A DNA stretch of 64,000 bases from positions 310,001 through 374,000 of the forward strand of contig NZ_CP133592.1 of assembly GCF_031312595.1 (NCBI RefSeq), in the 5' to 3' direction. Origin of the DNA: Methanolobus sediminis. GTDB taxonomy: Archaea > Halobacteriota > Methanosarcinia > Methanosarcinales > Methanosarcinaceae. Positions 1 to 64,000 of this stretch are shown here, piece by piece. The translations under genes were made by a program, and so were the position numbers. Under the pieces are notes generated by a model. It ran no database searches. It was not told the origin of the DNA and saw only the letters and a list, made by a program, of their open reading frames with translations. Each line of letters opens with the position of its first letter. Positions within the stretch are counted from its first letter, which is position 1.

Positions 1-495
1 TTTAGGATATCTGCACCTATATATATGAAGATGTGAGTTTCCTGATACAGCTAGAATCCCATCAACAAATATTAAGTACTTATTTGACAAAACACAATCT
101 ACCTAGTTGTGTTTTCGGTAGTAGACATTGATAAAAGGACTAATCATATTTAAATCGTTATGTCTAAATATATTTGGAAGTGGACGTTATACAAAACTAC
201 TTTTCTTTTAATTGGATAAGATTATATGTAAACCATAGACATTTGCATATCTATCGTTGTACATTAAATACATATTTTATACTCAAAAATGAATATCGTT
301 AATTTAATGATACCTAATAGTATACACACTTTCCAATCACCATAATTGCTTTGGTTTGAATATAGTTTTAATCTGCCATATATCACAAGCATATAGGATA
401 TGTAATACCTTGGAAAAATCCTGAACGTCCACGGTACAATCCAGAGATAGACTTATTACTAAACTTTTTATAAAATAAATGCTTTGGAATGTAAA
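1..495. other. AT-rich intergenic region
   Basis: No convincing coding frame is visible on either strand; all frames are broken by frequent stops. The composition is strongly AT-rich, as in the other gaps of the glycan island. No clear stem-loop, repeat or TATA box of note was recognised. It may hold the promoter of the glycosyltransferase that starts near 496. Confidence 0.5.
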
Positions 496-1416
496 ATGCC
501 TGAAGTATCTGTAGTAATTCCATTGTATAATAAAGCTTCCTATATTGAAAGAGCCTTGAATTCTGTTTTAAATCAAAATATCACAGATATCGAAATAATT
601 GTTGTAGATGATGGATCAACCGACAATGGCCCTGAACTCGTAAAACAGTTTAATGACCCACGTATTATATATGTTAAGCAAAAAAATTCAGGTGTTTCAG
701 CAGCACGCAACAAAGGAATTATAAAATCAAAAGCAGATTTAATTGCATTTCTAGATTCTGATGATGAATGGATGCCTCATTTTCTTGAAACGGTATTATA
801 TTTGAAAGAAAAATATCCGCAAGCAGGCTTGTATGCAACCGCATTAAAGACATGTAACGAGGAAAACAGTTGCTTAATTCCAAATCATAGTTATTTGCCG
901 TTTGAAAATCAAGAAGGAATTATAGATAATTATTTCTCGATAGCTATAAAGGATTTTTATTTTGGATCATCTTCGGTATTGATACCTAAAAATATTTTTA
1001 GGGAAGTAGGTATATTTGAAAATGGAGTATGGTGGGGTGAAGACCTAGATATGTGGGGGAGAATTGCTTTAAAGTATCCAATTGCATTTAGTAAGGAAAT
1101 TGGTGCCATATATCATCTAAACTCTTCGAATAGAGCCGGTAACAGAGAAGATATTGTGGACGAACATATTTTTATTCCTAAAGCAAAAAGTGCTATAAGA
1201 CAAAGAGAAGTATCGGAAGAAATGAAGTACTCATTACAAAAGTATATCATTTTCTTGGAATATATTCGGCTTTCACGTAATATTAGAAATGAACATATAA
1301 ATGGAGATTTGCTGAAATTTATTTTAAATAATAATGCACGTTATAATTATAAAATTATTATATTACTGCTTGTTACTATATATAAGATGATACGAAAATA
1401 TTGTTTTAATCATTAG
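496..1416 (+). CDS. GT2 family glycosyltransferase
   Basis: Family 2 (GT-A fold) glycosyltransferase of about 306 residues that would transfer a sugar from a nucleotide-activated donor to a growing surface glycan on the cytoplasmic membrane face. The N-terminus starts with the typical VSVVIPLYN strand, followed by VVDDGSTD (near residue 36-43) and the LDSDD metal/nucleotide-binding motif near residue 86; the WWGEDLDMW stretch fits the catalytic ED region. The frame stays open to a TTG at 484, but the ATG at 496 puts the first beta strand at the N-terminus as usual for the family, so it is preferred; no strong ribosome site decides it. It stands alone, convergent with the pyruvyl transferase. 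The sugar specificity cannot be read from sequence. Confidence 0.88.
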   Translation: MPEVSVVIPLYNKASYIERALNSVLNQNITDIEIIVVDDGSTDNGPELVKQFNDPRIIYVKQKNSGVSAARNKGIIKSKADLIAFLDSDDEWMPHFLETVLYLKEKYPQAGLYATALKTCNEENSCLIPNHSYLPFENQEGIIDNYFSIAIKDFYFGSSSVLIPKNIFREVGIFENGVWWGEDLDMWGRIALKYPIAFSKEIGAIYHLNSSNRAGNREDIVDEHIFIPKAKSAIRQREVSEEMKYSLQKYIIFLEYIRLSRNIRNEHINGDLLKFILNNNARYNYKIIILLLVTIYKMIRKYCFNH

Positions 1417-1573
1417 TATATTTGCTTTGTAGAACATCACCTATTAATATACGCATATGACTGCTATCAAATAGACAACAAGTTCATAGAGATGAATAAC
1501 TATTTTCAGTATATATAAACTCAAAAGTCCACAATTAATACAAAATTATCTACACAATCCAAATAAGAACTCA

Positions 1574-2791
1574 TTAAGTCAATATTTGCTTTAAATACTT
1601 CCCAGCATTCATTGCCTTTTCTTTCATGATTGGCACTTGATAATTAAGATGCTCTACAATTTCCTTTTCATTTAAATTTATTAAACTCATTTTTTCAATT
1701 ACTTTATCTTGATCTAAGTTTTTGGGAGATAAACAATATGAATCATGTCCAAATAAGTCTTTATTAATACCTATTGCTTTCATACTATATGCAAAACTTA
1801 ATGTAGGAATACCTGAGGACAATGCAGCAATAGTTGAATGTGTTCGTGCACCAGCAAAAAAAGAAAGTTGGCTTATAATCCATTTTGTTTCAGAAGCATT
1901 ATAAATGGGATCAATAAGTATTAGCTTCTTAGTATCTTTTATATGAGAAAGCATATTTTTCATAAATACATAATCATTAGAATATGGAGTTGTAACATGA
2001 GGAATTAAATAGATTGTTTTTCCAGTGGTTTCGGATATACTAGATACAATACTTGCAGCCTTTTTTTCCCATAAATTGATGTCGCCTTCACAAACATATT
2101 TTGCCATCAAAGGACTTAAATTAATTCCTATCGAACTTTCTTCGATATTTAAGCTATTTGAAGCAGGTTTTATTGGTTCAAGAAGATAAGCTGGATCTGC
2201 AACCTCATATACATTTTTACTAATCCCATTTTTTTTAAGATAATCTGTCGTTGCTGATTCCCGGGAAAAAATTGCAGTAACATTTTTAAGATGATTTATC
2301 ATATATTGTTTGTATTCAGGCATTTCATCAAAAGGACCAACTGAAGCTCCCCATATTATCAAAGGTTTTTTGTGGTATTGAACAATATCATCGAGATCAG
2401 TAAATAATTTTGGGATCCCATAATCCAAAGAATAATTATCACCCCCTATTGAGAGCACAGCTTGGTGATTCTGCAGTTCTGGAACCATATCATGAAATGG
2501 CCGATAGCTTTTCATCTTCGAATTAAATAACCGCAAAAAAATACGAATAAGCTTCTCTTTGCTATGAGGTTTAACATAATTATAAATCTGCATATGCATA
2601 ATTTTGGAATCAATGCTATCTTGAATAGATGTAAGATGACGTGTCTCTGGAGAAAAAACATCAAAACACAATAAACTAGGATCATTAAAGTGCTCTCTTA
2701 AAATTTTTACAGTCCCTCTTACAATAGCCTCACATCCCCTGTTTTCATAGGGGCCATTACCTGCCAAAATAAATGATGGATTTTCAGTCAT
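1574..2791 (-). CDS. Polysaccharide pyruvyl transferase family protein
   Basis: Resembles the polysaccharide pyruvyl transferase family (CsaB/WcaK-like), enzymes that add ketal-linked pyruvate from phosphoenolpyruvate to sugars of cell-surface polymers. Visible family features are the N-terminal GNGPYENRGCEAI stretch, the IGGDNYS motif around residue 115, IIWGASVGPF near 145 and a C-terminal ARTHSTIAALSSGIPTL segment that matches the conserved H-S-x-I-A motif. At 405 residues the length is normal. ATG start with an AGGATGTG-like ribosome site upstream. It follows the flippase (2845-4413) on the same strand by about 50 bp, so they are probably cotranscribed. Not all family members transfer pyruvate, so the donor is an assumption. 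Confidence 0.85.
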   Translation of the reverse strand: MTENPSFILAGNGPYENRGCEAIVRGTVKILREHFNDPSLLCFDVFSPETRHLTSIQDSIDSKIMHMQIYNYVKPHSKEKLIRIFLRLFNSKMKSYRPFHDMVPELQNHQAVLSIGGDNYSLDYGIPKLFTDLDDIVQYHKKPLIIWGASVGPFDEMPEYKQYMINHLKNVTAIFSRESATTDYLKKNGISKNVYEVADPAYLLEPIKPASNSLNIEESSIGINLSPLMAKYVCEGDINLWEKKAASIVSSISETTGKTIYLIPHVTTPYSNDYVFMKNMLSHIKDTKKLILIDPIYNASETKWIISQLSFFAGARTHSTIAALSSGIPTLSFAYSMKAIGINKDLFGHDSYCLSPKNLDQDKVIEKMSLINLNEKEIVEHLNYQVPIMKEKAMNAGKYLKQILT

Positions 2792-2844
2792 ATTTAGTGC
2801 ACATCCTTTTTAGTTTTGCCAATTATACAATTATTATTATACGT

Positions 2845-4413
2845 TCAACAGTAATCATCAATTTTTAGCCATCTCCTTACATTTAATGGTATGAATGAAT
2901 GAATAATCATGCGCTCATATTTGGTTAGACTGAAAATCCAACTAAAAACAATATAAACTACCGATATCAACGTACACCACGCTATAAAACCTGATAAGGT
3001 TGAAACATTTGTATAGTAATTAATAAAACCTGCAATTCCAGAAACTATCAGAACTGACAACATACCTGAAATTAGAGATTTGATAAAGGTAAATTGATAA
3101 ACATTCAGAACCCTTGATGCATAGAGAGAAGTAAATAATGAATTCTTTGCAGTCAACATTATGGCCCCAGCAATTGCAACTGCATAGTAACCCCATCCTG
3201 TAAAAAGAGAAAGAACTAAAGAAAGAACTAAATTACCAATACCCATCAGAAAAGTAACTAATCCTGGTATTTTTATCTTGTTAAATGCAACATTAATTGA
3301 GAAAAGTGGTAGAACAGACAGATTTATGACTAAATGTACTAATTGTAGCACCATTAATGGCCAAAGCCTTGCAAATTCAGGCCCTACCCATAGTGACAAA
3401 AGTAGAGGTGAAAAACCGCACATTAAACCAATTGGCAGAGCAATCAAAATCCCCATTATTTTTACAGCACTCTTCGTAATGGTAAGTATCTCTTCAAACA
3501 TATTTTTAGAGTAGTAACTCAAAATAACTGGAGTTAAAACACCAGCAAAGAGTCCGGCGATTCTCCTAATCAAAGAACTCCATACGATTATCAAAGCATA
3601 TTCTCCACCCGTAGCTGTCCCAAATAATTTATTTACTAATATCAATTCTATTTGAAGAAAAAGTAGCGATCCAATCTGATTAATTGTAATCCAACCACCT
3701 GTGTCGGTAATGCTCTTTAATCTTGATATTTGGAAATCCTTTATACTTACGACTAAATTTGAATCAATTTTTTGCGAAAAAAGTATTGACAACAATAAAC
3801 CAGCTAAGGCACCTAAAAAATGTGCAATTCCGACGTAGCTTAGCCTAGGAGTGAATATAAAAAATAATATTAGAATGAAAAAAAGGCGAACGAGAATATC
3901 TATTGAATTAATCGTATTTTGTAAATCTAATCGATTGTGAGCAAATAAAGCAACTCCAAAATTACTACCCCATGCTCTTAGTAAGAAAGCACTAATCACA
4001 CCAATAAAAAGTATAGTAGCATCTTTTTTTTGTTCATCTGGTATTGAAAAATAATCAGGAGCATAGAATGATATTACAAAAACAAGAGGAAGTAGCAATA
4101 CACATAATCCAAGAGTTCCAAACAATGCGGTATTGAATGTTTTTCTAGCTGTTAGATAGTCTTCTTTTTGGATATCAATAGTTATGTATCGAGACACAGA
4201 ACTTTGCAAAGATTGAGACACTAAACCTACATACCCTGTAATAGAAGTAGCCAAAGGTATTATTGCATAACCAGAAACTCCCAAAGTATCAACGAAATAA
4301 GGAACTAGGAAAATACCAATTACTATACTTAATCCGAAATATCCAAAGTTTGCAAAAATATTTCTCGGTAATTGCTTGCTTAGCTTTTTTGGACTATTAT
4401 TTAAATTAAACAT
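2845..4413 (-). CDS. Wzx-type oligosaccharide flippase (MATE/MOP superfamily)
   Basis: Polytopic membrane protein of about 522 residues with some 12-14 hydrophobic segments, opening with a PRNIFANFGYFGLSIVIG stretch typical of polysaccharide biosynthesis transporters (RfbX/Wzx type in the MOP flippase superfamily). Such proteins flip lipid-linked oligosaccharides across the cytoplasmic membrane. The frame extends to a TTG at 4428, but the ATG at 4413 is the more usual choice. It lies upstream of the pyruvyl transferase gene. A second flippase of a different subgroup is found at 6496-7917, so this island carries two. Confidence 0.85.
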   Translation of the reverse strand: MFNLNNSPKKLSKQLPRNIFANFGYFGLSIVIGIFLVPYFVDTLGVSGYAIIPLATSITGYVGLVSQSLQSSVSRYITIDIQKEDYLTARKTFNTALFGTLGLCVLLLPLVFVISFYAPDYFSIPDEQKKDATILFIGVISAFLLRAWGSNFGVALFAHNRLDLQNTINSIDILVRLFFILILFFIFTPRLSYVGIAHFLGALAGLLLSILFSQKIDSNLVVSIKDFQISRLKSITDTGGWITINQIGSLLFLQIELILVNKLFGTATGGEYALIIVWSSLIRRIAGLFAGVLTPVILSYYSKNMFEEILTITKSAVKIMGILIALPIGLMCGFSPLLLSLWVGPEFARLWPLMVLQLVHLVINLSVLPLFSINVAFNKIKIPGLVTFLMGIGNLVLSLVLSLFTGWGYYAVAIAGAIMLTAKNSLFTSLYASRVLNVYQFTFIKSLISGMLSVLIVSGIAGFINYYTNVSTLSGFIAWCTLISVVYIVFSWIFSLTKYERMIIHSFIPLNVRRWLKIDDYC

Positions 4414-4723
4414 ACAGTAATTCCGCAAATACCATACAACATGTTTATCTAGCTATCCAATTTGTGCACATATATTCATATAGTGTTTTTGAATAAAAAT
4501 ATAATCTAGTAAAATACATCATCAATATTTATAGCTTGTGCTTCATTGCATCTTTTTGTGAAGAACATCAGATTTGGTCATATTTCATCTATTCTAATTT
4601 GATGACTGTTTTTCTTAAAATACCTGGCCAAGTCAAAAATACAGGTTAATTAGAATCATCTGAATACTAATTACACAATTTGAAACTACTGTTATATGGC
4701 CTTTTAACATCTGTTAATAAAGT

Positions 4724-5797
4724 TTATTCGATATAATTCTTTGATTTCTCGAGAGCAATTTTAAATTCAGAAGAATCTATTCCCATTTCATCTATTATTT
4801 CCATTACAGTATCTAAACTTATACTTCCCTCTGAATTCAATCTTTCAAGGGCAGCTTTACGAGTTAACTGTCCGTCTCGTACAAGGCAACTTAATCCATC
4901 ATCACGATCATTGAATCCAAGAGATTCCTTATACAAAAATAACTTCAAAAGGCTTATTTGACAATCGCCTCTCCATGTAGATTTTGCATTTTCAGTTTTT
5001 TTCCAACCAATTTCATTCAACGTTGAAATAACCTCAGACTCATTCCATTTAATAAAAGAACCAAAGGGATATAGAACTAGATGGTTAGAATCCTTCCATT
5101 TTTCCATATAATGATAATGAAATTCTTTTAGTTGTACTGACACACATCCAGGATTTAAAATCCAAGAAGGATTCTCTGCAATGCGGGAAACATAACCATA
5201 AATAAATGAAGACATGCCTTTTTCGGGATTTTTTTTCAATAAATTTTTTTTATACCCCTGACCTTCAAAAGGTGTTGCACCAGTAATTATAACAGGAATA
5301 TTATGCTTTTTTGCAAAGTTAGATAAACCCAGATCGATTCCAAGTTTACAACCAGTACAGAACAAACCAACCATAGCAGGATGGGGATTTTTCATCCAAC
5401 TTTGTATATGATGTTTTACAGACTTAGTCAAAAAAGTGTGTTCTTCAATTATAAGATCAACGTCAAGCTCTTCTGTTAGATTTTTAATATTCTCCTTTGT
5501 TTCTTCGGGAAGAAAGCCATGATCTGCACAATAAGCAGCAAATTTAAAGTTAGTTTCCTTTACCAGTTTGTACAATAGAAAAGAACTGTCACGCCCCCCA
5601 CTCAAAGCAAAAACACAGTCATATTTTTGGTTCCGATCTCTATAAGTTCCAAGATATGATTGAATTTCTGATTTTAAAGCATCCAGCCCCCTATAATCCA
5701 AATCATTATAATTTTCGCAAAAGTTACAAATATTATCAATATTGAATTTTATACGAGGGTAGTTTTCTGGAAGGAGGCATTTTGAACATCTTCTCAT
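4724..5797 (-). CDS. N-acetyl sugar amidotransferase-like PP-loop ATPase (WbpG/WbuX family)
   Basis: Begins with a CxxC (MRRCSKC) and a second CxxC (ICNFCENY), followed by the PP-loop ATP pyrophosphatase signature ALSGGRDSS near residue 64-72; a third CTGC lies near residue 150. This layout fits the N-acetyl sugar amidotransferase family (WbpG, WbuX, PseA-like), which uses ammonia from a HisH-type glutaminase to turn an acetamido sugar into an acetamidino sugar in O-antigen or flagellin glycan pathways. In that family partner hisH/hisF-like genes usually sit next door; none is seen here, which leaves the ammonia donor open. 357 residues, ATG start, flanked by AT-rich gaps on both sides, so probably its own unit. 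Confidence 0.75.
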   Translation of the reverse strand: MRRCSKCLLPENYPRIKFNIDNICNFCENYNDLDYRGLDALKSEIQSYLGTYRDRNQKYDCVFALSGGRDSSFLLYKLVKETNFKFAAYCADHGFLPEETKENIKNLTEELDVDLIIEEHTFLTKSVKHHIQSWMKNPHPAMVGLFCTGCKLGIDLGLSNFAKKHNIPVIITGATPFEGQGYKKNLLKKNPEKGMSSFIYGYVSRIAENPSWILNPGCVSVQLKEFHYHYMEKWKDSNHLVLYPFGSFIKWNESEVISTLNEIGWKKTENAKSTWRGDCQISLLKLFLYKESLGFNDRDDGLSCLVRDGQLTRKAALERLNSEGSISLDTVMEIIDEMGIDSSEFKIALEKSKNYIE

Positions 5798-6495
5798 AAG
5801 TAATTTATACTTCTTTTCTAGTATTAAATAATATCTATAAAGACAGTGGTTTCGAATTCACATAATCTTTGAATATATTATACTTTAATATATGTGATTT
5901 TTTTAGTAATTATGCAAAAATATTTAACTTTAAATTTACGACGAAGAAAATTATATATCTTGTTATAAAATTAGATATACTTTTGGGCACAAGTGCACCA
6001 ATATTATAGTAATATACATATATATACATATATATAACGCATATTAACAGTCAATCTATGTTATTTTATGAAGTATTACTTATGCAATAGAATAGACAAA
6101 TATCATGATATCACATAATGTAGTTTTCAAGGGACTACGATATTGTATGTTTTCTGCCATATTATAAAAAAATCATGGAGTTTATGAGAGAGACATGACA
6201 TCAAACATATGCATATTTGATAAATAAATTGTAATTCAATCAATTGAATAAAAATCAATATCATCATTCCTTTTCTTTAATAATCCATGGTGTTTAATAA
6301 ATACACAGGAATCGGGTCTGGATGGAAAACAGGTAAATATTTAAACAAAAAATCTAATTTGAAGGTCTTGCTGAAACATGCAAATAAACTATAAGAACAC
6401 TTTTGTTAATTTTGCTGTAGAAGTTGAGTTGAATAGGATTATAACAATATTCACTATATAGTTAAAGCATCAGGTATTACCAAAAAGTGATTGTG
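5798..6495. other. AT-rich intergenic gap between divergent genes
   Basis: About 700 bases without a coding frame. It contains an alternating TA/CATA tract around 6006-6040 and several TATA-like sites on both strands, as expected for divergent promoters of the amidotransferase (leftward) and the flippase (rightward). No inverted repeat, transposase remnant or tRNA was recognised. Confidence 0.5.
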
Positions 6496-7917
6496 ATGAA
6501 TATTGCTCGAAAAATTGCAAAAAATGCAACATCTATTGTTGTAGCCGACATCATTACAAAGATAATTGCTTTTGTAGTAATGGTTTATTTGGCCAGGTAT
6601 TTGGGTGTAGAAGATTTTGGAATATATAATTTTGCCCTTGCATATCTTACTTTTTTTCGAGTTCTTAGTGGTTTTGGTTTAGATATTGTTGTAATTAAGA
6701 ATATTGCGAGGAATAAAGAGTTATCGAAAGAGATAATGAGCAATGCTCTTTCGATTCGGTTTTTAACAGGAATCATAACAATTATATTAGCAATAATTAC
6801 AATATATTCGTTGAATTATTCACATGAATTGCAATTTTATATCAGTTTGCTTTCGTTTATCATTGTATTTCAAGGAACAAGCTATCTCCTTGAATCGTTC
6901 TTTCAATCAAATTTGAAAATGGAATATTATTTAGTATCAACAATCTCTCAAAAGGTTATATATGCAGCGTTGATATTTCTATTAATCAAATTGGAGAAGG
7001 ATCTAATACATTTTTTCATAATATTAGTCTTAGTTGAAGCAATAAGAACGTTAATAAATTATATATATTCCCAAAAATTAACAACATTTTCTTTTAGTTC
7101 AAATATCAGATATTGGAAACACATGCTAAAAGAAGGGGTTCCTTTTTTTTTAGGCTCCTCATTTTATATAATTTATGACAAAATAGATGTCCTGATGCTT
7201 TCTTATTTAAAAACAGAAATTTCAGTAGGCTTCTATTCTGCCGCATATAAACTTACTGACCCACTTCTATTTGTACCCATTGCTTTGTCCTCAACTTTGA
7301 TGCCTATAATGTCAAAAAAATATGTAGAAAAAAAAGAATCACTCAATAATTTGTATTCGTCGGTTACGAGATATTTATTTATTTTAATGTTTCCAATGAG
7401 TCTAGGAATCTATTCTCTTTCCCAACAGATTATTGTGCTTATATTTGGTGCAGAATACTTAATTTCATCTTTTGCTTTGCAAATTACCTCATGGTCACTT
7501 TTCTTTAGCTCATTTAATTCAATTCAATCATCAATTTTAATTTCAATGGATAAACAAAAAGTGAATACTCAAAACATTTTTATTTGCTGTATTGTGAACA
7601 TATTTTTTAATATGGTACTAATACCAAATTATGATTACATTGGTGCTGCATATGCAACCTTAATTTCAGTAGTTGTATTACTATTATTAAATTACTATCA
7701 ATTATACAAAGAATCAATTAAGCTGCCTTTTAAATCTTTTATTAAACCCACATTGTCGGCTTTGGTTATGTATCTAGTAATTCAAAAAATAGATAGTAAT
7801 AGTTTATATTTAACAATATTATTTGCTTTTTTAGCATATCTTTCATGCCTAGTTGTTGTTAAAGGAATTAACAAAGGTGATATAATGATGATAAAAAAAA
7901 TCCTGAAGCAAAATTAA
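6496..7917 (+). CDS. Wzx-type flippase, second copy
   Basis: Integral membrane protein of about 473 residues with roughly 12-14 membrane segments. The N-terminal YLARYLGVEDFGIYNFA stretch is the classic signature of polysaccharide biosynthesis flippases (PF01943-like), differing from the 2845-4413 protein, which lacks it. Expected role: moving undecaprenyl/dolichyl-linked oligosaccharide units to the outer membrane face. The frame opens at a GTG (6487) but the ATG at 6496 gives the standard MNIARKIAKN start. It stands convergent to the GT4 pair at 8112-10352. Very AT-rich, with Ile/Lys/Phe-rich coding, like its neighbours. Confidence 0.88.
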   Translation: MNIARKIAKNATSIVVADIITKIIAFVVMVYLARYLGVEDFGIYNFALAYLTFFRVLSGFGLDIVVIKNIARNKELSKEIMSNALSIRFLTGIITIILAIITIYSLNYSHELQFYISLLSFIIVFQGTSYLLESFFQSNLKMEYYLVSTISQKVIYAALIFLLIKLEKDLIHFFIILVLVEAIRTLINYIYSQKLTTFSFSSNIRYWKHMLKEGVPFFLGSSFYIIYDKIDVLMLSYLKTEISVGFYSAAYKLTDPLLFVPIALSSTLMPIMSKKYVEKKESLNNLYSSVTRYLFILMFPMSLGIYSLSQQIIVLIFGAEYLISSFALQITSWSLFFSSFNSIQSSILISMDKQKVNTQNIFICCIVNIFFNMVLIPNYDYIGAAYATLISVVVLLLLNYYQLYKESIKLPFKSFIKPTLSALVMYLVIQKIDSNSLYLTILFAFLAYLSCLVVVKGINKGDIMMIKKILKQN

Positions 7918-8111
7918 ACTACATAGAATTCACCTAATTTATTAATGTTAATTTCCTGACACAACAAACGATATATCGATAACCAGAAGTATTAAAATAT
8001 ATAAACAAATACCCCATTGTCTTTTTGTAGGCAAATAACATATTAGAATTATTCATACTAAATTATCAGGTGAAAATTGAAACGGGAAATAAATATTCAA
8101 CATCAGCTTAA

Positions 8112-9257
8112 TTAGACAGCATTATATAATTCCAAATACTCCTTCGCAACACTGTTCCAACTAAATATTGTCGAAAATTCTTTTTGAGCTTTGATTAACT
8201 TTATAACTTCTGGATTGTTTTGGTTTTCTAAGATCCAAGAAAACTCATTGGCTATTATCTCAGGAGTAGGTTTAAAGGTATGAAGTTCGTAATTATATTT
8301 TTTTGCAAAATCGTTTATTCCAATATTTTCAGCATAAATTACAGGACCATTTGTAGTAGATAATGCTTCAAGAACAGCAAGAGAAAATGGCTCATAAATT
8401 GAAGGATAGATTGTAGCATCAACTTTTTCTAACATGTATTTTAGTGAGATATCAGAAATGAATCCCATAAAAATAACATATTGAGAGATCATATTATCCA
8501 CACAAAATGAATACATTTTATCCTTAAGAGGACCTTCACCAACTAAAATTAGATTAATAGGACACTTCTCGTTGCGAGCACTACACTGTTTCACAAATAA
8601 AGCGAATCCCTGAAGTAAAACCTCAATTCCTTTTTCTGGAGCAAGCCTACCATGATAAAGAATTGTCAGATTAGTTTGAGACAACATATTATCTAATTCG
8701 TTAATATTATCTACATTTTTATTGTCAAGTGGATCTAACCAAAATGATGCAATTCCATTCCGAATAACAAGTACATTATTTAAGTCATATTTTTGTTCAA
8801 ACAAACTTTTCATATTGTAGGAATTAACAATAAGTTTATCAGCTTTTTTCAATATAAATGGCAGGAAAATATAATTGAGAATGTAAGGACAAAAATTCAA
8901 ATCCCTATTTTTTACTTTAATCAAAAACTCAGTCCGTGGTTCCCCATGATAATTAATAATTATTTTATTTTTTTTTAACAATGAAATAATATAAAGTATA
9001 AACTTTTTATTAGGGAAAATACTAGGACTTAGCGTAAAGTGCACCAAATAATTACCATCTTCGAATAACAATTTTTTAAGAGATATTCTTTCAATATTTT
9101 TTGTGTTAGTACAATCAACCAAGTCATCATTAAAAGTTTGTTGGAAAATATAGAAATGTATTTTTTTGTTTATATCCAAATAAGCATTGAATAAAGATAA
9201 AGCTACTTTTGATGGTGCACCTGTTCTTTTAGGATAGTAATAAATAACATTAACCAA
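8112..9257 (-). CDS. GT4 family glycosyltransferase
   Basis: GT-B fold, family 4 retaining glycosyltransferase of 381 residues. The donor-binding half shows HGRLAPEKGIEVLL (near residue 200) and the E-x7-E motif in YPSIYEPFSLAVLE (near 285). It is the last gene of the leftward gene train. The start is a TTG placed directly after the TAA of the upstream GT4 gene in the same frame, without a spacer; an AGGATGTGA ribosome site ends four bases before the TTG, which supports this start because the first beta strand (NVIYYYP) follows at once. Acceptor and donor sugars are unknown. Confidence 0.88.
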   Translation of the reverse strand: MVNVIYYYPKRTGAPSKVALSLFNAYLDINKKIHFYIFQQTFNDDLVDCTNTKNIERISLKKLLFEDGNYLVHFTLSPSIFPNKKFILYIISLLKKNKIIINYHGEPRTEFLIKVKNRDLNFCPYILNYIFLPFILKKADKLIVNSYNMKSLFEQKYDLNNVLVIRNGIASFWLDPLDNKNVDNINELDNMLSQTNLTILYHGRLAPEKGIEVLLQGFALFVKQCSARNEKCPINLILVGEGPLKDKMYSFCVDNMISQYVIFMGFISDISLKYMLEKVDATIYPSIYEPFSLAVLEALSTTNGPVIYAENIGINDFAKKYNYELHTFKPTPEIIANEFSWILENQNNPEVIKLIKAQKEFSTIFSWNSVAKEYLELYNAV

Positions 9258-10352
9258 TTATTCACATCCTAGCAATGATTTATAGCAATCCACGGTTTTA
9301 GCAACGATTAAATCCCATTCAAAAGAAGTTGCCTTTTTACAACCCGCTTTGCCCATCTCTTTTCGCAAATTATTATTTTCGAGTAAGAATGATATTTTTT
9401 CACATAGATCTACATGATCAGAAGGGGAAAACAAAAAACCATTTAAACCATCTTCAACCAAATATGGAATACCACCTACATTCGAAGCAACCACAGCTTT
9501 TGATGATGCCATTGCTTCCAACGTGACTATTGAAAATGATTCAAATTTTGAAGGTACGACACAAATATCAACAGACTTGTAGTAACTTATTTTCATATCA
9601 CCAAAAATATATCCCAAAAAAGTAACATCATCTGTAAGGTCATATTTTGAAACCATTTTCTTAAGATTGGAGATTTGTGGACCTGTGCCAGCAATATAAA
9701 GATGAGTATTCGGAAACTTGCTTTTAACTAAGCTAAATGCTTTTATAAGTATACCAATATTCTTAGTTTTTACCAATCTTCCAATAAAAAATATACATGG
9801 ATGTTTTAATTTAATGTTGTTATAATTTAATTTGAAGTCACTTAGATTTACTCCATTCGGAATTACCTCAATATTACAAGAGGGATAATACATATCTTGA
9901 ATCATCTTTTTAACAGCAGGAGAGACAGCAATTAAAAAAGAAGCATTTCTCACAGAAATTTTTTCGAAGTACTTAAAAATTAAATGTTTACATAATAATC
10001 GATTTCTAATAGATTCTTTTGAATCTAAGGCTACTATGCCGTGTAACGTGACTATAGTTATAAATTTGTTTTTAAGTACTAAAGGAAGCAAAGCATATGG
10101 TAAATGTGTACCATGTATGTGAACTATATCTGGATTTTGCTTTTTTATAGCAGCAACCAAATGATATAGTTGAAATAAAGAAATAGGTAAAAGCCCATAA
10201 ATTTTTTTATTTTTTATAGGAGTTAGTTCATAAACAGAATCTACATATGGATTCGTTGAAAGCCTTGAATATAAATTGGAAGTGTGATTGAATATTCCAT
10301 GCTGTTCATTATCAAAATTGTCATGCACTAATGTGATTTTCATAATATTCAT
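9258..10352 (-). CDS. GT4 family glycosyltransferase
   Basis: GT-B fold family 4 glycosyltransferase of 364 residues. The N-terminal MKITLVHDNFDNEQHG, the HIHGTHLPY segment, FFIGRLVKTKNIGILI in the donor domain and the E-x7-E motif in VPSKFESFSIVTLE are all visible. ATG start at 10352 overlaps the stop of the upstream membrane protein by four bases (ATGA type), a sign of translational coupling; an internal ATG at codon 4 is an alternative. It is followed without spacer by a second GT4. Likely adds a sugar to the lipid-linked glycan before export. Confidence 0.9.
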   Translation of the reverse strand: MNIMKITLVHDNFDNEQHGIFNHTSNLYSRLSTNPYVDSVYELTPIKNKKIYGLLPISLFQLYHLVAAIKKQNPDIVHIHGTHLPYALLPLVLKNKFITIVTLHGIVALDSKESIRNRLLCKHLIFKYFEKISVRNASFLIAVSPAVKKMIQDMYYPSCNIEVIPNGVNLSDFKLNYNNIKLKHPCIFFIGRLVKTKNIGILIKAFSLVKSKFPNTHLYIAGTGPQISNLKKMVSKYDLTDDVTFLGYIFGDMKISYYKSVDICVVPSKFESFSIVTLEAMASSKAVVASNVGGIPYLVEDGLNGFLFSPSDHVDLCEKISFLLENNNLRKEMGKAGCKKATSFEWDLIVAKTVDCYKSLLGCE

Positions 10353-11911
10353 GCTTCCGCAATATAAATAACTATACGCCTATTATCATATACCTTGCTT
10401 TTTTTAGAATCGATATTACTCATTATAGACCTATAAGAGTAAGTATCGAAAACTAAATATTTGATATCATAAAGTTCAATAAAAGTTTTGTATCTATTAT
10501 CATCAACCGGAAAATTAGATATCCAGTCATATTTTCCCCAAAAATAGGTACCACTTTTTTGTACATATGGACCGTCAAAAAAATAACTCAGACTAAATAT
10601 ATCGGAAGCAATCGTTGAGTTGATTGCTTCGTCTTCACTGATGAAGTCATAAGTCAAAGCAACTGGCGGTATTGATGGAAATATTGCATGTCCGTTTGAT
10701 ATAGCAATTAATCGCCAAACATCACCCCCAGTTGTCAGAATATGGGAACTTAGCTCCATAGAATCTCTTGCCCATAGACCTGCAACGTTAGTTTGCTCTT
10801 TCATATACCAGTAACCTTGGGAATCACCAGTACGGTAATGATTATAAAAGCCAGAAAATATGGAAGAGGATAATATAATTAAAATGATGAAAATATGTAT
10901 GATTTTTGATTTACTGCCAGAAAAAAGCATGTTTTTAAAACCAATTGCTACAAAATAAATGGTTAAAGGTAATAATATAAATTTACCATAATCAGCTGAA
11001 AAAAAGATCAAAGAGAACATTAAAACTGTAACAAGCATAAACCATTCATTAGAACTTTTACTATCTTTAAAAATCGCATATGCTGCTCCTCCTATAGCAA
11101 AAATCAGAATTGGACCTACATATCTAGCTGTAGCCACTATTAACACCAGAAATGAACCATAGCGAGAACCAACCATCATAAATTTTGTTAAGAATGCAAA
11201 TGTAATTAAAAAAATGAGACTTGCCAAATATAAGGAATTTGCAAGAACTGAGTGCTGTTTAATCTTTGATGCAACATAACCAATAGATAACAAGAGTTGT
11301 GTAAAAACATAGGATACAAAAACAATCACTCCAAAATAAGCAAAGTTATGAGTTGCCCGTAAGAACAAAAACAATAGACATATAAGAACTATTTTTTTAG
11401 GTAGTGACATGTTTTCTTTTGCCAGAAAATAAAAAAAGAGAGGAAACATTACAAGGAATAGTCCTCTTGTACTTGCATCCCATACCGTAAATTGTAAAAT
11501 ACCCTGGCTTATAGAATAAAAAAGAGAAAAAGCGAACCTAAAAAAAAACTTGTCAGACAGACTAGTTGCCATAAGATATGCTGAAAACATACTGAATAAA
11601 CCAAGAGAAGTACCCATTACCCAAACCACTGATTCCATTTCGAAGTTTCCAAGTTGCTGTATACCTGAAAGAAGAAATGGAACAGAACTTGCATAAGAAA
11701 AGGTGTACAAGCCAAAAACAGAATATATGTTAATCCACCACTTAGCAAAACCAAATTGTGTAATAGAATTAGCTAGTACATGAATTTGATACGAATCATT
11801 GCCTATTTCATGGGGCACAGAAGGAAGTCTCAAGACAAGATTTAAAATAAATGCTAATGCAATTAAAATCAACTTGTTTTTCGAGTTCAATGTAGAGATT
11901 TTTTGAATCAT
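10349..11911 (-). CDS. Polytopic membrane protein, GT-C-like glycosyltransferase or polymerase candidate
   Basis: About 520 residues with 10 or more predicted membrane helices and a soluble C-terminal domain of about 130 residues. The first extracytoplasmic loop holds RLPSVPHEIGNDSYQIH, similar in place and style to the acidic motif of GT-C enzymes (PMT/ArnT/STT3 superfamily), which use polyprenyl-phosphate sugars on the outer face. That identity is inferred from topology, not from a firm family match; a Wzy-like polymerase is the alternative. The frame reaches a TTG at 11923; the ATG at 11911 is taken. It lies between GT2 and GT4 genes in the leftward train. Confidence 0.6.
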   Translation of the reverse strand: MIQKISTLNSKNKLILIALAFILNLVLRLPSVPHEIGNDSYQIHVLANSITQFGFAKWWINIYSVFGLYTFSYASSVPFLLSGIQQLGNFEMESVVWVMGTSLGLFSMFSAYLMATSLSDKFFFRFAFSLFYSISQGILQFTVWDASTRGLFLVMFPLFFYFLAKENMSLPKKIVLICLLFLFLRATHNFAYFGVIVFVSYVFTQLLLSIGYVASKIKQHSVLANSLYLASLIFLITFAFLTKFMMVGSRYGSFLVLIVATARYVGPILIFAIGGAAYAIFKDSKSSNEWFMLVTVLMFSLIFFSADYGKFILLPLTIYFVAIGFKNMLFSGSKSKIIHIFIILIILSSSIFSGFYNHYRTGDSQGYWYMKEQTNVAGLWARDSMELSSHILTTGGDVWRLIAISNGHAIFPSIPPVALTYDFISEDEAINSTIASDIFSLSYFFDGPYVQKSGTYFWGKYDWISNFPVDDNRYKTFIELYDIKYLVFDTYSYRSIMSNIDSKKSKVYDNRRIVIYIAEA

Positions 11912-11927
11912 TGTATCAAACAACAGT

Positions 11928-12812
11928 TTAGTTTTTTTTAGATAGATGTCTTGAGAAGATTTCTTTATATTTTTGATGCCTAAAGTAGTTTCTAACTTCT
12001 AAATCTGGAATCTTTTCTTGACGATTTACTTGGCTACTAAAATATCCTAAAAAGTAAGCCATTCCCGATAGTGGAATTTTTGAAAAAGAATACCTAATAG
12101 ATCTTAAAAAAACTAGTGGGAATGCATAACCTATATAATAATGACTTTTACCTAATGTAACATATCGCTTCCAATTGCCATCTGCACCCTGTGCATATCT
12201 TGTTGAAAAATGCTTGGCAGTTGGAAACCGTTTAACTTCATAGCCTGCTAATCTTGCCCTTACATTAATAACACTATCATAGGAATATGACTGGGGAATG
12301 CCACCAATCAAATCAAAACAATCTTTCCTCAATAGGAGGACACCTCCAGAAGGAAGATCAGAAGTTGTAGCAGGCACAAATTGACAATCCTTCACTATAT
12401 AGGGATAACCAGAAGCCACGCCTACTTTGGGATTTTGAACAAATTCTTCAATCATTGATTCAAAATATCTTGGATCAAGGTAAATATCACCGTCAATATT
12501 TCCTACATATTCAAAATTAGTTCCATTGGATTTGCAAAATTGATAGGCAAAATCAAAACCTATTTGCATTATTTTGGGTAAATGAAAACCAAGGTCACGA
12601 TTATTTTTTTTGGCTTCAGGCGTTAAACTTTTTATCCATTTATATTGAGTTTCTGCTTTTTTAATGAATAGTGATGAAGAATCCGTACTGTGGTCATCAA
12701 TGATTACCCAAAGAATAGGCTTTAAGCTTTGCGATACGACAGAGTCTATCAATTTACCAATGTTCGCCTCTTCATTCTTGATGGGAGTTATAAGCACATA
12801 ATTGGAATCCAT
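11928..12812 (-). CDS. GT2 family glycosyltransferase
   Basis: GT-A fold transferase of 294 residues. The strand LITPIKNEEANI, the VIIDDHSTD motif near residue 36-44 and GNIDGDIYLD (DxD motif) near 108-118 are present. It lacks C-terminal membrane segments of the dolichol-phosphate mannose synthase type apart from a hydrophobic stretch near residue 235-255. ATG start with a clear AGGAGTGA ribosome site that overlaps the end of the preceding WbqC gene; the gap to that gene is three bases. Part of the leftward train and probably adds one residue of the repeat unit. Confidence 0.88.
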   Translation of the reverse strand: MDSNYVLITPIKNEEANIGKLIDSVVSQSLKPILWVIIDDHSTDSSSLFIKKAETQYKWIKSLTPEAKKNNRDLGFHLPKIMQIGFDFAYQFCKSNGTNFEYVGNIDGDIYLDPRYFESMIEEFVQNPKVGVASGYPYIVKDCQFVPATTSDLPSGGVLLLRKDCFDLIGGIPQSYSYDSVINVRARLAGYEVKRFPTAKHFSTRYAQGADGNWKRYVTLGKSHYYIGYAFPLVFLRSIRYSFSKIPLSGMAYFLGYFSSQVNRQEKIPDLEVRNYFRHQKYKEIFSRHLSKKN

Positions 12813-12815
12813 TTT

Positions 12816-13487
12816 TCACTCCTTAAATGGTAATTCACCCAAATTAAACAGAGCATCTATTGCAGACATATTTGCTTCAAACCCATCGTAGCACTGTTTG
12901 TAAACAGGATGCTCAAATTGTTGAAACTCAACGCTGACATCTGTAAAAAGACTCATATCCATATAGTCTTTTCCCATAGGGCCTGAAAAATAAACGTTAC
13001 CACCTACTGCTCTAACAGTATCAACAATCCTCTGAGTTCTTTTTGAATTCAACTCATAGTTTGTTGAATAATCTATTTTGATATCAATATCAAAAGCCTT
13101 AATCAAAAAGTTAATTAAAACCATATTGAAATCGATAAGCTTATCATATTTTCCATCATATATTCTTCGAAGCTCATCTTCATATGAACTAAAATAAGGA
13201 GATTTTTTGTACCAACCTGCAATTGTTTCAAAATGAGCTTTATTCCAAGAACGTTTGCCGATATTTATATGATTTTTAATTAGTATTTCATTAATAGGAA
13301 TTTCACTTTGATTCACAGGCACAGTTAACCAAGTCCAGCCATCAAAAGTTCTTATACGATTTCGATGTTGAAAATCACCATCATTAAATTGAGCATCATC
13401 ATGAATTACAAAAATATCCGAATGAAGCATCTTGTGAAAAAAGCCTAAGTATGGTAAATTGTTTGGCTGGTGAATAGCAACTTTCAC
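12816..13487 (-). CDS. WbqC-like family protein
   Basis: 223-residue protein that matches the WbqC family (PF08889) from memory: it opens with KVAIHQPNNLPYLGFFHKM and continues with VIHDDAQFNDGDFQHRNRI, both characteristic. The family is found in O-antigen and flagellin-glycan clusters; its biochemical role is thought to involve acyl or formyl transfer to amino sugars but is not settled. Its ATG overlaps the stop codon of the PIG-L deacetylase gene by four bases, and the next gene follows after three, so it is tightly coupled to N-acetyl sugar processing genes. This supports an amino-sugar modification role. Confidence 0.82.
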   Translation of the reverse strand: MKVAIHQPNNLPYLGFFHKMLHSDIFVIHDDAQFNDGDFQHRNRIRTFDGWTWLTVPVNQSEIPINEILIKNHINIGKRSWNKAHFETIAGWYKKSPYFSSYEDELRRIYDGKYDKLIDFNMVLINFLIKAFDIDIKIDYSTNYELNSKRTQRIVDTVRAVGGNVYFSGPMGKDYMDMSLFTDVSVEFQQFEHPVYKQCYDGFEANMSAIDALFNLGELPFKE

Positions 13488-14149
13488 TTAAAAAACCCCA
13501 TCAAAGAATCATCAATTCGTATTACTTCAAAGCACTCTGCATACTCGTAGCCCATCGCCCACCCATAAAATTTAGCCATTGCTTTAACTCTTTCAATCAA
13601 CTTTTCTCCACCGAATTTTGTATATTGACTGTTATATGCCCGTATACAATCTGCCTTTTTATCTATTGTAGAAGTTATATCGACAAAAAACTGTGGTTTA
13701 AACGCAAATATATTTGGCCGATAAGGCAATGGAGAGCCACTTAATACATTTTTTACTCTTCCTTGCCTCGCTGCGGCAGCCATCACTTCAGCAGCAGTTT
13801 TGTGATCTTGATGAGAATCGAATGGATGATGCGAGATTAAAATATCTGGTTTTATCCTATCAATAAGATCATCTACTTCCGAAACAACACCGGAATTTAC
13901 ACTAAGCCTTGTGGTTTTATAATCCAAAATTATCAATTCTTTTACACCAAGTATTTTAGATGCGAGTTCAGCTTCATCATGAAGAGTTGAATCTTTGTGC
14001 ATACTACCAGCTGAATCAGTATACCCACCTGATGTCAAAATTAGCATATATACCTCATCACCATTCTCTGAAAACTTCGCCAATGTACCACCAGCTTCCA
14101 GTTCCATATCATCCGGATGTGCACCCATTGCAAGTATTTTTCGGACCAT
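13484..14149 (-). CDS. PIG-L/LmbE family N-acetylglucosaminyl deacetylase
   Basis: 221 residues with the metal-binding AHPDDMELEAGG motif at residues 9-20 and the downstream SHHPFDSHQDHK histidines (near 108-119), the signature of zinc-dependent PIG-L/LmbE deacetylases that remove N-acetyl groups from GlcNAc conjugates. With WbqC, GNAT and hexapeptide acyltransferases next to it, a deacetylate-then-reacylate step on an amino sugar is a reasonable reading (inference). ATG start, preceded by an AGGTG ribosome site at normal distance, and coupled by overlap to the WbqC gene downstream. Confidence 0.9.
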   Translation of the reverse strand: MVRKILAMGAHPDDMELEAGGTLAKFSENGDEVYMLILTSGGYTDSAGSMHKDSTLHDEAELASKILGVKELIILDYKTTRLSVNSGVVSEVDDLIDRIKPDILISHHPFDSHQDHKTAAEVMAAAARQGRVKNVLSGSPLPYRPNIFAFKPQFFVDITSTIDKKADCIRAYNSQYTKFGGEKLIERVKAMAKFYGWAMGYEYAECFEVIRIDDSLMGFFK

Positions 14150-14157
14150 AGTAACAC

Positions 14158-14634
14158 CTATACTATTTTTTTATATAAATAATTAACATCTTCTTCAGCG
14201 AACTTCACAAAACCCTTTTTTTCATAGAAAGTTATAGCCTTTAAATTTTTCTTTTTGACTTTTAGCGTAATACAAGTACCATCTGGAACTGTTTTGATTA
14301 TATGCATCAATAGCTTTGACCCTATTCCTAGGTTTTGATTATTTTTTAATACTATGAATCGATGAATATGAACATTATTTTCGTTCTTTTTTGAACAAAT
14401 AACGTATCCAATTAATTGCTTTTTGTAAAAAGCAAACTTCGATAATTTCCATTTTTCAGGTAAATCATGCAAAAAATTATAAATATTCCATTCTTCTAAC
14501 TCAAAATCTGAACTTGAATCTATTAAACAAATATTTTCCATATAATTTACAATCGTATTTGGGGATAATGTTTCAATACATAACATATCATCAGCAGATT
14601 TATTATTTGTAGATTGTTCAGAATATATTTCCAT
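14158..14634 (-). CDS. GNAT family N-acetyltransferase
   Basis: 158-residue protein with the GNAT fold. The acetyl-CoA pyrophosphate-binding motif A is seen in NLGIGSKLLMHII near residue 100-112, preceded by the IHRFIVLKNNQ strand and followed by AITFYEKKGFVKF, the usual C-terminal motif B. The first 40 residues are not typical and may bind the acceptor. In this context an amino sugar precursor is the likely substrate, but GNAT proteins are diverse. ATG start; it sits 8 bp before the PIG-L gene and 18 bp after the hexapeptide acyltransferase gene. Confidence 0.82.
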   Translation of the reverse strand: MEIYSEQSTNNKSADDMLCIETLSPNTIVNYMENICLIDSSSDFELEEWNIYNFLHDLPEKWKLSKFAFYKKQLIGYVICSKKNENNVHIHRFIVLKNNQNLGIGSKLLMHIIKTVPDGTCITLKVKKKNLKAITFYEKKGFVKFAEEDVNYLYKKIV

Positions 14635-14652
14635 ACCATCACGATAGATATT

Positions 14653-15114
14653 TTATTTGAGATTTATTAAATCAATTTTCTTTATTTTTCTTGCAGGCAC
14701 GCCAGCAACAACAGTATATGATTCTACATTTTTAGTTACCACAGAACCTGCACCCACAACAGCCCCTGCACCCACAGAAACGTCCGGCATAATTATTGAC
14801 CCCGCACCTATCCATGCATCATCCTCTATAGTTACTGTGCCGTGTTTGCATGTTACATAAGGAGCAATTTTCGAATTATTGGGGTCAGATGCAGTGATAC
14901 AGATCACTCGAGGAGCAATGGAAACGCGGTCACCTATAATCACATTCTTCCGGTCTTGCAGTTTGTCGATAACAAGAAAACCTTCGCCAATATATACTTG
15001 ATTTCCAATGCAATAACCAGCTAAATTGAGAAGGTATATTCGAACCTTATTAGCGGGAGAGATTGAACCCAAATACTTAAGTATTTTCTTTAATGGTTTA
15101 TTTATTGCCTGCAT
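14653..15114 (-). CDS. Left-handed beta-helix (hexapeptide) acyltransferase
   Basis: 153-residue protein made mostly of hexapeptide repeats (for example IGDRVSIAP, VTIEDDAWIGAGSIIMPDVSVGAGAVVGAGSVV), ending in the VAGVPARKIKKI signature of the xenobiotic/maltose/serine acetyltransferase group. Such trimeric enzymes O- or N-acetylate sugars using acetyl-CoA. A basic, slightly hydrophobic N-terminus (about 30 residues) resembles colanic-acid type transferases. The ATG lies 17 bp inside the end of the DegT aminotransferase gene, so translation is coupled and the two proteins may act in succession (amination, then acylation). Confidence 0.88.
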   Translation of the reverse strand: MQAINKPLKKILKYLGSISPANKVRIYLLNLAGYCIGNQVYIGEGFLVIDKLQDRKNVIIGDRVSIAPRVICITASDPNNSKIAPYVTCKHGTVTIEDDAWIGAGSIIMPDVSVGAGAVVGAGSVVTKNVESYTVVAGVPARKIKKIDLINLK

Positions 15115-16285
15115 TTTCTATTACCTTAACAATTTTATCTAATTCCGTTTCTTTCAAAGTATGATAGTGAGGAACAACTAAAATTCTTTCAGATACAAAT
15201 TCAGTATTTGCACAATCTCCTTGATAACCATATTCTCTTTTTGCAATTTCCGGAGTTTTGGTAAACATTTTTGCGTTATCTATACCGTTTTCGAACAAAA
15301 GGATGGCAGTTTTATCTCTGGTGCAAGTATCTTTAAATAAAATAGGAAAAAGAAAATAATTACACCATGAATCCGGTTTTTCACAAGGAAGTTTTAACTC
15401 CAAAGAAGCCATTCTATCCATCAGGTAATATGAATTGACCCTGGTTGCGTCCACTACTTTTCTAAAACCACGCATTTTTTTTAGAATAACATGCAAGTTA
15501 CTGTTTCTAATCCTTCTTTTCTTAAAAGAATACTTGTTCATAACATCCACTTTTTTTTCAATCAACGAACCAAAGGGAAAGGAAAACAATCCAAACCAGG
15601 GTCTGTGATACAAAAATGAGCGGATGAATGAAATAAATGTATGCAAAATTTCATCCAAGGAACTTGATGTATCATAAGATTCAACTTCAGATTTAATCTT
15701 TTCAGCAAGTTCTTTTTCTTTTGTTACAATCAAACCACCTTCACCTGCAGAAATATATTTTCCACTCCGGAAACTGAAAAATCCAGCAATACCCATGGTA
15801 CCCGTTAGATTTCCTTTATACGTGCTTAGCAGCGAATGAGCACAGTCCTCTATTATCGGTTTATCTCCACAAATTTGCAGGATTTCATCCATTTCAGCCG
15901 GTCTTCCAAATATATGAACAACTACCACAGCATCAAGAACATCTATTTTTTGTGCGAGATCGACAGTACTTACGGTCAGGTTTTCCAAATCAATGTCAAG
16001 GAAAACAGGCACATGTCCCGCCTGAATAATCGCATCAAAATCACTGGGACAAGTATATAGTGAAATGCCGATTCTGGCTTTCTCAGGCAGGTCAAGAGCT
16101 TTTAGTATAGTGTACAGAGAAGTTCTTCCACTATTGGTCCAATATATGTCAGAATCTTCGAAAATACCTTTAATGAGAGATACGTCTGGAGTTTTCCAAA
16201 GATTTAATAAGGCATAAAAAAGGTCCTTCAGACCATAGTCGATGTTAAACCGGGGGATTAATCCCGGATTTAATTTTATTCCCAT
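15098..16285 (-). CDS. DegT/DnrJ/EryC1-type sugar aminotransferase
   Basis: 395-residue PLP-dependent aminotransferase of the DegT/StrS family. WTNSGRTSLYTILKAL near residue 49-64 is the phosphate-binding part, IIEDCAHS near 145 supplies the pyridine-ring Asp, and SFRSGKYISAGEGG near 171-184 carries the Schiff-base lysine. These enzymes aminate nucleotide-linked keto sugars. The C-terminal half is less typical, as in variants that are sometimes fused to lipid or peptide modification. ATG start; about 50 bp separate it from the DUF354 gene, and it overlaps the acyltransferase gene downstream. Supports formation of an amino sugar such as a 3- or 4-amino-deoxy hexose. Confidence 0.85.
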   Translation of the reverse strand: MGIKLNPGLIPRFNIDYGLKDLFYALLNLWKTPDVSLIKGIFEDSDIYWTNSGRTSLYTILKALDLPEKARIGISLYTCPSDFDAIIQAGHVPVFLDIDLENLTVSTVDLAQKIDVLDAVVVVHIFGRPAEMDEILQICGDKPIIEDCAHSLLSTYKGNLTGTMGIAGFFSFRSGKYISAGEGGLIVTKEKELAEKIKSEVESYDTSSSLDEILHTFISFIRSFLYHRPWFGLFSFPFGSLIEKKVDVMNKYSFKKRRIRNSNLHVILKKMRGFRKVVDATRVNSYYLMDRMASLELKLPCEKPDSWCNYFLFPILFKDTCTRDKTAILLFENGIDNAKMFTKTPEIAKREYGYQGDCANTEFVSERILVVPHYHTLKETELDKIVKVIENAGNK

Positions 16286-16338
16286 AAAGCCAGCCTACAA
16301 ACAATAATAAACAGTATTTATTGATAAAATATCTTGTT

Positions 16339-17385
16339 TCACACTAATTTGTTATCTGTCCATTCATCTATGATTTCATTCCTTTCAATCACATCGACCA
16401 TGAATTGATTCACATCAACTTTCTCTTTTAACATAATTTCCCTTTTTGACTTCCATAGTGAAGATGTATGCTCGGATTCTAGTAATTCAACAGCCTTTTC
16501 AAGAGCCATGTTCCTATCTTTCAGATTTATTGCCAAGCCATATTTTCTTTCGAGTTCATTTAAGTATCCTCTTTCAGTATTTGACACATAGATGGAAGGA
16601 ACACCAAGTATAGCAGCTTCTGATGCCATAGTAGCTCCCTCACCAATATACATCTTGGCAAAAAAAAGTACATCATGGAAATCTTTAGGAGCAATATCAA
16701 CCTGATGGCTTTTGATAGTATCCCAATGGGCATTTTCAGCGAAAATCAATACTCTGCCATATTGTTTAATTGTATTTATAAAATCAATGAGTTCGTCCTC
16801 AGTAGAAAAACTAAAGCCCTTAGCATTGAGATCATGATGTGAAGCCAGAGCTGACAGCCTAACGACTATGTAGTCTCCACTCAAACCATACTTGGTGAGA
16901 ACCTGCTTGTTAGGATTAAAACAATTAGGATGAAGATATGTCAATTCAAGATAACCGTTAAACCTTTCGTGTTTCTGCCCAAAATCCAGATAAAATGAGT
17001 TTGACGTATAAATCTTATCAGTAAAAGGAATAGCAATTTTTGCGACAAGACCTGCAATCTCTGTATCTGGAAAAGCAATGTGCGGTTTCCCTAAAATCTT
17101 GCTGACATGGGCGGCATATGGTGAACCCGGACTTACGAATATGTCTGGTCTGAAATTCCGGGATATCCGGTACAATTGTAGATCATTACTTAAAACACCA
17201 AATACTTTACCACTCATGGTATGATAATAGTATCCTAACTCATAATCAAATCCATAATCATCAAGTAGTTTTTTTGTATTCTCCTTGACCCGGGCATATA
17301 TCTTGATAATGTGTCCCTTTTTTTGCAATAAGGGAATAATTTCTTTAAAAACATTTATATCTTTGGGATGTCCTATGTCCAACAT
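16339..17385 (-). CDS. DUF354 family GT-B fold protein
   Basis: 348 residues from the ATG; resembles DUF354, a GT-B fold family related to UDP-GlcNAc 2-epimerases and found in archaeal surface glycan clusters. Seen: DIGHPKDINVFKEII at the N-terminus, SPGSPYAAHVSKILGKP, YVVRLSA-like strand and MYIGEGATMASEAAILGVPSI, matching the nucleotide-binding region of epimerase-like GT-B proteins. The first strand is cut short with the ATG at 17385; reading upstream adds Leu-Arg-Ile before it, and a good GGAAGTGAT ribosome site is spaced for the CTG at 17392-17394, so the true start may be CTG. The reaction is not established. Confidence 0.78.
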   Translation of the reverse strand: MLDIGHPKDINVFKEIIPLLQKKGHIIKIYARVKENTKKLLDDYGFDYELGYYYHTMSGKVFGVLSNDLQLYRISRNFRPDIFVSPGSPYAAHVSKILGKPHIAFPDTEIAGLVAKIAIPFTDKIYTSNSFYLDFGQKHERFNGYLELTYLHPNCFNPNKQVLTKYGLSGDYIVVRLSALASHHDLNAKGFSFSTEDELIDFINTIKQYGRVLIFAENAHWDTIKSHQVDIAPKDFHDVLFFAKMYIGEGATMASEAAILGVPSIYVSNTERGYLNELERKYGLAINLKDRNMALEKAVELLESEHTSSLWKSKREIMLKEKVDVNQFMVDVIERNEIIDEWTDNKLV

Positions 17386-17430
17386 TATACGCAGTGAATC
17401 ACTTCCAAGCTATTTTTTGCAGCAAACATA

Positions 17431-18432
17431 TCAAGATAGGGACTTAATACATTTTAAACCAACCATTGCAACTTTTTTTCTGGTCGCTGAATGAACCTTC
17501 TCATATCTCCCAAAGTTCACCATTTCCCCACCAAACCTTCTTTTAAACTCCCTGACACCATAAGGCTTATCTGGATGACCTGCACCTCCAAAATCAAATA
17601 CCTTGTACTTTCCAGCATTCTCTTTCAGAATCTGCCATACAAGTGCCTCATCAACATAATCAACCCCTTGCTTAGACCCTGCATACCAGTCATAAACTAT
17701 ATCTTTATAGTTCAATGTTATTCTCGTGCCTATGGCTTTATTGTCCTTCAAGGCAATGAAGAAGTCTGCATGCCCCTTGGAAACAAGGGAATCATAAGCA
17801 GTCTCAAAAAGAGAGATATCGGCTATTGGGATCTTGAAGCGCCTATAGGTTTCAAGTACCAGTTCATAGCAGGCACAGACTTCATCTGAGTTTTCCACTT
17901 TCCGGACAACTATCCCATTTTTTTCAGCACGGTTTATACCTTTCCTGCGGGACTTGTGGATGCCACTCCATATCTCATCTTCCTTCCGGTCAAGATCTAT
18001 CAGAAAGTCCAGATGCTGATCGTACTCAAAACCCAGAGAGTCAAGTCTTTGCCTTGAATCACTCGTATCCCACATGTTACGAATCTGCGTGTAAACAATG
18101 CTGCCACCAACAAGCGTATTATAGTGTTTTAAGAGAGAAACAACAGCCTCCAAGCCCTTTTGAGAATCCTTGAAAAGAGGGCCTCCTTGTATTACTGAGC
18201 GGGATGAGAACTTTGACAGCAAACCCTGCATCTCACTGATTATAGCACTCTGTAGGACAGCTAGAACCTCACCATCGTCTTCATCAATTGCCATTAGAGA
18301 TATCGACTCATAGTTCTTTGTCCGGTTGAACACATCAGCAATCATCGTGCTCTGGAAAATATTTCCCTTTGGATGGGAAAGAACGAATGCATCCCACTCA
18401 CCTTTTTCAAAAGAATCCGTTATTTCAATCAT
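17431..18432 (-). CDS. FemAB/GNAT-fold peptidyl- or acyltransferase-like protein
   Basis: 333-residue protein resembling the FemAB-related GNAT superfamily proteins found in bacterial exosortase/EPS loci (lipid II:glycyltransferase-like). Seen: WDAFVLSHPKGNIFQST at the N-terminus, SGIHKSRRKGINRAEKNG in the middle (residues about 158-175) and the C-terminal KVFDFGGAGHPDKPYGVREF with FKRRFGGE, all typical of this group. Archaea lack murein, so a role in attaching an amino acid or acyl group to a glycan is inferred. ATG start; 45 bp before DUF354 and 22 bp after the deacetylase-like gene in the leftward train. Confidence 0.8.
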   Translation of the reverse strand: MIEITDSFEKGEWDAFVLSHPKGNIFQSTMIADVFNRTKNYESISLMAIDEDDGEVLAVLQSAIISEMQGLLSKFSSRSVIQGGPLFKDSQKGLEAVVSLLKHYNTLVGGSIVYTQIRNMWDTSDSRQRLDSLGFEYDQHLDFLIDLDRKEDEIWSGIHKSRRKGINRAEKNGIVVRKVENSDEVCACYELVLETYRRFKIPIADISLFETAYDSLVSKGHADFFIALKDNKAIGTRITLNYKDIVYDWYAGSKQGVDYVDEALVWQILKENAGKYKVFDFGGAGHPDKPYGVREFKRRFGGEMVNFGRYEKVHSATRKKVAMVGLKCIKSLS

Positions 18433-18454
18433 AGAAAGACTCCGTTATCTTGTC

Positions 18455-19246
18455 TCAACCAACCGTCTTCCTGTACCAGATAATACCGGCTTTCCCTATA
18501 TTCTTCACATTCTGCATGACCAGCTCCTTTGTCCACCCATACATACCGTCGCACCACCTGTTCGGGTGGGCGAGTATGCAAATCTGCCTGAACTCTTCAC
18601 CTCTGATAAGACAGATGACATCATCCGTAGACCTCACATCTTGAGTGAGCCGAGTGTTCATACTGTCCTGGGGAGAATCAAGCACGTCCTTTACACGAAT
18701 GTTCCTGTCAGCCCATGTCCTGCCCGTGTCCGTCAAGTAGAGTACCTGTGAGTAGTCTAGAGAGAAATACGGTTCACCTATTATACCAAATTCCCTGAAA
18801 TCATAGTCTGCCCAAAGGTCCCTGTTAGACCATGAAACCAAAGGATTACCATGCATGCAGGCTGTGCTCACATCGGCATATCTACGCAGGTCTCCAAGTT
18901 CATTTTTGAAGATTTCCAAGGCTTTCTCTTTGTTTCCTTTCGCTTTATCCATGACCTCATAATGGAAGCCAACCTCATGACCAAGTTCAGCGACCTCCTT
19001 TATTGCATCAGGGATGAAAACATCCTTCACATGCCTGAAATAGTACGTGGAACTTATACCAAACTCATGCTCGAGACGTGCCATTTTAAGGTTCCTTTCT
19101 ACTGAACGATCTACATCATGACGCAGTATTATGCACTTACCTTCAGGAGCTTGCTGTAGATAATTTCGCACATTTGTTGTGCTATATGCACTGGCACATA
19201 TAGCTTCCAATAACTCTTTGTAAATGGATAATGTAAAATCTCTCAA
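18455..19246 (-). CDS. Polysaccharide deacetylase-like (NodB superfamily) protein
   Basis: About 263 residues with LRHDVDRSVERN (the Asp-Asp/His metal region), ELGHEVGFHYE (His motif) and CILAHPNRW near the C-terminus, the pattern of carbohydrate esterase 4-like deacetylases, including the group beside exosortase loci. The frame extends to an ATG at 19321 (288 residues), but the extra 25 residues look unlike the family, and a GGGGGT ribosome site sits seven bases before the TTG at 19244-19246, so that start is preferred; the ATG remains possible. First gene of the leftward 12-gene train, divergent from the archaeosortase gene. Confidence 0.8.
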   Translation of the reverse strand: MRDFTLSIYKELLEAICASAYSTTNVRNYLQQAPEGKCIILRHDVDRSVERNLKMARLEHEFGISSTYYFRHVKDVFIPDAIKEVAELGHEVGFHYEVMDKAKGNKEKALEIFKNELGDLRRYADVSTACMHGNPLVSWSNRDLWADYDFREFGIIGEPYFSLDYSQVLYLTDTGRTWADRNIRVKDVLDSPQDSMNTRLTQDVRSTDDVICLIRGEEFRQICILAHPNRWCDGMYGWTKELVMQNVKNIGKAGIIWYRKTVG

Positions 19247-19346
19247 CGTTATTACCCCCAATGAACACAAACTTATGCTATTAAGTTTCTCAAGTAAGAA
19301 AAACCTTACCTTTACATACATAGCAAATAAAAAATAAGTATAACAA

Positions 19347-19360
19347 TATTATATAAAAGT
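19347..19360. promoter_or_regulatory. Shared TATA element of the divergent archaeosortase and glycan transcripts
   Basis: The stretch TTATATAAAAG at about 19350-19360 is a good archaeal TATA box. On the plus strand it lies about 80 bases before the archaeosortase ATG; its near-palindromic TTTATATAAT read on the other strand lies about 100 bases before the TTG of the deacetylase gene. It could serve both directions. No start sites have been mapped. Confidence 0.45.
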
Positions 19361-19431
19361 ACTTAGTTTAGATGCCAGGGTTGCTCAAATAAATATTTAT
19401 AGCATTCCACAGAACATCACATAAGATAAAA

Positions 19432-20256
19432 ATGCATGATGAAAACAAAAACATAATCATTATTCTGTTAGTACTCGCACTTTTCACGGGGGCAACAATA
19501 GAACTCAGTGAAGGTTCTACCGCAATTGGCGTAGTACTTTTCATAATAGCTGCAATCCTTATCACAAGAATGAAATTAAGAGGAGATGAAGGATTACAGA
19601 GTTCAAGAAACTTCATGCTTATAGGTGGTTTCATACTAGCTGCAGATCTCATATATAATTATGTGAACAGCAGTGAACTGGGAACACTAGATTCAATGGT
19701 CTTTTTCCTTGGAATATCATTGATTGCAATTGGCACTGGGAAGAAGGATATTAAACAACTTGGAGAATTCGGATTATATATATCCTCTGTATTCACCGGA
19801 CTATACTTGATATTCTATTCATTCTTCGGATATTTCAATATTGATTTTCTGCATCTCTTTGACCATTATCTTGTCCTTATGCCAACTGTGGCAATTATAA
19901 AATTATTTGGAATACCTGTTGAGATAATAGCCACTGAAACAGTTATACTTTACGGAGCCGAAACCATGACTATCACAATCGGCGGACCCTGTTCTGGCCT
20001 ATACTCAATGTTCCTGCTTATCGGCATTGTAGCCGGCTACTCAAGAATGGAGAAAATGGATATAAAAAGGACATTTGGTTTGTTGGTCTTTGCGGTTCTT
20101 ATCGCATATTTTGCTAATCTCATCAGGGTCATCATACTCTACATCACTGCATACTTATATGGAATGGACATTATGATGATAGTCCACACACATGTAGGCT
20201 GGATGATATTTGCTGCCACTGCCGGCGCCATCATGTATATAATTAATAGAAAATAA
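19432..20256 (+). CDS. artC: Archaeosortase, ArtC-like (exosortase superfamily)
   Basis: 274-residue integral membrane cysteine transpeptidase-like protein with about eight helices. The catalytic residues of the exosortase/archaeosortase superfamily are visible: Cys in GGPCSGLYSM near residue 185, Arg in ANLIRVIIL near 231 and His in HTHVGW near 252. Archaeosortases cut secreted proteins at a short C-terminal tripartite signal and probably join them to a lipid. A PEF-CTERM protein is encoded at 24408-24920, which points to archaeosortase C, the PEF-CTERM subtype; the subtype is inferred from this neighbour. Divergent to the glycan train, and 20 bp from the convergent two-TM protein gene. Confidence 0.85.
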   Translation: MHDENKNIIIILLVLALFTGATIELSEGSTAIGVVLFIIAAILITRMKLRGDEGLQSSRNFMLIGGFILAADLIYNYVNSSELGTLDSMVFFLGISLIAIGTGKKDIKQLGEFGLYISSVFTGLYLIFYSFFGYFNIDFLHLFDHYLVLMPTVAIIKLFGIPVEIIATETVILYGAETMTITIGGPCSGLYSMFLLIGIVAGYSRMEKMDIKRTFGLLVFAVLIAYFANLIRVIILYITAYLYGMDIMMIVHTHVGWMIFAATAGAIMYIINRK

Positions 20257-20276
20257 CAGAAATAATTGAACACAAT

Positions 20277-20513
20277 TTAGCGTCCTATTAATTTCTTTTT
20301 GAATATCTTTATGGATATAACCATAAGAACTATGACTGTCCCCACATAAACGAAGCTAAGTCCAAATACAAGCAGGAATTGGAAATCCTTAAGCATAAAA
20401 GTAATAACTACTATCAGACCGAATAGAATTATCAAATAAGATACAAAACTGAACATCATTGCTTTTTGCCAGTCTTTAAGGCTTGTATAAAAATAATTGA
20501 TCTCTGAAAACAT
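20277..20513 (-). CDS. Small two-TM membrane protein
   Basis: 78 residues: a short cytoplasmic or amphipathic N-terminus (residues 1-17), two hydrophobic helices (about 20-40 and 44-66) and a basic tail KIFKKKLIGR. No family was recognised. It starts with an ATG two bases after the stop of the M48-like gene and is therefore almost surely expressed with it. The position between the archaeosortase and its pseudoprotease neighbour suggests an accessory role in the sorting complex, which is inference only. Confidence 0.7.
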   Translation of the reverse strand: MFSEINYFYTSLKDWQKAMMFSFVSYLIILFGLIVVITFMLKDFQFLLVFGLSFVYVGTVIVLMVISIKIFKKKLIGR

Positions 20514-20515
20514 GT

Positions 20516-21427
20516 TTAAACCTCAACTCCATCCAATCTTTTTCTAATTAGTTTTTCCTGACGTATGTCAGCATCTACTTCGGCAATGGCCTTCAAACGT
20601 GCTGCAAGATCTGGCTTCATATCAAAGAAAGAGAGATGAATATCGAAAAAAGACTTGACCTTAACAGGATTTATGACATACAAATGAACATGCCCAGGGT
20701 TAAAATACTCTATGGAATTAAGAAGTATATCATTATGCAATCTCTTTAGTGCAGAAGATAACACAGCTTTATTCTTCATTACCTTTACAACTTCAACATC
20801 AGCTTTTGATGTTAAATCTGAAGCACCGACATAAACAATAAGGGAACATGGTAGCATAACAATACCCATAACAACAAACCGTATGAATTTTGGAATAAGA
20901 TCATCCTCCTGGCCAAAACCAGTGAGCATAGCTACCCATAAAGCAATGGTCGATAATGAGGCAATGATACCTGCAACCATTGCCACAAACGTATTCTGAG
21001 CTACATTACCCTCTTTTATGCGAGCCAGTTCTCTGGCGAAGATTATTTCCAGCTCATCATCCCCCAGAAGATTCATCACTCTTCTGGAAAAAACAATATG
21101 AGATCTCTTTTTAGAACCCACTGTAAAAATCACCGGAACTGATGATTCAAATAAGTGAATTTCAGGCCTTTCCACAGAAAAGGTACCTGCAAGGTGATCA
21201 AGAATCTTGTATATTTTTGTAAATTCGCCTGATGGTATATCCATGCACCCATACCATTTCAGAATTAGACGTGGGGATGAAAGATAGACCAATCTGCTCA
21301 TTACCAGAATTATAACAAAACTCACGATTCCTAAAACCAAACCTCCCAAGTAAAAAGCGATTGATACCGCAGGCAGAGTGATTATAATAAACAGAAGATA
21401 TATCCAGATATTTTTCTTGATGAACAT
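20516..21427 (-). CDS. M48-like membrane protein lacking the HExxH zinc motif (pseudopeptidase)
   Basis: About 303 residues. The layout is that of M48 (HtpX/Ste24-like) membrane peptidases: two N-terminal helices, the PEIHLFESSVPVIFTVG region, SRRVMNLLGDDELEIIFARELA, a further helix pair, and a C-terminal MKPDLAARLKAI that corresponds to the family's HPP-x-x-x-R-I motif. The zinc-binding HExxH is RELAR here (residues 132-136, codons at 21020-21034), so both histidines are arginines and the third ligand region (KADVEV) is also altered. It is therefore probably not a protease. ATG at 21427 is preferred over the GTG at 21436 because GTGA lies five bases upstream. Confidence 0.75.
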   Translation of the reverse strand: MFIKKNIWIYLLFIIITLPAVSIAFYLGGLVLGIVSFVIILVMSRLVYLSSPRLILKWYGCMDIPSGEFTKIYKILDHLAGTFSVERPEIHLFESSVPVIFTVGSKKRSHIVFSRRVMNLLGDDELEIIFARELARIKEGNVAQNTFVAMVAGIIASLSTIALWVAMLTGFGQEDDLIPKFIRFVVMGIVMLPCSLIVYVGASDLTSKADVEVVKVMKNKAVLSSALKRLHNDILLNSIEYFNPGHVHLYVINPVKVKSFFDIHLSFFDMKPDLAARLKAIAEVDADIRQEKLIRKRLDGVEV

Positions 21428-21574
21428 CCCTCTCACATATAATTAAAGTTTTTTTAAAGATGATATACAATGGCACCCTATACTTATATATTTTAGCAAA
21501 TAATTACATTCAATCTATTAAATATTTCATTCATATTTCATAACCAAGATAACTTTCAAGGATCAAGTGAATAA

Positions 21575-24292
21575 ATGTTTGGCAAAAATAAATGCAGATA
21601 TACTCAGGATCTGAAAATAATATACTTGATATCATTGCTATCACTCGTGTTTATCCTGATTCCGCCTTTCAGTGAAACCCCATTAAGGATACCTTTTGCA
21701 TTAATCTTGATCTTTTTTGTACCAGGGTATGCATTTATTTCCGCCATGTTTCCGGGAAACCGGGAAATCTCAGGAATGGAAAGATTCACACTAAGCATTG
21801 GTTTTAGTATTATTATTATGGTTTTTGATGGATTTCTCATCAGCCTTACTGTGTGGAAATTCAGGCCAAATTCACTTACCATTTCACTTGTGTTGCTCAC
21901 ATTCATATTTGGAGCCGTAGCTCATCTGGCGAGGAAACGCCTTCCACTAGAAGAGCAGTTTTATTTTTCATATAGAGATTTTATCCATTCCCTAACAGCA
22001 CCGGAAACATGCAACATTGATGAGGAAGAGGAGGAGATTTGCTACGACGAGAACATGGAAGACAAAAAGTTTGCTGCCAAAAACAGGAAAAAGATTTCCT
22101 CTATGCAAAAACCAGCAAAGAACATGAAAAAACCTGCGTTGCAAATCAGTGAAAAATTACATCCTAAAATCACAAAGACCCTCATAATAGCAATGGTGCT
22201 TTCAATCATCGTTGCAGGCTCAATGTTTGCCTATGCAAAAGCCACCAGAGAAAAAGAGGCTTTCACTACACTTTACATACTTGGCCCTGACGGTAAAGCT
22301 GAGAATTATCCAGAGAACTTCTCAACAAGTGACCCTATTCATATTATTGCAGGCATCGAAAACTTTGAGTATGCACAAGAAAACTACACACTTGAGATTA
22401 TTCTGGATGGGACTACACTTAACACAATGGAAATTACTCTTGATTACAAAGAAAAATGGGAGAAAGAACTTACTATAGCTCCTACTGAATTAAAGCAGGG
22501 CAGGCAGAAACTACAACTTGTCTTGTTTAAGGATGATACTGAAGGAAGTTCTTACAGGTCGGTTCACCTTTGGGTTAATCAGGTGATTAGCAGTGAACCT
22601 GTCCTGACTAAAGAAAATGAAGTCATCGACTTTACTAAAATAATTAATCCTTCTATGGACACAGATGATGGCTGGGAGTTCACAACAACGAACGAAATCA
22701 TGGCAACAGGATATTATATGAATGGATCTGGCATATACTCATCAAGGGCATTTATTATCAATGCAAGTTATGAGGGCATGGCTGACCAGTTCACCACCAC
22801 ACTACAACAGCTAATCCACAGCAATGAATCCGCCAATGTGATCCTGTCATGTTACATTAAAGATACATACACCAAAGGCAAAGCTGATAAGGAGGAGACC
22901 CGATATAAGAGAATAGTATTCAATAATGAGCTTATATGGACCGACGGCATTAATGGGGACGAGGGATGGCAACATATTCAGGTGCCGGTTACACTAAAGG
23001 AAGGTAACAACACCCTTTCCATTGCCCTTCTTCAAGGAAGCCTTCAGACAACGTATCCGGTTGAAATGATAATAGATGAGGTCACGTTCATGCCGGAATC
23101 AGCTTTTTCACCATATGTAAGAGCAGACAATACAATTGAATTTGAACTTCCGGTATCAAAAGTATCACCACTTTCGAAAACAAGTGATACCAAGTTTACT
23201 GTTGAGTGGAATGGAACTGACACCGGATCCGGAATATATTATTACGACATACAATATTCTATAAATGGAACCACATGGAAGAACTGGTTAACAAAAACCA
23301 CAATGACTTCTGCAGAGTTTGAAGGAATGGAAGGAGTGACATATTACTTCAGGTCTATAGCCGTTGATAATGCACTCAATAAAGAAATGGAGAAATCAAC
23401 ACCTGATACTAGTACTACCATTGACACTTCTGCACCAACGATCGAACTGGACATCACACCAAATCCTACAAGTGATGTGACATACCTCACAGTGGAAGCT
23501 AACAAGCCGCTTCTATCAGTAAAATGTATTATCACTCCCCGCAATTTCGGTTCAGTGGAAAACGTAAGACTTGCTACTACAGATAATATCACATGGACAA
23601 GTAAGTATACAATCGAAGTGCAGGATACCTATGATATTGAGATAATTGCTAAAGATTATTCTAACAACACGGCTTACACGTTTGGTACCTTGTACACAGA
23701 TGAGACTCTTGAAGAACTTAACATTGATTTCGAGCCAGAAAAAACATCGGATGAGGTAAAGATAACCATTACATGCTCCACTGCACTGAAAGGGGAACCT
23801 ACAGTAGTTGTAAAGGACAGGTATGGTTACAAGCTAGAAGTGAATTTAGAAAGCTCAGATGATAATGAATATGTATACATTGCTACAACAGATGATGAGG
23901 ATTTTGATTATACAATTAGAGATGGGATAGCGCGTGTAACAGTCACCGCAAAAACTCTTGACTCACTAACACTCTACGAAGAAGGCACTTTCATTATAGA
24001 CAGAGTAGATCCCACAATAAAAAGCTTCAGTCCTGATGATGACGAAACAGTAGAAACTGGTAGTCCATCCATCCAAGCATTATATTCAGATGACCGTGCA
24101 GGAATCGACAAAACAAAGGTCAAACTCTTGGTTAACGGAGTAGACGTAACGGATGTTGCGGATGTCGGGTATAGCTCTATATATTATGTTGCACAGGGAC
24201 TGGAAAATGGAAAAGTTGAAGTTCAACTTTCAGTAACCGATCAAGCAGGTAATACAAAAGAGGAAGAATGGACATTCTATGTATCAATATAA
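21575..24292 (+). CDS. DUF1616 membrane protein with large extracellular Ig/FN3-like region
   Basis: 905 residues. The first 120 carry four membrane helices with the VPGYAFISAMFP motif of DUF1616, then a charged loop (about 145-195) and a fifth helix (about 201-221). Residues 225-335 are the DUF1616 outer domain. Beyond that are a sugar-binding-like beta domain (about 345-500), a fibronectin type III-like module (about 515-610, with the TVEWNGTDTGSG turn) and further beta-sandwich repeats to the end. There is no PEF- or PGF-CTERM tail. DUF1616 proteins occur often beside archaeosortase genes, so a role in envelope assembly or substrate presentation is likely. ATG preceded by AAGTGA at normal spacing. 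Confidence 0.8.
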   Translation: MFGKNKCRYTQDLKIIYLISLLSLVFILIPPFSETPLRIPFALILIFFVPGYAFISAMFPGNREISGMERFTLSIGFSIIIMVFDGFLISLTVWKFRPNSLTISLVLLTFIFGAVAHLARKRLPLEEQFYFSYRDFIHSLTAPETCNIDEEEEEICYDENMEDKKFAAKNRKKISSMQKPAKNMKKPALQISEKLHPKITKTLIIAMVLSIIVAGSMFAYAKATREKEAFTTLYILGPDGKAENYPENFSTSDPIHIIAGIENFEYAQENYTLEIILDGTTLNTMEITLDYKEKWEKELTIAPTELKQGRQKLQLVLFKDDTEGSSYRSVHLWVNQVISSEPVLTKENEVIDFTKIINPSMDTDDGWEFTTTNEIMATGYYMNGSGIYSSRAFIINASYEGMADQFTTTLQQLIHSNESANVILSCYIKDTYTKGKADKEETRYKRIVFNNELIWTDGINGDEGWQHIQVPVTLKEGNNTLSIALLQGSLQTTYPVEMIIDEVTFMPESAFSPYVRADNTIEFELPVSKVSPLSKTSDTKFTVEWNGTDTGSGIYYYDIQYSINGTTWKNWLTKTTMTSAEFEGMEGVTYYFRSIAVDNALNKEMEKSTPDTSTTIDTSAPTIELDITPNPTSDVTYLTVEANKPLLSVKCIITPRNFGSVENVRLATTDNITWTSKYTIEVQDTYDIEIIAKDYSNNTAYTFGTLYTDETLEELNIDFEPEKTSDEVKITITCSTALKGEPTVVVKDRYGYKLEVNLESSDDNEYVYIATTDDEDFDYTIRDGIARVTVTAKTLDSLTLYEEGTFIIDRVDPTIKSFSPDDDETVETGSPSIQALYSDDRAGIDKTKVKLLVNGVDVTDVADVGYSSIYYVAQGLENGKVEVQLSVTDQAGNTKEEEWTFYVSI

Positions 24293-24335
24293 ATATATCA
24301 TCATAATGATGAGTATGAGTTTAGTAAAGAATTAC

Positions 24336-24350
24336 AAAAGTATATATAGT
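24336..24350 (+). promoter_or_regulatory. TATA box of the PEF-CTERM gene
   Basis: TATATATA at 24341-24348 preceded by an A-rich BRE-like stretch. It would place the RNA start near 24367, about 40 bases before the ATG, with the AGGTGGT ribosome site inside the leader. Transcription separate from the DUF1616 gene is therefore likely. Confidence 0.5.
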
Positions 24351-24407
24351 GATAGTGCAGAATAGTTTATAACTAAGAATCTTTGAAATATAAGAGGTGG
24401 TACTAAA

Positions 24408-24920
24408 ATGAAGAAATTATTAGTGATACTAGCAGTTTTTGCTCTGTTTATAGGGACTGCAGCAGCAAACCCATACAATGGAGCAATTTATACAGAGGAC
24501 GGTTCAGCAGAAGCACCAAATAATATTATTATTCAGCCCGGTGAAACACAAACATACAGCTACTATGGAGTTAGTTTCACAGCTCCAAACCTTGTCCTAG
24601 AATATCATGCAACAGTATACCCATTAAATGCAGCTGCACAGGCAAGTGATATGACAGTGACATTTGCCCATCCAAATATGGAGCCAGGGCTAAATGACCC
24701 ATATATGGATTATGCGGTATTTACAGTTCATCTGGATGAAAATGCAAATCCAAATGGAGAATGGAGGATAGTCATATCAGCTGGTGACGCAAGCTCTGCT
24801 TCATCAGATTGGGGTTCCGCATCAAGAGACTTTGAAGTACCTGAATTCCCAACAATCGCACTCCCAGTAGCTGCAATCCTTGGTCTTGCATTCTTTATGC
24901 AGCGCCGCAAGGAAGAGTAA
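24408..24920 (+). CDS. Secreted PEF-CTERM protein
   Basis: 170 residues with a classic signal peptide (MKKLLVILAVFALFIGTAAA, cleavage near residue 20) and a C-terminal PEF-CTERM sorting tail: VPEFPTIALP near residue 142, a hydrophobic helix, then basic RRKEE. The mature part (about 120 residues) is acidic, beta-rich and rich in Asn, Ala, Ser and Tyr, without a recognised domain. Known members are processed by archaeosortase C, here encoded five kilobases away. ATG start with a strong AGGTGGT ribosome site and its own TATA box; a hairpin terminator follows the stop codon. It is the only such tail seen in the window. Confidence 0.9.
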   Translation: MKKLLVILAVFALFIGTAAANPYNGAIYTEDGSAEAPNNIIIQPGETQTYSYYGVSFTAPNLVLEYHATVYPLNAAAQASDMTVTFAHPNMEPGLNDPYMDYAVFTVHLDENANPNGEWRIVISAGDASSASSDWGSASRDFEVPEFPTIALPVAAILGLAFFMQRRKEE

Positions 24921-24950
24921 GTAAATTAACTTACTCCTATTTTCTTTTTT
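24915..24950 (+). terminator. Hairpin terminator after the PEF-CTERM gene
   Basis: Perfect 8-bp inverted repeat GAGTAAGT/ACTTACTC (24915-24922 and 24929-24936) with a six-base loop, overlapping the stop codon, followed by a pyrimidine tract CTATTTTCTTTTTT. Archaeal termination relies mainly on the T-tract, which is present. Confidence 0.6.
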
Positions 24951-25033
24951 GAATCTTATTTACTCATTCTAACTCTAAAACTTATATTCTTTTAAACCCA
25001 TACTTCCCTGAATAACATCAGAAGATGATTGTC

Positions 25034-26080
25034 ATGGAAGAACTAATTACAAAATTATCAAATGCTCATGGAATATCCGGTAGTGAAGGAAATATAAGAA
25101 ATATTCTTGAGGAAGAACTCAAACCCTACGTCGACGAGATGAGAACTGACAAAATGGGAAATCTCATAGCTGTCAGAAAAGGTGAAGGACCTTCAATAAT
25201 GCTTGCTGCACACATGGATGAAATTGGCCTGATGGTCAAGTACATCGATGATAATGGTTTCCTCAAATTTGTAAAGATAGGGGGATGGTATGACCCTACA
25301 CTGCATAGCCAGAGAGTTATTGTCCATACCACAAAAGGCCCCATACCAGGTGTTATAGGATCAAAACCACCACATGTTATGAAACCTGAAGACAGGAAGA
25401 AACCACCTGAAGCAAAAGATATGTTCATTGACATTGGTGCAAAGGACAAAGAAGATGCCATGAACATGGGCATAATCGTTGGCACACCTGTTTCCATGGA
25501 CCGTGAAGTAAAGAAACTTGCAAATGGCAAGATAACTGGTAAAGCATTCGACAACAGGGCAGGATGTGCAATTATGATTGATGCCATGCGCCAGATAGCA
25601 GAGCTTGATATCAAGGCAACCATCTATGCTGTTGGAACCGTACAGGAAGAGGTTGGTCTTAAAGGAGCACGTACTTCAGCTTTCGGACTTGATCCCGATA
25701 TTGCAATAGCAATTGACACCACAATTCCAGGAGATCACCCGGGCATGAGCAAGAATGAATCCTCACTTGACACAGGAAAAGGTGGTGTTATAACAATAGC
25801 TGATGCAGCAGGAAGAGGAATTATCGCTTCACCACAAGTTATCAAATGGCTCATAGAAACTGCTGAAAAGAATGAGATTGCATACCAGACAGACGTAGGG
25901 GATGGCGGTACAACCGATGCAACGGCAATCCACCTTACAAGAGAGGGAATCCCATCCACAGTGCTCAGTGTTGCAACAAGATATATCCACTCACCTGTGG
26001 AAGTTCTTGACCTTGCAGACCTGCAGAGCTGCTCAGACCTTATTGCAAAGGCGGCTCTCAGCGTAAATGACTATTTTTAA
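25034..26080 (+). CDS. M42 family metallopeptidase (aminopeptidase/TET-like)
   Basis: About 348 residues with the M42 pattern: LAAHMDEIGLMV (first metal His and Asp), AFDNRAG (bridging Asp), GTVQEEVGLKGA (catalytic Glu pair), AIDTT and the C-terminal ATRYIHSPVEVLD (last metal His). These cobalt/zinc enzymes form dodecameric TET particles in archaea and trim peptides from the N-terminus in the cytoplasm. Two ATGs are possible (25025 and 25034); the second gives the usual MEELITKLS start and has ATGATT close upstream. A stem-loop follows the gene. It appears to be a single-gene unit. Confidence 0.92.
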   Translation: MEELITKLSNAHGISGSEGNIRNILEEELKPYVDEMRTDKMGNLIAVRKGEGPSIMLAAHMDEIGLMVKYIDDNGFLKFVKIGGWYDPTLHSQRVIVHTTKGPIPGVIGSKPPHVMKPEDRKKPPEAKDMFIDIGAKDKEDAMNMGIIVGTPVSMDREVKKLANGKITGKAFDNRAGCAIMIDAMRQIAELDIKATIYAVGTVQEEVGLKGARTSAFGLDPDIAIAIDTTIPGDHPGMSKNESSLDTGKGGVITIADAAGRGIIASPQVIKWLIETAEKNEIAYQTDVGDGGTTDATAIHLTREGIPSTVLSVATRYIHSPVEVLDLADLQSCSDLIAKAALSVNDYF

Positions 26081-26123
26081 TTCTGGACATATCTAAAGCA
26101 AATAGGAATTGAGATATGACCTA

Positions 26124-26142
26124 CAGGGGATGTATTCCCCTG
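26124..26142 (+). terminator. Stem-loop after the M42 peptidase gene
   Basis: CAGGGGA and TCCCCTG pair perfectly (26124-26130 and 26136-26142) around a TGTAT loop, 44 bases after the M42 stop. No T-tract follows at once, so it may protect the 3' end of the transcript and not terminate by itself. Confidence 0.4.
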
Positions 26143-26178
26143 CTCATCTTCGTGATGAATCATGATAAATTAATCGTT

Positions 26179-26190
26179 ATACATATATAG
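26179..26190 (+). promoter_or_regulatory. TATA box of the branched-chain amino acid operon
   Basis: ATACATATATAG at 26179-26190 fits an archaeal TATA box. The RNA would start near 26206-26210, which leaves only about 40 bases before the candidate start region of the leuA/cimA gene and limits how far upstream translation can begin. Confidence 0.5.
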
Positions 26191-26248
26191 CACTTCAGTG
26201 TATCCCTCTAAGCTGTTGCTACCCAGTGACAGACAAATATCGTGAGGG

Positions 26249-27727
26249 ATTATATTATTCGAAAATGTCCGGTTTTTAGACACAACTCTTAGAGACGGCG
26301 AACAGACACCAGGCGTAGCGCTTACCAGCAAGGATAAGGTAGACATTGCCACTAAGCTTGATGAGCTTGGCGTTAATGTCATCGAAGCGGGCTCAGCCAT
26401 CACCTCAGAAGGTGAAAGAGAATCCATAAGAGCCGTTGTTGCTGAAGGATTGAACGCAGAGATCTGCAGCTATTGCAGGATCATGAAACCAGATGTGGAT
26501 TATGCACTGGCATGCGATGTCGATTCAATTCACCTTGTGGCACCTGTATCTGACTTACACATCAATGTGAAGCTCAAGAAGGACAGGGAAGCTGTCAGGA
26601 AGATGGCTATTGAGACCACAGAATATGCAAAGGAACATGGTCTTATTGTAGAACTCAGCGGTGAAGACGCCTCCAGAGCAGATGTTGACTTCCTCAAGTC
26701 ATTATATAATGACGGAGTTGATGCAGGTGCAGACAGACTATGTTATTGCGACACTATAGGATTACTTGTACCTGAAAAGGCAGAACTTATTTTCAGTGAT
26801 ATCTGCTCAGCAGTAAAGGCACCGGTCAGTATTCACTGCCACAATGACTTTGGTCTTGGAACTGCCAATACAATAGCAGCCTTAAGAGGAGGAGCACAGC
26901 AGGCCCACGTGACCATTAACGGAATAGGTGAAAGAGCCGGAAATACTGCGCTGGAAGAAGTTGTGATGACCATTGAATGGTTATACAAACACAAGACCGG
27001 AATTAACACAAAAGAGATCTTCAAGACCTCAAGACTCGTAAGCAGACTCACAGGCATACCTGTAGCACCTAACAAAGCACTTACAGGCGGTAATGCATTT
27101 ACCCATGAGGCAGGTATTCACGTACATGGATTACTGGCTGACACGGCAACATATGAGCCAATAAAGCCAGAGGTACTTGGAAGAGAAAGGAAGATCGTCC
27201 TTGGAAAACATGCAGGTAAGAGTTCTGTTACCCTTGCTGTAAAAGAAATGGGATTTGAGGTTGATGATTCCCAGTTGCATGAGATACTTAACCGTGTAAA
27301 GGAACTGGGAGACCACGGCAAGAAAGTAACCGATGCAGACCTGCAGGCAATCACTGATACTGTCCTCAATATACAGAGAGAAGCAAAAGTAGTCCTTGAA
27401 GAATATACAGTAGTGTCAGGTAATAGGGTTACACCTACTGCATCCGTTAAACTTAAGGTAGAAGGGAAAGAGGTCGTAGAAGCAGGTATTGGAGACGGAC
27501 CCGTGGATGCTGCTTTTGCAAGCATCAAGAAGGGAATATCCGGCATTGCTGATGTTCAGCTTGAAGAATATCACGTCGATGCGATCAGCGGTGGTACTGA
27601 TGCCTTAGTAGAAGTACTTGTGAAACTCTCAAAGGATGGAAAGATGGTCACATCCAGAGGATCACGCACCGACATAGTAATGGCATCCGTGGAAGCTGTT
27701 CTTAACGGAATAAACCGCCTTATCTGA
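26249..27727 (+). CDS. 2-isopropylmalate / (R)-citramalate synthase family (leuA or cimA), start unresolved
   Basis: About 492 residues of the HMGL-like family. The conserved DTTLRDGEQTPG (26279-26314) supplies the metal and acyl-CoA site; HCHNDFG, GIGERAGN, NAFTHEAGIHVHG and a C-terminal LeuA dimerisation domain with a regulatory fold follow. It condenses acetyl-CoA with 2-oxoisovalerate or pyruvate, feeding leucine or isoleucine synthesis. The first ATG/GTG/TTG in the frame is at 26450, after the catalytic motif, so it cannot be the start. An in-frame TGA lies at 26243-26245. Either ATT at 26249, three bases after GTGA, initiates, or a one-base slip in the A run at 26262-26265 joins it to a GTG at 26242. 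ilvB, ilvN and ilvC follow. Confidence 0.8.
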   Translation: MILFENVRFLDTTLRDGEQTPGVALTSKDKVDIATKLDELGVNVIEAGSAITSEGERESIRAVVAEGLNAEICSYCRIMKPDVDYALACDVDSIHLVAPVSDLHINVKLKKDREAVRKMAIETTEYAKEHGLIVELSGEDASRADVDFLKSLYNDGVDAGADRLCYCDTIGLLVPEKAELIFSDICSAVKAPVSIHCHNDFGLGTANTIAALRGGAQQAHVTINGIGERAGNTALEEVVMTIEWLYKHKTGINTKEIFKTSRLVSRLTGIPVAPNKALTGGNAFTHEAGIHVHGLLADTATYEPIKPEVLGRERKIVLGKHAGKSSVTLAVKEMGFEVDDSQLHEILNRVKELGDHGKKVTDADLQAITDTVLNIQREAKVVLEEYTVVSGNRVTPTASVKLKVEGKEVVEAGIGDGPVDAAFASIKKGISGIADVQLEEYHVDAISGGTDALVEVLVKLSKDGKMVTSRGSRTDIVMASVEAVLNGINRLI

Positions 27728-27794
27728 TGTATCAGAAACATATAAGGCAGATACTAGCAATTAACGCAGATAATTTACATTTCAGAGGTTTCAT

Positions 27795-29492
27795 ATGACT
27801 GAATCGACGGAAAAAATGACAGGTGCCCGAGCCCTCATCGAGTGCCTGTACAGAGAAGGCGTAGACACCATATTCGGATATCCCGGCGGTGTACTGCTCC
27901 CCATATATGACGAACTTTATGACGCGGACATCCGTCACATACTTGTCCGCCACGAACAGGCTGCTGCCCACGCAGCAGAAGGGTATGCAAGGGCAACAGG
28001 AAAGACCGGAGTCTGTATTGCAACTTCCGGACCTGGTGCAACAAATCTTGTAACCGGAATTGCAAACGCATACATGGACTCCATACCAATGGTGGTTTTC
28101 ACCGGACAGGTACCAAGCAGTCTTTTAGGTAACGATGCATTCCAGGAAGCAAATATCACAGGCATTACAATGCCAATCACAAAGCACAATTACCTTGTAC
28201 AGGATGCAAATGAACTTCCAAAGGTCATCAAGGAAGCATTCCACATAGCATCCACTGGTAGGCCAGGACCGGTACTCGTTGACCTTCCTAAAGATATTAC
28301 AGTACAGGAAATTGACTTCTACTACCCTGACAAAGTTGATCTTAGAGGCTACAAACCAACATACCAGGGCAACCTGCAGCAGGTGAAAAGAGCTGCTTCT
28401 GCAATTAAAGAATCAAAGAATCCTGTGATCTATGCTGGTGGCGGTGTCATAAGTTCCGATGCAAGTAAAGAACTACGCGAACTTGCAGAGAAAATAAAGG
28501 CACCTGTGACTACAACCCTTACAGGTATGGGAGGATTCCCTGTTGAACATGAGCTTTTCCTTGGGATGCCAGGAATGCACGGTGCAAAATATGCAAACTA
28601 TGCCATACAGGAATCTGATCTTCTTATTGCAGTAGGTGCAAGGTTCGATGACAGAGTTACCGGAAAACTCAAAGCTTTTGCATCCAACGCAAAGATCATC
28701 CACATAGACATTGACCCGGCAGAGATATCAAAGAATGTCAAAGTAGACATTCCAATAGTAGGAGATGCAAAATGGATTCTCCAGAAACTTCTGAAATATG
28801 CAGAACCTGCACAGTCTGAAAAATGGCTTGACAGGATTGCACACTGGAAGAAAGTCCATCCACTTCATTATGTCGAACCTGCAACAGGTGACGGAATCAA
28901 ACCTCAGTACATTATAGAGCAGATAACTGAAGCCTGCAAAGATGCTATTATAGTTACTGAAGTCGGACAGCACCAGATGTGGGCTGCACAGTACTTCAAA
29001 TTCAGTGAGCCAAGGACATTTATCACATCAGGCGGACTTGGAACAATGGGTTACGGATTCCCTGCATCTATCGGTGCAAAGATAGCAAGACCTGACAAGG
29101 TTGTCTTTGACATTGCAGGTGATGGTTCATTCCAGATGAACTCACAGGAACTTGCGACTGCAGTTCAGGAGAATGTACCGGTCATTGTTGCTGTTTTCAA
29201 TAACGGATACCTTGGAATGGTAAGGCAGTGGCAGGAACTTTTCCACAACAGAAGGTATTCTGCAACCTGCATCCAGAACAGCGTTGACTTTGTTAAACTT
29301 GCAGAAGCATACGGTGCACTGGGACTCAGAGCCACCAAGCGTGATGAAGTACGCCCTGTAATAGAAGAGGCTATTGCATCAGGCAGGCCAACAGTCATTG
29401 ACTTTGTTGTTGAAGAGGAGGAGAACGTATCCCCAATGGTACCGGCAGGTGCTGCTATCAACGAAATACTTGACCTGGAGAGGAAAGAATGA
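27795..29492 (+). CDS. ilvB: Acetolactate synthase large subunit
   Basis: 565 residues. Catalytic subunit of the thiamine-diphosphate and FAD enzyme that makes acetolactate or acetohydroxybutyrate, first common step of valine, leucine and isoleucine synthesis. The catalytic Glu in [18 protein letters not shown] (near residue 56), the FAD-binding middle domain and the metal/ThDP motif GDGSFQMN (near 441) are all in place. ATG start behind an AGAGGTTT site. It lies 67 bp after the leuA/cimA gene and overlaps ilvN by four bases (ATGA), so the subunits are translationally coupled. Confidence 0.96.
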
Positions 29493-29974
29493 GACATACA
29501 CTTGCAGTTCTGGTCGAGAACAAATACGGAGTACTCTCAAGAGTCGCAGGAATGTTCTCCAGAAGAGGTTATAACATTGACAGTCTTACAGTAGGAGTCA
29601 CCGATGACCCTACAATTTCCCGCATGACCATTGTAGTCATGGGAGATGATGAAGTACTGGAACAGGTTATGAAGCAGCTTAACAAGCTCATCGATGTGAT
29701 CAGGGTCACAGACCTTAAATCCGAGGAATCTGTTGAAAGAGAACTGGCTTTGATAAAGGTCAACTCAGATGTAACAAACCGTTCCGAGATCATGCAGATA
29801 GCAGATATATTCCGCGCCCGTATCATTGATGTTGCTTCAAAATCCATGATTATTGAAGTAACTGGTGACGATGGCAAAATCACTGCGATCGAGCAGTTGC
29901 TCAGGCCGTTCGGAATAAAGGAAATGGTGAGAACCGGAAAGGTTGCACTTAGAAGAGGACAGAAGAGTTCTTAA
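29489..29974 (+). CDS. ilvN: Acetolactate synthase regulatory small subunit
   Basis: 161 residues with an N-terminal ACT domain ([30 protein letters not shown]) and a C-terminal ALS_ss_C domain (residues about 85-160). It activates IlvB and confers feedback inhibition by valine. The ATG overlaps the ilvB stop. The length is typical for archaeal/bacterial small subunits. Confidence 0.95.
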
Positions 29975-29980
29975 TTATTC

Positions 29981-29998
29981 AAACACTTATAGGTGTTT
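29981..29998 (+). other. Stem-loop between ilvN and ilvC
   Basis: AAACAC and GTGTTT form a perfect 6-bp stem around TTATAG, seven bases after the ilvN stop, followed by TTAATT. It might attenuate read-through or act as a processing site that lets ilvC be expressed at a different level. The stem is short. Confidence 0.35.
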
Positions 29999-30032
29999 TA
30001 ATTATAAATGACAAATTTTAGAGGTACATACA

Positions 30033-31040
30033 ATGGCACAAATGTATTATGATAACGATGCAGACCTTAACTTGCTTAAAGGTAAAAAGATCGCAGTAAT
30101 GGGTTACGGAAGCCAGGGACATGCACAGGCACAGAACCTGCATGACTCAGGACTTGATGTAACAGTTGGTCTTAGAGCAGGCAGCAGACGCTGGAAACAG
30201 GCAGAGGAAGATGGCCTTAAGGTCATGACCGTTGCAGAAGCAGCAAAGATGGCAGATGTCATCCAGATCCTCCTCCCTGATGAGACACAGGCACAGGTCT
30301 ACTACAATGAGATCGAGCCAGGACTTGAAGCAGGTAACGCGATCGTATTCTCACACGGATTCAACATCCACTACAACCAGATCATCCCACAGAAGGACAT
30401 CGATGTCTACATGGTAGCTCCAAAGAGCCCTGGACACCTTGTCAGAAGAACATACGTTGATGGTGCTGGAGTTCCAGGTCTTGTAGCAGTCTACCAGGAT
30501 GCAACAGGAAAAGCAATGGACCTTGCACTTGCACATGCAAAGGGTGTAGGATGTACCCGTGCAGGAGTCTACAAGACATCATTCCGCGAGGAAACCGAGA
30601 CTGACCTCTTTGGTGAGCAGGTAGACCTCTGTGGTGGTGTCGCTTCACTCATCAAGACTTCCTTTGAAGTACTTGTTGAAGCAGGTTACCAGCCTGAGAT
30701 GGCATACTTCGAGACATGCCACGAGCTTAAGCTCATCGTCGACCTTATTCACGAGGGCGGACTTGACAAGATGTGGTACTCAGTATCCAACACTGCAGAA
30801 TACGGCGGAATGACCGTAGGTCCAAAGGTCATCAACGAGCTTTCCAGAGAAGCTATGTACGAAGCTCTTGACAGGATCCAGAACGGAGAATTCGCCCGTG
30901 AATTCGTACTCGAAGGCAAGGCTAACAGGCCAGTCCTTACCGCAATGGAGAGACAGGACAGGGAACACCCACTGGAAGTCATTGGTAAGGAAATCAGAGC
31001 TAAGATGCCATGGCTTAACAGTGAGCTTAACGAAAAGTAG
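30033..31040 (+). CDS. ilvC: Ketol-acid reductoisomerase (NADP+)
   Basis: 335 residues, class I KARI. The Rossmann motif [13 protein letters not shown] (near 24-36), the [14 protein letters not shown] region and the C-terminal knotted helical domain with [10 protein letters not shown] (magnesium-binding Asp and Glu) are present. It isomerises and reduces acetolactate to dihydroxyisovalerate. ATG start behind a TTAGAGGTAC site. Codon use is strongly biased to preferred codons, more than in its neighbours, which suggests high expression. A hairpin terminator follows. Confidence 0.97.
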
Positions 31041-31068
31041 ACCTATTGGTCTACACAACCTTTTTTTA
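31037..31068 (+). terminator. Hairpin terminator of the ilv operon
   Basis: GTAGACC/GGTCTAC (31037-31043 and 31048-31054) around TATT, overlapping the ilvC stop, followed by AACC and a run of seven T at 31061-31067. Good terminator. Confidence 0.65.
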
Positions 31069-31123
31069 TTCTTTACTACATGATATTCTTTTGAATAATT
31101 TCCTTCTAACCGGAGGTATCGAT

Positions 31124-31645
31124 ATGCCTGAAGTAATTGACACAATCCTTTCAAGAAGAAGTATCAGAAAATATACAGAAGAAGCAGTATCTGATGAAGA
31201 TATCATAACTATACTTGAATCCGCAAGGTGGGCACCGTCCGGCTTGAATAACCAGCCATGGAAGTTCATAGTCATCAAGGACAAGGGAAACATGGAAAAA
31301 CTTGCGGACTGTACACATTATTCTAAAATAATCCGGAATGCACCCCTGCTAATAGCAGTTTACCTTGACACTGAAACTATGTACAACAAAACAAAGGATA
31401 TACAGGCCATCGGTGCAGCTATACAGAACATGTTGCTTGCCTGCTGTGACCTAGGACTTGGTGCAGTATGGCTGGGAGAGATACTGAACCAGTCAGATAA
31501 AGTTAACTTGATTCTCAATTGTCCTGATTCTCTGGAGCTAATGGCAGTACTTGCAATTGGCAAACCTGCTGACAGCGGTAAAAGTCCATCCCGCAAAGAA
31601 CTTCAAGATATTGTTTTCAGTGAAGAATACGGAGAAAAGTTTTGA
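31124..31645 (+). CDS. Nitroreductase family protein
   Basis: 173-residue FMN-dependent nitroreductase-fold protein: ILSRRSIRKYTEE (FMN phosphate contacts), WAPSGLNNQPWKF, and LLACCDLGLGAVWLGEI are the three standard motifs. The substrate is unknown; archaeal members act on quinones, nitro compounds or flavin-linked targets. The frame is open 26 codons further upstream, but a textbook GGAGGT site six bases before the ATG at 31124 fixes the start. Separate from the ilv operon by a terminator; convergent to topA. Confidence 0.92.
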   Translation: MPEVIDTILSRRSIRKYTEEAVSDEDIITILESARWAPSGLNNQPWKFIVIKDKGNMEKLADCTHYSKIIRNAPLLIAVYLDTETMYNKTKDIQAIGAAIQNMLLACCDLGLGAVWLGEILNQSDKVNLILNCPDSLELMAVLAIGKPADSGKSPSRKELQDIVFSEEYGEKF

Positions 31646-31684
31646 TAATATGCATTAACAATCGCAAAAATCAGACATAAAATT

Positions 31685-31815
31685 GGGAGGCAGAGACGAA
31701 TTGTGATAAATTGGAGGTATATTGGAGGTAGTAGATCGGCTTGACCCATTTGTGTAGTAGACATGATCAGGAAATAGGCCTACAATTCGTCTCTAATCCC
31801 TAGAAGGGATTTTAT
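31685..31815 (+). ncRNA. Candidate structured RNA A (long stem with GGAGGT repeats)
   Basis: Lies in the 260-base gap between the convergent nitroreductase and topA genes. A perfect 13-bp inverted repeat, AGAGACGAATTGT at 31692-31704 and its complement at 31782-31794, encloses a 77-base loop with two TTGGAGGTA copies (31711 and 31722). A second hairpin AATCCCT/AGGGATT with a three-base loop (31795-31811) and TTTTATC follows, like a terminator. No open frame of useful length lies within it. A small miniature transposon or a paired convergent terminator are alternatives. The strand is chosen because the terminator-like end is on the plus strand. Confidence 0.4.
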
Positions 31816-31905
31816 CATATATAAAGCTTTTTCAGTTTTGGCATTAAATCAAGGAAAACTGATTTAATGATAAATCAGATTTGATTGATTAATCATTAAG
31901 AACTA

Positions 31906-34218
31906 CTATTTACCAGAACATTTCCTATTAGCACAAAACTCCTCAGCATCTTGTTTTTGTTCCTTGACACGAAGTATATGCCACCCACAGTGTTCACATA
32001 ACCTGTCAAGTATAGTAAGTCTACCTGATTTAGGCACAGATTGTGTGTGCCCGCATCTGTTAGTACAACCAAGGAAGCGGGAATCTTTTGTAGTGATCAG
32101 GAACATCGAACCGTCACAGACCGGACACGGACCTACAATTTCTGGCGGAAAACATTTCTTTTCCAGATCACAGGTAAAACATGGACCAATTCCCACAGCC
32201 CAGTTATACTTGTTGCCCACCTTCATTACCGCAACACCACCTTTTTCACACTGCTGAGAGCGCAGAACAGTAAGCACACCTGCCTTTGGCAGGGGATAAG
32301 TATTCTTACATTCAGGATATCCAGTGCAACCTACGAAGCGTCCTTTTTCAGTCTTGATCATGTGCAGCATTCTTCCACATTCAGGGCAGGTGCCAACAAA
32401 GTTCTTCTTATCCGTAGCAACCTGCTCATCCACAATAGTACCTGCCATTCTGGCAGCAATTGCATCTTTGCTTGATGTTAGCTGAGAATACATCTGCTTT
32501 ATCAGAGTTGTTCCTTCTGAAAGAGCAGACTCGAGTGATTTCTTCCCATCTTCCACATCCTGTATGAGTGATTCAATACGAGCCCTAATCTCAGGCTGTA
32601 CAAGTATAGGAACCGTGGCATCCAGCGTATCCATCAGAGTAAAGCCAGTATCCAGAATAGCAATAGTCTTACCTTTAGTTTCGAAATACCCTCTTTTCTT
32701 GTTGGTTTCTATATGACTTGGAGCCGTGGCTTTGGTACCAATACCATGCTTATCCATCAGAGTAAGAAGTTCAGCCTCTGTGAGTCTTTTAGGAGGAGTG
32801 GTTTCGGATTTTGTATTCTTTAGTTCCTTTACAGCAACCTCGTCCTTTTCCTCGATCAAAGGCAGTAGTTTGTCATTTTTGGTTTCAAAAGGATAAACAT
32901 CAAGCCAGCCCGGATTTGTCAGAATTGAACCTGTTACATCAAATATCTCGCCACCAACAAGGATTTCCAATCGGGTTTTCTCAAATATGGCAGACTCCAT
33001 AAGATTTGCAAGAAAATGTCTCACAACAAGATCGTAGATTTTCCACGCATTCGGCATTCTGACACCCTTTTCGATGTCATCTTTTGATGCTGCCTTAATT
33101 GGGTGAATAGGCGGGTGGTCATGCCCATCTTTAGTCCCGTTCCGGCAAGTAATCTCACCTGCGGAGAGGATTGTCAGTGCATATTTCTGGTAGATACCTG
33201 ATGAGAAAGCTACCAGTTTGGATTTAAAATCAAAATCATCAGCATATTTGTTAGTCTCTGTCCTCGGATAACTCGTAAATCCTGAAAGATATAGCTGCTC
33301 TGCTGTTTCCAGAGCTTCCTCAGGACTAACACCCAGGAACTTGGAAGCTCTTTTGAGAAACTCAGTTGTATTCAACGGATAAGGAGGATTAGTACGAGCC
33401 TCTTTTACGCTCTTCTTATCCACAAGACCGGTCTTGCAATCCTTTATGCGAGCAAAGATCTCATTAGCCTTTTCTTTTTCATGAATGTTTCCGGCCCTGT
33501 GAACACCGGTGAAATCCGCACCTTTTGAATTTAAAAGTGCTTCTATTTTCCAGAAGTCCTTTGACTTGAAGTTTTTGATCAGTTTCTCCCTCTCATAAAC
33601 AAAACCACAAGTAGGAGTCTGGCACGGACCAATTGAGATAACCCCTTTGGTACGAGCTTTCTCCCTTACGGACAATGTCATGAAGCGGGTAAACGCTGCA
33701 CCCATTTTAAGATCAAGAATCTGTCTGGCTTCTGCTGACATTGCCATATTATAGTCAGGTTCAACAAGGTTTGAAAAAGCGTTTTTGATCTCACTGGCAG
33801 AAAGTGATGAGAATCGTGCTCTTTTGACCGGCAGTGAAGCCACCCTTTCAGCAATTTCCTTTGCTTCAAATCCGATATTCTCCCCTTCCCTGTCAAAGTC
33901 GCATGCAAGGACAACTTCTTCAGCGCCGCTTGCAAGAAGTGATATTGCAGCAGCATATGGTTTTTTTGTAACATTCTTCACAGGAGGTGTATCCAGAAGG
34001 ACAGCCGGGTCACATTCACGCCAGTTGTTGAACTGTTCCGGGAAATCATAACCCATGATGTGACCGGCAAGTCCCATTATCCTCCATTCTTTGCCGTTCA
34101 TCTTAAAGTCATAAACAGGAATGCTTTCCACCGAAGCCCGGTTAAAGTGCCCTCCGCTGAGAATACTTGCTATCTGGGAAGCTGCTTTGTTTTTTTCCGT
34201 GAATACGACTATGGACAT
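31906..34218 (-). CDS. topA: DNA topoisomerase I (type IA)
   Basis: 770 residues. The Toprim domain opens with IVVFTEKNKAASQI and holds ACDFDREGENIGFE (acidic metal residues near 105-118); the active-site tyrosine is in TSYPRTETNKY near residue 316. Three C-terminal zinc ribbons follow (CPECGRM..CTGYPEC, CPVCDGS..CTNRCGH and CEHCGWH..CANRKC). It relaxes negative supercoils by single-strand passage. Length and domain order are normal for archaeal TopA. ATG start. Alone on this strand; probably its own transcript. Confidence 0.95.
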   Translation of the reverse strand: MSIVVFTEKNKAASQIASILSGGHFNRASVESIPVYDFKMNGKEWRIMGLAGHIMGYDFPEQFNNWRECDPAVLLDTPPVKNVTKKPYAAAISLLASGAEEVVLACDFDREGENIGFEAKEIAERVASLPVKRARFSSLSASEIKNAFSNLVEPDYNMAMSAEARQILDLKMGAAFTRFMTLSVREKARTKGVISIGPCQTPTCGFVYEREKLIKNFKSKDFWKIEALLNSKGADFTGVHRAGNIHEKEKANEIFARIKDCKTGLVDKKSVKEARTNPPYPLNTTEFLKRASKFLGVSPEEALETAEQLYLSGFTSYPRTETNKYADDFDFKSKLVAFSSGIYQKYALTILSAGEITCRNGTKDGHDHPPIHPIKAASKDDIEKGVRMPNAWKIYDLVVRHFLANLMESAIFEKTRLEILVGGEIFDVTGSILTNPGWLDVYPFETKNDKLLPLIEEKDEVAVKELKNTKSETTPPKRLTEAELLTLMDKHGIGTKATAPSHIETNKKRGYFETKGKTIAILDTGFTLMDTLDATVPILVQPEIRARIESLIQDVEDGKKSLESALSEGTTLIKQMYSQLTSSKDAIAARMAGTIVDEQVATDKKNFVGTCPECGRMLHMIKTEKGRFVGCTGYPECKNTYPLPKAGVLTVLRSQQCEKGGVAVMKVGNKYNWAVGIGPCFTCDLEKKCFPPEIVGPCPVCDGSMFLITTKDSRFLGCTNRCGHTQSVPKSGRLTILDRLCEHCGWHILRVKEQKQDAEEFCANRKCSGK

Positions 34219-34327
34219 GCTGCAACCCTATGTTCTGATTATAGATAAAAATTGAGCTTGCAGGGTGAAAGTGATAATTGAAGTCATAGTTACTTGATGT
34301 GACCTCATAATTTTCTACCGAATTAAT

Positions 34328-34337
34328 TATATATTAA
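34328..34337 (+). promoter_or_regulatory. TATA box of the tandem unknown-protein genes
   Basis: TTATATATTA at 34328-34337, about 45 bases before the ATG at 34380, in an A/T-rich stretch. Typical spacing would put the RNA start near 34355. Confidence 0.4.
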
Positions 34338-34379
34338 AAAATAATAAAATATTTTATGAAATATATTAGTGATTAGTGC

Positions 34380-35240
34380 ATGAACTTAAAAAATAACTAC
34401 AAGCATACATTAATAATTCTCGTGATAATTTCTATTTTGTTTGTAGCAATGTTTTGTGCTATCTCCGCCTATCACAGAACTTCTGGCTACAGTAGTGAGA
34501 TTCCAATCAGACCGTGGAACATAATAGACCCCCAGTCAGAATATGGAATAGAACTGACATATATAGCAGAAAAAGCAATCGAGAAGGAATGTTTTGACAC
34601 TAACTATATTTCAATTCAAAATATTGTCCAATATGCACCAAATGCACCAAATGCTGCAATGCTGAAATTCCAGAGTGCAAAGGTTTTGTCCAGTGCTAAG
34701 ATATACTCATGCGAAGACTTTGCTGATACGGGAACCATTACATTTTTCGAACCTGATCTTGACGTATATGACGTTTATAATTATCATATGGGAATCTACG
34801 AAAATCATTTGCTGGAAAACAGGAGAAAGTATAGTAAGAACGTTTCAGGCACAATTCAAAAATCAGGATGGGGAAAAGACTACAACTACAGGATAAACGG
34901 TGATTCTATAGAACTTATAGACCCTGTGACAAATGATATCGTGTTCATACTACCAGATTACGAAGTTATCCTGAAAGAAAACAGGAATAGTACAATCACG
35001 GAGAAGATTAATTCTGAATATCCTTTTGCACAGCAACTGCTTCCTGTTGACGAAGAGAAGCCTTATGCAGTAATAGATGTAACGCAGGAAACAAAAGAAA
35101 GCTGGTTAGTCCTGGATGCCTGTTTTGATGAAGAGGAGCTATACTTATTGCACACAGGAGAAATAACACAGGATATTTACAATGTAGTAATCTCGCATAC
35201 TGTAAGGTATTACGATGAGGAAGAAACAGTAGAGAAGTAA
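34380..35240 (+). CDS. Unknown membrane-anchored protein, paralogue 1
   Basis: 286 residues. One hydrophobic segment (about residues 10-30) with Lys/Asn-rich N-terminus acts as a signal anchor; the rest is outside the membrane. It shares with its downstream neighbour the stretch IIDPQSEYG-ELT-IAEKAIE and the tail VISHTVRYYDEE, and in the middle IELIDPVTNDIVF, so the two are tandem duplicates. The soluble domain is acidic and mixed alpha/beta; no family was recognised. It is probably transcribed with the second copy 50 bp later. Confidence 0.8.
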   Translation: MNLKNNYKHTLIILVIISILFVAMFCAISAYHRTSGYSSEIPIRPWNIIDPQSEYGIELTYIAEKAIEKECFDTNYISIQNIVQYAPNAPNAAMLKFQSAKVLSSAKIYSCEDFADTGTITFFEPDLDVYDVYNYHMGIYENHLLENRRKYSKNVSGTIQKSGWGKDYNYRINGDSIELIDPVTNDIVFILPDYEVILKENRNSTITEKINSEYPFAQQLLPVDEEKPYAVIDVTQETKESWLVLDACFDEEELYLLHTGEITQDIYNVVISHTVRYYDEEETVEK

Positions 35241-35290
35241 TTTCAATTGACTTATGGTTCAAACTATAATGACCATGTTGAGGGCTACAT

Positions 35291-36091
35291 ATGAACTTTA
35301 AAGAAAATTACAAAATAATATTTATCAGTATTGCAATAATTTTGATTTCCTTTACTGCAGTAATTTATGAAATGGCAGAAGCCCGGAAAAATGTCATAAT
35401 AGACCCTCAATCAGAATATGGAAGAGAATTAACGTCCATTGCAGAGAAAGCCATTGAGGAGGAAGGTATTGATACTAGATACCTGCACTCCGGAAACCTT
35501 GTTCAGAAATCATCGGGCACCATAACATTAACATTTAGTGGTTCCAGGAGTTATTCCGGCGGAGTGATCTATCCCAATGCTGACTTTGATGAAGATGAAA
35601 CAATTACGTTTTTTGCAGCAGATCTTGACAGATATGATGTTCATAGTTACTACTCACAACCGGAAAATGGAAGAGTATACGATGAAGATGGCTTAATAAT
35701 GTCTGAAATATACGGACAAGGAAAAAATTGTAGCTACAATATACAGAATAACTCCATAGAACTGATAGACTCTGAAACAAATAAGGTCATGTTCGCTCTA
35801 TCGGGTTATACAGTTGATAAGGATGAAAATAAAACAGACACAATTGCAGATGAGATCAATTCCAAATATGCCTCTATGCAGCAACCACTTCCTATCGATG
35901 AAGAAAAACCTTACATCATTATGGATGTAAATATGAATGATGAAACTGGTCATTTGATGATAGAAACAGCATTCTATAAAGGTCAACTCTACTCAATGCA
36001 CATACAAGAGAGTACAAAAGAAGAGGATACAAAAAATGGACTCTATACTACGACAATATCTCATGGAGTAAGATATTACGATGAAGAATAG
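35291..36091 (+). CDS. Unknown membrane-anchored protein, paralogue 2
   Basis: 266 residues with one N-terminal membrane helix (about 8-25) followed by an outside domain that matches the preceding gene: IIDPQSEYGRELT, SIELIDSETNKVMFAL, EINSKYASMQQPLPIDEEKPY and VRYYDEE. It differs by a Gly/Ser-rich insert (residues about 75-90). ATG start. Divergence between the two copies is well spread, so the duplication is not recent. Function not recognised. Confidence 0.8.
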   Translation: MNFKENYKIIFISIAIILISFTAVIYEMAEARKNVIIDPQSEYGRELTSIAEKAIEEEGIDTRYLHSGNLVQKSSGTITLTFSGSRSYSGGVIYPNADFDEDETITFFAADLDRYDVHSYYSQPENGRVYDEDGLIMSEIYGQGKNCSYNIQNNSIELIDSETNKVMFALSGYTVDKDENKTDTIADEINSKYASMQQPLPIDEEKPYIIMDVNMNDETGHLMIETAFYKGQLYSMHIQESTKEEDTKNGLYTTTISHGVRYYDEE

Positions 36092-36242
36092 GAAACAGTG
36101 TAGGATAATCCCAATCAGGTTTTTACATCGATAAATAAACCATACGCATGCCTTATTAGAATTAAGCCTCAAATTTGCCAGGTATTATCAACTATGGACA
36201 ATTTGATACTGAGTACTTCAGATATTCCATAAGTCCTGTGAA

Positions 36243-36252
36243 ACATATATAT
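36243..36252 (+). promoter_or_regulatory. TATA box of thiC
   Basis: ACATATATAT near 36243-36252, 50 bases before the thiC ATG. The leader from about 36275 is short and carries the AGGAGA ribosome site; a TPP riboswitch core was looked for and not found. Confidence 0.45.
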
Positions 36253-36301
36253 GCCTCTACAATGTATCTGCACCTAATAGACACTGCATGCAGGAGATAC
36301 A

Positions 36302-37585
36302 ATGACACTAATGGAAGATGCTAAAAAAGGCAAGATCACACCCCAGATGGAAGCCGTTGCCAGGGATGAAGGCATTGACGCTAAGACCATCTGTTCATGT
36401 GTTGCCAACGGGACTATAAGTATCCCGAACAACCCTGTAAGGGACTGCAGGGTCGTAGGTATAGGAAAATACCTCAGTACTAAAGTAAATGCTAATATCG
36501 GAACATCCCGGGATTACATCAATATCGATGAGGAAGTTGAGAAGGCAAAGACTGCAGAAACCTTTGGTGCGGATGCGCTTATGGACCTCTCAACCGGCGG
36601 AGACCTTGACCTTATCAGGAAAAAGATAATGGATGCAGTGAACATCCCGATAGGTTCCGTACCAATCTATCAGGCAGCAGCCTCCCAGAAAGCTGTCGTT
36701 GATATGACATCCGATGACATGTTCAATGCTGTACGCAAACATGCAAAGGACGGCATTGATTTTGTTACAATTCATGCCGCTGTGAACCAGGATGCCCTTA
36801 AGAGAATAAAGCAGGGCAACAGGATAACTGATATTGTCAGTCGCGGTGGCTCATTTACCCTTGCATGGATGCTGCATAACGGAGAAGATAATCCATTCTA
36901 TGCAGAATATGATTACCTTATGGAAATTGCCTATGAATACGATATGGCAATCAGCCTTGGGGATGGTATGAGACCTGGATGCATCCACGATGCTTCTGAC
37001 GGACCTTCATTTATGGAATTCATAACCCTTGGCGAGCTTGTCAAGAGAACAAGGGAAGCAAACATCCAGTGTTTCGTGGAAGGTCCGGGACATGTTCCAA
37101 TAGATGAAGTAGAACTCAGTGTAAAGGGAATGAAGAATCTATGCCATAATGCACCGCTGTATCTTCTTGGCCCTCTTGTAACCGACATTGCACCCGGATA
37201 TGACCATATAACAGGAGCCATAGGTGGAACATTTGCAGGCATGTGCGGCACAGACTTCCTGTGTATGACAACACCGGCAGAACACCTTGCACTGCCAACA
37301 AATGATGACATCCGTGAAGGAACAATTGTTACAAAGATTGCTGCCCATGCTGCCGACCTTACAAAGGAAGGACAGAGAGAACGTGCACGGGCAATTGATA
37401 ATAAAATGGCACATGCACGCAAGAATCTTGACTGGGATACACAATTCAAACTTGCAATCGATGGTGAGAAGGCAAAGAAAATAAGAGACAGCAGGAACAC
37501 CGGCAGTGAAGCCTGTTCCATGTGCGGTGATCTTTGTGCCATGAAAATTGTGAGCAAGGCACTTGAAGAAGAGAAGAAAAAGTAA
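36302..37585 (+). CDS. thiC: Phosphomethylpyrimidine synthase ThiC
   Basis: 427 residues. Radical-SAM enzyme that turns aminoimidazole ribotide into HMP phosphate for thiamine synthesis. The C-terminal cluster-binding motif [11 protein letters not shown] (CxxCx4C, near residue 404-414) and the substrate-site stretches [24 protein letters not shown] and [10 protein letters not shown] are visible. Shorter than bacterial ThiC (about 600) because it lacks the N-terminal domain, as archaeal forms do. ATG behind an AGGAGATACA site. Convergent to the peroxiredoxin gene. Thiamine also serves the ThDP enzyme IlvB encoded nearby. Confidence 0.95.
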
Positions 37586-37586
37586 G

Positions 37587-37640
37587 AGTTTCAGGTTGAA
37601 ACTGAAGACTCAAAAATAAAAGGGCCCAATTGTCCCTTTT
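37587..37640. terminator. Two stem-loops between convergent thiC and peroxiredoxin genes
   Basis: AGTTTCA/TGAAACT with a GGT loop (37587-37603) directly after thiC, then AAAAGGG/CCCTTTT around a nine-base loop (37618-37624 and 37634-37640). The second has A's on one side and T's on the other, so it can end transcripts from both directions. Confidence 0.6.
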
Positions 37641-37646
37641 CCTAAT

Positions 37647-38507
37647 TTATGACTGCTTCTTAAAGCACAGGAACCAGTCAAGACAGTATTTGCCTTCCTC
37701 TTCTGAGTCCATTCTTTCCTTTGCAGTTCCGCATGAACCCGGTGGTGGAATAATCACGTCATCCCCTGGCTGCCAGTTGGCAGGTGTGGCAACTCCTTCG
37801 GCATCGGACTTCTGCATTGCAAGCAAGAGTCTCTTGATCTCATCCATGTTTCTTCCGTTGGACAATGGATAGTAAACAATAGCTCTGATCTTTGCTTTCG
37901 GGTCGATCATAAAAACAGCCCTGACAGCCTGAGTATCCGATGCATTTGGCTGTACCATGCCGAATTTCTTTGCTACTTCCATTTTAAGATCTGCAATTAC
38001 CGGGAAGGTGACCTCAATATCTTTCATGCCCTTGTACTCGATCTTTTCCTTGATGGTTCGCAGCCATGCAATATGGGCATAGATGCTGTCGATTGACAGA
38101 CCCAGAAGCTCAGCATTCAATTCTTTAAATTCATCCTGCATACTTGCAAAGGTCATGAATTCCGTAGTACAAACCGGCGTAAAGTCAGCAGGATGACTGA
38201 AAAGTACAACCCACTTACCTTTGTAATCCTTAGGGAAATTAATTTCACCTGCCGTCGTCACAGCTGTAAAAGAGGGTGCATTGTCACCTATAAGAGGCAT
38301 ACTGACAATTTCTGAAGCTGACATATTTTTCTCCCCCATGCTTGCTTTCAATTTCTTCATGCTGCTGTCAAGATATTCATTGATCTCTTTTGCCTGTTTA
38401 TCAAATTCCTTTTCCAGCTCCAGATCTTTGATGTTCCTGGAAATATAGTCTTTCATTTCCTTGAACTGCCCTTCAAGATGCTTTTTCATGTCTTTTTTCT
38501 CATCCAT
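37647..38507 (-). CDS. Peroxiredoxin with N-terminal coiled-coil extension
   Basis: About 286 residues. The peroxidase core begins near residue 60 with IGDNAPSFTAVTTAGEI and has the peroxidatic Cys in SHPADFTPVCTTEF near 107, as in archaeal Prx6-type AhpC/TSA enzymes that reduce peroxides. Near the C-terminus are PPGSCGTAKERM and KYCLDWFLC, which hold candidate resolving cysteines. The first 60 residues are highly charged, rich in Lys and Glu, and predicted coiled coil; usual family members start at the core. The start is the ATG at 38507 with AGGTGA five bases upstream; a GTG at 38531 is less likely. Confidence 0.88.
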   Translation of the reverse strand: MDEKKDMKKHLEGQFKEMKDYISRNIKDLELEKEFDKQAKEINEYLDSSMKKLKASMGEKNMSASEIVSMPLIGDNAPSFTAVTTAGEINFPKDYKGKWVVLFSHPADFTPVCTTEFMTFASMQDEFKELNAELLGLSIDSIYAHIAWLRTIKEKIEYKGMKDIEVTFPVIADLKMEVAKKFGMVQPNASDTQAVRAVFMIDPKAKIRAIVYYPLSNGRNMDEIKRLLLAMQKSDAEGVATPANWQPGDDVIIPPPGSCGTAKERMDSEEEGKYCLDWFLCFKKQS

Positions 38508-38758
38508 ATGCTTCACCTTTAAGAAGTGCACTCTTTAAGAGTATGAACTAAAGGACAGAATAATAAAATAACAAATCTGCCCGCACTCCAATAAATATTA
38601 AGGATTTCAAGCATAAGAAGTTGATTGTTACATCATTAATATGGAGACAGTTCTGCTCAGAATAACACATTATTCAACATAATATAAATACTGAATTATA
38701 CAAATGGAAAGTGAAAGCGCTCAAAAAAGACGGGTATTAAGGCACCATTTTATGAAAA

Positions 38759-39183
38759 ATGACAAAACAGCATAATAAAGGCATAAATGACTCCTCAACC
38801 TCTGATTGTAGTCATGAGGACTTCAAAAATCTTGTTGATGAACTGCCTCTTGGAATACTTTCGTGTGACACGAAAGGGAATATCACTTCTGTAAATGATT
38901 TTCTTTTAACTATCATTGGTTCTCTTTCAGCTGAAGCTACAAAGAAGGTTAACATGCTAACGTTTCCACCTCTTGTGGAATCTGGCGTTTCTTCAGCCAG
39001 ATAGATGCTTCAATTTCCAGAAGCTTTGAGGGCACAGGCCTTGGACTTACACTTGTGAAAGAACTCATTGAACTGCATGGTGGAAGAATCTGGGTTGGAA
39101 GTGAAGCAGGGAAAGGAAGTAAATTCTCTTTTAAGCTACTGGTTATGCCTGATAAATCCACCGTTTTTCATAAACCGAAATGA
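38759..39183 (+). pseudogene. Decayed PAS histidine kinase with internal deletion
   Basis: The first part (38759-39001) reads as the N-terminus and PAS domain of a sensor kinase (ILSCDTKGNITSVND) and then stops. From 38992 in another frame comes [19 protein letters not shown] with [10 protein letters not shown], the end of a histidine-kinase ATPase domain, up to a TGA at 39181. The HisKA domain, the N box and most of the ATPase are missing. The junction at about 38988-39000 therefore marks a deletion with frame change. No other kinase of this kind adjoins it. Confidence 0.8.
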
Positions 39184-39362
39184 GCTTTTTTCCGGAGATT
39201 TATAGAACGGACCTATTTTCAAGGCAAACCTCATAGAATCCATATTTGCAGAACTGTTTTTAAGAGAACACATTTGTAAACTAACAAATGTAAACCACTC
39301 ATCGTAAACCCCCATATTCATTCAAAATATATTATACAAAAAGTATATGTGAATGGAAAGTG

Positions 39363-39490
39363 GCCCTGGCAAGCCAGGGCAACTATAAAAGGGGATGTGG
39401 CGAGTTTGAAGGAGGTAGTTAGATGGATTTCAAATGACCCACATCCGTAAATATGCCAGAGTAGGTATTCTCTGACAATTTATATTTTTC
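39363..39490 (+). ncRNA. Candidate structured RNA B (GGAGGTAGT within a stem)
   Basis: Within the 560-base gap before marC. GCCCTGGC/GCCAGGGC (39363-39370 and 39373-39380) forms a tight hairpin, then TATAAAA, then GGATGTGG/CCACATCC (39393-39400 and 39439-39446) encloses GGAGGTAGT, AGATGG and TGACCCA. CAGAG/CTCTG plus a T-rich tract (39457-39490) may end it. Candidate RNA A shares GGAGGTAGT, AGAT and TGACCCA in the same order. A four-codon frame (ATG-Asp-Phe-Lys-stop) behind the GGAGGT is also seen and could be a leader peptide. The exact ends are not known. Confidence 0.35.
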
Positions 39491-39702
39491 TGAAAACTTG
39501 TATATAAACATAACTGGAAAATATAAATACTGCATGTAGATTTTACTATTGTGTAACAGAATAGACGGCCTCATTGTAAACCACTATATAAGGGATACCA
39601 GATTGAAACAAAAAACCGACCGAATTAGAGGTTAACAATATAGTCACGCACTTAATAAAAATATAGAGTTTGATGTTATCGATGCCACCATAAATCTTAT
39701 TA

Positions 39703-39712
39703 ATATATAAAA
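39703..39712 (+). promoter_or_regulatory. TATA box of the MarC gene
   Basis: ATATATAAAA at 39703-39712, about 35 bases before the ATG at 39746; start of RNA expected near 39730. Confidence 0.5.
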
Positions 39713-39745
39713 AAGAGATAAGGTATAAAGGGAGAACAAACGAGG

Positions 39746-40378
39746 ATGGACAATACAGCATTTTTTATATATGCATTCAGTTCTTTGTTCGCAATAGTCA
39801 GTCCGGTAGGTGGGGTCGTCACATTTGTATCACTGACAAGTGATATGACACAGGATGAAAAGAATTCGCTGGCTACAAAATCAGTATTCCTTGCATGCAT
39901 TATGGCATTGTTCTTTGCCATTTCCGGAAAAATGATACTGGAATTCTTCGGTGTTGATATTGATTCTCTAAGAGTGGCAGGTGGTATGCTTCTTTTAACA
40001 GTTGCATTTGACATGATGCATGCAAAGGTGTCGAGGGAAAGCATCACAGAAGTGGAGATCAATAAATCCATGGAACGTAGTGACATATGGATATTCCCCA
40101 TAGCACTGCCGCTTCTGACAGGCCCCGGTGCTATTACCACAGTGATCGTACTCATGGGGACCGCTTCTTCAGTGCTCCAGAGCACATCAGTCCTTATTGC
40201 AATCACTATCACTTTTGCGATCACTTACATATTATTCCATTTTTCAAGAAGGATATACAAATTCCTGGGACACACCGGAATGCTGGTGTTTACAAGGCTA
40301 ATGGGACTTTTACTGGCAGCCATGGCTGTTAATTTCATAGCAACAGGACTCTGGAATATATACATATCATTCCAGTAA
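39746..40378 (+). CDS. MarC family integral membrane protein
   Basis: 210 residues, six predicted helices. SPVGGVVTF near residue 20, the RVAGGMLLLTVAFDMM segment and PIALPLLTGPGAITTVI near 118-134 are hallmarks of the MarC (UPF0056) family. The transport function is not known; earlier claims for multiple antibiotic resistance are not supported for the family. ATG start with a G/A-rich upstream site (GGGAGAACAAACGAGG). It is followed, after 78 bp, by the P-type ATPase on the same strand. Confidence 0.92.
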   Translation: MDNTAFFIYAFSSLFAIVSPVGGVVTFVSLTSDMTQDEKNSLATKSVFLACIMALFFAISGKMILEFFGVDIDSLRVAGGMLLLTVAFDMMHAKVSRESITEVEINKSMERSDIWIFPIALPLLTGPGAITTVIVLMGTASSVLQSTSVLIAITITFAITYILFHFSRRIYKFLGHTGMLVFTRLMGLLLAAMAVNFIATGLWNIYISFQ

Positions 40379-40456
40379 TCCAGCTGCAATTGCAGATAAA
40401 CAAACACAATCATTTTATGCCATTGTCCCATAATTATATTAGAGTGTGGAAGAGGA

Positions 40457-43171
40457 TTGACAACCGATAATAAAATCCAATGTAAATCCAAAGGTGACGA
40501 ACACAGAGTTTCATTAAAAGAGATTCTGGAGAGACTCGGTGCAACGCCTGAAGGATTGTCTACAGAAGAAGCAAACCGCAGAATTGAACTTTGCGGAAAG
40601 AACGTTTTCGAGGAAACTGGAAAACAGAGCCTTTTAGTCAGATACTTCAAGCAATACAAGAATTTCTTTTCACTTTTGTTATTATTCGGTTCAATATTAT
40701 CATTCATAGCCGAATGGCTGGACCCCGGACAGGGTAATATTTTCATTGCCATAGCACTGCTTGGAGTAGTGATCCTGAATGGGACCTTTACATTCATTCA
40801 GGAATATCAGGCCGAACGCATCATGGCAAGTTTCAAAAACCTGATACCACCAAAAACGAAGGTACTAAGAGATGGCGAGATTACCGAAATACTTGCCACC
40901 GATATTGTTGTCGGCGACGTCATATTTTTAGAAGAGGGAGACAAAGTACCAGCCGATGGAAGACTCATCGAAGAGAATTCCCTGAAAGTTGACAACTCAC
41001 CAATAACAGGAGAAGCTGAACCACAACTAAGATCACTGGACTGTACCCATCCGAATATACTTGAATGCAGGAACATGGTCTTCTCAGGAACCCTGGTTCA
41101 GACAGGAAATGGTAAAGCCATCATATTTGGTACCGGTTCGGATACACAAATAGGAAAACTTGCAGCTTTGACAGAACAAACAGCATCAGTAGACACACCG
41201 ATACGCAGAGAGCTTAACGATTTTATCAAGATCATTTCAGCGATTGCTATATTCCTTGGAATTTCCTTCTTTATTGTCGGATTCCTGATACAGGACACTT
41301 TCCTTGCAAATCTGATCTTTGCCATAGGCATCATCGTAGCAAACGTACCTGAAGGACTGCTTCCAACGGTCACACTTGCACTGAGCCTTGCCTCAAAAAG
41401 AATGGCAAAAAGAAACGCTCTTATCAAGCAACTGGAATCCGTTGAAACTCTTGGTTCCACAACGGTTATATGTACCGATAAGACGGGTACACTGACCCAA
41501 AATAAAATGGCAATCCATTCAGTGTACACTGGCTCAGGCATGCTTGATATGGAAAACAAAGAAAAACCACCAGAGATGCTTCTGAGAGTTGCCACTATAT
41601 GTAACAACTCAAGACTCACTAATGAAAAACCAGGATACAAAGGAGATCCTACTGAAGGTTCCCTCCTGATCTATGCAAGTGAATTCACTGATATTGGCAA
41701 ATTAAAAGATGATTATCCAAGGGAATCTGAATACCCATTCGACTCCAAAAAACAAAGAATGCAGGTGGTCTGTAAGACACCAGAAGGAACTATGGAAGCG
41801 TATATGAAAGGCGCTCCCGAAGTTATTCTCGACATGTGTAGCCATATTCTGGTAAATGGAAAAGAAGAAACACTTGGCGATGAGGAAGAAAAGAATCTTG
41901 CAGCCGAGCATCTTGAAATGGCTAAAAGGGGAGAAAGAGTCCTTTCATTTGCTTATAGGAAAGCTGACAGTGTCAAAGAGTATGAGGATGGATTCGTATT
42001 CCTTGGATTTGCAGGTGCTGTTGACCCACCACGACCGGAAGCAAGAGAAGCTATCGAGAAATGTCATTTAGCAGGCATCAAAGTAGTTATGATTACAGGA
42101 GATCACCCTGTAACTGCACGTTCCATTGCTGCTTCTGTCGGACTTACCAGTGACCACGAAGACCCTTTACTGATAACAGGTGCGGAACTTGAAGAACTCT
42201 CAACCGATGAACTCTCACATAGACTAAAAGCACCAAGTATTGTATTTGCCCGAACCTCCCCGGTACAGAAACTCAAGATCGTGCAGGCTTTCCAGGAAGC
42301 AGGGGAGATCGTTACAATGACCGGAGACGGTGTTAACGATGCTCCTGCCATGAAAAATGCTGATATGGGTGTTGCCATGGGAAGCGGCACTGATGTTGCA
42401 AGAGAAGCAGCAGACATGGTGCTGCTTGATGATAACTTTGCAACCATAGTCAACGCAATTGAAGAAGGCAGGACTGTCTTTGACAACATCAAGAAGTTCA
42501 TTGCCTATATCCTCACAAGCAATGTTCCCGAAATTTTACCATTCATCGCATTTGTTTTGCTGGCACTTCCACTGCCTATGAATGTACAGCTGATCCTTGC
42601 TATCGACCTTGGTACGGACATTCTTCCTGCCCTGTCACTTGCAGTTGAAAAAGGTGAAGGTGACATCATGAAACGTCCGCCACGTTCAAGGGATGAAAAG
42701 CTCCTGACACCTCAGGTATTGCTGACTTCCTACGGCATCAAGGGACCTATAGAAGCCGCTGCAGGATTTGCATGCTACTTTGCTGTCCTCTTTGACGGAG
42801 GATGGAAATGGGGACAGGATCTTCCGTTTACAGACACTCTTTACATGCAGGCAATCACTGCTTTCTTTGCAGCCGTTATTATCTGCCAGATAGCAAACGT
42901 GTTCACATCACGAACAAGAAGGCAGTCTGTACTTACAAAAGGATTCTTCAGTAACAAAATGGTCCTTGTAGGAATTGCAAGTGAACTTATCATACTCGCA
43001 TTCATAATATTCAACCCACTTGTGAATATGATATTCAACACTGCTGCAATATCAATGAAATATGTACTTATTGCAGTACCCTTTGCAATACTCCTGCTTA
43101 CTGTAGATGAACTAAGAAAGTATGGAATAAGGAAAGATTCAGCACTGATAACCCGTTTCCTCAAATGGTAA
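40457..43171 (+). CDS. P-type cation-transporting ATPase, Na,K-ATPase-like (P2)
   Basis: 904 residues. Cation pump with the P-type domains: actuator with ITGEAEPQ (near 183), helix 4 IVANVPEGLLPTVTLAL (near 292-308), phosphorylation Asp in CTDKTGTLT (near 340) and hinge GDGVNDAPA (near 621). The PEGLL and DPPRPEA motifs are those of the Na,K/H,K (IIC) group rather than the PEGLP of Ca pumps. No beta-subunit gene is nearby. The start is a TTG at 40457, six bases after a GGAAGAGG-like stretch; no better start exists in the frame. Likely exports Na+ or takes up K+ for osmotic balance. Confidence 0.9.
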   Translation: MTTDNKIQCKSKGDEHRVSLKEILERLGATPEGLSTEEANRRIELCGKNVFEETGKQSLLVRYFKQYKNFFSLLLLFGSILSFIAEWLDPGQGNIFIAIALLGVVILNGTFTFIQEYQAERIMASFKNLIPPKTKVLRDGEITEILATDIVVGDVIFLEEGDKVPADGRLIEENSLKVDNSPITGEAEPQLRSLDCTHPNILECRNMVFSGTLVQTGNGKAIIFGTGSDTQIGKLAALTEQTASVDTPIRRELNDFIKIISAIAIFLGISFFIVGFLIQDTFLANLIFAIGIIVANVPEGLLPTVTLALSLASKRMAKRNALIKQLESVETLGSTTVICTDKTGTLTQNKMAIHSVYTGSGMLDMENKEKPPEMLLRVATICNNSRLTNEKPGYKGDPTEGSLLIYASEFTDIGKLKDDYPRESEYPFDSKKQRMQVVCKTPEGTMEAYMKGAPEVILDMCSHILVNGKEETLGDEEEKNLAAEHLEMAKRGERVLSFAYRKADSVKEYEDGFVFLGFAGAVDPPRPEAREAIEKCHLAGIKVVMITGDHPVTARSIAASVGLTSDHEDPLLITGAELEELSTDELSHRLKAPSIVFARTSPVQKLKIVQAFQEAGEIVTMTGDGVNDAPAMKNADMGVAMGSGTDVAREAADMVLLDDNFATIVNAIEEGRTVFDNIKKFIAYILTSNVPEILPFIAFVLLALPLPMNVQLILAIDLGTDILPALSLAVEKGEGDIMKRPPRSRDEKLLTPQVLLTSYGIKGPIEAAAGFACYFAVLFDGGWKWGQDLPFTDTLYMQAITAFFAAVIICQIANVFTSRTRRQSVLTKGFFSNKMVLVGIASELIILAFIIFNPLVNMIFNTAAISMKYVLIAVPFAILLLTVDELRKYGIRKDSALITRFLKW

Positions 43172-43203
43172 TTTGTAAGCGAATTTGTATTGTAGATCTA
43201 TAC

Positions 43204-44058
43204 TTACATTACCTTTTTCCTGAAGATAACCTCTGTATGAGGATAGGCTATTTCAACATCATCAGTGTCATTGATCCTGTCAAATATCTCCTTTGTTATC
43301 TTTGAGGAATATTCATGCAACTGCCTTGCAGGTGAAAAATACTTTACCTGAACATCGATACCGCTTGCCTGGAAATCAACCCTTACTTTAGGATTTCCGG
43401 GACTGGTACTGATTGTCCCGGCAAGGAATTTTCTTGCAGAAAGATCTGCTATCTCCATTGCACGGTCGAGGTTACTTTCATAGGTCACATTAACAGTAAC
43501 ACTATGTAATACAAAATCATTATTATAAGTGTAGTTGATGATGTTTTTCTCAAACAACATCCAGTTAGGAACCATAACGATCCTCCCTGAATTCTCTTCG
43601 TCGGTGATCAGACCCCCTATCTCCATTACATGTACATGTGTAAGGTTAAAATCAACGACATCACCCTTTACATCACCTATGATTATCCTGTCACCTATAT
43701 CAAAAGGTCTCTTTGTAACCACCATTATCCAGGCAGCTACACCTGTAATCGGCTGCTGGAGAGCAAAACCAATGGCTGCTGAAAGCAAACCAAGGAACAC
43801 GCCAAAGCCGGACCATGCTCCTGAAGATGTAAGAATGGCAAATATAATAACAAGCAAGGACAGGGTATACCTGGAAAGCTGACCGAATATCCTGATATTA
43901 GAGCGTTGCTTTTTGGTCTTTGCTTTTTTCATCAAATTCGTTCTTATAATAGTGAAAAAAACATTGATTAATAAAAGAAGGAAGAGAACTATCAGAACAT
44001 TTACTCCGGCATTTACCCAGAAGTCAACATTATCTAAAATATCCTGCCATGTTATCAT
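43204..44058 (-). CDS. MscS family mechanosensitive channel
   Basis: 284 residues with two or three N-terminal helices and the MscS pore and beta domain: GVFLGLLSAAIGFALQQPITGVAAW (pore helix, near 87-111) and FDIGDRIIIGDVKGDVV, followed by the alpha/beta vestibule. It releases solutes on osmotic down-shock. ATG start with a GGGTGGATGA site. Convergent to the P-type ATPase, and upstream (on its own strand) of nothing close. The second MscS in the window at 54954 is a different paralogue. Confidence 0.92.
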   Translation of the reverse strand: MITWQDILDNVDFWVNAGVNVLIVLFLLLLINVFFTIIRTNLMKKAKTKKQRSNIRIFGQLSRYTLSLLVIIFAILTSSGAWSGFGVFLGLLSAAIGFALQQPITGVAAWIMVVTKRPFDIGDRIIIGDVKGDVVDFNLTHVHVMEIGGLITDEENSGRIVMVPNWMLFEKNIINYTYNNDFVLHSVTVNVTYESNLDRAMEIADLSARKFLAGTISTSPGNPKVRVDFQASGIDVQVKYFSPARQLHEYSSKITKEIFDRINDTDDVEIAYPHTEVIFRKKVM

Positions 44059-44173
44059 TCATCCACCCTGACTTAAATGAATCTACATGAATTTTGTTTA
44101 TTCCTGTATTTATACTATCGTTCAGGATGATATTGTAAATTCAGCCCATATATTTTTTAAAACTACCAGGAAC

Positions 44174-45199
44174 TCATTCAACTCTTACTACAATACCCCT
44201 TAGAAGCCTTCCCAGAATATCGGAACCTGTAATGATCATCTTTTCAGGGTCGTCCCTGTTCCAGTAGAGTATCAGGTCATCATCAATAACATCATCCTCG
44301 TCATTCACCGGATAAACTGTCAGGCGATGAAGTATGCTTCCAAGTTTTTCTTCCGGGTCACTGACAATAATGGGATGGTGGCAATATTTGTAAGGATTGA
44401 AAGTTTCCTTTTTGTAAATAGCATCTCTGAGAAATGATCCTGAGTCAACTGCCATTACTGGCTCACTTGTTTCATCCAGTATTATAACCCATTTCTTTGA
44501 ACTTGAGGCCATCTTTTCGAGAAGAATGTTAAAATCCGGATCTTCCATCGAAGGAAATACCACAAGACCATTGAAAGTGGGCATAGATATGATACTCAAT
44601 GGATCTACCACAGAACCTTCCTGCTTAATATGAAGGTCGTCTATTGACAGAAAATTAAGAGCGCCAAGACCTTCAAGATAATCGATATCACTGCTTTCGG
44701 AAACTATATGTTTTTTAAGCATTATACCAAGAGACCGTTCCTTGAAATATTCAAGTTTCTCTTTTCCAAGCCACATATCCAGCATTATAGCTGAAGGCTT
44801 TGCTACCGGATACAACAGGAACATGTAAAATTTCACAAGAGGCGAAAGTGTGGCACCCAGGCGAAGAGAGTTTCTTGTAAAATATGCCTGAGGAGCTATT
44901 TCTCCGAACAATGTGATGAACACCGTAGAGAAAGCAAAAGCCGAAGCTCCTGTAAACACAGAATCAGCAAGCAATGCCAGAAGTACATTTATTCCGACAT
45001 TCCCCCACAAAAGCGTTGAAAGTAATAAATGGGAATTGTTCCTCAGAGCAAGTACTTTCCTGGCATTATCATTTTTGGCCTCTGCTTCTATCTCAAGACG
45101 AAGACGACTGAGTCCGAACATTCCAATGGTCAGACCGGAAAAGATACCGGACTGGACCAGACATAAAAATATCAAAAACCATGTAATTATTTCATTCAT
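44174..45199 (-). CDS. CNNM/DUF21 domain membrane protein (hemolysin C/CorC type)
   Basis: 341 residues. The N-terminal DUF21/CNNM membrane domain is clear: SGIFSGLTIGMFGLSRLRLEIEAE, LLLSTLLWGNVGINVLLALL and FGEIAPQAYFTRNSLRLG, which are its three hallmark regions. The second half is a CBS-pair-like cytoplasmic part with low similarity, and the acidic CorC_HlyC C-terminal domain is absent. Such proteins have been linked to magnesium or cobalt efflux. ATG start. It lies downstream of the large hybrid kinase on the same strand, 114 bp apart. Confidence 0.85.
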   Translation of the reverse strand: MNEIITWFLIFLCLVQSGIFSGLTIGMFGLSRLRLEIEAEAKNDNARKVLALRNNSHLLLSTLLWGNVGINVLLALLADSVFTGASAFAFSTVFITLFGEIAPQAYFTRNSLRLGATLSPLVKFYMFLLYPVAKPSAIMLDMWLGKEKLEYFKERSLGIMLKKHIVSESSDIDYLEGLGALNFLSIDDLHIKQEGSVVDPLSIISMPTFNGLVVFPSMEDPDFNILLEKMASSSKKWVIILDETSEPVMAVDSGSFLRDAIYKKETFNPYKYCHHPIIVSDPEEKLGSILHRLTVYPVNDEDDVIDDDLILYWNRDDPEKMIITGSDILGRLLRGIVVRVE

Positions 45200-45313
45200 G
45201 TTTTATTCCGCTGACGCAGTTTCAAAAGCATTGTTAATGGTAATGGTCACAAGGTTAATAAAAAGCTTTTCTGATATTCTTAATTGAATATATTCAGGTA
45301 ACTCTGATTTAAC

Positions 45314-48300
45314 TCACAGTTTTTTCAATTCTTCTACCAGCACTTCATATCTTCTGTCGAGTTCAGGAACCTTTTCCTGCAGAGATTCAATGTTAACAGA
45401 GTTACCGGACTTGACTTCTGCCTCAATATCGGCAACATATTTGCTCAGTGACATTCCACCGACACTTGCAGTAGCTCCTTTGAAAGTGTGAGCCTTTTCA
45501 AGGATCTTCTCTGATTGATTGAGAATTGAATTTTTCAGATCATCCAGCTGGCGGGGAGCATTATTTAAGAAAATGGAAATTACACGCCTGGAAAGTTCCA
45601 GGTCATCCATTGTATTATCCATCAGCAGTTTACTATCAAAAATAAGCTCGGTCTCATTTTCTTTAACATGAGATGGAGTATTTGTTACTGAAATATCCTG
45701 CTTTTTTATCAGCCAGTAATCAAGAGTATGAATAAGTGACTGGATCTTTATTGGCTTTGAGATATAATCATCCATACCTGCCTCAAGACAACACTGCCGG
45801 TCATCTTTCATTGCATGGGCAGTCATGGCAACAATGATTGTATGTTTCCCGTTTGACCCCTGCATCCCTCTTATTTTTCTTGTTGCTTCCAGGCCATCCA
45901 TTACTGGCATCCGGACATCCATGAACACCAGGTCATATTTCTTCTTTTTAAGGGCTTCAATGGCTTCTTTACCATTATCTGCAACTTCTGCATCCAGGCC
46001 GAGCTTTTGTAGCATACTTTGTGCAACATGCTGGTTTACCACATTATCTTCTACAAGAAGTATGCTTGCGTTGATATTATCCAGTTTCCCGGAAGAAAGA
46101 CCAGTCTCATATGGCATTGATTCCTGTGAATCCTGATCATTATTGAAAATCGAGCATAGTTTGTCATAGAGTTCAGAAGCTTTTACAGGCTTTGATATAT
46201 GTGCATCAAAATTAACCTTTAATTCTGTCCATGAATCCCTAGGTTCTCCCAGAGAACTCAATATAACCAATGAAATGCCACTTAGTTTCTCTTCAGATTT
46301 AATAATCTTTCCTAGAGACAGACCATTCATATCAGGCATATCCATATCCAGCAATGCTAACTGGAAAGGTGTACCTTCATGATTTGCTTTTAATAGTGCA
46401 AGAAGGGCTTCTGGTCCATTTGCCGCATCCTCTGCACTCATTCCCCATGATCCCAGCAATTTTACAAGATACTCACGATTTGTAGCATTATCATCAACTA
46501 CAAGAACGCGGGTGTTTTTCATATTGATGCAGCTCTTTTGCTTGTTCTTTATTTTTGAATGCCTGGTGAATGGAACTTTAAACCAGAATTCAGAACCTTT
46601 TCCCGGTTCACTGTTTACTCCAATTGTCCCGTTCATCTGTTCAACAAGCTCTTTTGAGATAGCAAGTCCAAGACCTGTACCACCATAATTTCTGGTAGTG
46701 GAAGCATCTACCTGACTGAATTTTGTAAAAAGGACATCCGTTTTATCTGCAGGAATACCAATACCATTATCCTTTACAGAGAAAAGCAGGGTTGCTTCCG
46801 AATCATTCTCAGATACAAGAGACACATTAATAACAACTTCTCCTTCATGTGTGAATTTTATGGCATTCCCACCAAGATTAATAAGAGTCTGTTTCAATCT
46901 GGAAGGATCTGCAATTATATTGCATGGTACATCCGGGTCAGCTGCACATATAAATTCAAGTTTTTTGTCATGGGCTTTAACAGCTAAAAGGGAAGCAACT
47001 TCCCCCAGTACGTCATTCAGGTCAATCGGCAGTACCTCAAGTTCCAGCTTTCTGGCTTCTATCTTTGAAATATCAAGAATATCATTGATCAGATCAAGCA
47101 GAGCCTCACCGCTTTTCTGAACTGTATCCACATAATGTTTTTGTTCTTCATCCAGATCAGTACTAAGAAGAAGTGTTGTCATTCCAATTACACCATTCAT
47201 TGGTGTACGGATCTCATGAGACATGTTGGCCAGGAACTCACTTTTTGCCCTGGTAGCTTCTTTGGCCACCATTAAAGCTTCATCAAGCTCTCTATTCTTG
47301 CTTTCTAACTTTTCATTGTATTCCTGTAATTTCGTCTCTGCAAGCTTGATTGCAGTTATATCAATGCGGGAAATTACAACTTTGCGTGGAAAGCTGCCTG
47401 TATTGCCAAAAGGACGGACTTTAGCTACAAACCATTGTTCATACTCTGTAAAAGGAGACATGAACTCAATTTCGAAATATTCCTCTCTGCCCTGCATCAC
47501 ATCTTCTATCCCTGTTGCAAAATAGAGGACCCTATCATTATATTGCTCATTTTGTTCTTTCAGGGTTTGAAGAAGATTTGCACCTTCACTGAATTTCCCA
47601 AGCAAATGAACATTATCAGAAATAAAGTGTTTCCATGAGGCATTTGTTTTAATAATGGTTCCCTTTTCATCAAGAACGCAGATATTCGCATCAAGTGAAT
47701 CAAGTGTAGACTGATTTATGTAGTTTATTTCCTTGATAGTTAGTTCTGCCTTCCAGTTATTGGTGATATCACGCCCAACACCTACCATACCAATGATCAC
47801 TCCGGATAGATCATAAAGAGGGGCTTTTATCAGGTCAAGCAGGACTTTTGAACTATCAGGATATTCAACCCATAACTCAGTATGTATGATCTTTCCTTCC
47901 TCAATCGTCTGCTCATCTTTCTTTGTGTAGGTGTCAGCTTTTTCCTTACTGAATATATCATAGGGTGTAATGCCAATGATTTCCTCTTTTTCTTTACCTG
48001 TGAATTTTGAAAATTCAGGGTTGCATCCCAGATATAAGCCATTACGATCTTTGAAGAAGATCATGTCAGGTATTGAATCAAGAAGCCCTGTTAAAAGAAT
48101 CCTTTCGTTTTCCAGTTTTGCTTCTGTAAGTTTACGTTCGGCGATATCACGAACAGCCGCCACGCGAATGTGCTTGCCATTATGTATTATACTATGTGCT
48201 TCAATTTCAATAGGAAAACCAGTTCCATCTTTTTTTATGGCGCGGACCTCATAGGGCTTAACGCTATCATTGGCCATGTTCTGACATACTATTTTCTGGT

Positions 48301-48901
48301 CATCAGGATGGACCACTAGCTCCAGGACATTCTTACCAAGAACTTCATCTAAATCATACCCCGTTACCTTCGAAACTGCACTGTTGGCTTCCAGTGCAAT
48401 TCCCTGATCATGAATTACAATACCTTCAAAAGTAGTGTCAGCAAGTAAACGATATTTTATCTGGCTTCTGGACAATTCTTCCTGAATCCTATTACGCTCA
48501 GTTACGTCTTTGACTATAGAGCATAAATGATTGGTTCCATTGATCTTAACAGGAATGGTATCGACTTCAACATCACGAATTTCACCGTTTGAAAGCACGT
48601 TTCTTGAAAAAAAGTGATTTTGGGTTTCATTCTTTGCTTTTTCAATTGCAATCCCTATATCATATTCAGACTCAGTGGTTAGTTCATGAATTTTCATAGA
48701 AGTCAATTCATCATAAGTCCATCCGTAAAAAATGCAAGCTGCATTGTTTGCGTCAACTATCCTTGCCGTTTCAGGATCAAACATCACCATTACTGCATGG
48801 TTATTGTTAAACAATGATCTGTAACCTTCATCATTTTTCTGATGGGAATCAAATATCTCATCCTTTATTATATGCGTGTCCATTGAACCTGCCTGAACCA
48901 T
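45314..48901 (-). CDS. Hybrid sensor histidine kinase/response regulator with multiple PAS domains
   Basis: 1195 residues, no membrane helix, so cytoplasmic. Order: PAS (about 25-135), PAS (145-260), PAS (270-385), PAS (400-520), coiled coil, HisKA with [11 protein letters not shown] (His near 560), HATPase (about 663-777, with GTGLGLAI), REC 1 (797-917, VLVVDDN), REC 2 (944-1064, ILLVEDN and [12 protein letters not shown]) and Hpt (1095-1190, AHTFKGA, His near 1137). It is thus a full phosphorelay in one chain. PAS pockets may bind haem, flavin or a small ligand; none is evident. Output target is not in the window. It is divergent from the glycogen cluster, which is the closest candidate. 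Confidence 0.93.
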
Positions 48902-49068
48902 TCCTTATGCTATCGAAATGGGCTTAAATAAATACATTCATCAAATACGAACATTTAGTGTCCTGAAATGTAATATTTACTATAAATATAATAGTACGAT
49001 AATAATATATAATTGTTAACTCTTGAAAATAAGAGAGCAGTAAATACTTATGGATTTTCAGATATTTT

Positions 49069-49077
49069 CATATATAA
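49069..49077 (+). promoter_or_regulatory. TATA box of the alpha-glucan cluster
   Basis: CATATATAA at 49069-49077 with T-rich upstream flank. RNA start expected near 49096, which leaves a 25-base leader with the GGGAGACGGG site before the ATG at 49121. It would drive the rightward cluster. Confidence 0.45.
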
Positions 49078-49120
49078 TCGAAACTCTATCTAGAAAAGAA
49101 GATAATTAAGGGAGACGGGA

Positions 49121-50923
49121 ATGATGCTGGAAAGCAAATGTATAATTATCGCAGGAGAAGAAGCCGGACCCAAGTCCAATAAGATGGGGGGCATATGGAA
49201 TGTCATTGATGCTGAAGCTAAGAACCTTGCAAGTCTGATCGCAAAAGGAGTCATCGATGAAGCTCCTGCTCCAACCATAGTTGTTGCAGGACCTTACTAC
49301 GGCCACAGTGGTTCAGACTGGAACATAGGGCTGAATCGTATCACAGACATGAGCGAGTTTGAAGAACTTGAGCCAGAAGGTCCTATTTTTGAAGCCATTG
49401 AGAATCTGAAAATAAAAGGTATTGAAGTGTTCCCTGGCGTTGAGACTGTACATGATGTGAAAATAATATATCTAATGTTCAAGACAAATGATTTTTGCCG
49501 TGTAAGTGTGGAATACAAAAAAGAGGAAACATGCCTGGCAAATGCTATCAAAGGAGAAGCATATGAGTTACTAGGTCTGGATTCCATGACATATGAGAGT
49601 ATGGGCAACGGCACAGAATACAGTCATTATGTTAATTTATCTTATGCAATCTCAGAATTTGTGAAAGAACTGGTTACATCAAGGGAGACAAGTTCCGAAG
49701 AATATGAAGACAAAGCGATTTCCGAGTTTGCAGCATCCCTGATGCCTGCGGTCCACGTCTCACTTCACTGTCATGAGTTCGGTGTATTCTACGCACTTGC
49801 AAGACTTAAGAAACTGGGGATAAGTGTAAGGAGTGTTGCAACATACCATGCAACACTTCCGGGAAGATCTTCAGGACACAAATCCATACAGAAGATCAGG
49901 GAAAATGACAGTTCATGGGACAGTGGAGTTCCTGTCAACTTCGCCAAACTGGAATCATTATCAGGATTTGCAGATGTTGTAACTGCCGTTGGTGATTCCA
50001 CACGCAAGGAAATAAAACTCTTCTATGGAATTGATTCGATTATTGTCCGTAATGGAATAGACAGTGAAGAAGAAGACGTAGAATGGGAAAAGAAAACAGA
50101 GTGCAGGGGAAGGATACAGAACTTCCTTTCGGAGAAGTTATATGCAGTATACGACGGTAAAGCAATACCTCCTGAAAGGATAATACCCATTTTTTCAATA
50201 TCACGTATTGAGATCGAGAACAAAGGTTATCCTGACCTGCTGGATTCACTTGTCCTCCTTGACAGGATGGTCAAGGTCGAGATCGATGCAGGACATCTCG
50301 ATGATAAATACCGTGTTGTCTGTTTTATAATAGCAGCTCACGGTCCGAAAACCAATCCACCTGAGAATTTCCCTATAAACCTTCCGGAAGAAACATTGGT
50401 TGGAGAAGAAATACGCCTCCAGCAAATGATAAAAGCCCGAGGATTGGATTGCTCGAAACTTACCGATGGCAGCAGACGTGTCTCAGCAGTCCTTTACCCA
50501 CAATGGATCTCTGACCATGACGGCGGACTTAATATGAGGTCCGATGAACTCATGGCAGGGTGTATTGCAGGTGTATTCCCTTCAAAGTACGAACCATTCC
50601 TGCTTACAGGACTTGAAGCCGGAAAAGAAGCAACCCCAAGTATCGTTAGTAAGATATGCGGGTTCAGTGATGCTCTCAAGACCCTCAAAAGACTTGTTAT
50701 GGGAATGGGAGGAGTCATTGTTGTTGACAACATTAACATCCCGTATCTGGAATCAATCGCAGACTATGCACTTGCAATGGATTATTTCATTGACACATTC
50801 ACCGATGACAAAGTAAAGTACAACCTTCTTTGCCAGGAAGCAAATCTCCTTGCAAAGGACATGAACTGGGAAGAACCAATCAAAACTTATTATGAACTTT
50901 TAACCGGAACAAGAATGGAGTAA
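49121..50923 (+). CDS. Glycogen synthase, GT3-like
   Basis: 600 residues. The GT-B enzyme starts with GPKSNKMGGIWNVIDAEAKNL, comparable to the KxGG donor motif, and has VSLHCHEFGVFYAL, VATYHATLPGR, and the donor-site FPSKYEPFLLTGLEAGK near residue 485. These features match the GT3 glycogen synthase family (GYS-like) rather than the bacterial GlgA family (GT5). It would elongate alpha-1,4-glucan from UDP- or ADP-glucose in the cytoplasm. Two ATGs (49121, 49124) follow the GGGAGACGGG site. First gene of the long rightward cluster. Confidence 0.88.
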   Translation: MMLESKCIIIAGEEAGPKSNKMGGIWNVIDAEAKNLASLIAKGVIDEAPAPTIVVAGPYYGHSGSDWNIGLNRITDMSEFEELEPEGPIFEAIENLKIKGIEVFPGVETVHDVKIIYLMFKTNDFCRVSVEYKKEETCLANAIKGEAYELLGLDSMTYESMGNGTEYSHYVNLSYAISEFVKELVTSRETSSEEYEDKAISEFAASLMPAVHVSLHCHEFGVFYALARLKKLGISVRSVATYHATLPGRSSGHKSIQKIRENDSSWDSGVPVNFAKLESLSGFADVVTAVGDSTRKEIKLFYGIDSIIVRNGIDSEEEDVEWEKKTECRGRIQNFLSEKLYAVYDGKAIPPERIIPIFSISRIEIENKGYPDLLDSLVLLDRMVKVEIDAGHLDDKYRVVCFIIAAHGPKTNPPENFPINLPEETLVGEEIRLQQMIKARGLDCSKLTDGSRRVSAVLYPQWISDHDGGLNMRSDELMAGCIAGVFPSKYEPFLLTGLEAGKEATPSIVSKICGFSDALKTLKRLVMGMGGVIVVDNINIPYLESIADYALAMDYFIDTFTDDKVKYNLLCQEANLLAKDMNWEEPIKTYYELLTGTRME

Positions 50924-50926
50924 GAC

Positions 50927-51904
50927 ATGTCCGAGATACGCAAACACTATTTCCTTGATGAGTACTGCATAATAGCTTCCGGAAGAGCAAAGAGGCCATC
51001 CGCACCGAAAGCCTGTGGTGAGGACATAAAAACAGACAGTTGTGTATTTTGCGGCGGCCATGAAGCTCAGACACCACCTGCACAGGCTGTTTACAAAGAC
51101 GGGAAGATACTGAAAGACGGTGAAGGAAAGCTGGTTACGGACTGGCAGATAAGGTGTATACCAAATCTCTATCCTGCATTATCTCCTGATGCAAAGGAAG
51201 TTCAGAATTCTGGCTTTGAGGTTAAAAAGGGCTATGGTTATCATGAAGTTATAGTAGAAAGTCCGTCTCATGAAAATAAGCTCAACCTCTTTTCAGATGA
51301 GCAGATTCTGTTGCTTATGAAAGCCTACAGGGACAGGGTTATGCATTACCAGTCCCGGGAAGGTGTTGAATATGTATCACTCTTTAAGAACTTTGGAAAA
51401 AAAGCAGGTGCTTCCCTGGAACACACTCATTCCCAGCTCATTGCGGTTCCTCTGATGCCACCATCTCTTGTTAAAGAGAAAAAGGCTATTTCTGAACTGA
51501 ATAATTGCCCTTATTGCCATATCATAGAGAAAGAGAGTGGAAAAGAAAGGCAGGTTTACGAGAATGACAATTTCATTCTCATTGCACCATACTGTTCCAA
51601 AAACCAGTATGAAATGTGGATGCTTCCCAAAAAACACGTAAATCATATTTCTGCTTTCACTGACGAGATGCTTATGTCTCTTGGAGACTGCATACGAACT
51701 GCTGTTAAATTACTTGACAGGACAATACCGGAACTGGCATACAATTACATGTTCTTCCAGATAGAACATGATCTTAGCTATCATTTCAACGTGAGGATAG
51801 CACCGATCACTTCAATTGCAGCAGGATTTGAAAAGAATACGGATATTTACATTAATACTATCCCGCCGGAAATAGCTGTAGAACATCTATTGAATCCTGA
51901 ATAA
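50927..51904 (+). CDS. galT: Galactose-1-phosphate uridylyltransferase family (GalT-like)
   Basis: 325 residues, HIT superfamily. The nucleophile motif here is ASLEHTHSQLIAVP near residue 160-173 (HxHxQ, usual GalT has HPHGQ); zinc ligands appear as CVFCGG near 39 and CPYC near 193. A second histidine part is FFQIEHDLSYHFNVRI. It links hexose-1-phosphate to UDP (or ADP) sugar. With no pyrophosphorylase nearby, it may instead make the glucose donor for the adjacent glycogen synthase or recycle glucose-1-phosphate. ATG three bases after the synthase stop; the ribosome site overlaps that stop. Confidence 0.82.
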   Translation: MSEIRKHYFLDEYCIIASGRAKRPSAPKACGEDIKTDSCVFCGGHEAQTPPAQAVYKDGKILKDGEGKLVTDWQIRCIPNLYPALSPDAKEVQNSGFEVKKGYGYHEVIVESPSHENKLNLFSDEQILLLMKAYRDRVMHYQSREGVEYVSLFKNFGKKAGASLEHTHSQLIAVPLMPPSLVKEKKAISELNNCPYCHIIEKESGKERQVYENDNFILIAPYCSKNQYEMWMLPKKHVNHISAFTDEMLMSLGDCIRTAVKLLDRTIPELAYNYMFFQIEHDLSYHFNVRIAPITSIAAGFEKNTDIYINTIPPEIAVEHLLNPE

Positions 51905-51928
51905 AGAGCTGCATTAAGAAGGGATAAG

Positions 51929-53110
51929 ATGGAAAATAAATTAAGAATAGCCATGTTCTCATGGGAAAGTCTGAATTCTATTACAGTCGGTGGTCTGGCA
52001 CCCCATATTACCGAGCTTTCGGAAGCTCTGGCACTTCAAGGACATGAGATTCACATTTTTACACGCAACAAGGATATGTTGCCTTATGAAGTGATCAAAG
52101 GAGTACATTATCACAGGGTTTACCATGCACTTGATGGAGGCATTGTCCAGCAGATGGACAGCATGTGTGACTCAATGCACAGCGCTTTTACCGAAGCCAC
52201 CTGGAAATTCGGGAAATTCGACCTTACACATGTGCACGACTGGCATCCTGTAAACCTGGTTTGCAGACTGAAAGAGGAATCAGGAATTCCATTCATAATG
52301 ACTTACCATAGTACCGAATGGGGCAGGAATGGTAACAAGCATGGAAACTGGTGGGAAGCCATGGAGATAAGTCACAGAGAATGGAGAGGCGGCTATGAAT
52401 CAGCAAAGGTGATAGTTACATCTACAAAGCTAAAAGATGAGATCCAGTACCTTTACCAGATTCCTGACTACAAGATCACCATAATACCCAATGGCATACA
52501 TGGAGACAAAATGAAGATGGATGTGGACCCTGGCAAGGTAAAAGAAGAATATGGAATCCATCCATTAGCACCTGTTGCCCTTTTTGTCGGAAGGATGAAT
52601 TACCAGAAAGGTCCTGATCTTTTCGTGAGAGCTATTCCGGCAGTTCTGGCAAACAGATGGGACGTGAAGTTTGTTATAATCGGTGAAGGTGAGATGCGAC
52701 CTGAATGCGAAAGGCTTGCACATGAATTGAATGTCATGGACAGTTGCCGTTTCCTTGGTTATGTTGATGAATCTATAAAGAAGGAATGGATGAACGCATG
52801 TAACATTATATGTGTGCCAAGCCGCAACGAACCGTTTGGGATTATTCTTCTTGAAGCATGGGATGCTGGAAAGAATATAGTTGCAACTGATGCTATTTCC
52901 CTTATAGATAATTTCAAGGACGGTGTTATAGTTTACCAGAATCCTGATTCCATTGCATGGGGAATAAATCATGTATTCAACAATTATGCTGATGATGAAC
53001 TTGGAAAAGAAGGACAGAAACTCATCAAAACCAGATACAACTGGGACAACATAGCAGAGTCCACAGTAGATGTATATAATGAGCAACTTGAACTTAACCA
53101 GAACCAATAA
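51929..53110 (+). CDS. GT4 glycosyltransferase (glycogen/alpha-glucan type)
   Basis: 393 residues. Starts with MFSWESLNSITVGGLAPHITELSE, which carries the GGLA donor-loop motif of glycogen synthase-like GT4 enzymes. LTHVHDWHPVNLV, MTYHSTEWGRNGN, LFVGRMNYQKGPDL and the E-x7-E motif PSRNEPFGIILLE (near 296) are all present. The protein is close to the partial gene at 63093, so the cluster holds two copies. Retains the retaining GT-B mechanism and probably extends alpha-glucan or a related oligosaccharide. ATG start behind AAGAAGGGATAAG. Confidence 0.88.
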   Translation: MENKLRIAMFSWESLNSITVGGLAPHITELSEALALQGHEIHIFTRNKDMLPYEVIKGVHYHRVYHALDGGIVQQMDSMCDSMHSAFTEATWKFGKFDLTHVHDWHPVNLVCRLKEESGIPFIMTYHSTEWGRNGNKHGNWWEAMEISHREWRGGYESAKVIVTSTKLKDEIQYLYQIPDYKITIIPNGIHGDKMKMDVDPGKVKEEYGIHPLAPVALFVGRMNYQKGPDLFVRAIPAVLANRWDVKFVIIGEGEMRPECERLAHELNVMDSCRFLGYVDESIKKEWMNACNIICVPSRNEPFGIILLEAWDAGKNIVATDAISLIDNFKDGVIVYQNPDSIAWGINHVFNNYADDELGKEGQKLIKTRYNWDNIAESTVDVYNEQLELNQNQ

Positions 53111-53140
53111 AAAGATAATTAATTTGTGTGGGGTTAGAAC

Positions 53141-54205
53141 ATGAAGAAATTGTTTTATAAATCGTCAAGGAAAGCAGGACTCGTACCGGGTACCTTGATA
53201 CATATTGGTGAAGAAAGAACTGAGAAACCAAAGATAACCATTATAGACTACGACAAAGAGAACTATCAGGAACGTGTAGTTGAAAATGTAGAAGAATGTT
53301 TTCCTTTCAAGGACTATCCTACTGTTTCATGGATCAACATTGATGGAATCCATCAGGTAGATATTATTGAAAAACTGGGAAAACATTTCGGACTCCATCC
53401 TCTTGTAATGGAGGATATTGTACACACAACACAGCGTCCGAAGATGGAGGATTACGATTCCTACATCTATATTGTCCTGAAAATGCTCTGGTTCAATGAT
53501 GGCGATATTGATGTTAAAGCAGAACAGGTAAGCATCATTCTTGGTGAAAATTTCGTCCTGTCATTCCAGGAGCTTGAAGGCGATACTTTCAATTTTGTCA
53601 GGGAAAGGATACGAAATTCAAAGGGCAGGATAAGGCAAGTGGGAGCCGATTACCTCGCGTACGCACTCCTTGACTCTATTGTTGACAATTATTTTATTAT
53701 CATTGAAAAGTTCGGAGAGAGAATTGAAGACTTAGAGGAGGAACTTGTGGAAAATCCGGATCCAGGGACTCTTCAGAACATACACGACCTGAAAAAAGAA
53801 ATGATATATATGCGCAAATCAGTATGGCCTCTCAGGGAAGTTATCAGCGGTCTGGATCGCTCGGAATCATATCTCATAAAAGATACGACATTCGTGTTCC
53901 TTAAAGATATTTACGACCATACAATACAGGTTGCAGATGCCATTGAAACATACAGGGACATTCTTTCCGGAATACTGGATGTTTACCTCTCAAGTATTAG
54001 CAACAAAATGAACGAGGTCATGAAAACACTCACAATAATTGCAACCATATTTATCCCCCTGACCTTCCTTGCGGGAATGTACGGAATGAATTTCACTTAT
54101 ATGCCTGAACTGGGATGGAAATGGGGTTACCCAGCTGTTTGGGTAATTAATATCTTGATATGTATTTCTATGTATGTATATTTCCACAGGAAGAACTGGC
54201 TTTGA
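53141..54205 (+). CDS. corA: CorA family magnesium/cobalt channel
   Basis: 354 residues. Large cytoplasmic N-terminal domain, long stalk helix (about 200-290) and two C-terminal helices; the GMN motif that forms the pore entrance is seen in GMYGMNFTYMPELGWKWGYP near residue 308-327. It carries Mg2+ (or Co2+/Ni2+) by membrane potential. ATG start after GTGTGGGGTTAGAAC. It is inserted in the alpha-glucan gene cluster without gap to neighbours, so its expression is tied to those genes. Confidence 0.93.
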   Translation: MKKLFYKSSRKAGLVPGTLIHIGEERTEKPKITIIDYDKENYQERVVENVEECFPFKDYPTVSWINIDGIHQVDIIEKLGKHFGLHPLVMEDIVHTTQRPKMEDYDSYIYIVLKMLWFNDGDIDVKAEQVSIILGENFVLSFQELEGDTFNFVRERIRNSKGRIRQVGADYLAYALLDSIVDNYFIIIEKFGERIEDLEEELVENPDPGTLQNIHDLKKEMIYMRKSVWPLREVISGLDRSESYLIKDTTFVFLKDIYDHTIQVADAIETYRDILSGILDVYLSSISNKMNEVMKTLTIIATIFIPLTFLAGMYGMNFTYMPELGWKWGYPAVWVINILICISMYVYFHRKNWL

Positions 54206-54240
54206 ATATAAAAGAGTAACAAAACGAGTAACGATCCAAG

Positions 54241-54957
54241 ATGTTTGAGATATATCACCCACCATTCACTACAGAAGCTGAAGACACTGAAATAATAGTT
54301 GAAAAACAGGGAGATGACCTTATCTATAAACGCCTGTTCAGGGGAGATGAAGAAAGAGAACTTGTTTTGTTAAATAATGATGGGGATATAATAATTAATC
54401 CTATTGAACCGGTAAACCTTCCTGAAAGTATCACGGCTTTTCTAATGGTAGATTTTAAGCGATCAGCAATGATCCGACCGGGAGATAAAAAGAAGATCTA
54501 TCTCAAATTCCCCGTCGAGATTGGGGTCTTTGTTACTGACAAATCCAGAAAGAACTATGAAGTTATCGATGTTTTTACATTAAACAAAATTAAGTACACA
54601 CTTTACGGAAGTCATACACAGGGAATGATCTGCAGGCACTGGGAAAGTGACATCTATACAGAAGAACCAGACACTGATAATCTCTATGAAGGATTTATTG
54701 AACTGGAAATATCCAATGAGTCCAATCACCAGATGGAAATTACAAAAGCAATATTCAATGCCTACGGTATGAAACTCTACTTTGGGGACAAAAGACTTGG
54801 TATGAAAGCCAGTATGAGAATCATAAACAAACTACTCGCTGAAACGGATTTTAGTACCTATCCTACAACATCCAGGTTCAAGCGTTCGATGGAACTCTAT
54901 ACGGCACGTAAACTTGCAATAACAAGCACAAAGGGAATCATGGAGTTTGGCACATGA
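54241..54957 (+). CDS. DUF432 family protein
   Basis: 238 residues, soluble, acidic, beta-rich. It fits the DUF432 family from memory (MFEIYHPPF start, VDFKRSAMIRPGDKKKIYLKFP and YGSHTQGMICRHWESD in the middle), known mainly from methanogens and neighbours of MscS genes. The function is not known. Its stop overlaps the MscS start by four bases (ATGA), so the two are made together and the protein may regulate or sense the channel; that is inference. Confidence 0.78.
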   Translation: MFEIYHPPFTTEAEDTEIIVEKQGDDLIYKRLFRGDEERELVLLNNDGDIIINPIEPVNLPESITAFLMVDFKRSAMIRPGDKKKIYLKFPVEIGVFVTDKSRKNYEVIDVFTLNKIKYTLYGSHTQGMICRHWESDIYTEEPDTDNLYEGFIELEISNESNHQMEITKAIFNAYGMKLYFGDKRLGMKASMRIINKLLAETDFSTYPTTSRFKRSMELYTARKLAITSTKGIMEFGT

Positions 54958-55823
54958 GTAATAACAGCACCATTAGTAGTGTTTATTCATATATACCAGC
55001 ACTCTCAGACCCATTCGTTCAGATAACAACAGTAGTACTTGTTCTTTTCTTTACAATATTAATAGCAAAAGGCATAACGATCTATTTACAGAGGTCGCTT
55101 AATGACAAGATGGATAAGGAGCACCTGAACATCCTTATAAAATCCATCTATTACGGAGCAATCGTTATTGCTGTGGTAGGAGTTATTTTCCCTTATCTTC
55201 AGATTAATACCTCTGGCCTTCTTGTTGCAGGAGGAGTTGTGGGTATTGTTCTTGGTTTTGCCAGCCAGAGTATAATGGGCAATTTGATTTCAGGTGTGTT
55301 CCTCATGATTGAACGCCCCATAAAGATTGGCGATCAGGTAAATATTGACAACAAAATGGGTTTTGTAGAGGACATTAAGATAATCTCTACCATAATCCGC
55401 ACCTATGATGGCCTTTTCATCAGGCTTCCCAATGAAACGGTTTTTACAACCAGCATAACAAATTATGTTGCAAACCTTACAAGGAGGTTTGAATACGTGG
55501 TGGGAATCAGATACAGCGATGATGCTGATGAAGCAATAAAGATCATCAAGGACATAATTGACAAGGAACCTTTTGCACTGGTAAACCCCGGGCCAAGTGT
55601 TTTTGTTGACACATTGGGTGACAATGCTGTCAATATCATTGTCAGGATATGGGCACCTGTAAAACAATGGTATGATATGAAAACCAGGCTTCTATGGATT
55701 ATCAAGAGAACACTTGAAGAGAACGGTATAGAAATCGCATTCCCACAGAGAACAGTATGGTTTGCCAGTGAACTGAACACCAGAAAGATGCCAGATATTT
55801 CAGAAACAGGATATGATAAATAA
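54954..55823 (+). CDS. MscS family mechanosensitive channel, second paralogue
   Basis: 289 residues. Helices near 25-45, 68-85 and 90-115 with VAGGVVGIVLGFASQSIMGNLISGVF as the pore-lining stretch and IERPIKIGDQVNIDN after it, then the beta and alpha/beta domains. It belongs to the short archaeal MscS group and would act as an osmotic safety valve. ATG overlaps the DUF432 stop; the stop codon abuts the start of the GH57-like gene (TAATG arrangement). The tight coupling to glucan enzymes is unusual. Confidence 0.92.
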   Translation: MSNNSTISSVYSYIPALSDPFVQITTVVLVLFFTILIAKGITIYLQRSLNDKMDKEHLNILIKSIYYGAIVIAVVGVIFPYLQINTSGLLVAGGVVGIVLGFASQSIMGNLISGVFLMIERPIKIGDQVNIDNKMGFVEDIKIISTIIRTYDGLFIRLPNETVFTTSITNYVANLTRRFEYVVGIRYSDDADEAIKIIKDIIDKEPFALVNPGPSVFVDTLGDNAVNIIVRIWAPVKQWYDMKTRLLWIIKRTLEENGIEIAFPQRTVWFASELNTRKMPDISETGYDK

Positions 55824-56992
55824 TGAAAGCCGTATGCGTTTGTTTTGAGGTACACCTGCCTTTGCCTTTAAGATGGTACTGGCCCGGGGAAGGATACGGA
55901 GATGCCCATGTCGAAAAATATTTTGATATGGAAAAAGCATTCCATAACTTCACAAAACTTGCCACAAACATTGAAACACTAAATGAAGCACTGGCTAAGT
56001 CCATCGATAACGGAGGCAAATACACCCTTGATATATCCGGTATTTTCCTTGAGCAATGCAAATGGGCACCTGAGATAATAGATGGTTTCCGCAAGCTTGG
56101 AAACAAGAATATCTCATTTGCAGCTTCACCATATTATCATTCTATATCATGCCTGTTCCCAAGCCTTGATGAATTCAGGAAACAGGTGGAAATGGATGTT
56201 AATATTATCAAAGACATTTTTGGAATAGAGCCTAAAACCTTTGTTAATACGGAGCTACTTTTTGATAAAAAGATAATGAAGATGCTCCATGAAATGGGAT
56301 TCCAGTGTTTTATTTCCGAAGGCTCCCACAACATTATGAACGGATACGACCCCATGCATGTTTATGATAACGAAGTGCCAACACTTCTGAGACATATAAA
56401 CCTGAGCGAGGATCTGGAAATCAAATTCTCAGACAGGGGATGGCCGGGATATCCACTTATAGCTGACAAATTCGCATCATGGATAGCAAGCATGAAAGGC
56501 GAGGTAATTACACTTTACATAAAATACGATGCTATCAACACTCATCTTCAGAAGAATGAAGGAATACTCGAATTCCTGCATGAGCTCCCAATATGCCTGA
56601 AAAAACATGGCGTGAAAATGTTATTAGCTGAAGAGGCAGTGGAAAGTTTCAAAAAAACAGAACTTTCTTCCCTTGAATCAAAAACAACATCACGTTATGG
56701 AATGAACAACCTGCTTGGAAATCATGCACAGCACCTGTTTATGCATGAACTGATTGATATGGGTGAGATGCTTGGAAAAATGGATGATGGCGAGAAGAAA
56801 GAAGAGCTTACAGAAATCTTCAGATGCCTTCAGCAGAGTGAAATATTCCTGGAAATGAATTCCGAGGAAAGAAGGCTTGGATATGAACGGGCTGTAAATG
56901 ACCTATCCATACTTTCAGATATAGAACGGGCAATTATTATAACTGAAGCTACAGAAAATGAATCTGCCGGGAAAAAGGAGGCATACGAATGA
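55823..56992 (+). CDS. GH57-like protein, likely catalytically degenerate
   Basis: 389 residues, paralogue of the next gene. The GH57 (beta/alpha)7 barrel can be followed: FEVHLPLPLRW replaces the usual HQP motif, the nucleophile Glu remains in NTELLFD (near 142), but the catalytic acid motif, D-Y-E-T-F-G in the neighbour, reads K-Y-D-A-I-N here (near 232). It may be an inactive partner or have changed specificity. Starts with an ATG at the last base of the MscS stop (TAATG), and its own end overlaps the next gene by four bases. The two may form a heteromer. Confidence 0.82.
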   Translation: MKAVCVCFEVHLPLPLRWYWPGEGYGDAHVEKYFDMEKAFHNFTKLATNIETLNEALAKSIDNGGKYTLDISGIFLEQCKWAPEIIDGFRKLGNKNISFAASPYYHSISCLFPSLDEFRKQVEMDVNIIKDIFGIEPKTFVNTELLFDKKIMKMLHEMGFQCFISEGSHNIMNGYDPMHVYDNEVPTLLRHINLSEDLEIKFSDRGWPGYPLIADKFASWIASMKGEVITLYIKYDAINTHLQKNEGILEFLHELPICLKKHGVKMLLAEEAVESFKKTELSSLESKTTSRYGMNNLLGNHAQHLFMHELIDMGEMLGKMDDGEKKEELTEIFRCLQQSEIFLEMNSEERRLGYERAVNDLSILSDIERAIIITEATENESAGKKEAYE

Positions 56993-58185
56993 ACTCTATC
57001 TGTCCTTTCTTTGAGGTTCACCAGCCATACAGACTAAGATGGTTCTGGCCTGACCACAAGCAGGGTTTTGAACGTTATTTTGACGAGACTGTCAACAAAG
57101 AGATTTTCCGCAAGGTTGCAGGAAAATGCTACATTCCTGCAAACAGAACACTGCTTGAACTTGCTGACAACACAGACGGTTATTTCAGGGCAAGCATGTC
57201 CGTCACAGGTACCCTGCTCGAACAATGTATGGAATGGGGAGAAGATGTCCTTGAATTATTCAAAGACCTTGCGGAGACAGGATGTATTGAATTCATTGAT
57301 GAAACATGCTATCACTCCCTTGCGTCACTTTTTGAATCAAAGGACGAGTTCATGGACGAGGTCAAAGAACACCGGAACCTCATGTCAGAACTTATTGGTG
57401 TGAAGCCACGGATATTCAGGAACACAGAGATGCTATACAACAACAGTGTTGCCTACTTTGCCGCAAAACTCGGATATGACGCAATACTGACAGAAGGCAT
57501 TGAGACTATACTCCATGGAAGGTCGCCGGACCATGTCTACAAAGCAAGGCATTCAGACATTGCAGTTCTTCTACGTAACTATAAACTCAGTGACGATATA
57601 GGTTATCGTTTCTCATCAAGATGGTGGGAAGAATATCCATTAACAGCAAGCAAGTGGGCAGACTGGGCTTCCTGGAAGCACGGAGAGACCCTTAACATCT
57701 TCATGGATTACGAAACATTCGGTGAACACCAGTGGAAAGATACGGGAATATTCGAATTCCTGAAAGCATTGCCAGGTGAAGTAAAGGATAGGGGTATGCG
57801 TTTCCTTACACCTTCACAGACCATAGATGCATACAAACCTGTAGGTGAGATAGACGTAGGAGACTTTTCCACCGTTTCATGGGCTGATATTGAAAGAGAT
57901 ACCAGTGCCTGGCTTGGCAATGACATGCAGCGCCGCTGTTTTGAGGAAATGAAATTGCTTGAACCGTATGTCAGGAAAACGAATGACCCCGAACTGCTCA
58001 GGATATGGAAACATATGCTTACGTCCGACCACTATTACTATATGAGTACGAAATGGCTTGGTGACGGTGACGTGCATTCATATTTCAGCATTCATAACTC
58101 ACCATATGATGCAGCAGTAAATTTCATGGCAGCTCTTAATGATTTTAAGTCTCAGGTGTTCAGAACTCTTAACCTACCAGCATAA
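56989..58185 (+). CDS. GH57 alpha-amylase-type glycoside hydrolase
   Basis: 398 residues. FFEVHQPYRLRWFW (HQP motif), ETCYHSL, RNTEMLYN with the nucleophile Glu (near 145) and MDYETFGEHQW with the acid Asp (near 239) are all kept, so it should be active on alpha-1,4-glucan (amylase or 4-alpha-glucanotransferase type). Cytoplasmic, no signal peptide, so it acts on internal glycogen. ATG behind an AAAGGAGG site inside the end of the upstream GH57-like gene. Shares length and fold with that gene, hence a tandem duplicate. Confidence 0.9.
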   Translation: MNSICPFFEVHQPYRLRWFWPDHKQGFERYFDETVNKEIFRKVAGKCYIPANRTLLELADNTDGYFRASMSVTGTLLEQCMEWGEDVLELFKDLAETGCIEFIDETCYHSLASLFESKDEFMDEVKEHRNLMSELIGVKPRIFRNTEMLYNNSVAYFAAKLGYDAILTEGIETILHGRSPDHVYKARHSDIAVLLRNYKLSDDIGYRFSSRWWEEYPLTASKWADWASWKHGETLNIFMDYETFGEHQWKDTGIFEFLKALPGEVKDRGMRFLTPSQTIDAYKPVGEIDVGDFSTVSWADIERDTSAWLGNDMQRRCFEEMKLLEPYVRKTNDPELLRIWKHMLTSDHYYYMSTKWLGDGDVHSYFSIHNSPYDAAVNFMAALNDFKSQVFRTLNLPA

Positions 58186-58228
58186 TAATATATTGTGTAA
58201 TGTCATATGATTTATCTGGAGTTTATGT

Positions 58229-59038
58229 ATGGTAAGAGATCTTTACATGTTCTCAAGAGTGAACGAGGAAGCAGATGTTATCTGGTTCAAGGTTGCATAT
58301 GAGAACACAGTACATTCTGAGGCTGATATAACTTCTTTTTTTGCAGAGAAAGGACTTGATATTAGATTTGCATACCTGGATAGCTCAAAAGACCCGACAA
58401 AGGGCAAATATGTCATGTTCACGGAAGCTGAAAAAGGAAGAGATATCGAAAGTATTGCTGAAGAACTTGAAAGGATGGATGTAGTACACACGGTCAAATG
58501 GGGTTACTCAAAGAACCGGGCCATCCAGTCAGTGGATTTTCCACTGAGAATCCTGGGTCAAAGAGCCGTTCTTATAAGAGCAAAGACATTTGTGGATATA
58601 ATCAACATTATGAATGAGCAGGTTCCACAATCAGAAGGACTGCTCACTATCATCGGACTCCGAAATGGCGCCGGTGCTGCCGGATACATGAGGGAGATGT
58701 CAGAAATGAATGATGAAAACTTCCTTGACCTTCTGGGAGAGCTTTTTATGGCTGCCGGCTGGGGTAAAATAGAATATGACATCAATATTATCGAACTTAC
58801 CGGAAAGGTGCGGATAAAAGATTCTTTCATTGCCGAGGAAATTAGAGACAGTGATGTCCCTGTATGCACGTATATCAGTGCATTTCTTGCTGGATATATA
58901 TCAGAGTGCCTTAAAAAAGCAGTTCAGGTACGTGAATCCAGGTGTAAAAGTATGGGTAATGAAGACTGTGAGCATGTAATTTCGCCTGCTTCCTCAGGTG
59001 TGAAAATTGAGCACGTCCTCAGGGGAGAGTTACATTGA
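58229..59038 (+). CDS. V4R domain protein
   Basis: 269 residues. The C-terminal half is a V4R (4-vinyl reductase/hydrocarbon-binding) domain, shown by ESRCKSMGNEDCEHVI near residue 233-248 and by FLDLLGELFMAAGWG. The N-terminal 90 residues look like an ACT-like or ferredoxin-like ligand-binding fold. V4R domains bind small molecules or metals and often sit in archaeal signal proteins. Placed between GH57 and GH15 genes, it could sense a metabolite of glucan turnover. ATG with GGAGTT upstream; its TGA overlaps the next gene's TTG. Confidence 0.82.
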   Translation: MVRDLYMFSRVNEEADVIWFKVAYENTVHSEADITSFFAEKGLDIRFAYLDSSKDPTKGKYVMFTEAEKGRDIESIAEELERMDVVHTVKWGYSKNRAIQSVDFPLRILGQRAVLIRAKTFVDIINIMNEQVPQSEGLLTIIGLRNGAGAAGYMREMSEMNDENFLDLLGELFMAAGWGKIEYDINIIELTGKVRIKDSFIAEEIRDSDVPVCTYISAFLAGYISECLKKAVQVRESRCKSMGNEDCEHVISPASSGVKIEHVLRGELH

Positions 59039-61053
59039 TACGGCAACCTAATGCAATCCTCGGTAACGACCGATTGCTTGTTACAATGGGTAAGAAAGGT
59101 GAAATATTTGGGTTTTACTACCCTGGAAGAGATTTTGCTCAACATGTGGAAGACTCTCAATCATGTTTATACGATGGTAAAGGTCTCATCTGGTCTAATG
59201 CCCGTGAATGGGTTGCTGATCAAAAATACATCGAAAACACAAATGTGGTCAGTACAGAACTTACACATTCAAACGGTCTTAAAATGAACATACTCGATTA
59301 TGTTCATCCCAAACTGCCGGTATTGGTACGGAAATATAAAATAAGCTCTCAGAAAAAATTTACTGGTAAATTCTTCTATTACTCCAATTTCCAGGTTGGA
59401 GAAATGAAAAAGAAGAACTCTGCATTCTGTGATCATGATTCCGGGCTTGTGGCGCAGTACTGGAAGAACTATTACATCGGAATCAGCTCAACTCCCGTAT
59501 TCAAAGAATGGCAGATAGGAAAAGCAATGGACACAATATGGTGGACAAATGCCAAATATGATATGGAAGACGGAGAGCTACAGAAAAACAATGAAGATAT
59601 TGGTAACTTAAATTGTGCCATTGGATGGGACATTGATATTGATGCATCAAAAACAGCTGAATTCACAGTGTATATAGGTGCAGCCTCCAGACGACCTTCA
59701 CTATACAAGAGAATGAGGGAGATTCAGACGGAAACTCCTGAAAGCATATACAATGATGTGCAGGAAAAATGGATCAAATGGCTCTCCAGAAAAAAACTAC
59801 TGGAACTTCCTGATTATCTTGGTTTTGATACATTTAAGCAGGACATGCAAAAAGCATTCAACAGGTCATTATTAACACTTAGTTTGCTCAATGATCCCAG
59901 TAAAGGTTCGTTTGTAGCTGCTCCTGAATTCGATCATGAATTTGAAATGTGTGGAGGTTACGGATACTGCTGGAACAGAGACAGCGCAGAGATAGTGCTG
60001 TCACTGCTAAAGTCGGAATATCCGGAATATTGCTCGCGGTTCTTTAATTGGTGTAAAAACACCCAGATGCACGATGGTTCATGGTTCCAGCGTTACTGGC
60101 TTGACGGGAATACGGCACCTTCCTGGGGAAATTTTAGCTTTTCAACACAGATCGATGAAACTGGCAGCACCATATTTGCAATGGACCAGTACTATCGTAC
60201 ACTCCAACATCCTGTCAGGGAGGAGTTTCTTGATAGTGTATGGGCTACCGTGTTAAGTGCTGCTGAATATCTCATGAGGAGAACAGCTGAAGGTGTGCAC
60301 GATCCCTGTATATGCCTATGGGAAACACATACAGGAATCTTTACTTATACCAATGCTGCTATTTATGCCGGTCTTTTAGGCGCTGCCAACATGGCAATAG
60401 ACTATAATGAAAAAGGACTGGCTGACAGATGGACAGAAAGAGCTGAGTTCATCAAGAAAACCACCATTGAAAGATTCTGGCTTGATGAAGGATATTTTGC
60501 AAGGGGAATAACCAATGGACAGTTGGATACTGCAATTGATGCAAGTATCATAGGTACTTTTGTTCCTTTTGGAATGCTTGCACCTGAAGTTCCAAAAGAA
60601 AAAGAAATGATAAAATCCATCATTGAAAACATAGAGAAGCAGCTAAGGGTTCCGGTTAGTGATCATTTCGGTATCAAACGATATGTTGATGATAATTACA
60701 TTGAAGGGAATCCATGGATAGTTACAACCCTCTGGCTTTCAAAAGCAATGCTTGAAATGGCATTCATTATTGATCCTAACTTAGGGGAAACTGAGAACAG
60801 GGAACATAGGAAATTCACACATGATGCGTTAAAGTACATCCAGTGGTCACTCAAAGGAACAACTGGTGCTGGTATGCTTCCCGAACAGGTCAATAAGTAT
60901 ACAGGCCGTCCTGCATGGGCTATCCCGCTCTGCTGGAGCTGTGCACTTATGCTGGATAATATCCTCTTGCTTGATAAAATAGAAAGAAAACTAAACAGCT
61001 CAAAAGAGAGAGAGCACACTGGAATTACGCATGATATATTCAGATTATCATGA
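59035..61053 (+). CDS. GH15 glucoamylase-like glycoside hydrolase
   Basis: 672 residues: an N-terminal beta-sandwich domain (about 1-250) and an (alpha/alpha)6 barrel. GGYGYCWNRDSAEI (near 306-320), CLWETHTGIF with a candidate general acid Glu (near 428) and YIEGNPWIVTTLWL (near 555) are the GH15 glucoamylase pattern. It would release glucose from the non-reducing ends of alpha-glucan. No signal peptide, so it works in the cytoplasm. The start is a TTG in TTGA overlap with the V4R stop, behind AGGGGAGAG. The end overlaps the debranching gene by 23 bases. Confidence 0.9.
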   Translation: MIRQPNAILGNDRLLVTMGKKGEIFGFYYPGRDFAQHVEDSQSCLYDGKGLIWSNAREWVADQKYIENTNVVSTELTHSNGLKMNILDYVHPKLPVLVRKYKISSQKKFTGKFFYYSNFQVGEMKKKNSAFCDHDSGLVAQYWKNYYIGISSTPVFKEWQIGKAMDTIWWTNAKYDMEDGELQKNNEDIGNLNCAIGWDIDIDASKTAEFTVYIGAASRRPSLYKRMREIQTETPESIYNDVQEKWIKWLSRKKLLELPDYLGFDTFKQDMQKAFNRSLLTLSLLNDPSKGSFVAAPEFDHEFEMCGGYGYCWNRDSAEIVLSLLKSEYPEYCSRFFNWCKNTQMHDGSWFQRYWLDGNTAPSWGNFSFSTQIDETGSTIFAMDQYYRTLQHPVREEFLDSVWATVLSAAEYLMRRTAEGVHDPCICLWETHTGIFTYTNAAIYAGLLGAANMAIDYNEKGLADRWTERAEFIKKTTIERFWLDEGYFARGITNGQLDTAIDASIIGTFVPFGMLAPEVPKEKEMIKSIIENIEKQLRVPVSDHFGIKRYVDDNYIEGNPWIVTTLWLSKAMLEMAFIIDPNLGETENREHRKFTHDALKYIQWSLKGTTGAGMLPEQVNKYTGRPAWAIPLCWSCALMLDNILLLDKIERKLNSSKEREHTGITHDIFRLS

Positions 61054-62983
61054 AGGAACATCAAAGGAATGGCTGATCACTAACGGCCTTGGAGGATATG
61101 CATCTTCTACTGTGATAGGAACCAATACCCGAAAGTACCACGGACTTCTGGTTGCTTCCATGAATCCACCAGTAGAGAGAATGGTGCTGCTTTCTTCCCT
61201 TGATGAAGAACTATATACTGAAGATGGTGTTCACAAACTCGCGGTTCATAAATATCCGGGTGCAGTATATCCGAATGGTAACGAATACCTGAAAAGCTTC
61301 AGTGCTGAACCTTTACCGAAGTTTCTCTACAATTCTGGAGGGCTGATAATCAAGAAACATATTCTGATGGTAAATGGTGAGAACACCACCATTATAAAAT
61401 ATGATATTGAAAATCCTGGAAAAAAGAAGGCTTTTCTGAAGATTCTTCCTCTTGTCAACAGCAGGTCGATTCATCATCTTACCAAAGCTTCCGATATAAC
61501 CTTTTCTCAAGAAATTGCAGAAAATAGCATTCTAATAAAAGCTGCTTACCAGCAATTCAGCCTGATCTCGGACATGCTATACCAGACAGATGAACACTGG
61601 TACTATGATTTTGAATATGAGATGGAGCTTTCAAGAGGTTATCCTTATCATGAAGATAATTTCAATCCCGGTTTTTTTGAACTTGAAATAAATAATGAAC
61701 ACTGCTCATGTTTTGTGATCGCAAGCGCAGAATCCAATGAAAACTGGAAGAATGCAGACCTGCATGCAATAGATGAGCTAATACTCAGAGAAGAAAAAAG
61801 GATTCGTGACATTGAAACATCAAATGATAAAGATGATGTCTTTTTACAGAAACTGCTGATTGCGGGCGACTCTTTTATTGTTAACAGAAAGAGCACAGGT
61901 GCCAGGTCGATAATCGCCGGTTATCACTGGTTCGGTGACTGGGGAAGGGATACTATGATATCACTACCAGGTCTTACACTTGTAACCGGAAGGTTCGATG
62001 ATGCAAGGTCGATACTTTCCACTTTCGCGTCCAGTTGCAAAAACGGACTTATACCGAACCTCTTTCCTGAAAATCCGGCAGATTCACCTGTTTACAACAC
62101 AGTAGATGCTTCCCTGTGGTTCGTGCATGCGGCAGGTAAATACCTGGACTATACCGATGATCTGACATTTATTGAGAAGCTCTGGCCGACTATTATGGAT
62201 ATTGTAAATAACTATCGCAACGGAACTGACTATGGCATCAGGATGGATGATGATGGACTGATAGAACATGCCGGACAGCTCACATGGATGGATGCAAAAA
62301 TAGGAAACTGGGAAGTAACTCCAAGAAGAGGAAAAGCCTGTGAGATCAATGCCCTCTGGTACAATGCACTTGTCTATGCTGCAGATATGGGAGAAAAGCT
62401 TGGTAAGGATGTAGCGGGTCTTAGAAAAACTGCTGAGATCACGGCTGAAAGCTTCATGGAGAAATTCCATAATAATGAAAGGAACTGTCTTTATGACTGC
62501 ATCTCAGGTTATGGTGAAGACTGGAAAGATGCTTCCATAAGACCCAATCAGGTTTTTGCTGTATCTCTTACCCATACGATGCTGCCACATGAAATTGAAA
62601 AGGGAATTGTGGATATAATTAATGAAGAACTGCTTACTCCCTATGGACTACGGACACTCTCACCTGCTGATAGCAGATACATTGGATATTACAAAGGAAA
62701 TACTGAGGAAAGAGATGCAGCTTATCATACTGGTACCGTATGGCCATGGCTGCTTGGACCTTATATCACTGCATATGCCAGAGTCTACAAAGACAAAGCT
62801 GAAACCAAGGACAAGCTTAGAGATTTGCTGAAAGGAATTAAAAGGCACCTGGACACTGTGTGTATTGGCAGCATATCTGAGATATTTGATGGTGATAATC
62901 CTCATGAACCTGGCGGATGTATTTCACAGGCATGGAGTGTAGCTGAAATAATGCGTTGTTATGTTGAAAATATAAAGAAATAG
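61031..62983 (+). CDS. Glycogen debranching enzyme (amylo-alpha-1,6-glucosidase, GH133)
   Basis: 650 residues. The N-terminal ITNGLGGYASSTVIGTNTRKYHGLL is the hallmark of archaeal/bacterial glycogen debranching enzymes; GYHWFGDWGRDTMISLPGL (near 296-314) and HAGQLTWMDAK (near 414) are the catalytic-barrel motifs of GH133. It removes alpha-1,6 branch points of glycogen. ATG at 61031 inside the last codons of the GH15 gene, so the two enzymes are translated together. Cytoplasmic. With glycogen synthase, GT4, GH57 and GH15 it completes a synthesis and breakdown set; a phosphorylase is not seen. Confidence 0.92.
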   Translation: MIYSDYHEGTSKEWLITNGLGGYASSTVIGTNTRKYHGLLVASMNPPVERMVLLSSLDEELYTEDGVHKLAVHKYPGAVYPNGNEYLKSFSAEPLPKFLYNSGGLIIKKHILMVNGENTTIIKYDIENPGKKKAFLKILPLVNSRSIHHLTKASDITFSQEIAENSILIKAAYQQFSLISDMLYQTDEHWYYDFEYEMELSRGYPYHEDNFNPGFFELEINNEHCSCFVIASAESNENWKNADLHAIDELILREEKRIRDIETSNDKDDVFLQKLLIAGDSFIVNRKSTGARSIIAGYHWFGDWGRDTMISLPGLTLVTGRFDDARSILSTFASSCKNGLIPNLFPENPADSPVYNTVDASLWFVHAAGKYLDYTDDLTFIEKLWPTIMDIVNNYRNGTDYGIRMDDDGLIEHAGQLTWMDAKIGNWEVTPRRGKACEINALWYNALVYAADMGEKLGKDVAGLRKTAEITAESFMEKFHNNERNCLYDCISGYGEDWKDASIRPNQVFAVSLTHTMLPHEIEKGIVDIINEELLTPYGLRTLSPADSRYIGYYKGNTEERDAAYHTGTVWPWLLGPYITAYARVYKDKAETKDKLRDLLKGIKRHLDTVCIGSISEIFDGDNPHEPGGCISQAWSVAEIMRCYVENIKK

Positions 62984-63011
62984 AGATTAGGTTAATATAT
63001 TATTTTAAGGA

Positions 63012-63089
63012 TTTCACACGCAATCTTTAAGAAAGTTTAAATTCATTTTAACATGTAATTTTGGGTTTTATTACAAAAAGCGTGTGGGA
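63012..63089 (+). promoter_or_regulatory. Inverted repeat able to mask the ribosome site of the second GT4 gene
   Basis: TTTCACACGC can pair over ten positions, two of them G-U wobbles, with GCGTGTGGGA at 63080-63089, which carries the ribosome site (GTGTGGGA) before the ATG at 63093. The arms are about 58 bases apart. Pairing would close the site, opening could switch translation on. Confidence 0.35.
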
Positions 63090-63092
63090 ATT

Positions 63093-64000
63093 ATGGAATC
63101 AATGAGAATTGCTATGTTCTCATGGGAGAGCCTTCACTCGGCGAAGGTCGGCGGACTGGCACCCCATGTGACTGAGTTATCAGAGCAGCTTGCTAAATTA
63201 GGACATGAAGTCCATATATTTACTCGAAGTGCCTGGTATCGGGATTACGATGAAATAAATGGTGTTCATTATCAAAGATGTAGCTTTGATGAATCCGGGG
63301 ACATAATAGCCCAGATGAACAAGATGTGCGATGCGATGTATTCGCGTTTCATTCAGGTTTCAAAGGATTTCGGGGATTTTGATGTGATCCACGGCCATGA
63401 CTGGCACCCGGTAAATGTATTGAACCGTATCAAATACGAGCTTGGAAAACAGTATGTAATGACATACCATAGTACTGAATGGGGAAGGAACGGAAATGTC
63501 CATGTAAACTCCCCTACAGCCCTTGATGTTTCCCATAGGGAATGGCTGGGAGGGTATGATAGCTCACAGGTAATCATTACTTCGGATAATTTCAAAAAAG
63601 AAGTTCAGGATCTCTATAGTATTCCTGATTACAAAATATCTGTAATCCCAAACGGCATTTCCCCTGGTAAAATGGAGAAAGATGTTGATGCAGGCTCTAT
63701 CAAGAAAGAATATGGCATTCATCCTTACTCTCCGGTCATACTTTTCACAGGTAGAATGCACTACCAGAAAGGTCCGGATATGCTGGTCAGAGCCATCCCT
63801 AAAGTGCTTGATGGGAATAACTGGGGTGCTCACTTCGTATTCATCGGAGAAGGTGAGATGAGGCCATATTGCCAGAATCTTGCAAATGACCTGAACATAG
63901 GTAATTCATGTCATTTCCTGGGCTACTCATCCGATGATGTTCTTAAAGACTGGACTAATGCATGTGATATGACCTGTGTACCGAGCAGGAACGAACCTTT
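63093..64000 (+). CDS. GT4 glycosyltransferase (partial, truncated by the window end)
   Basis: At least 302 residues are visible; the C-terminal part lies outside. Starts MESMRIAMFSWESLHSAKVGGLAPHV and continues HDWHPVNVLNR, MTYHSTEWGRNGN, LFTGRMHYQKGPDM and PSRNEP at the very end, nearly the same as the gene at 51929-53110. So it is a second copy of the GGLAPH-type GT4 glycogen synthase-like enzyme. ATG at 63093 after GTGTGGGAA. It is preceded by 109 bases without a gene and with a possible regulatory stem. Confidence 0.88.
   Translation, partial: MESMRIAMFSWESLHSAKVGGLAPHVTELSEQLAKLGHEVHIFTRSAWYRDYDEINGVHYQRCSFDESGDIIAQMNKMCDAMYSRFIQVSKDFGDFDVIHGHDWHPVNVLNRIKYELGKQYVMTYHSTEWGRNGNVHVNSPTALDVSHREWLGGYDSSQVIITSDNFKKEVQDLYSIPDYKISVIPNGISPGKMEKDVDAGSIKKEYGIHPYSPVILFTGRMHYQKGPDMLVRAIPKVLDGNNWGAHFVFIGEGEMRPYCQNLANDLNIGNSCHFLGYSSDDVLKDWTNACDMTCVPSRNEP

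Follow-up and report, generated by a model that had tools for sequence, protein, structure and literature searches.

Why does a methane-producing archaeon keep a membrane protease homologue without its active site beside the gene for a sorting enzyme? The question is raised by a gene at positions 20516..21427 (minus strand) of the window, by which we mean the whole stretch of 64,000 nucleotides analysed from Methanolobus sediminis (NZ_CP133592.1, positions 310,001 to 374,000). The gene encodes an HtpX-type M48 pseudoprotease of 303 amino acids (303 codons and a stop), a member of a subfamily linked to archaeosortase C (ArtC). A sequence-only reading had placed an M48-like protein in an archaeosortase locus without giving the strand; a plus-strand reading of the interval is ruled out by stops throughout. 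The placement holds. Pfam Peptidase_M48 (PF01435) matches the protein at 32 bits (cut-off 20.3), and the adjoining gene encodes ArtC (19432..20256, plus strand; TIGR03762, 346 bits). The NCBIfam HtpX models match at 40–93 bits, far under their equivalog cut-offs of 245–422.

Sequence profile and fold both mark the protein as M48/HtpX; the HExxH motif of the enzymes is absent. Its remnant, recognised from sequence and alignment, is RELAR at residues 132–136 (21020..21034, minus strand), with the codons AGA GAA CTG GCT CGC running from 21034 to 21020. The sequence-only reading had reported this position and the loss of both histidines to arginine codons, which are AGA and CGC; the flanking motifs are present, DDELE at residue 123 and KPDLAARLK at residue 271. 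The catalytic glutamate is retained as E133. The third zinc ligand, the Glu of ExxxD, is additionally gone (SDL-TSKAD, compared with SREFAADE in HtpX); its remnant, GASDLTSKADVEVV (20786..20827, minus strand), keeps the aspartate, D210. The C-terminal motif has KP where HP is usual. Active and inactive members alike carry an FNPGHVHL motif (here at 20681..20704, minus strand) in most lineages. Elsewhere in the genome M. sediminis has two ordinary HtpX paralogues with an intact HELSH, so the cell is not short of general M48 activity.

The M48 gene faces artC and is divergent from a conserved partner gene (21575..24292, plus strand) encoding a DUF1616 membrane domain and several beta-sandwich (Ig-like) domains. 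The predicted structure of this partner has N-terminal membrane helices, a helix at residues 197–223 and a chain of beta-sandwiches, in an arrangement of domains that is unreliable (pTM 0.44). Further along is a PEF-CTERM protein (24408..24920, plus strand), a predicted ArtC substrate; the genome has 13 PEF-CTERM matches, this one included. The catalytic Cys, Arg and His of ArtC itself are intact here and present in all 61 sequences compared. In the f5 sequences the invariant histidine is the one preceding a variable-looking His column (f and g codes denote families and genera of the compared genomes, G codes genomes and L codes loci).

Relatives of the M48 protein were collected with a subfamily profile, on which members score from about 270 bits up and ordinary HtpX from about 250 bits down within the class; this divide was set empirically and has a narrow margin, and a genomic link to ArtC or DUF1616 served as a second criterion. 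Among 239 genomes, 56 have both the M48 subfamily and a full ArtC (>200 bits), three have ArtC only (G005, G128 and G186), eight have M48 only and 172 have neither (Fisher p 6e-42, a value that ignores kinship). ArtC-like proteins of about 150 bits in f10 and G086 were excluded, as no M48 of the subfamily adjoins them. The M48 protein thus accompanies ArtC in 56 of 59 genomes, and in most of these the genes are closely linked, as is expected of a component of an ArtC module. Six of the eight M48-only genomes are fragmented, with several of the genes on short contigs, and G060 and G155 are real exceptions. In at least two classes the M48 gene also usually has a gene for a DUF1616+Ig surface protein beside it, and the trio of ArtC, M48 and DUF1616 is found outside the class in f11, f21 and f38.

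This neighbourhood permits a reading in which M48 serves the DUF1616+Ig protein, in its membrane insertion or turnover, and merely shares a locus with ArtC. In f2, f3, f4 and f21 the M48 gene and DUF1616+Ig are neighbours with a common orientation, in several cases overlapping or separated by no more than tens of bases, and in the f3 genome G106 these two genes are still together with ArtC about 12 kb off. However, the presence of ArtC predicts the M48 subfamily in nearly every genome that has it, and DUF1616+Ig accompanies ArtC too, so that the two links are inseparable on present data. We consider an exclusive tie to DUF1616 improbable. The module is nevertheless able to run without M48, since it is missing from G005 and G128, where ArtC and DUF1616 are present. 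In G005, which is a Methanolobus, the space between artC and DUF1616+Ig holds 607 bp (L054 4322-4928) with no long frame.

Named matches, from M. vulcani (77 and 73%) and M. profundi (62%), place the window in Methanolobus. HExxH is missing from all 18 Methanolobus orthologues, including those of three named isolates: PL 12/M and B1d of M. vulcani, and Mob M of M. profundi. Conserved loss of the histidines in orthologues next to artC is what the sequence-only reading had looked for, and lineages beyond Methanolobus show such loss too. It is therefore not peculiar to one genome, although many orthologues outside Methanolobus do retain the motif. In the subfamily as a whole (n = 74) HExxH is kept in 27 members and lost in 47. 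It is intact in g7, g11, g4, g12, G152, G095, G088/G096, G092 and most of f11/f38. Where it has been lost, the remnants differ by lineage: ARExxR, AREMFH, CExAK and LEVTK in Methanolobus, AREIGH or AREFGH in g3/g13/g8, [HYS]N[IL]VQ in f5, and YEIAH, YEIAQ, YEIAY and HEIAQ in f3. Genus g15 of f2 has HEMSR and HEMAL, G402 has HELVL and G259 has DMIVH.

On a tree of the 74 members and five outgroup rows, built with the motif columns removed, at least seven changes of HExxH state are required; this is an undirected parsimony count, and with several deep joins on long branches the exact number is uncertain. The outgroup and the early branches are intact, which gives the direction as loss. From the motif it appears that the ancestral member was probably an active protease and that the orthologues keeping HExxH outside Methanolobus probably still are, and since these are many, M48 probably first served the module as a protease. 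Within one gene neighbourhood the motif grades from HEIGH through REIGH to RELAR and CETAK, a natural record of a protease becoming a pseudoprotease.

Could the Methanolobus protein still be an enzyme, with another metal site or as a metal-free hydrolase built from E133, D210, H246 and D262? These four residues are 100% conserved in the 18 Methanolobus rows. Three of them (E133, D210 and H246) are common to the HExxH-bearing relatives, however, and need not form a new site, and the CExAK and ARExxR subclades differ from each other at the old ligand columns. Among the columns conserved in at least 90% of the Methanolobus sequences we recognised no replacement zinc motif, neither a displaced HxxxH nor a Cys/His pair. 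Continued catalysis in some other form therefore seems to us improbable.

The protein that remains has a confident predicted structure. In the AlphaFold model (pLDDT 89.4, pTM 0.85) the chain begins with a long helical stretch (residues 2–58) that holds two predicted membrane segments, and a turn at residues 169–176 lies between two long helices further along. Hydropathy agrees with this; four membrane segments are predicted in all. The best match among solved structures is Ste24p (Z 12.1, 205 aligned residues, 7.3 A rmsd), and ZMPSTE24, BepA, BlaR1 and the HtpX domain are further top fold matches. Direct sequence search against solved structures gave a marginal HtpX match alone (E 0.78). The protein resembles HtpX (MEROPS M48B) in its domain order, its four predicted membrane segments, its similarity of up to 93 bits and the presence of the HtpX domain among the top folds. 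It differs in having none of the three zinc ligands and in belonging to a separate, ArtC-tied subfamily with a DPAP-type outer turn and an FNPGHxH motif. The CAAX protease Ste24p/ZMPSTE24 (M48A) is longer, has more membrane helices and has the zinc site that the window protein lacks; the structural likeness carries no implication that the window protein cleaves prenyl proteins.

The turn between the third and fourth membrane segments (GFGQEDDLIPKFI, 20882..20920, minus strand) has the pattern GFGQxxDPAP and is predicted to be extracellular. In HtpX the proteolytic domain is on the cytoplasmic side (PMC9263693), and from this topology together with the charge distribution we infer that the turn faces outwards. 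No other stretch is as well conserved once the zinc site has gone. In the rows without HExxH the mean entropy is 0.91 bits for the turn, compared with 1.85 for the five motif columns, 2.2 for the region of ligand 3 and 2.02 overall; in the rows with HExxH the means are 0.57 for the turn, 0.67 for the motif columns and 1.70 for all columns. The contrast between turn and zinc site is suggestive only, as baseline constraint differs between sites of one protein. In the f5 lineage H246 is missing as well and little of the ligand-3 motif is left, so that the outer turn is the only broadly shared feature. In the two g3 genomes that have M48 (AREIGH) and in which no ArtC was found, G060 and G155 (L058 4901-5734, L099 5863-6696), the turn reads VFG[RK]ENNPIP rather than GFGQxxDPAP, as if its constraint had been relaxed.

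Constraint on the gene as a whole was estimated from pairwise dN/dS, by a simple counting method and with some dS values near or above 1. The ratio is 0.13–0.33 for M48 in Methanolobus, 0.10–0.23 for the HExxH-bearing g7/g11 pairs and 0.06–0.12 for ArtC in Methanolobus, so that M48 is somewhat higher than ArtC. These values support purifying selection on the reading frame after the zinc ligands were lost. They agree with the earlier suggestion that the protein is retained without its active site beside a sorting enzyme, whose own catalytic residues are intact.

A different account is that proteolysis by M48 is no longer needed, that the active site was the first part to go and that the gene is on its way out. 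The absence of the gene from G005 with artC and DUF1616 kept, an in-frame TAG in the G003 orthologue, a weak-looking non-AUG start and the varied residues at the lost ligands are all in keeping with such decay. But the frame is open in 17 of the 18 Methanolobus orthologues despite divergence to about 40% identity, the dN/dS ratios are low, the outer turn and the FNPGH motif are conserved throughout the genus, and the predicted fold is confident over its full length. Decay is in our view quite unlikely. A defect or sequencing error confined to the M. sediminis genome is ruled out by its 18 congeners. Very probably, then, the Methanolobus protein is not a zinc protease and is kept by selection; ligand loss is conserved in 18 of 18 and the frame is intact apart from the single TAG, the hallmarks of a pseudoprotease.

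The TAG in the G003 orthologue (L014 2101-2103) may be read through rather than breaking the gene. Methylotrophic members of the Methanosarcinales decode TAG as pyrrolysine.

What would such a protein do? To our knowledge, little has been established about how archaeosortases recognise their substrates, how these are handed over and which other proteins are needed. We propose that the M48 protein is a repurposed, non-catalytic component of the ArtC/DUF1616 surface-protein sorting module, a view for which the prospects of being right or wrong seem to us even. That its step is one of scaffolding or substrate holding is a more tentative suggestion, somewhat less probable. Binding or holding substrates for ArtC, in the manner of inactive rhomboids, is plausible by analogy; the DUF1616+Ig protein is just as possible a partner for M48, and in several families the two genes share a strand and abut or overlap.

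Under this proposal the M48 protein would be seated in the membrane with its former active-site domain in the cytosol. The GFGQxxDPAP turn would lie outside, on the side of the membrane where ArtC cuts, and would contact ArtC and/or the DUF1616 protein. The former substrate groove would grip or order the PEF-CTERM proteins, for example by their basic cytosolic tail. In the HExxH-bearing relatives the same protein may also degrade the C-terminal membrane peptide left by ArtC cleavage.

Pseudoproteases are a known kind of protein. The iRhoms and other rhomboid pseudoproteases offer a parallel for the proposed role, being membrane proteins of protease fold that act without catalysis on the trafficking or processing of other proteins; their fold is unrelated to that of the M48 protein. 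MamO of magnetotactic bacteria (PMC4794232) is likewise a prokaryotic protease homologue retained for a non-proteolytic role. It is a repurposed serine protease, of another family, and it binds metal, whereas the window protein has lost its metal site. A literature search, with the founding archaeosortase paper outside its coverage and an earlier mention therefore possible, returned no account of an M48 partner of ArtC or of archaeal M48 pseudoproteases of this subfamily. As far as this search shows, an M48 pseudoprotease as a recurring companion of archaeosortase is undescribed. A third conserved component that has repeatedly lost its own chemistry and still persists suggests a structural role, and it is a concrete candidate partner for ArtC.

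The start of the gene also appears unusual. In the stretch 21419..21432 (minus strand) a GAGGG box (21432-21428) is followed by a 6-nt spacer and an ATC (21421-21419), the last being the likely non-canonical start codon. The listed ATG (21427) comes immediately after the box, with the ATC two codons further on; the exact start is uncertain and relatives suggest the ATC. All 18 Methanolobus sequences have ATT, ATA or ATC 6 nt after GAGGG/GAGGT, in the column where G050, G049, G058 and G036 have ATG. In seven genomes (G009, G019, G002, G008, G060, G154 and G178) the first ATG, GTG or TTG comes at codon +23 to +44 or later, and a start there would remove the first membrane segment largely or wholly. 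At these loci an ordinary ATG is found near the 5' end of most ArtC and DUF1616 genes. The simplest reading of these alignments is that translation probably begins at a non-canonical codon, and if this is correct, the M48 gene would be shortened or overlooked by automatic annotation. A bolder extension of our proposal, rather unlikely in its full form, is that several archaeal lineages have each, independently, converted the M48 protease partner of this sortase-like system into a non-catalytic subunit presenting C-terminal sorting signals to ArtC, with its amount in Methanolobus held low by the conserved AUU/AUA/AUC start.

ATT, ATA or ATC 6 nt after GAGG[GT] is also seen in g3 relatives; the loci with this arrangement, those of Methanolobus and g3 together, are L004-L013, L015-L019, L021, L025, L031, L096 and L099. 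Beside artC, a gene for a FemAB-like acyltransferase and a gene with only weak Pfam matches (17431-19321, minus strand, in the window) recur at many loci of f1 and some of f2, and the conserved neighbourhood thus exceeds the trio.

Follow-up and report, generated by a model that had tools for sequence, protein, structure and literature searches.

A degenerate GH57 protein inherited with one clade of intact GH57 amylases in Methanosarcinales may be a non-catalytic partner subunit

Why does Methanolobus sediminis carry two GH57 genes in direct succession in a glycogen gene cluster, when only one of them encodes a complete set of catalytic motifs? Both genes lie on the forward strand of the window, by which we mean the whole stretch of 64,000 nucleotides that was analysed. 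Gene A (55823..56992, with its ATG at 55823 and its stop codon ending at 56992) encodes a protein of 389 amino acids, which its motifs, its Pfam match and the alignment of its orthologues identify as a degenerate, alpha-amylase-like member of GH57. On the same kinds of evidence, gene B (56989..58185, with its ATG at 56989 and its stop codon ending at 58185) encodes an intact GH57 protein of alpha-amylase type with 398 amino acids. The two genes overlap by the four bases ATGA (56989..56992), and A in turn begins on the final base of the stop codon that closes an upstream gene for a mechanosensitive channel (MscS type, 54954..55823, forward strand). Both proteins score above the cut-off of 21.2 bits for the Pfam family GH57 (PF03065), A with 192.6 and B with 271.5 bits, and they are the sole GH57 genes found in the 2.8 Mb host genome.

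B carries the motifs FEVHQP, FRNTEMLY and IFMDYETFGEHQW, and both DYETFGEH and the YYY of CSR-5 are present. Both members of its catalytic pair are there, Glu147 as the CSR-3 nucleophile and Asp240 as the CSR-4 proton donor. The motifs of A read FEVHLP, FVNTELLF and LYIKYDAINTH, which means that Leu12 stands in for the CSR-1 glutamine and Lys234 for the catalytic acid Asp, while Glu144 is retained at the nucleophile position. CSR-5 ends in Leu-Glu in A and in Tyr-Tyr in B. The GH57 alpha-amylase fingerprint, as given in the available text of PMC6037648, comprises a Glu that opens CSR-1, an Arg that opens CSR-3 and two Tyr that close CSR-5; B shares this fingerprint, and A departs from it at the end of CSR-5. 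The first-pass annotation of this DNA had read the motifs of A and B, the retained Glu of A and the four-base overlap in the same way, and all of these readings hold on the sequence.

The arrangement extends well beyond M. sediminis. A GH57 match was found in 111 of the 185 genomes of the order Methanosarcinales, and these yielded 105 loci after omission of G026, G042, G043, G056, G144 and G174 (G144 holds A and a cut B, G174 part of one GH57 gene) and with the duplicate loci L001, L002 and L033-L041 excluded from the counts. B is present in all 105 loci and A in 97, and wherever A is present (97/97) it lies immediately 5' of B on the same strand, with an overlap of exactly four bases in 85 of the 97 two-gene loci when the first start codon is taken. 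The eight loci without a full A comprise two at a contig edge, where the tail of A is still visible (G184 and G075), and six that make up one family of the order, f4, which has B and lacks A. When contigs were scanned with A as the query, nine loci were retrieved, eight from Methanolobus and one from a Methanosarcinaceae bin. Outside the order, most of the matching genomes sampled from the class and the phylum contain just one GH57 of the B kind. Two genomes of the same class (family f6) have a reduced A of 328-329 amino acids ahead of B; in one of these two (L122, G185:C4), B is split by an in-frame TAG and A is intact. The comparison covered genomes up to the level of the phylum. Within this range, the A-B arrangement is old.

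A degenerate GH57 protein of separate origin was seen in a genome outside the class, where a second GH57 (L156, G360:C9, 4712-6166, reverse strand) has Glu replaced by Gly and Asp by Asn; the intact GH57 of that genome (L157) is on a different contig.

How far has the active site of A been dismantled? The first-pass annotation had noted the lysine in place of the acid and had proposed its conservation in orthologues as a check. When this was examined, Lys turned out to occupy the acid position in only 35 of 97 A proteins, next to Asn in 43, Asp in 14, Arg in 4 and Ser in 1, and the loss turned out to be far wider than one residue. Given this variability, we reject the idea that the lysine by itself defines A, and likewise that of a new conserved catalytic residue at the acid site. 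The nucleophile Glu is retained in 91 of the 97, with Gln in 4 and Asp in 2, and f6 A has a His at this position. Taken together, the nucleophile/acid combinations are E/N (40), E/K (35), E/D (11), E/R (4), Q/N (3), D/D (2), E/S (1) and Q/D (1), so that one or both catalytic carboxylates are missing from 86 of the 97; on the tree, at least four changes within A are required for presence or absence of the Asp, and at least three for the Glu. By comparison, 102 of the 105 B proteins have E/D, and the remaining three are cut or unread at the acid. Five further positions that are fixed in B (Asn197, Glu302, His348, Tyr351 and His363, in B numbering) have been lost from all 97 A proteins. More broadly, active enzymes have 78 columns conserved at 95% or above, and A retains 24 of these at 90% or more (37 A rows, f6 excluded).

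The first-pass annotation had named retention of the catalytic Asp in orthologues of A as an argument against its inactivity. Such orthologues do exist, as the 14 with Asp and, among these, the 11 with both carboxylates show. However, the same 11 proteins also lack the five other active-site positions, so that keeping the Asp would not rescue activity. We consider it most likely, judging from the alignments, that A is non-catalytic throughout, with the case weakest for these 11, for which activity is possible.

Loss of catalytic residues has not been accompanied by loss of constraint. Across 143 pairs (dS between 0.05 and 1.2), A has a median dN/dS of 0.093 and B one of 0.066, and the medians for A by genus range from 0.09 to 0.18, with a maximum of 0.29 and a limited number of pairs in one genus. 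A is thus under purifying selection, even though it evolves faster than B (mean between-genus distance 0.87 versus 0.42 in 29 genomes). Distances in A and B are correlated (rho 0.71 in 29 genomes and 0.66 in 20 genomes, both given without a significance test). The partial correlation between the two is 0.55 given GH15 and 0.60 given the glycogen debranching enzyme (GDE), whereas the partial correlations of A or B with a neighbour gene are lower, between 0.03 and 0.42. Adjacency in 97/97 loci, purifying selection and losses at active-site positions other than the acid in every A make the pair of one active and one inactive GH57, as the first-pass annotation had called it, a well-supported description.

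The histories of the two genes are linked as well. We built trees from 105 rows that were picked by length, with a ceiling of three or four per genus, and reran them without six long or odd rows. A forms one clade (support 100). A single branch separates the B proteins of A-bearing lineages from all unpaired B (support 98 with the six rows excluded), and the B proteins of f4, from the same order and without A, group with the unpaired amylases. Adjacency in 97/97 loci, together with one clade of A and one branch side of paired B, amounts to co-inheritance in the mode of plant ISA1/ISA2. Thirteen positions separate paired B from unpaired amylases, and f6 B is identical to paired B at 11 of them. 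Arg144, before the NTE motif, is present in 99 of 99 B proteins of paired lineages and in none of the six f4 proteins, all six of which have Glu; either Arg or Glu at the position before NTE is also seen in the published GH57 logo (PMC6037648, available text). Arg144 thus tracks the presence of A, but as a mark of a clade it may represent one event.

A C-terminal extension of 85-113 residues, missing from paired B and from f4 B, is found in most of the phylum's unpaired GH57 amylases (L147-L149, L151-L161, L164 and others). The idea that A substitutes for this extension was dropped, since the six f4 proteins and L145, L146, L162 and L163 have neither.

Which part of A is being conserved? Outside f6, nearly all A proteins keep a set of residues that are conserved in the enzymes (His11, Glu166, Gly167, Arg190, Asp197, Trp207 and Trp220), and His191, which is specific to A, is found in 37/37 sequences of one alignment and 96/97 of the order-wide set. 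The f6 A proteins have lost four barrel residues that are otherwise fixed in A (Glu166, Arg190, His191 and Asp197), yet they retain a series of C-terminal marks, namely Asn300, His301, Gln303, Gln338, Asn359, Ser362, Ser365, Asp366 and Arg369. Accordingly, identity between f6 A and other A drops to 11-26% in segment 136-290, whereas segment 319-345 shows 45%, compared with 44% between the other A genera. The picture is less clear-cut for segments 291-318 (24%) and 346-372 (39%, versus 53% between the other A genera). The C-terminal part of A is thus more constrained than the former cleft, a pattern more in keeping with a protein contact than with glucan binding. The first-pass annotation had offered a regulated heteromer or a glucan-binding scaffold; of these, the heteromer is most likely, and the scaffold is weakened, since in f6, which has the most degenerate A, the barrel residues shared with the enzymes are lost while the C-terminal segment persists.

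The structure model of A (pLDDT 63) has the GH57 barrel fold, with GH57 structures as its top matches (1k1x, Z 19.4, rmsd 3.8 Å over 268 aligned residues) and deacetylases of the same barrel type next (Z up to 18.3), and its C-terminal stretch from residue 340 onward is poorly modelled. The model of B is poor (pLDDT 50). A sequence search of the PDB for homologues returned none that was convincing, with best E-values of 0.72 for A and 0.075 for B.

The neighbourhood places the pair in glycogen metabolism. The upstream side of A holds a glycogen synthase of GT3 type (49121..50923, forward strand, Pfam Glycogen_syn), a GalT-like protein, a GT4 glycosyltransferase, a CorA-type protein (a label that comes from reading its sequence and not from a profile match), a DUF432 protein and the MscS-type channel. 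Downstream of B, and likewise on the forward strand, the window contains a putative sensor with matches to ACT and V4R domains (58229..59038), a GH15 glucoamylase-type protein (59035..61053), whose best NCBIfam match, TIGR01577, is below its cut-off, and an archaeal-type glycogen debranching enzyme (61031..62983), with TIGR01561 above its cut-off and both GDE_N and GDE_C. The order A-B and then GH15, often followed by the debranching enzyme, recurs across genera in the loci long enough to judge. The synthase, GalT-like, CorA and MscS neighbours differ between genera, unlike the constant adjacency of A and B. Between the synthase side and A sit the CorA-type, DUF432 and MscS genes (53141-55823), which occur directly 5' of A in the genus of the window and in one g12 locus. 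In many genera, the protein with ACT and V4R domains separates B from GH15. V4R domains bind small molecules, and the protein may act as a sensor for the glycogen cluster.

Glycogen has been reported in Methanosarcina thermophila and M. acetivorans (PMC6355812, available text), and a debranching enzyme match (PF06202) is present in 117 of the 185 genomes of the order, A-bearing genomes included. The GH57 branching-enzyme domain BE_C (PF09210), in turn, was found in none of the 185, the genome of M. sediminis included. CBM48 occurs in eight of them; the one such protein that was read out, L169, is by our reading of TreX/GlgX debranching type. M. sediminis itself has one GH13 protein, without CBM48, 3.9 kb past the window. 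In the portions available of a 2024 review (PMC11046441), archaea without a classical branching enzyme are all said to retain a GH57 amylase or amylase-like protein, and GH57 amylase is posed as the possible missing archaeal branching enzyme. The same review lists AmyA (Saci_1200) of Sulfolobus acidocaldarius, an alpha-amylase and one of the nearest known counterparts, as a GH57-amylase. In that species, an amyA mutant does not accumulate glycogen, and expression of AmyA failed in every system tried (PMC8158581, available text). B alone, or A and B together, is thus a candidate for the branching step. In such a reaction, B would cleave an alpha-1,4 chain, which would stay attached to the B nucleophile while the bound A presents the acceptor chain, such that transfer to the 6-OH would win over water. 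That glycogen-storing Methanosarcinales have their missing branching enzyme in this pair is, in our estimate, a long shot. A restriction of A to genomes without a branching enzyme is unsupported, as a lone intact GH57 occurs in many genomes of the phylum that have neither A nor a CBM48 match. In f9 genomes (G346:C1, G458:C26, G305:C12 and others), a CBM48 match in a frame of about 660-680 amino acids makes a branching-enzyme-like neighbour, about 2 kb away, of a lower-scoring GH57 match.

The pairing, the dismantled active site, the purifying selection, the inheritance linked to one clade of B and the glycogen context are observations, and they suggest that the dead GH57 copy is a helper of the live one. 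Our preferred reading, to which we assign a probability of about one half (0.52), is that, in the glycogen operon of Methanosarcinales, the catalytic B has A, an ancient GH57 paralogue without catalysis of its own, as its partner subunit. We infer here that A is inactive, that it touches B and that it affects B. In this model, translational coupling would let A be made in step with B, A would bind B chiefly via its C-terminal helical part, and the bound A would stabilise B or set its specificity, with B cutting, and perhaps also transferring, alpha-1,4-glucan chains. B-type activity does not in general depend on A, given the intact GH57 amylases that many archaea carry without it, and f4 likewise has B alone. 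Shared constraint also arises between operon neighbours that do not touch, which weighs against the partner model.

An unlikely though coherent alternative is that A, alone or with the synthase, GH15 or the debranching enzyme, binds or senses glucan through what remains of the GH57 cleft and has no contact with B. The enzyme-conserved residues in nearly all A outside f6 and the near-fixed His191 would fit such a role, but f6 A has lost several of them, His191 included, and still adjoins B, and A is always beside B while the synthase and other upstream neighbours come and go between genera. A could instead be catalytically active through its retained Glu and a new acid, with a chemistry or a substrate that has changed, which we regard as improbable. 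The strong constraint on A, the nucleophile Glu in 91/97 and both carboxylates in 11/97 would be expected of an enzyme; the five active-site positions missing from all 97, however, argue against it, and with an acid that varies among five residues and a nucleophile that can be Gln, Asp or, in f6, His, no single chemistry fits the whole clade.

A closer relative of the partner model would cast A as an antagonist, blocking B or holding it back until glycogen has to be used. It predicts the same pairing and co-inheritance, and the adjacent ACT/V4R protein hints at regulation in the cluster, but nothing separates it from an activating subunit, and the four-base overlap would favour a fixed ratio over conditional control; we regard it as quite improbable. 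Finally, A could be a decaying duplicate that hitch-hikes in the operon, in keeping with its lost catalytic residues and its faster evolution. With dN/dS far below 1 in all genera tested, A present in 97 of 105 loci and the four-base overlap kept in 85 of 97, decay has next to no probability, and we reject it on the dN/dS values.

The protein class to which A belongs is already known. The GH57 alpha-amylase-like group was reportedly named by Janecek and Blesak in 2011. In the available text of PMC6037648, it comprises 126 sequences, 60 of them archaeal, and its members, like A, are close to the GH57 alpha-amylases and have one or both catalytic residues replaced, some having a complete machinery. 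For this group, that text speaks neither of a tandem arrangement with an alpha-amylase nor of selection or a role as partner, nor does the tandem A-B pair appear in the portions of the literature that our search reached. In that same literature, we did not encounter the strict pairing with one clade of B, the repeated and varied loss of catalytic residues or the retained C-terminal part. The sole characterised GH57 alpha-amylase named in the text of PMC6037648 is that of Methanocaldococcus jannaschii, in comparison with which B lies in a separate, A-linked clade, on a tree that did not include the M. jannaschii protein itself.

The nearest parallel comes from plants. ISA1/ISA2, as described in the available text of PMC12510319, likewise combines a catalytic glucan hydrolase with a long-conserved non-catalytic paralogue whose active-site residues vary, in the setting of storage-glucan metabolism. 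The two systems differ in that ISA1 and ISA2 are eukaryotic debranching proteins of the GH13 fold family, and that heteromers have been demonstrated there, whereas here we infer one.

Gene deletion is feasible in Methanosarcina, and the pair occurs in Methanosarcina-like genomes. If A is indeed a conserved second subunit, there would be concrete ground for testing the enzyme as a pair and not alone, and archaea would gain a counterpart to the ISA1/ISA2 arrangement of plants.
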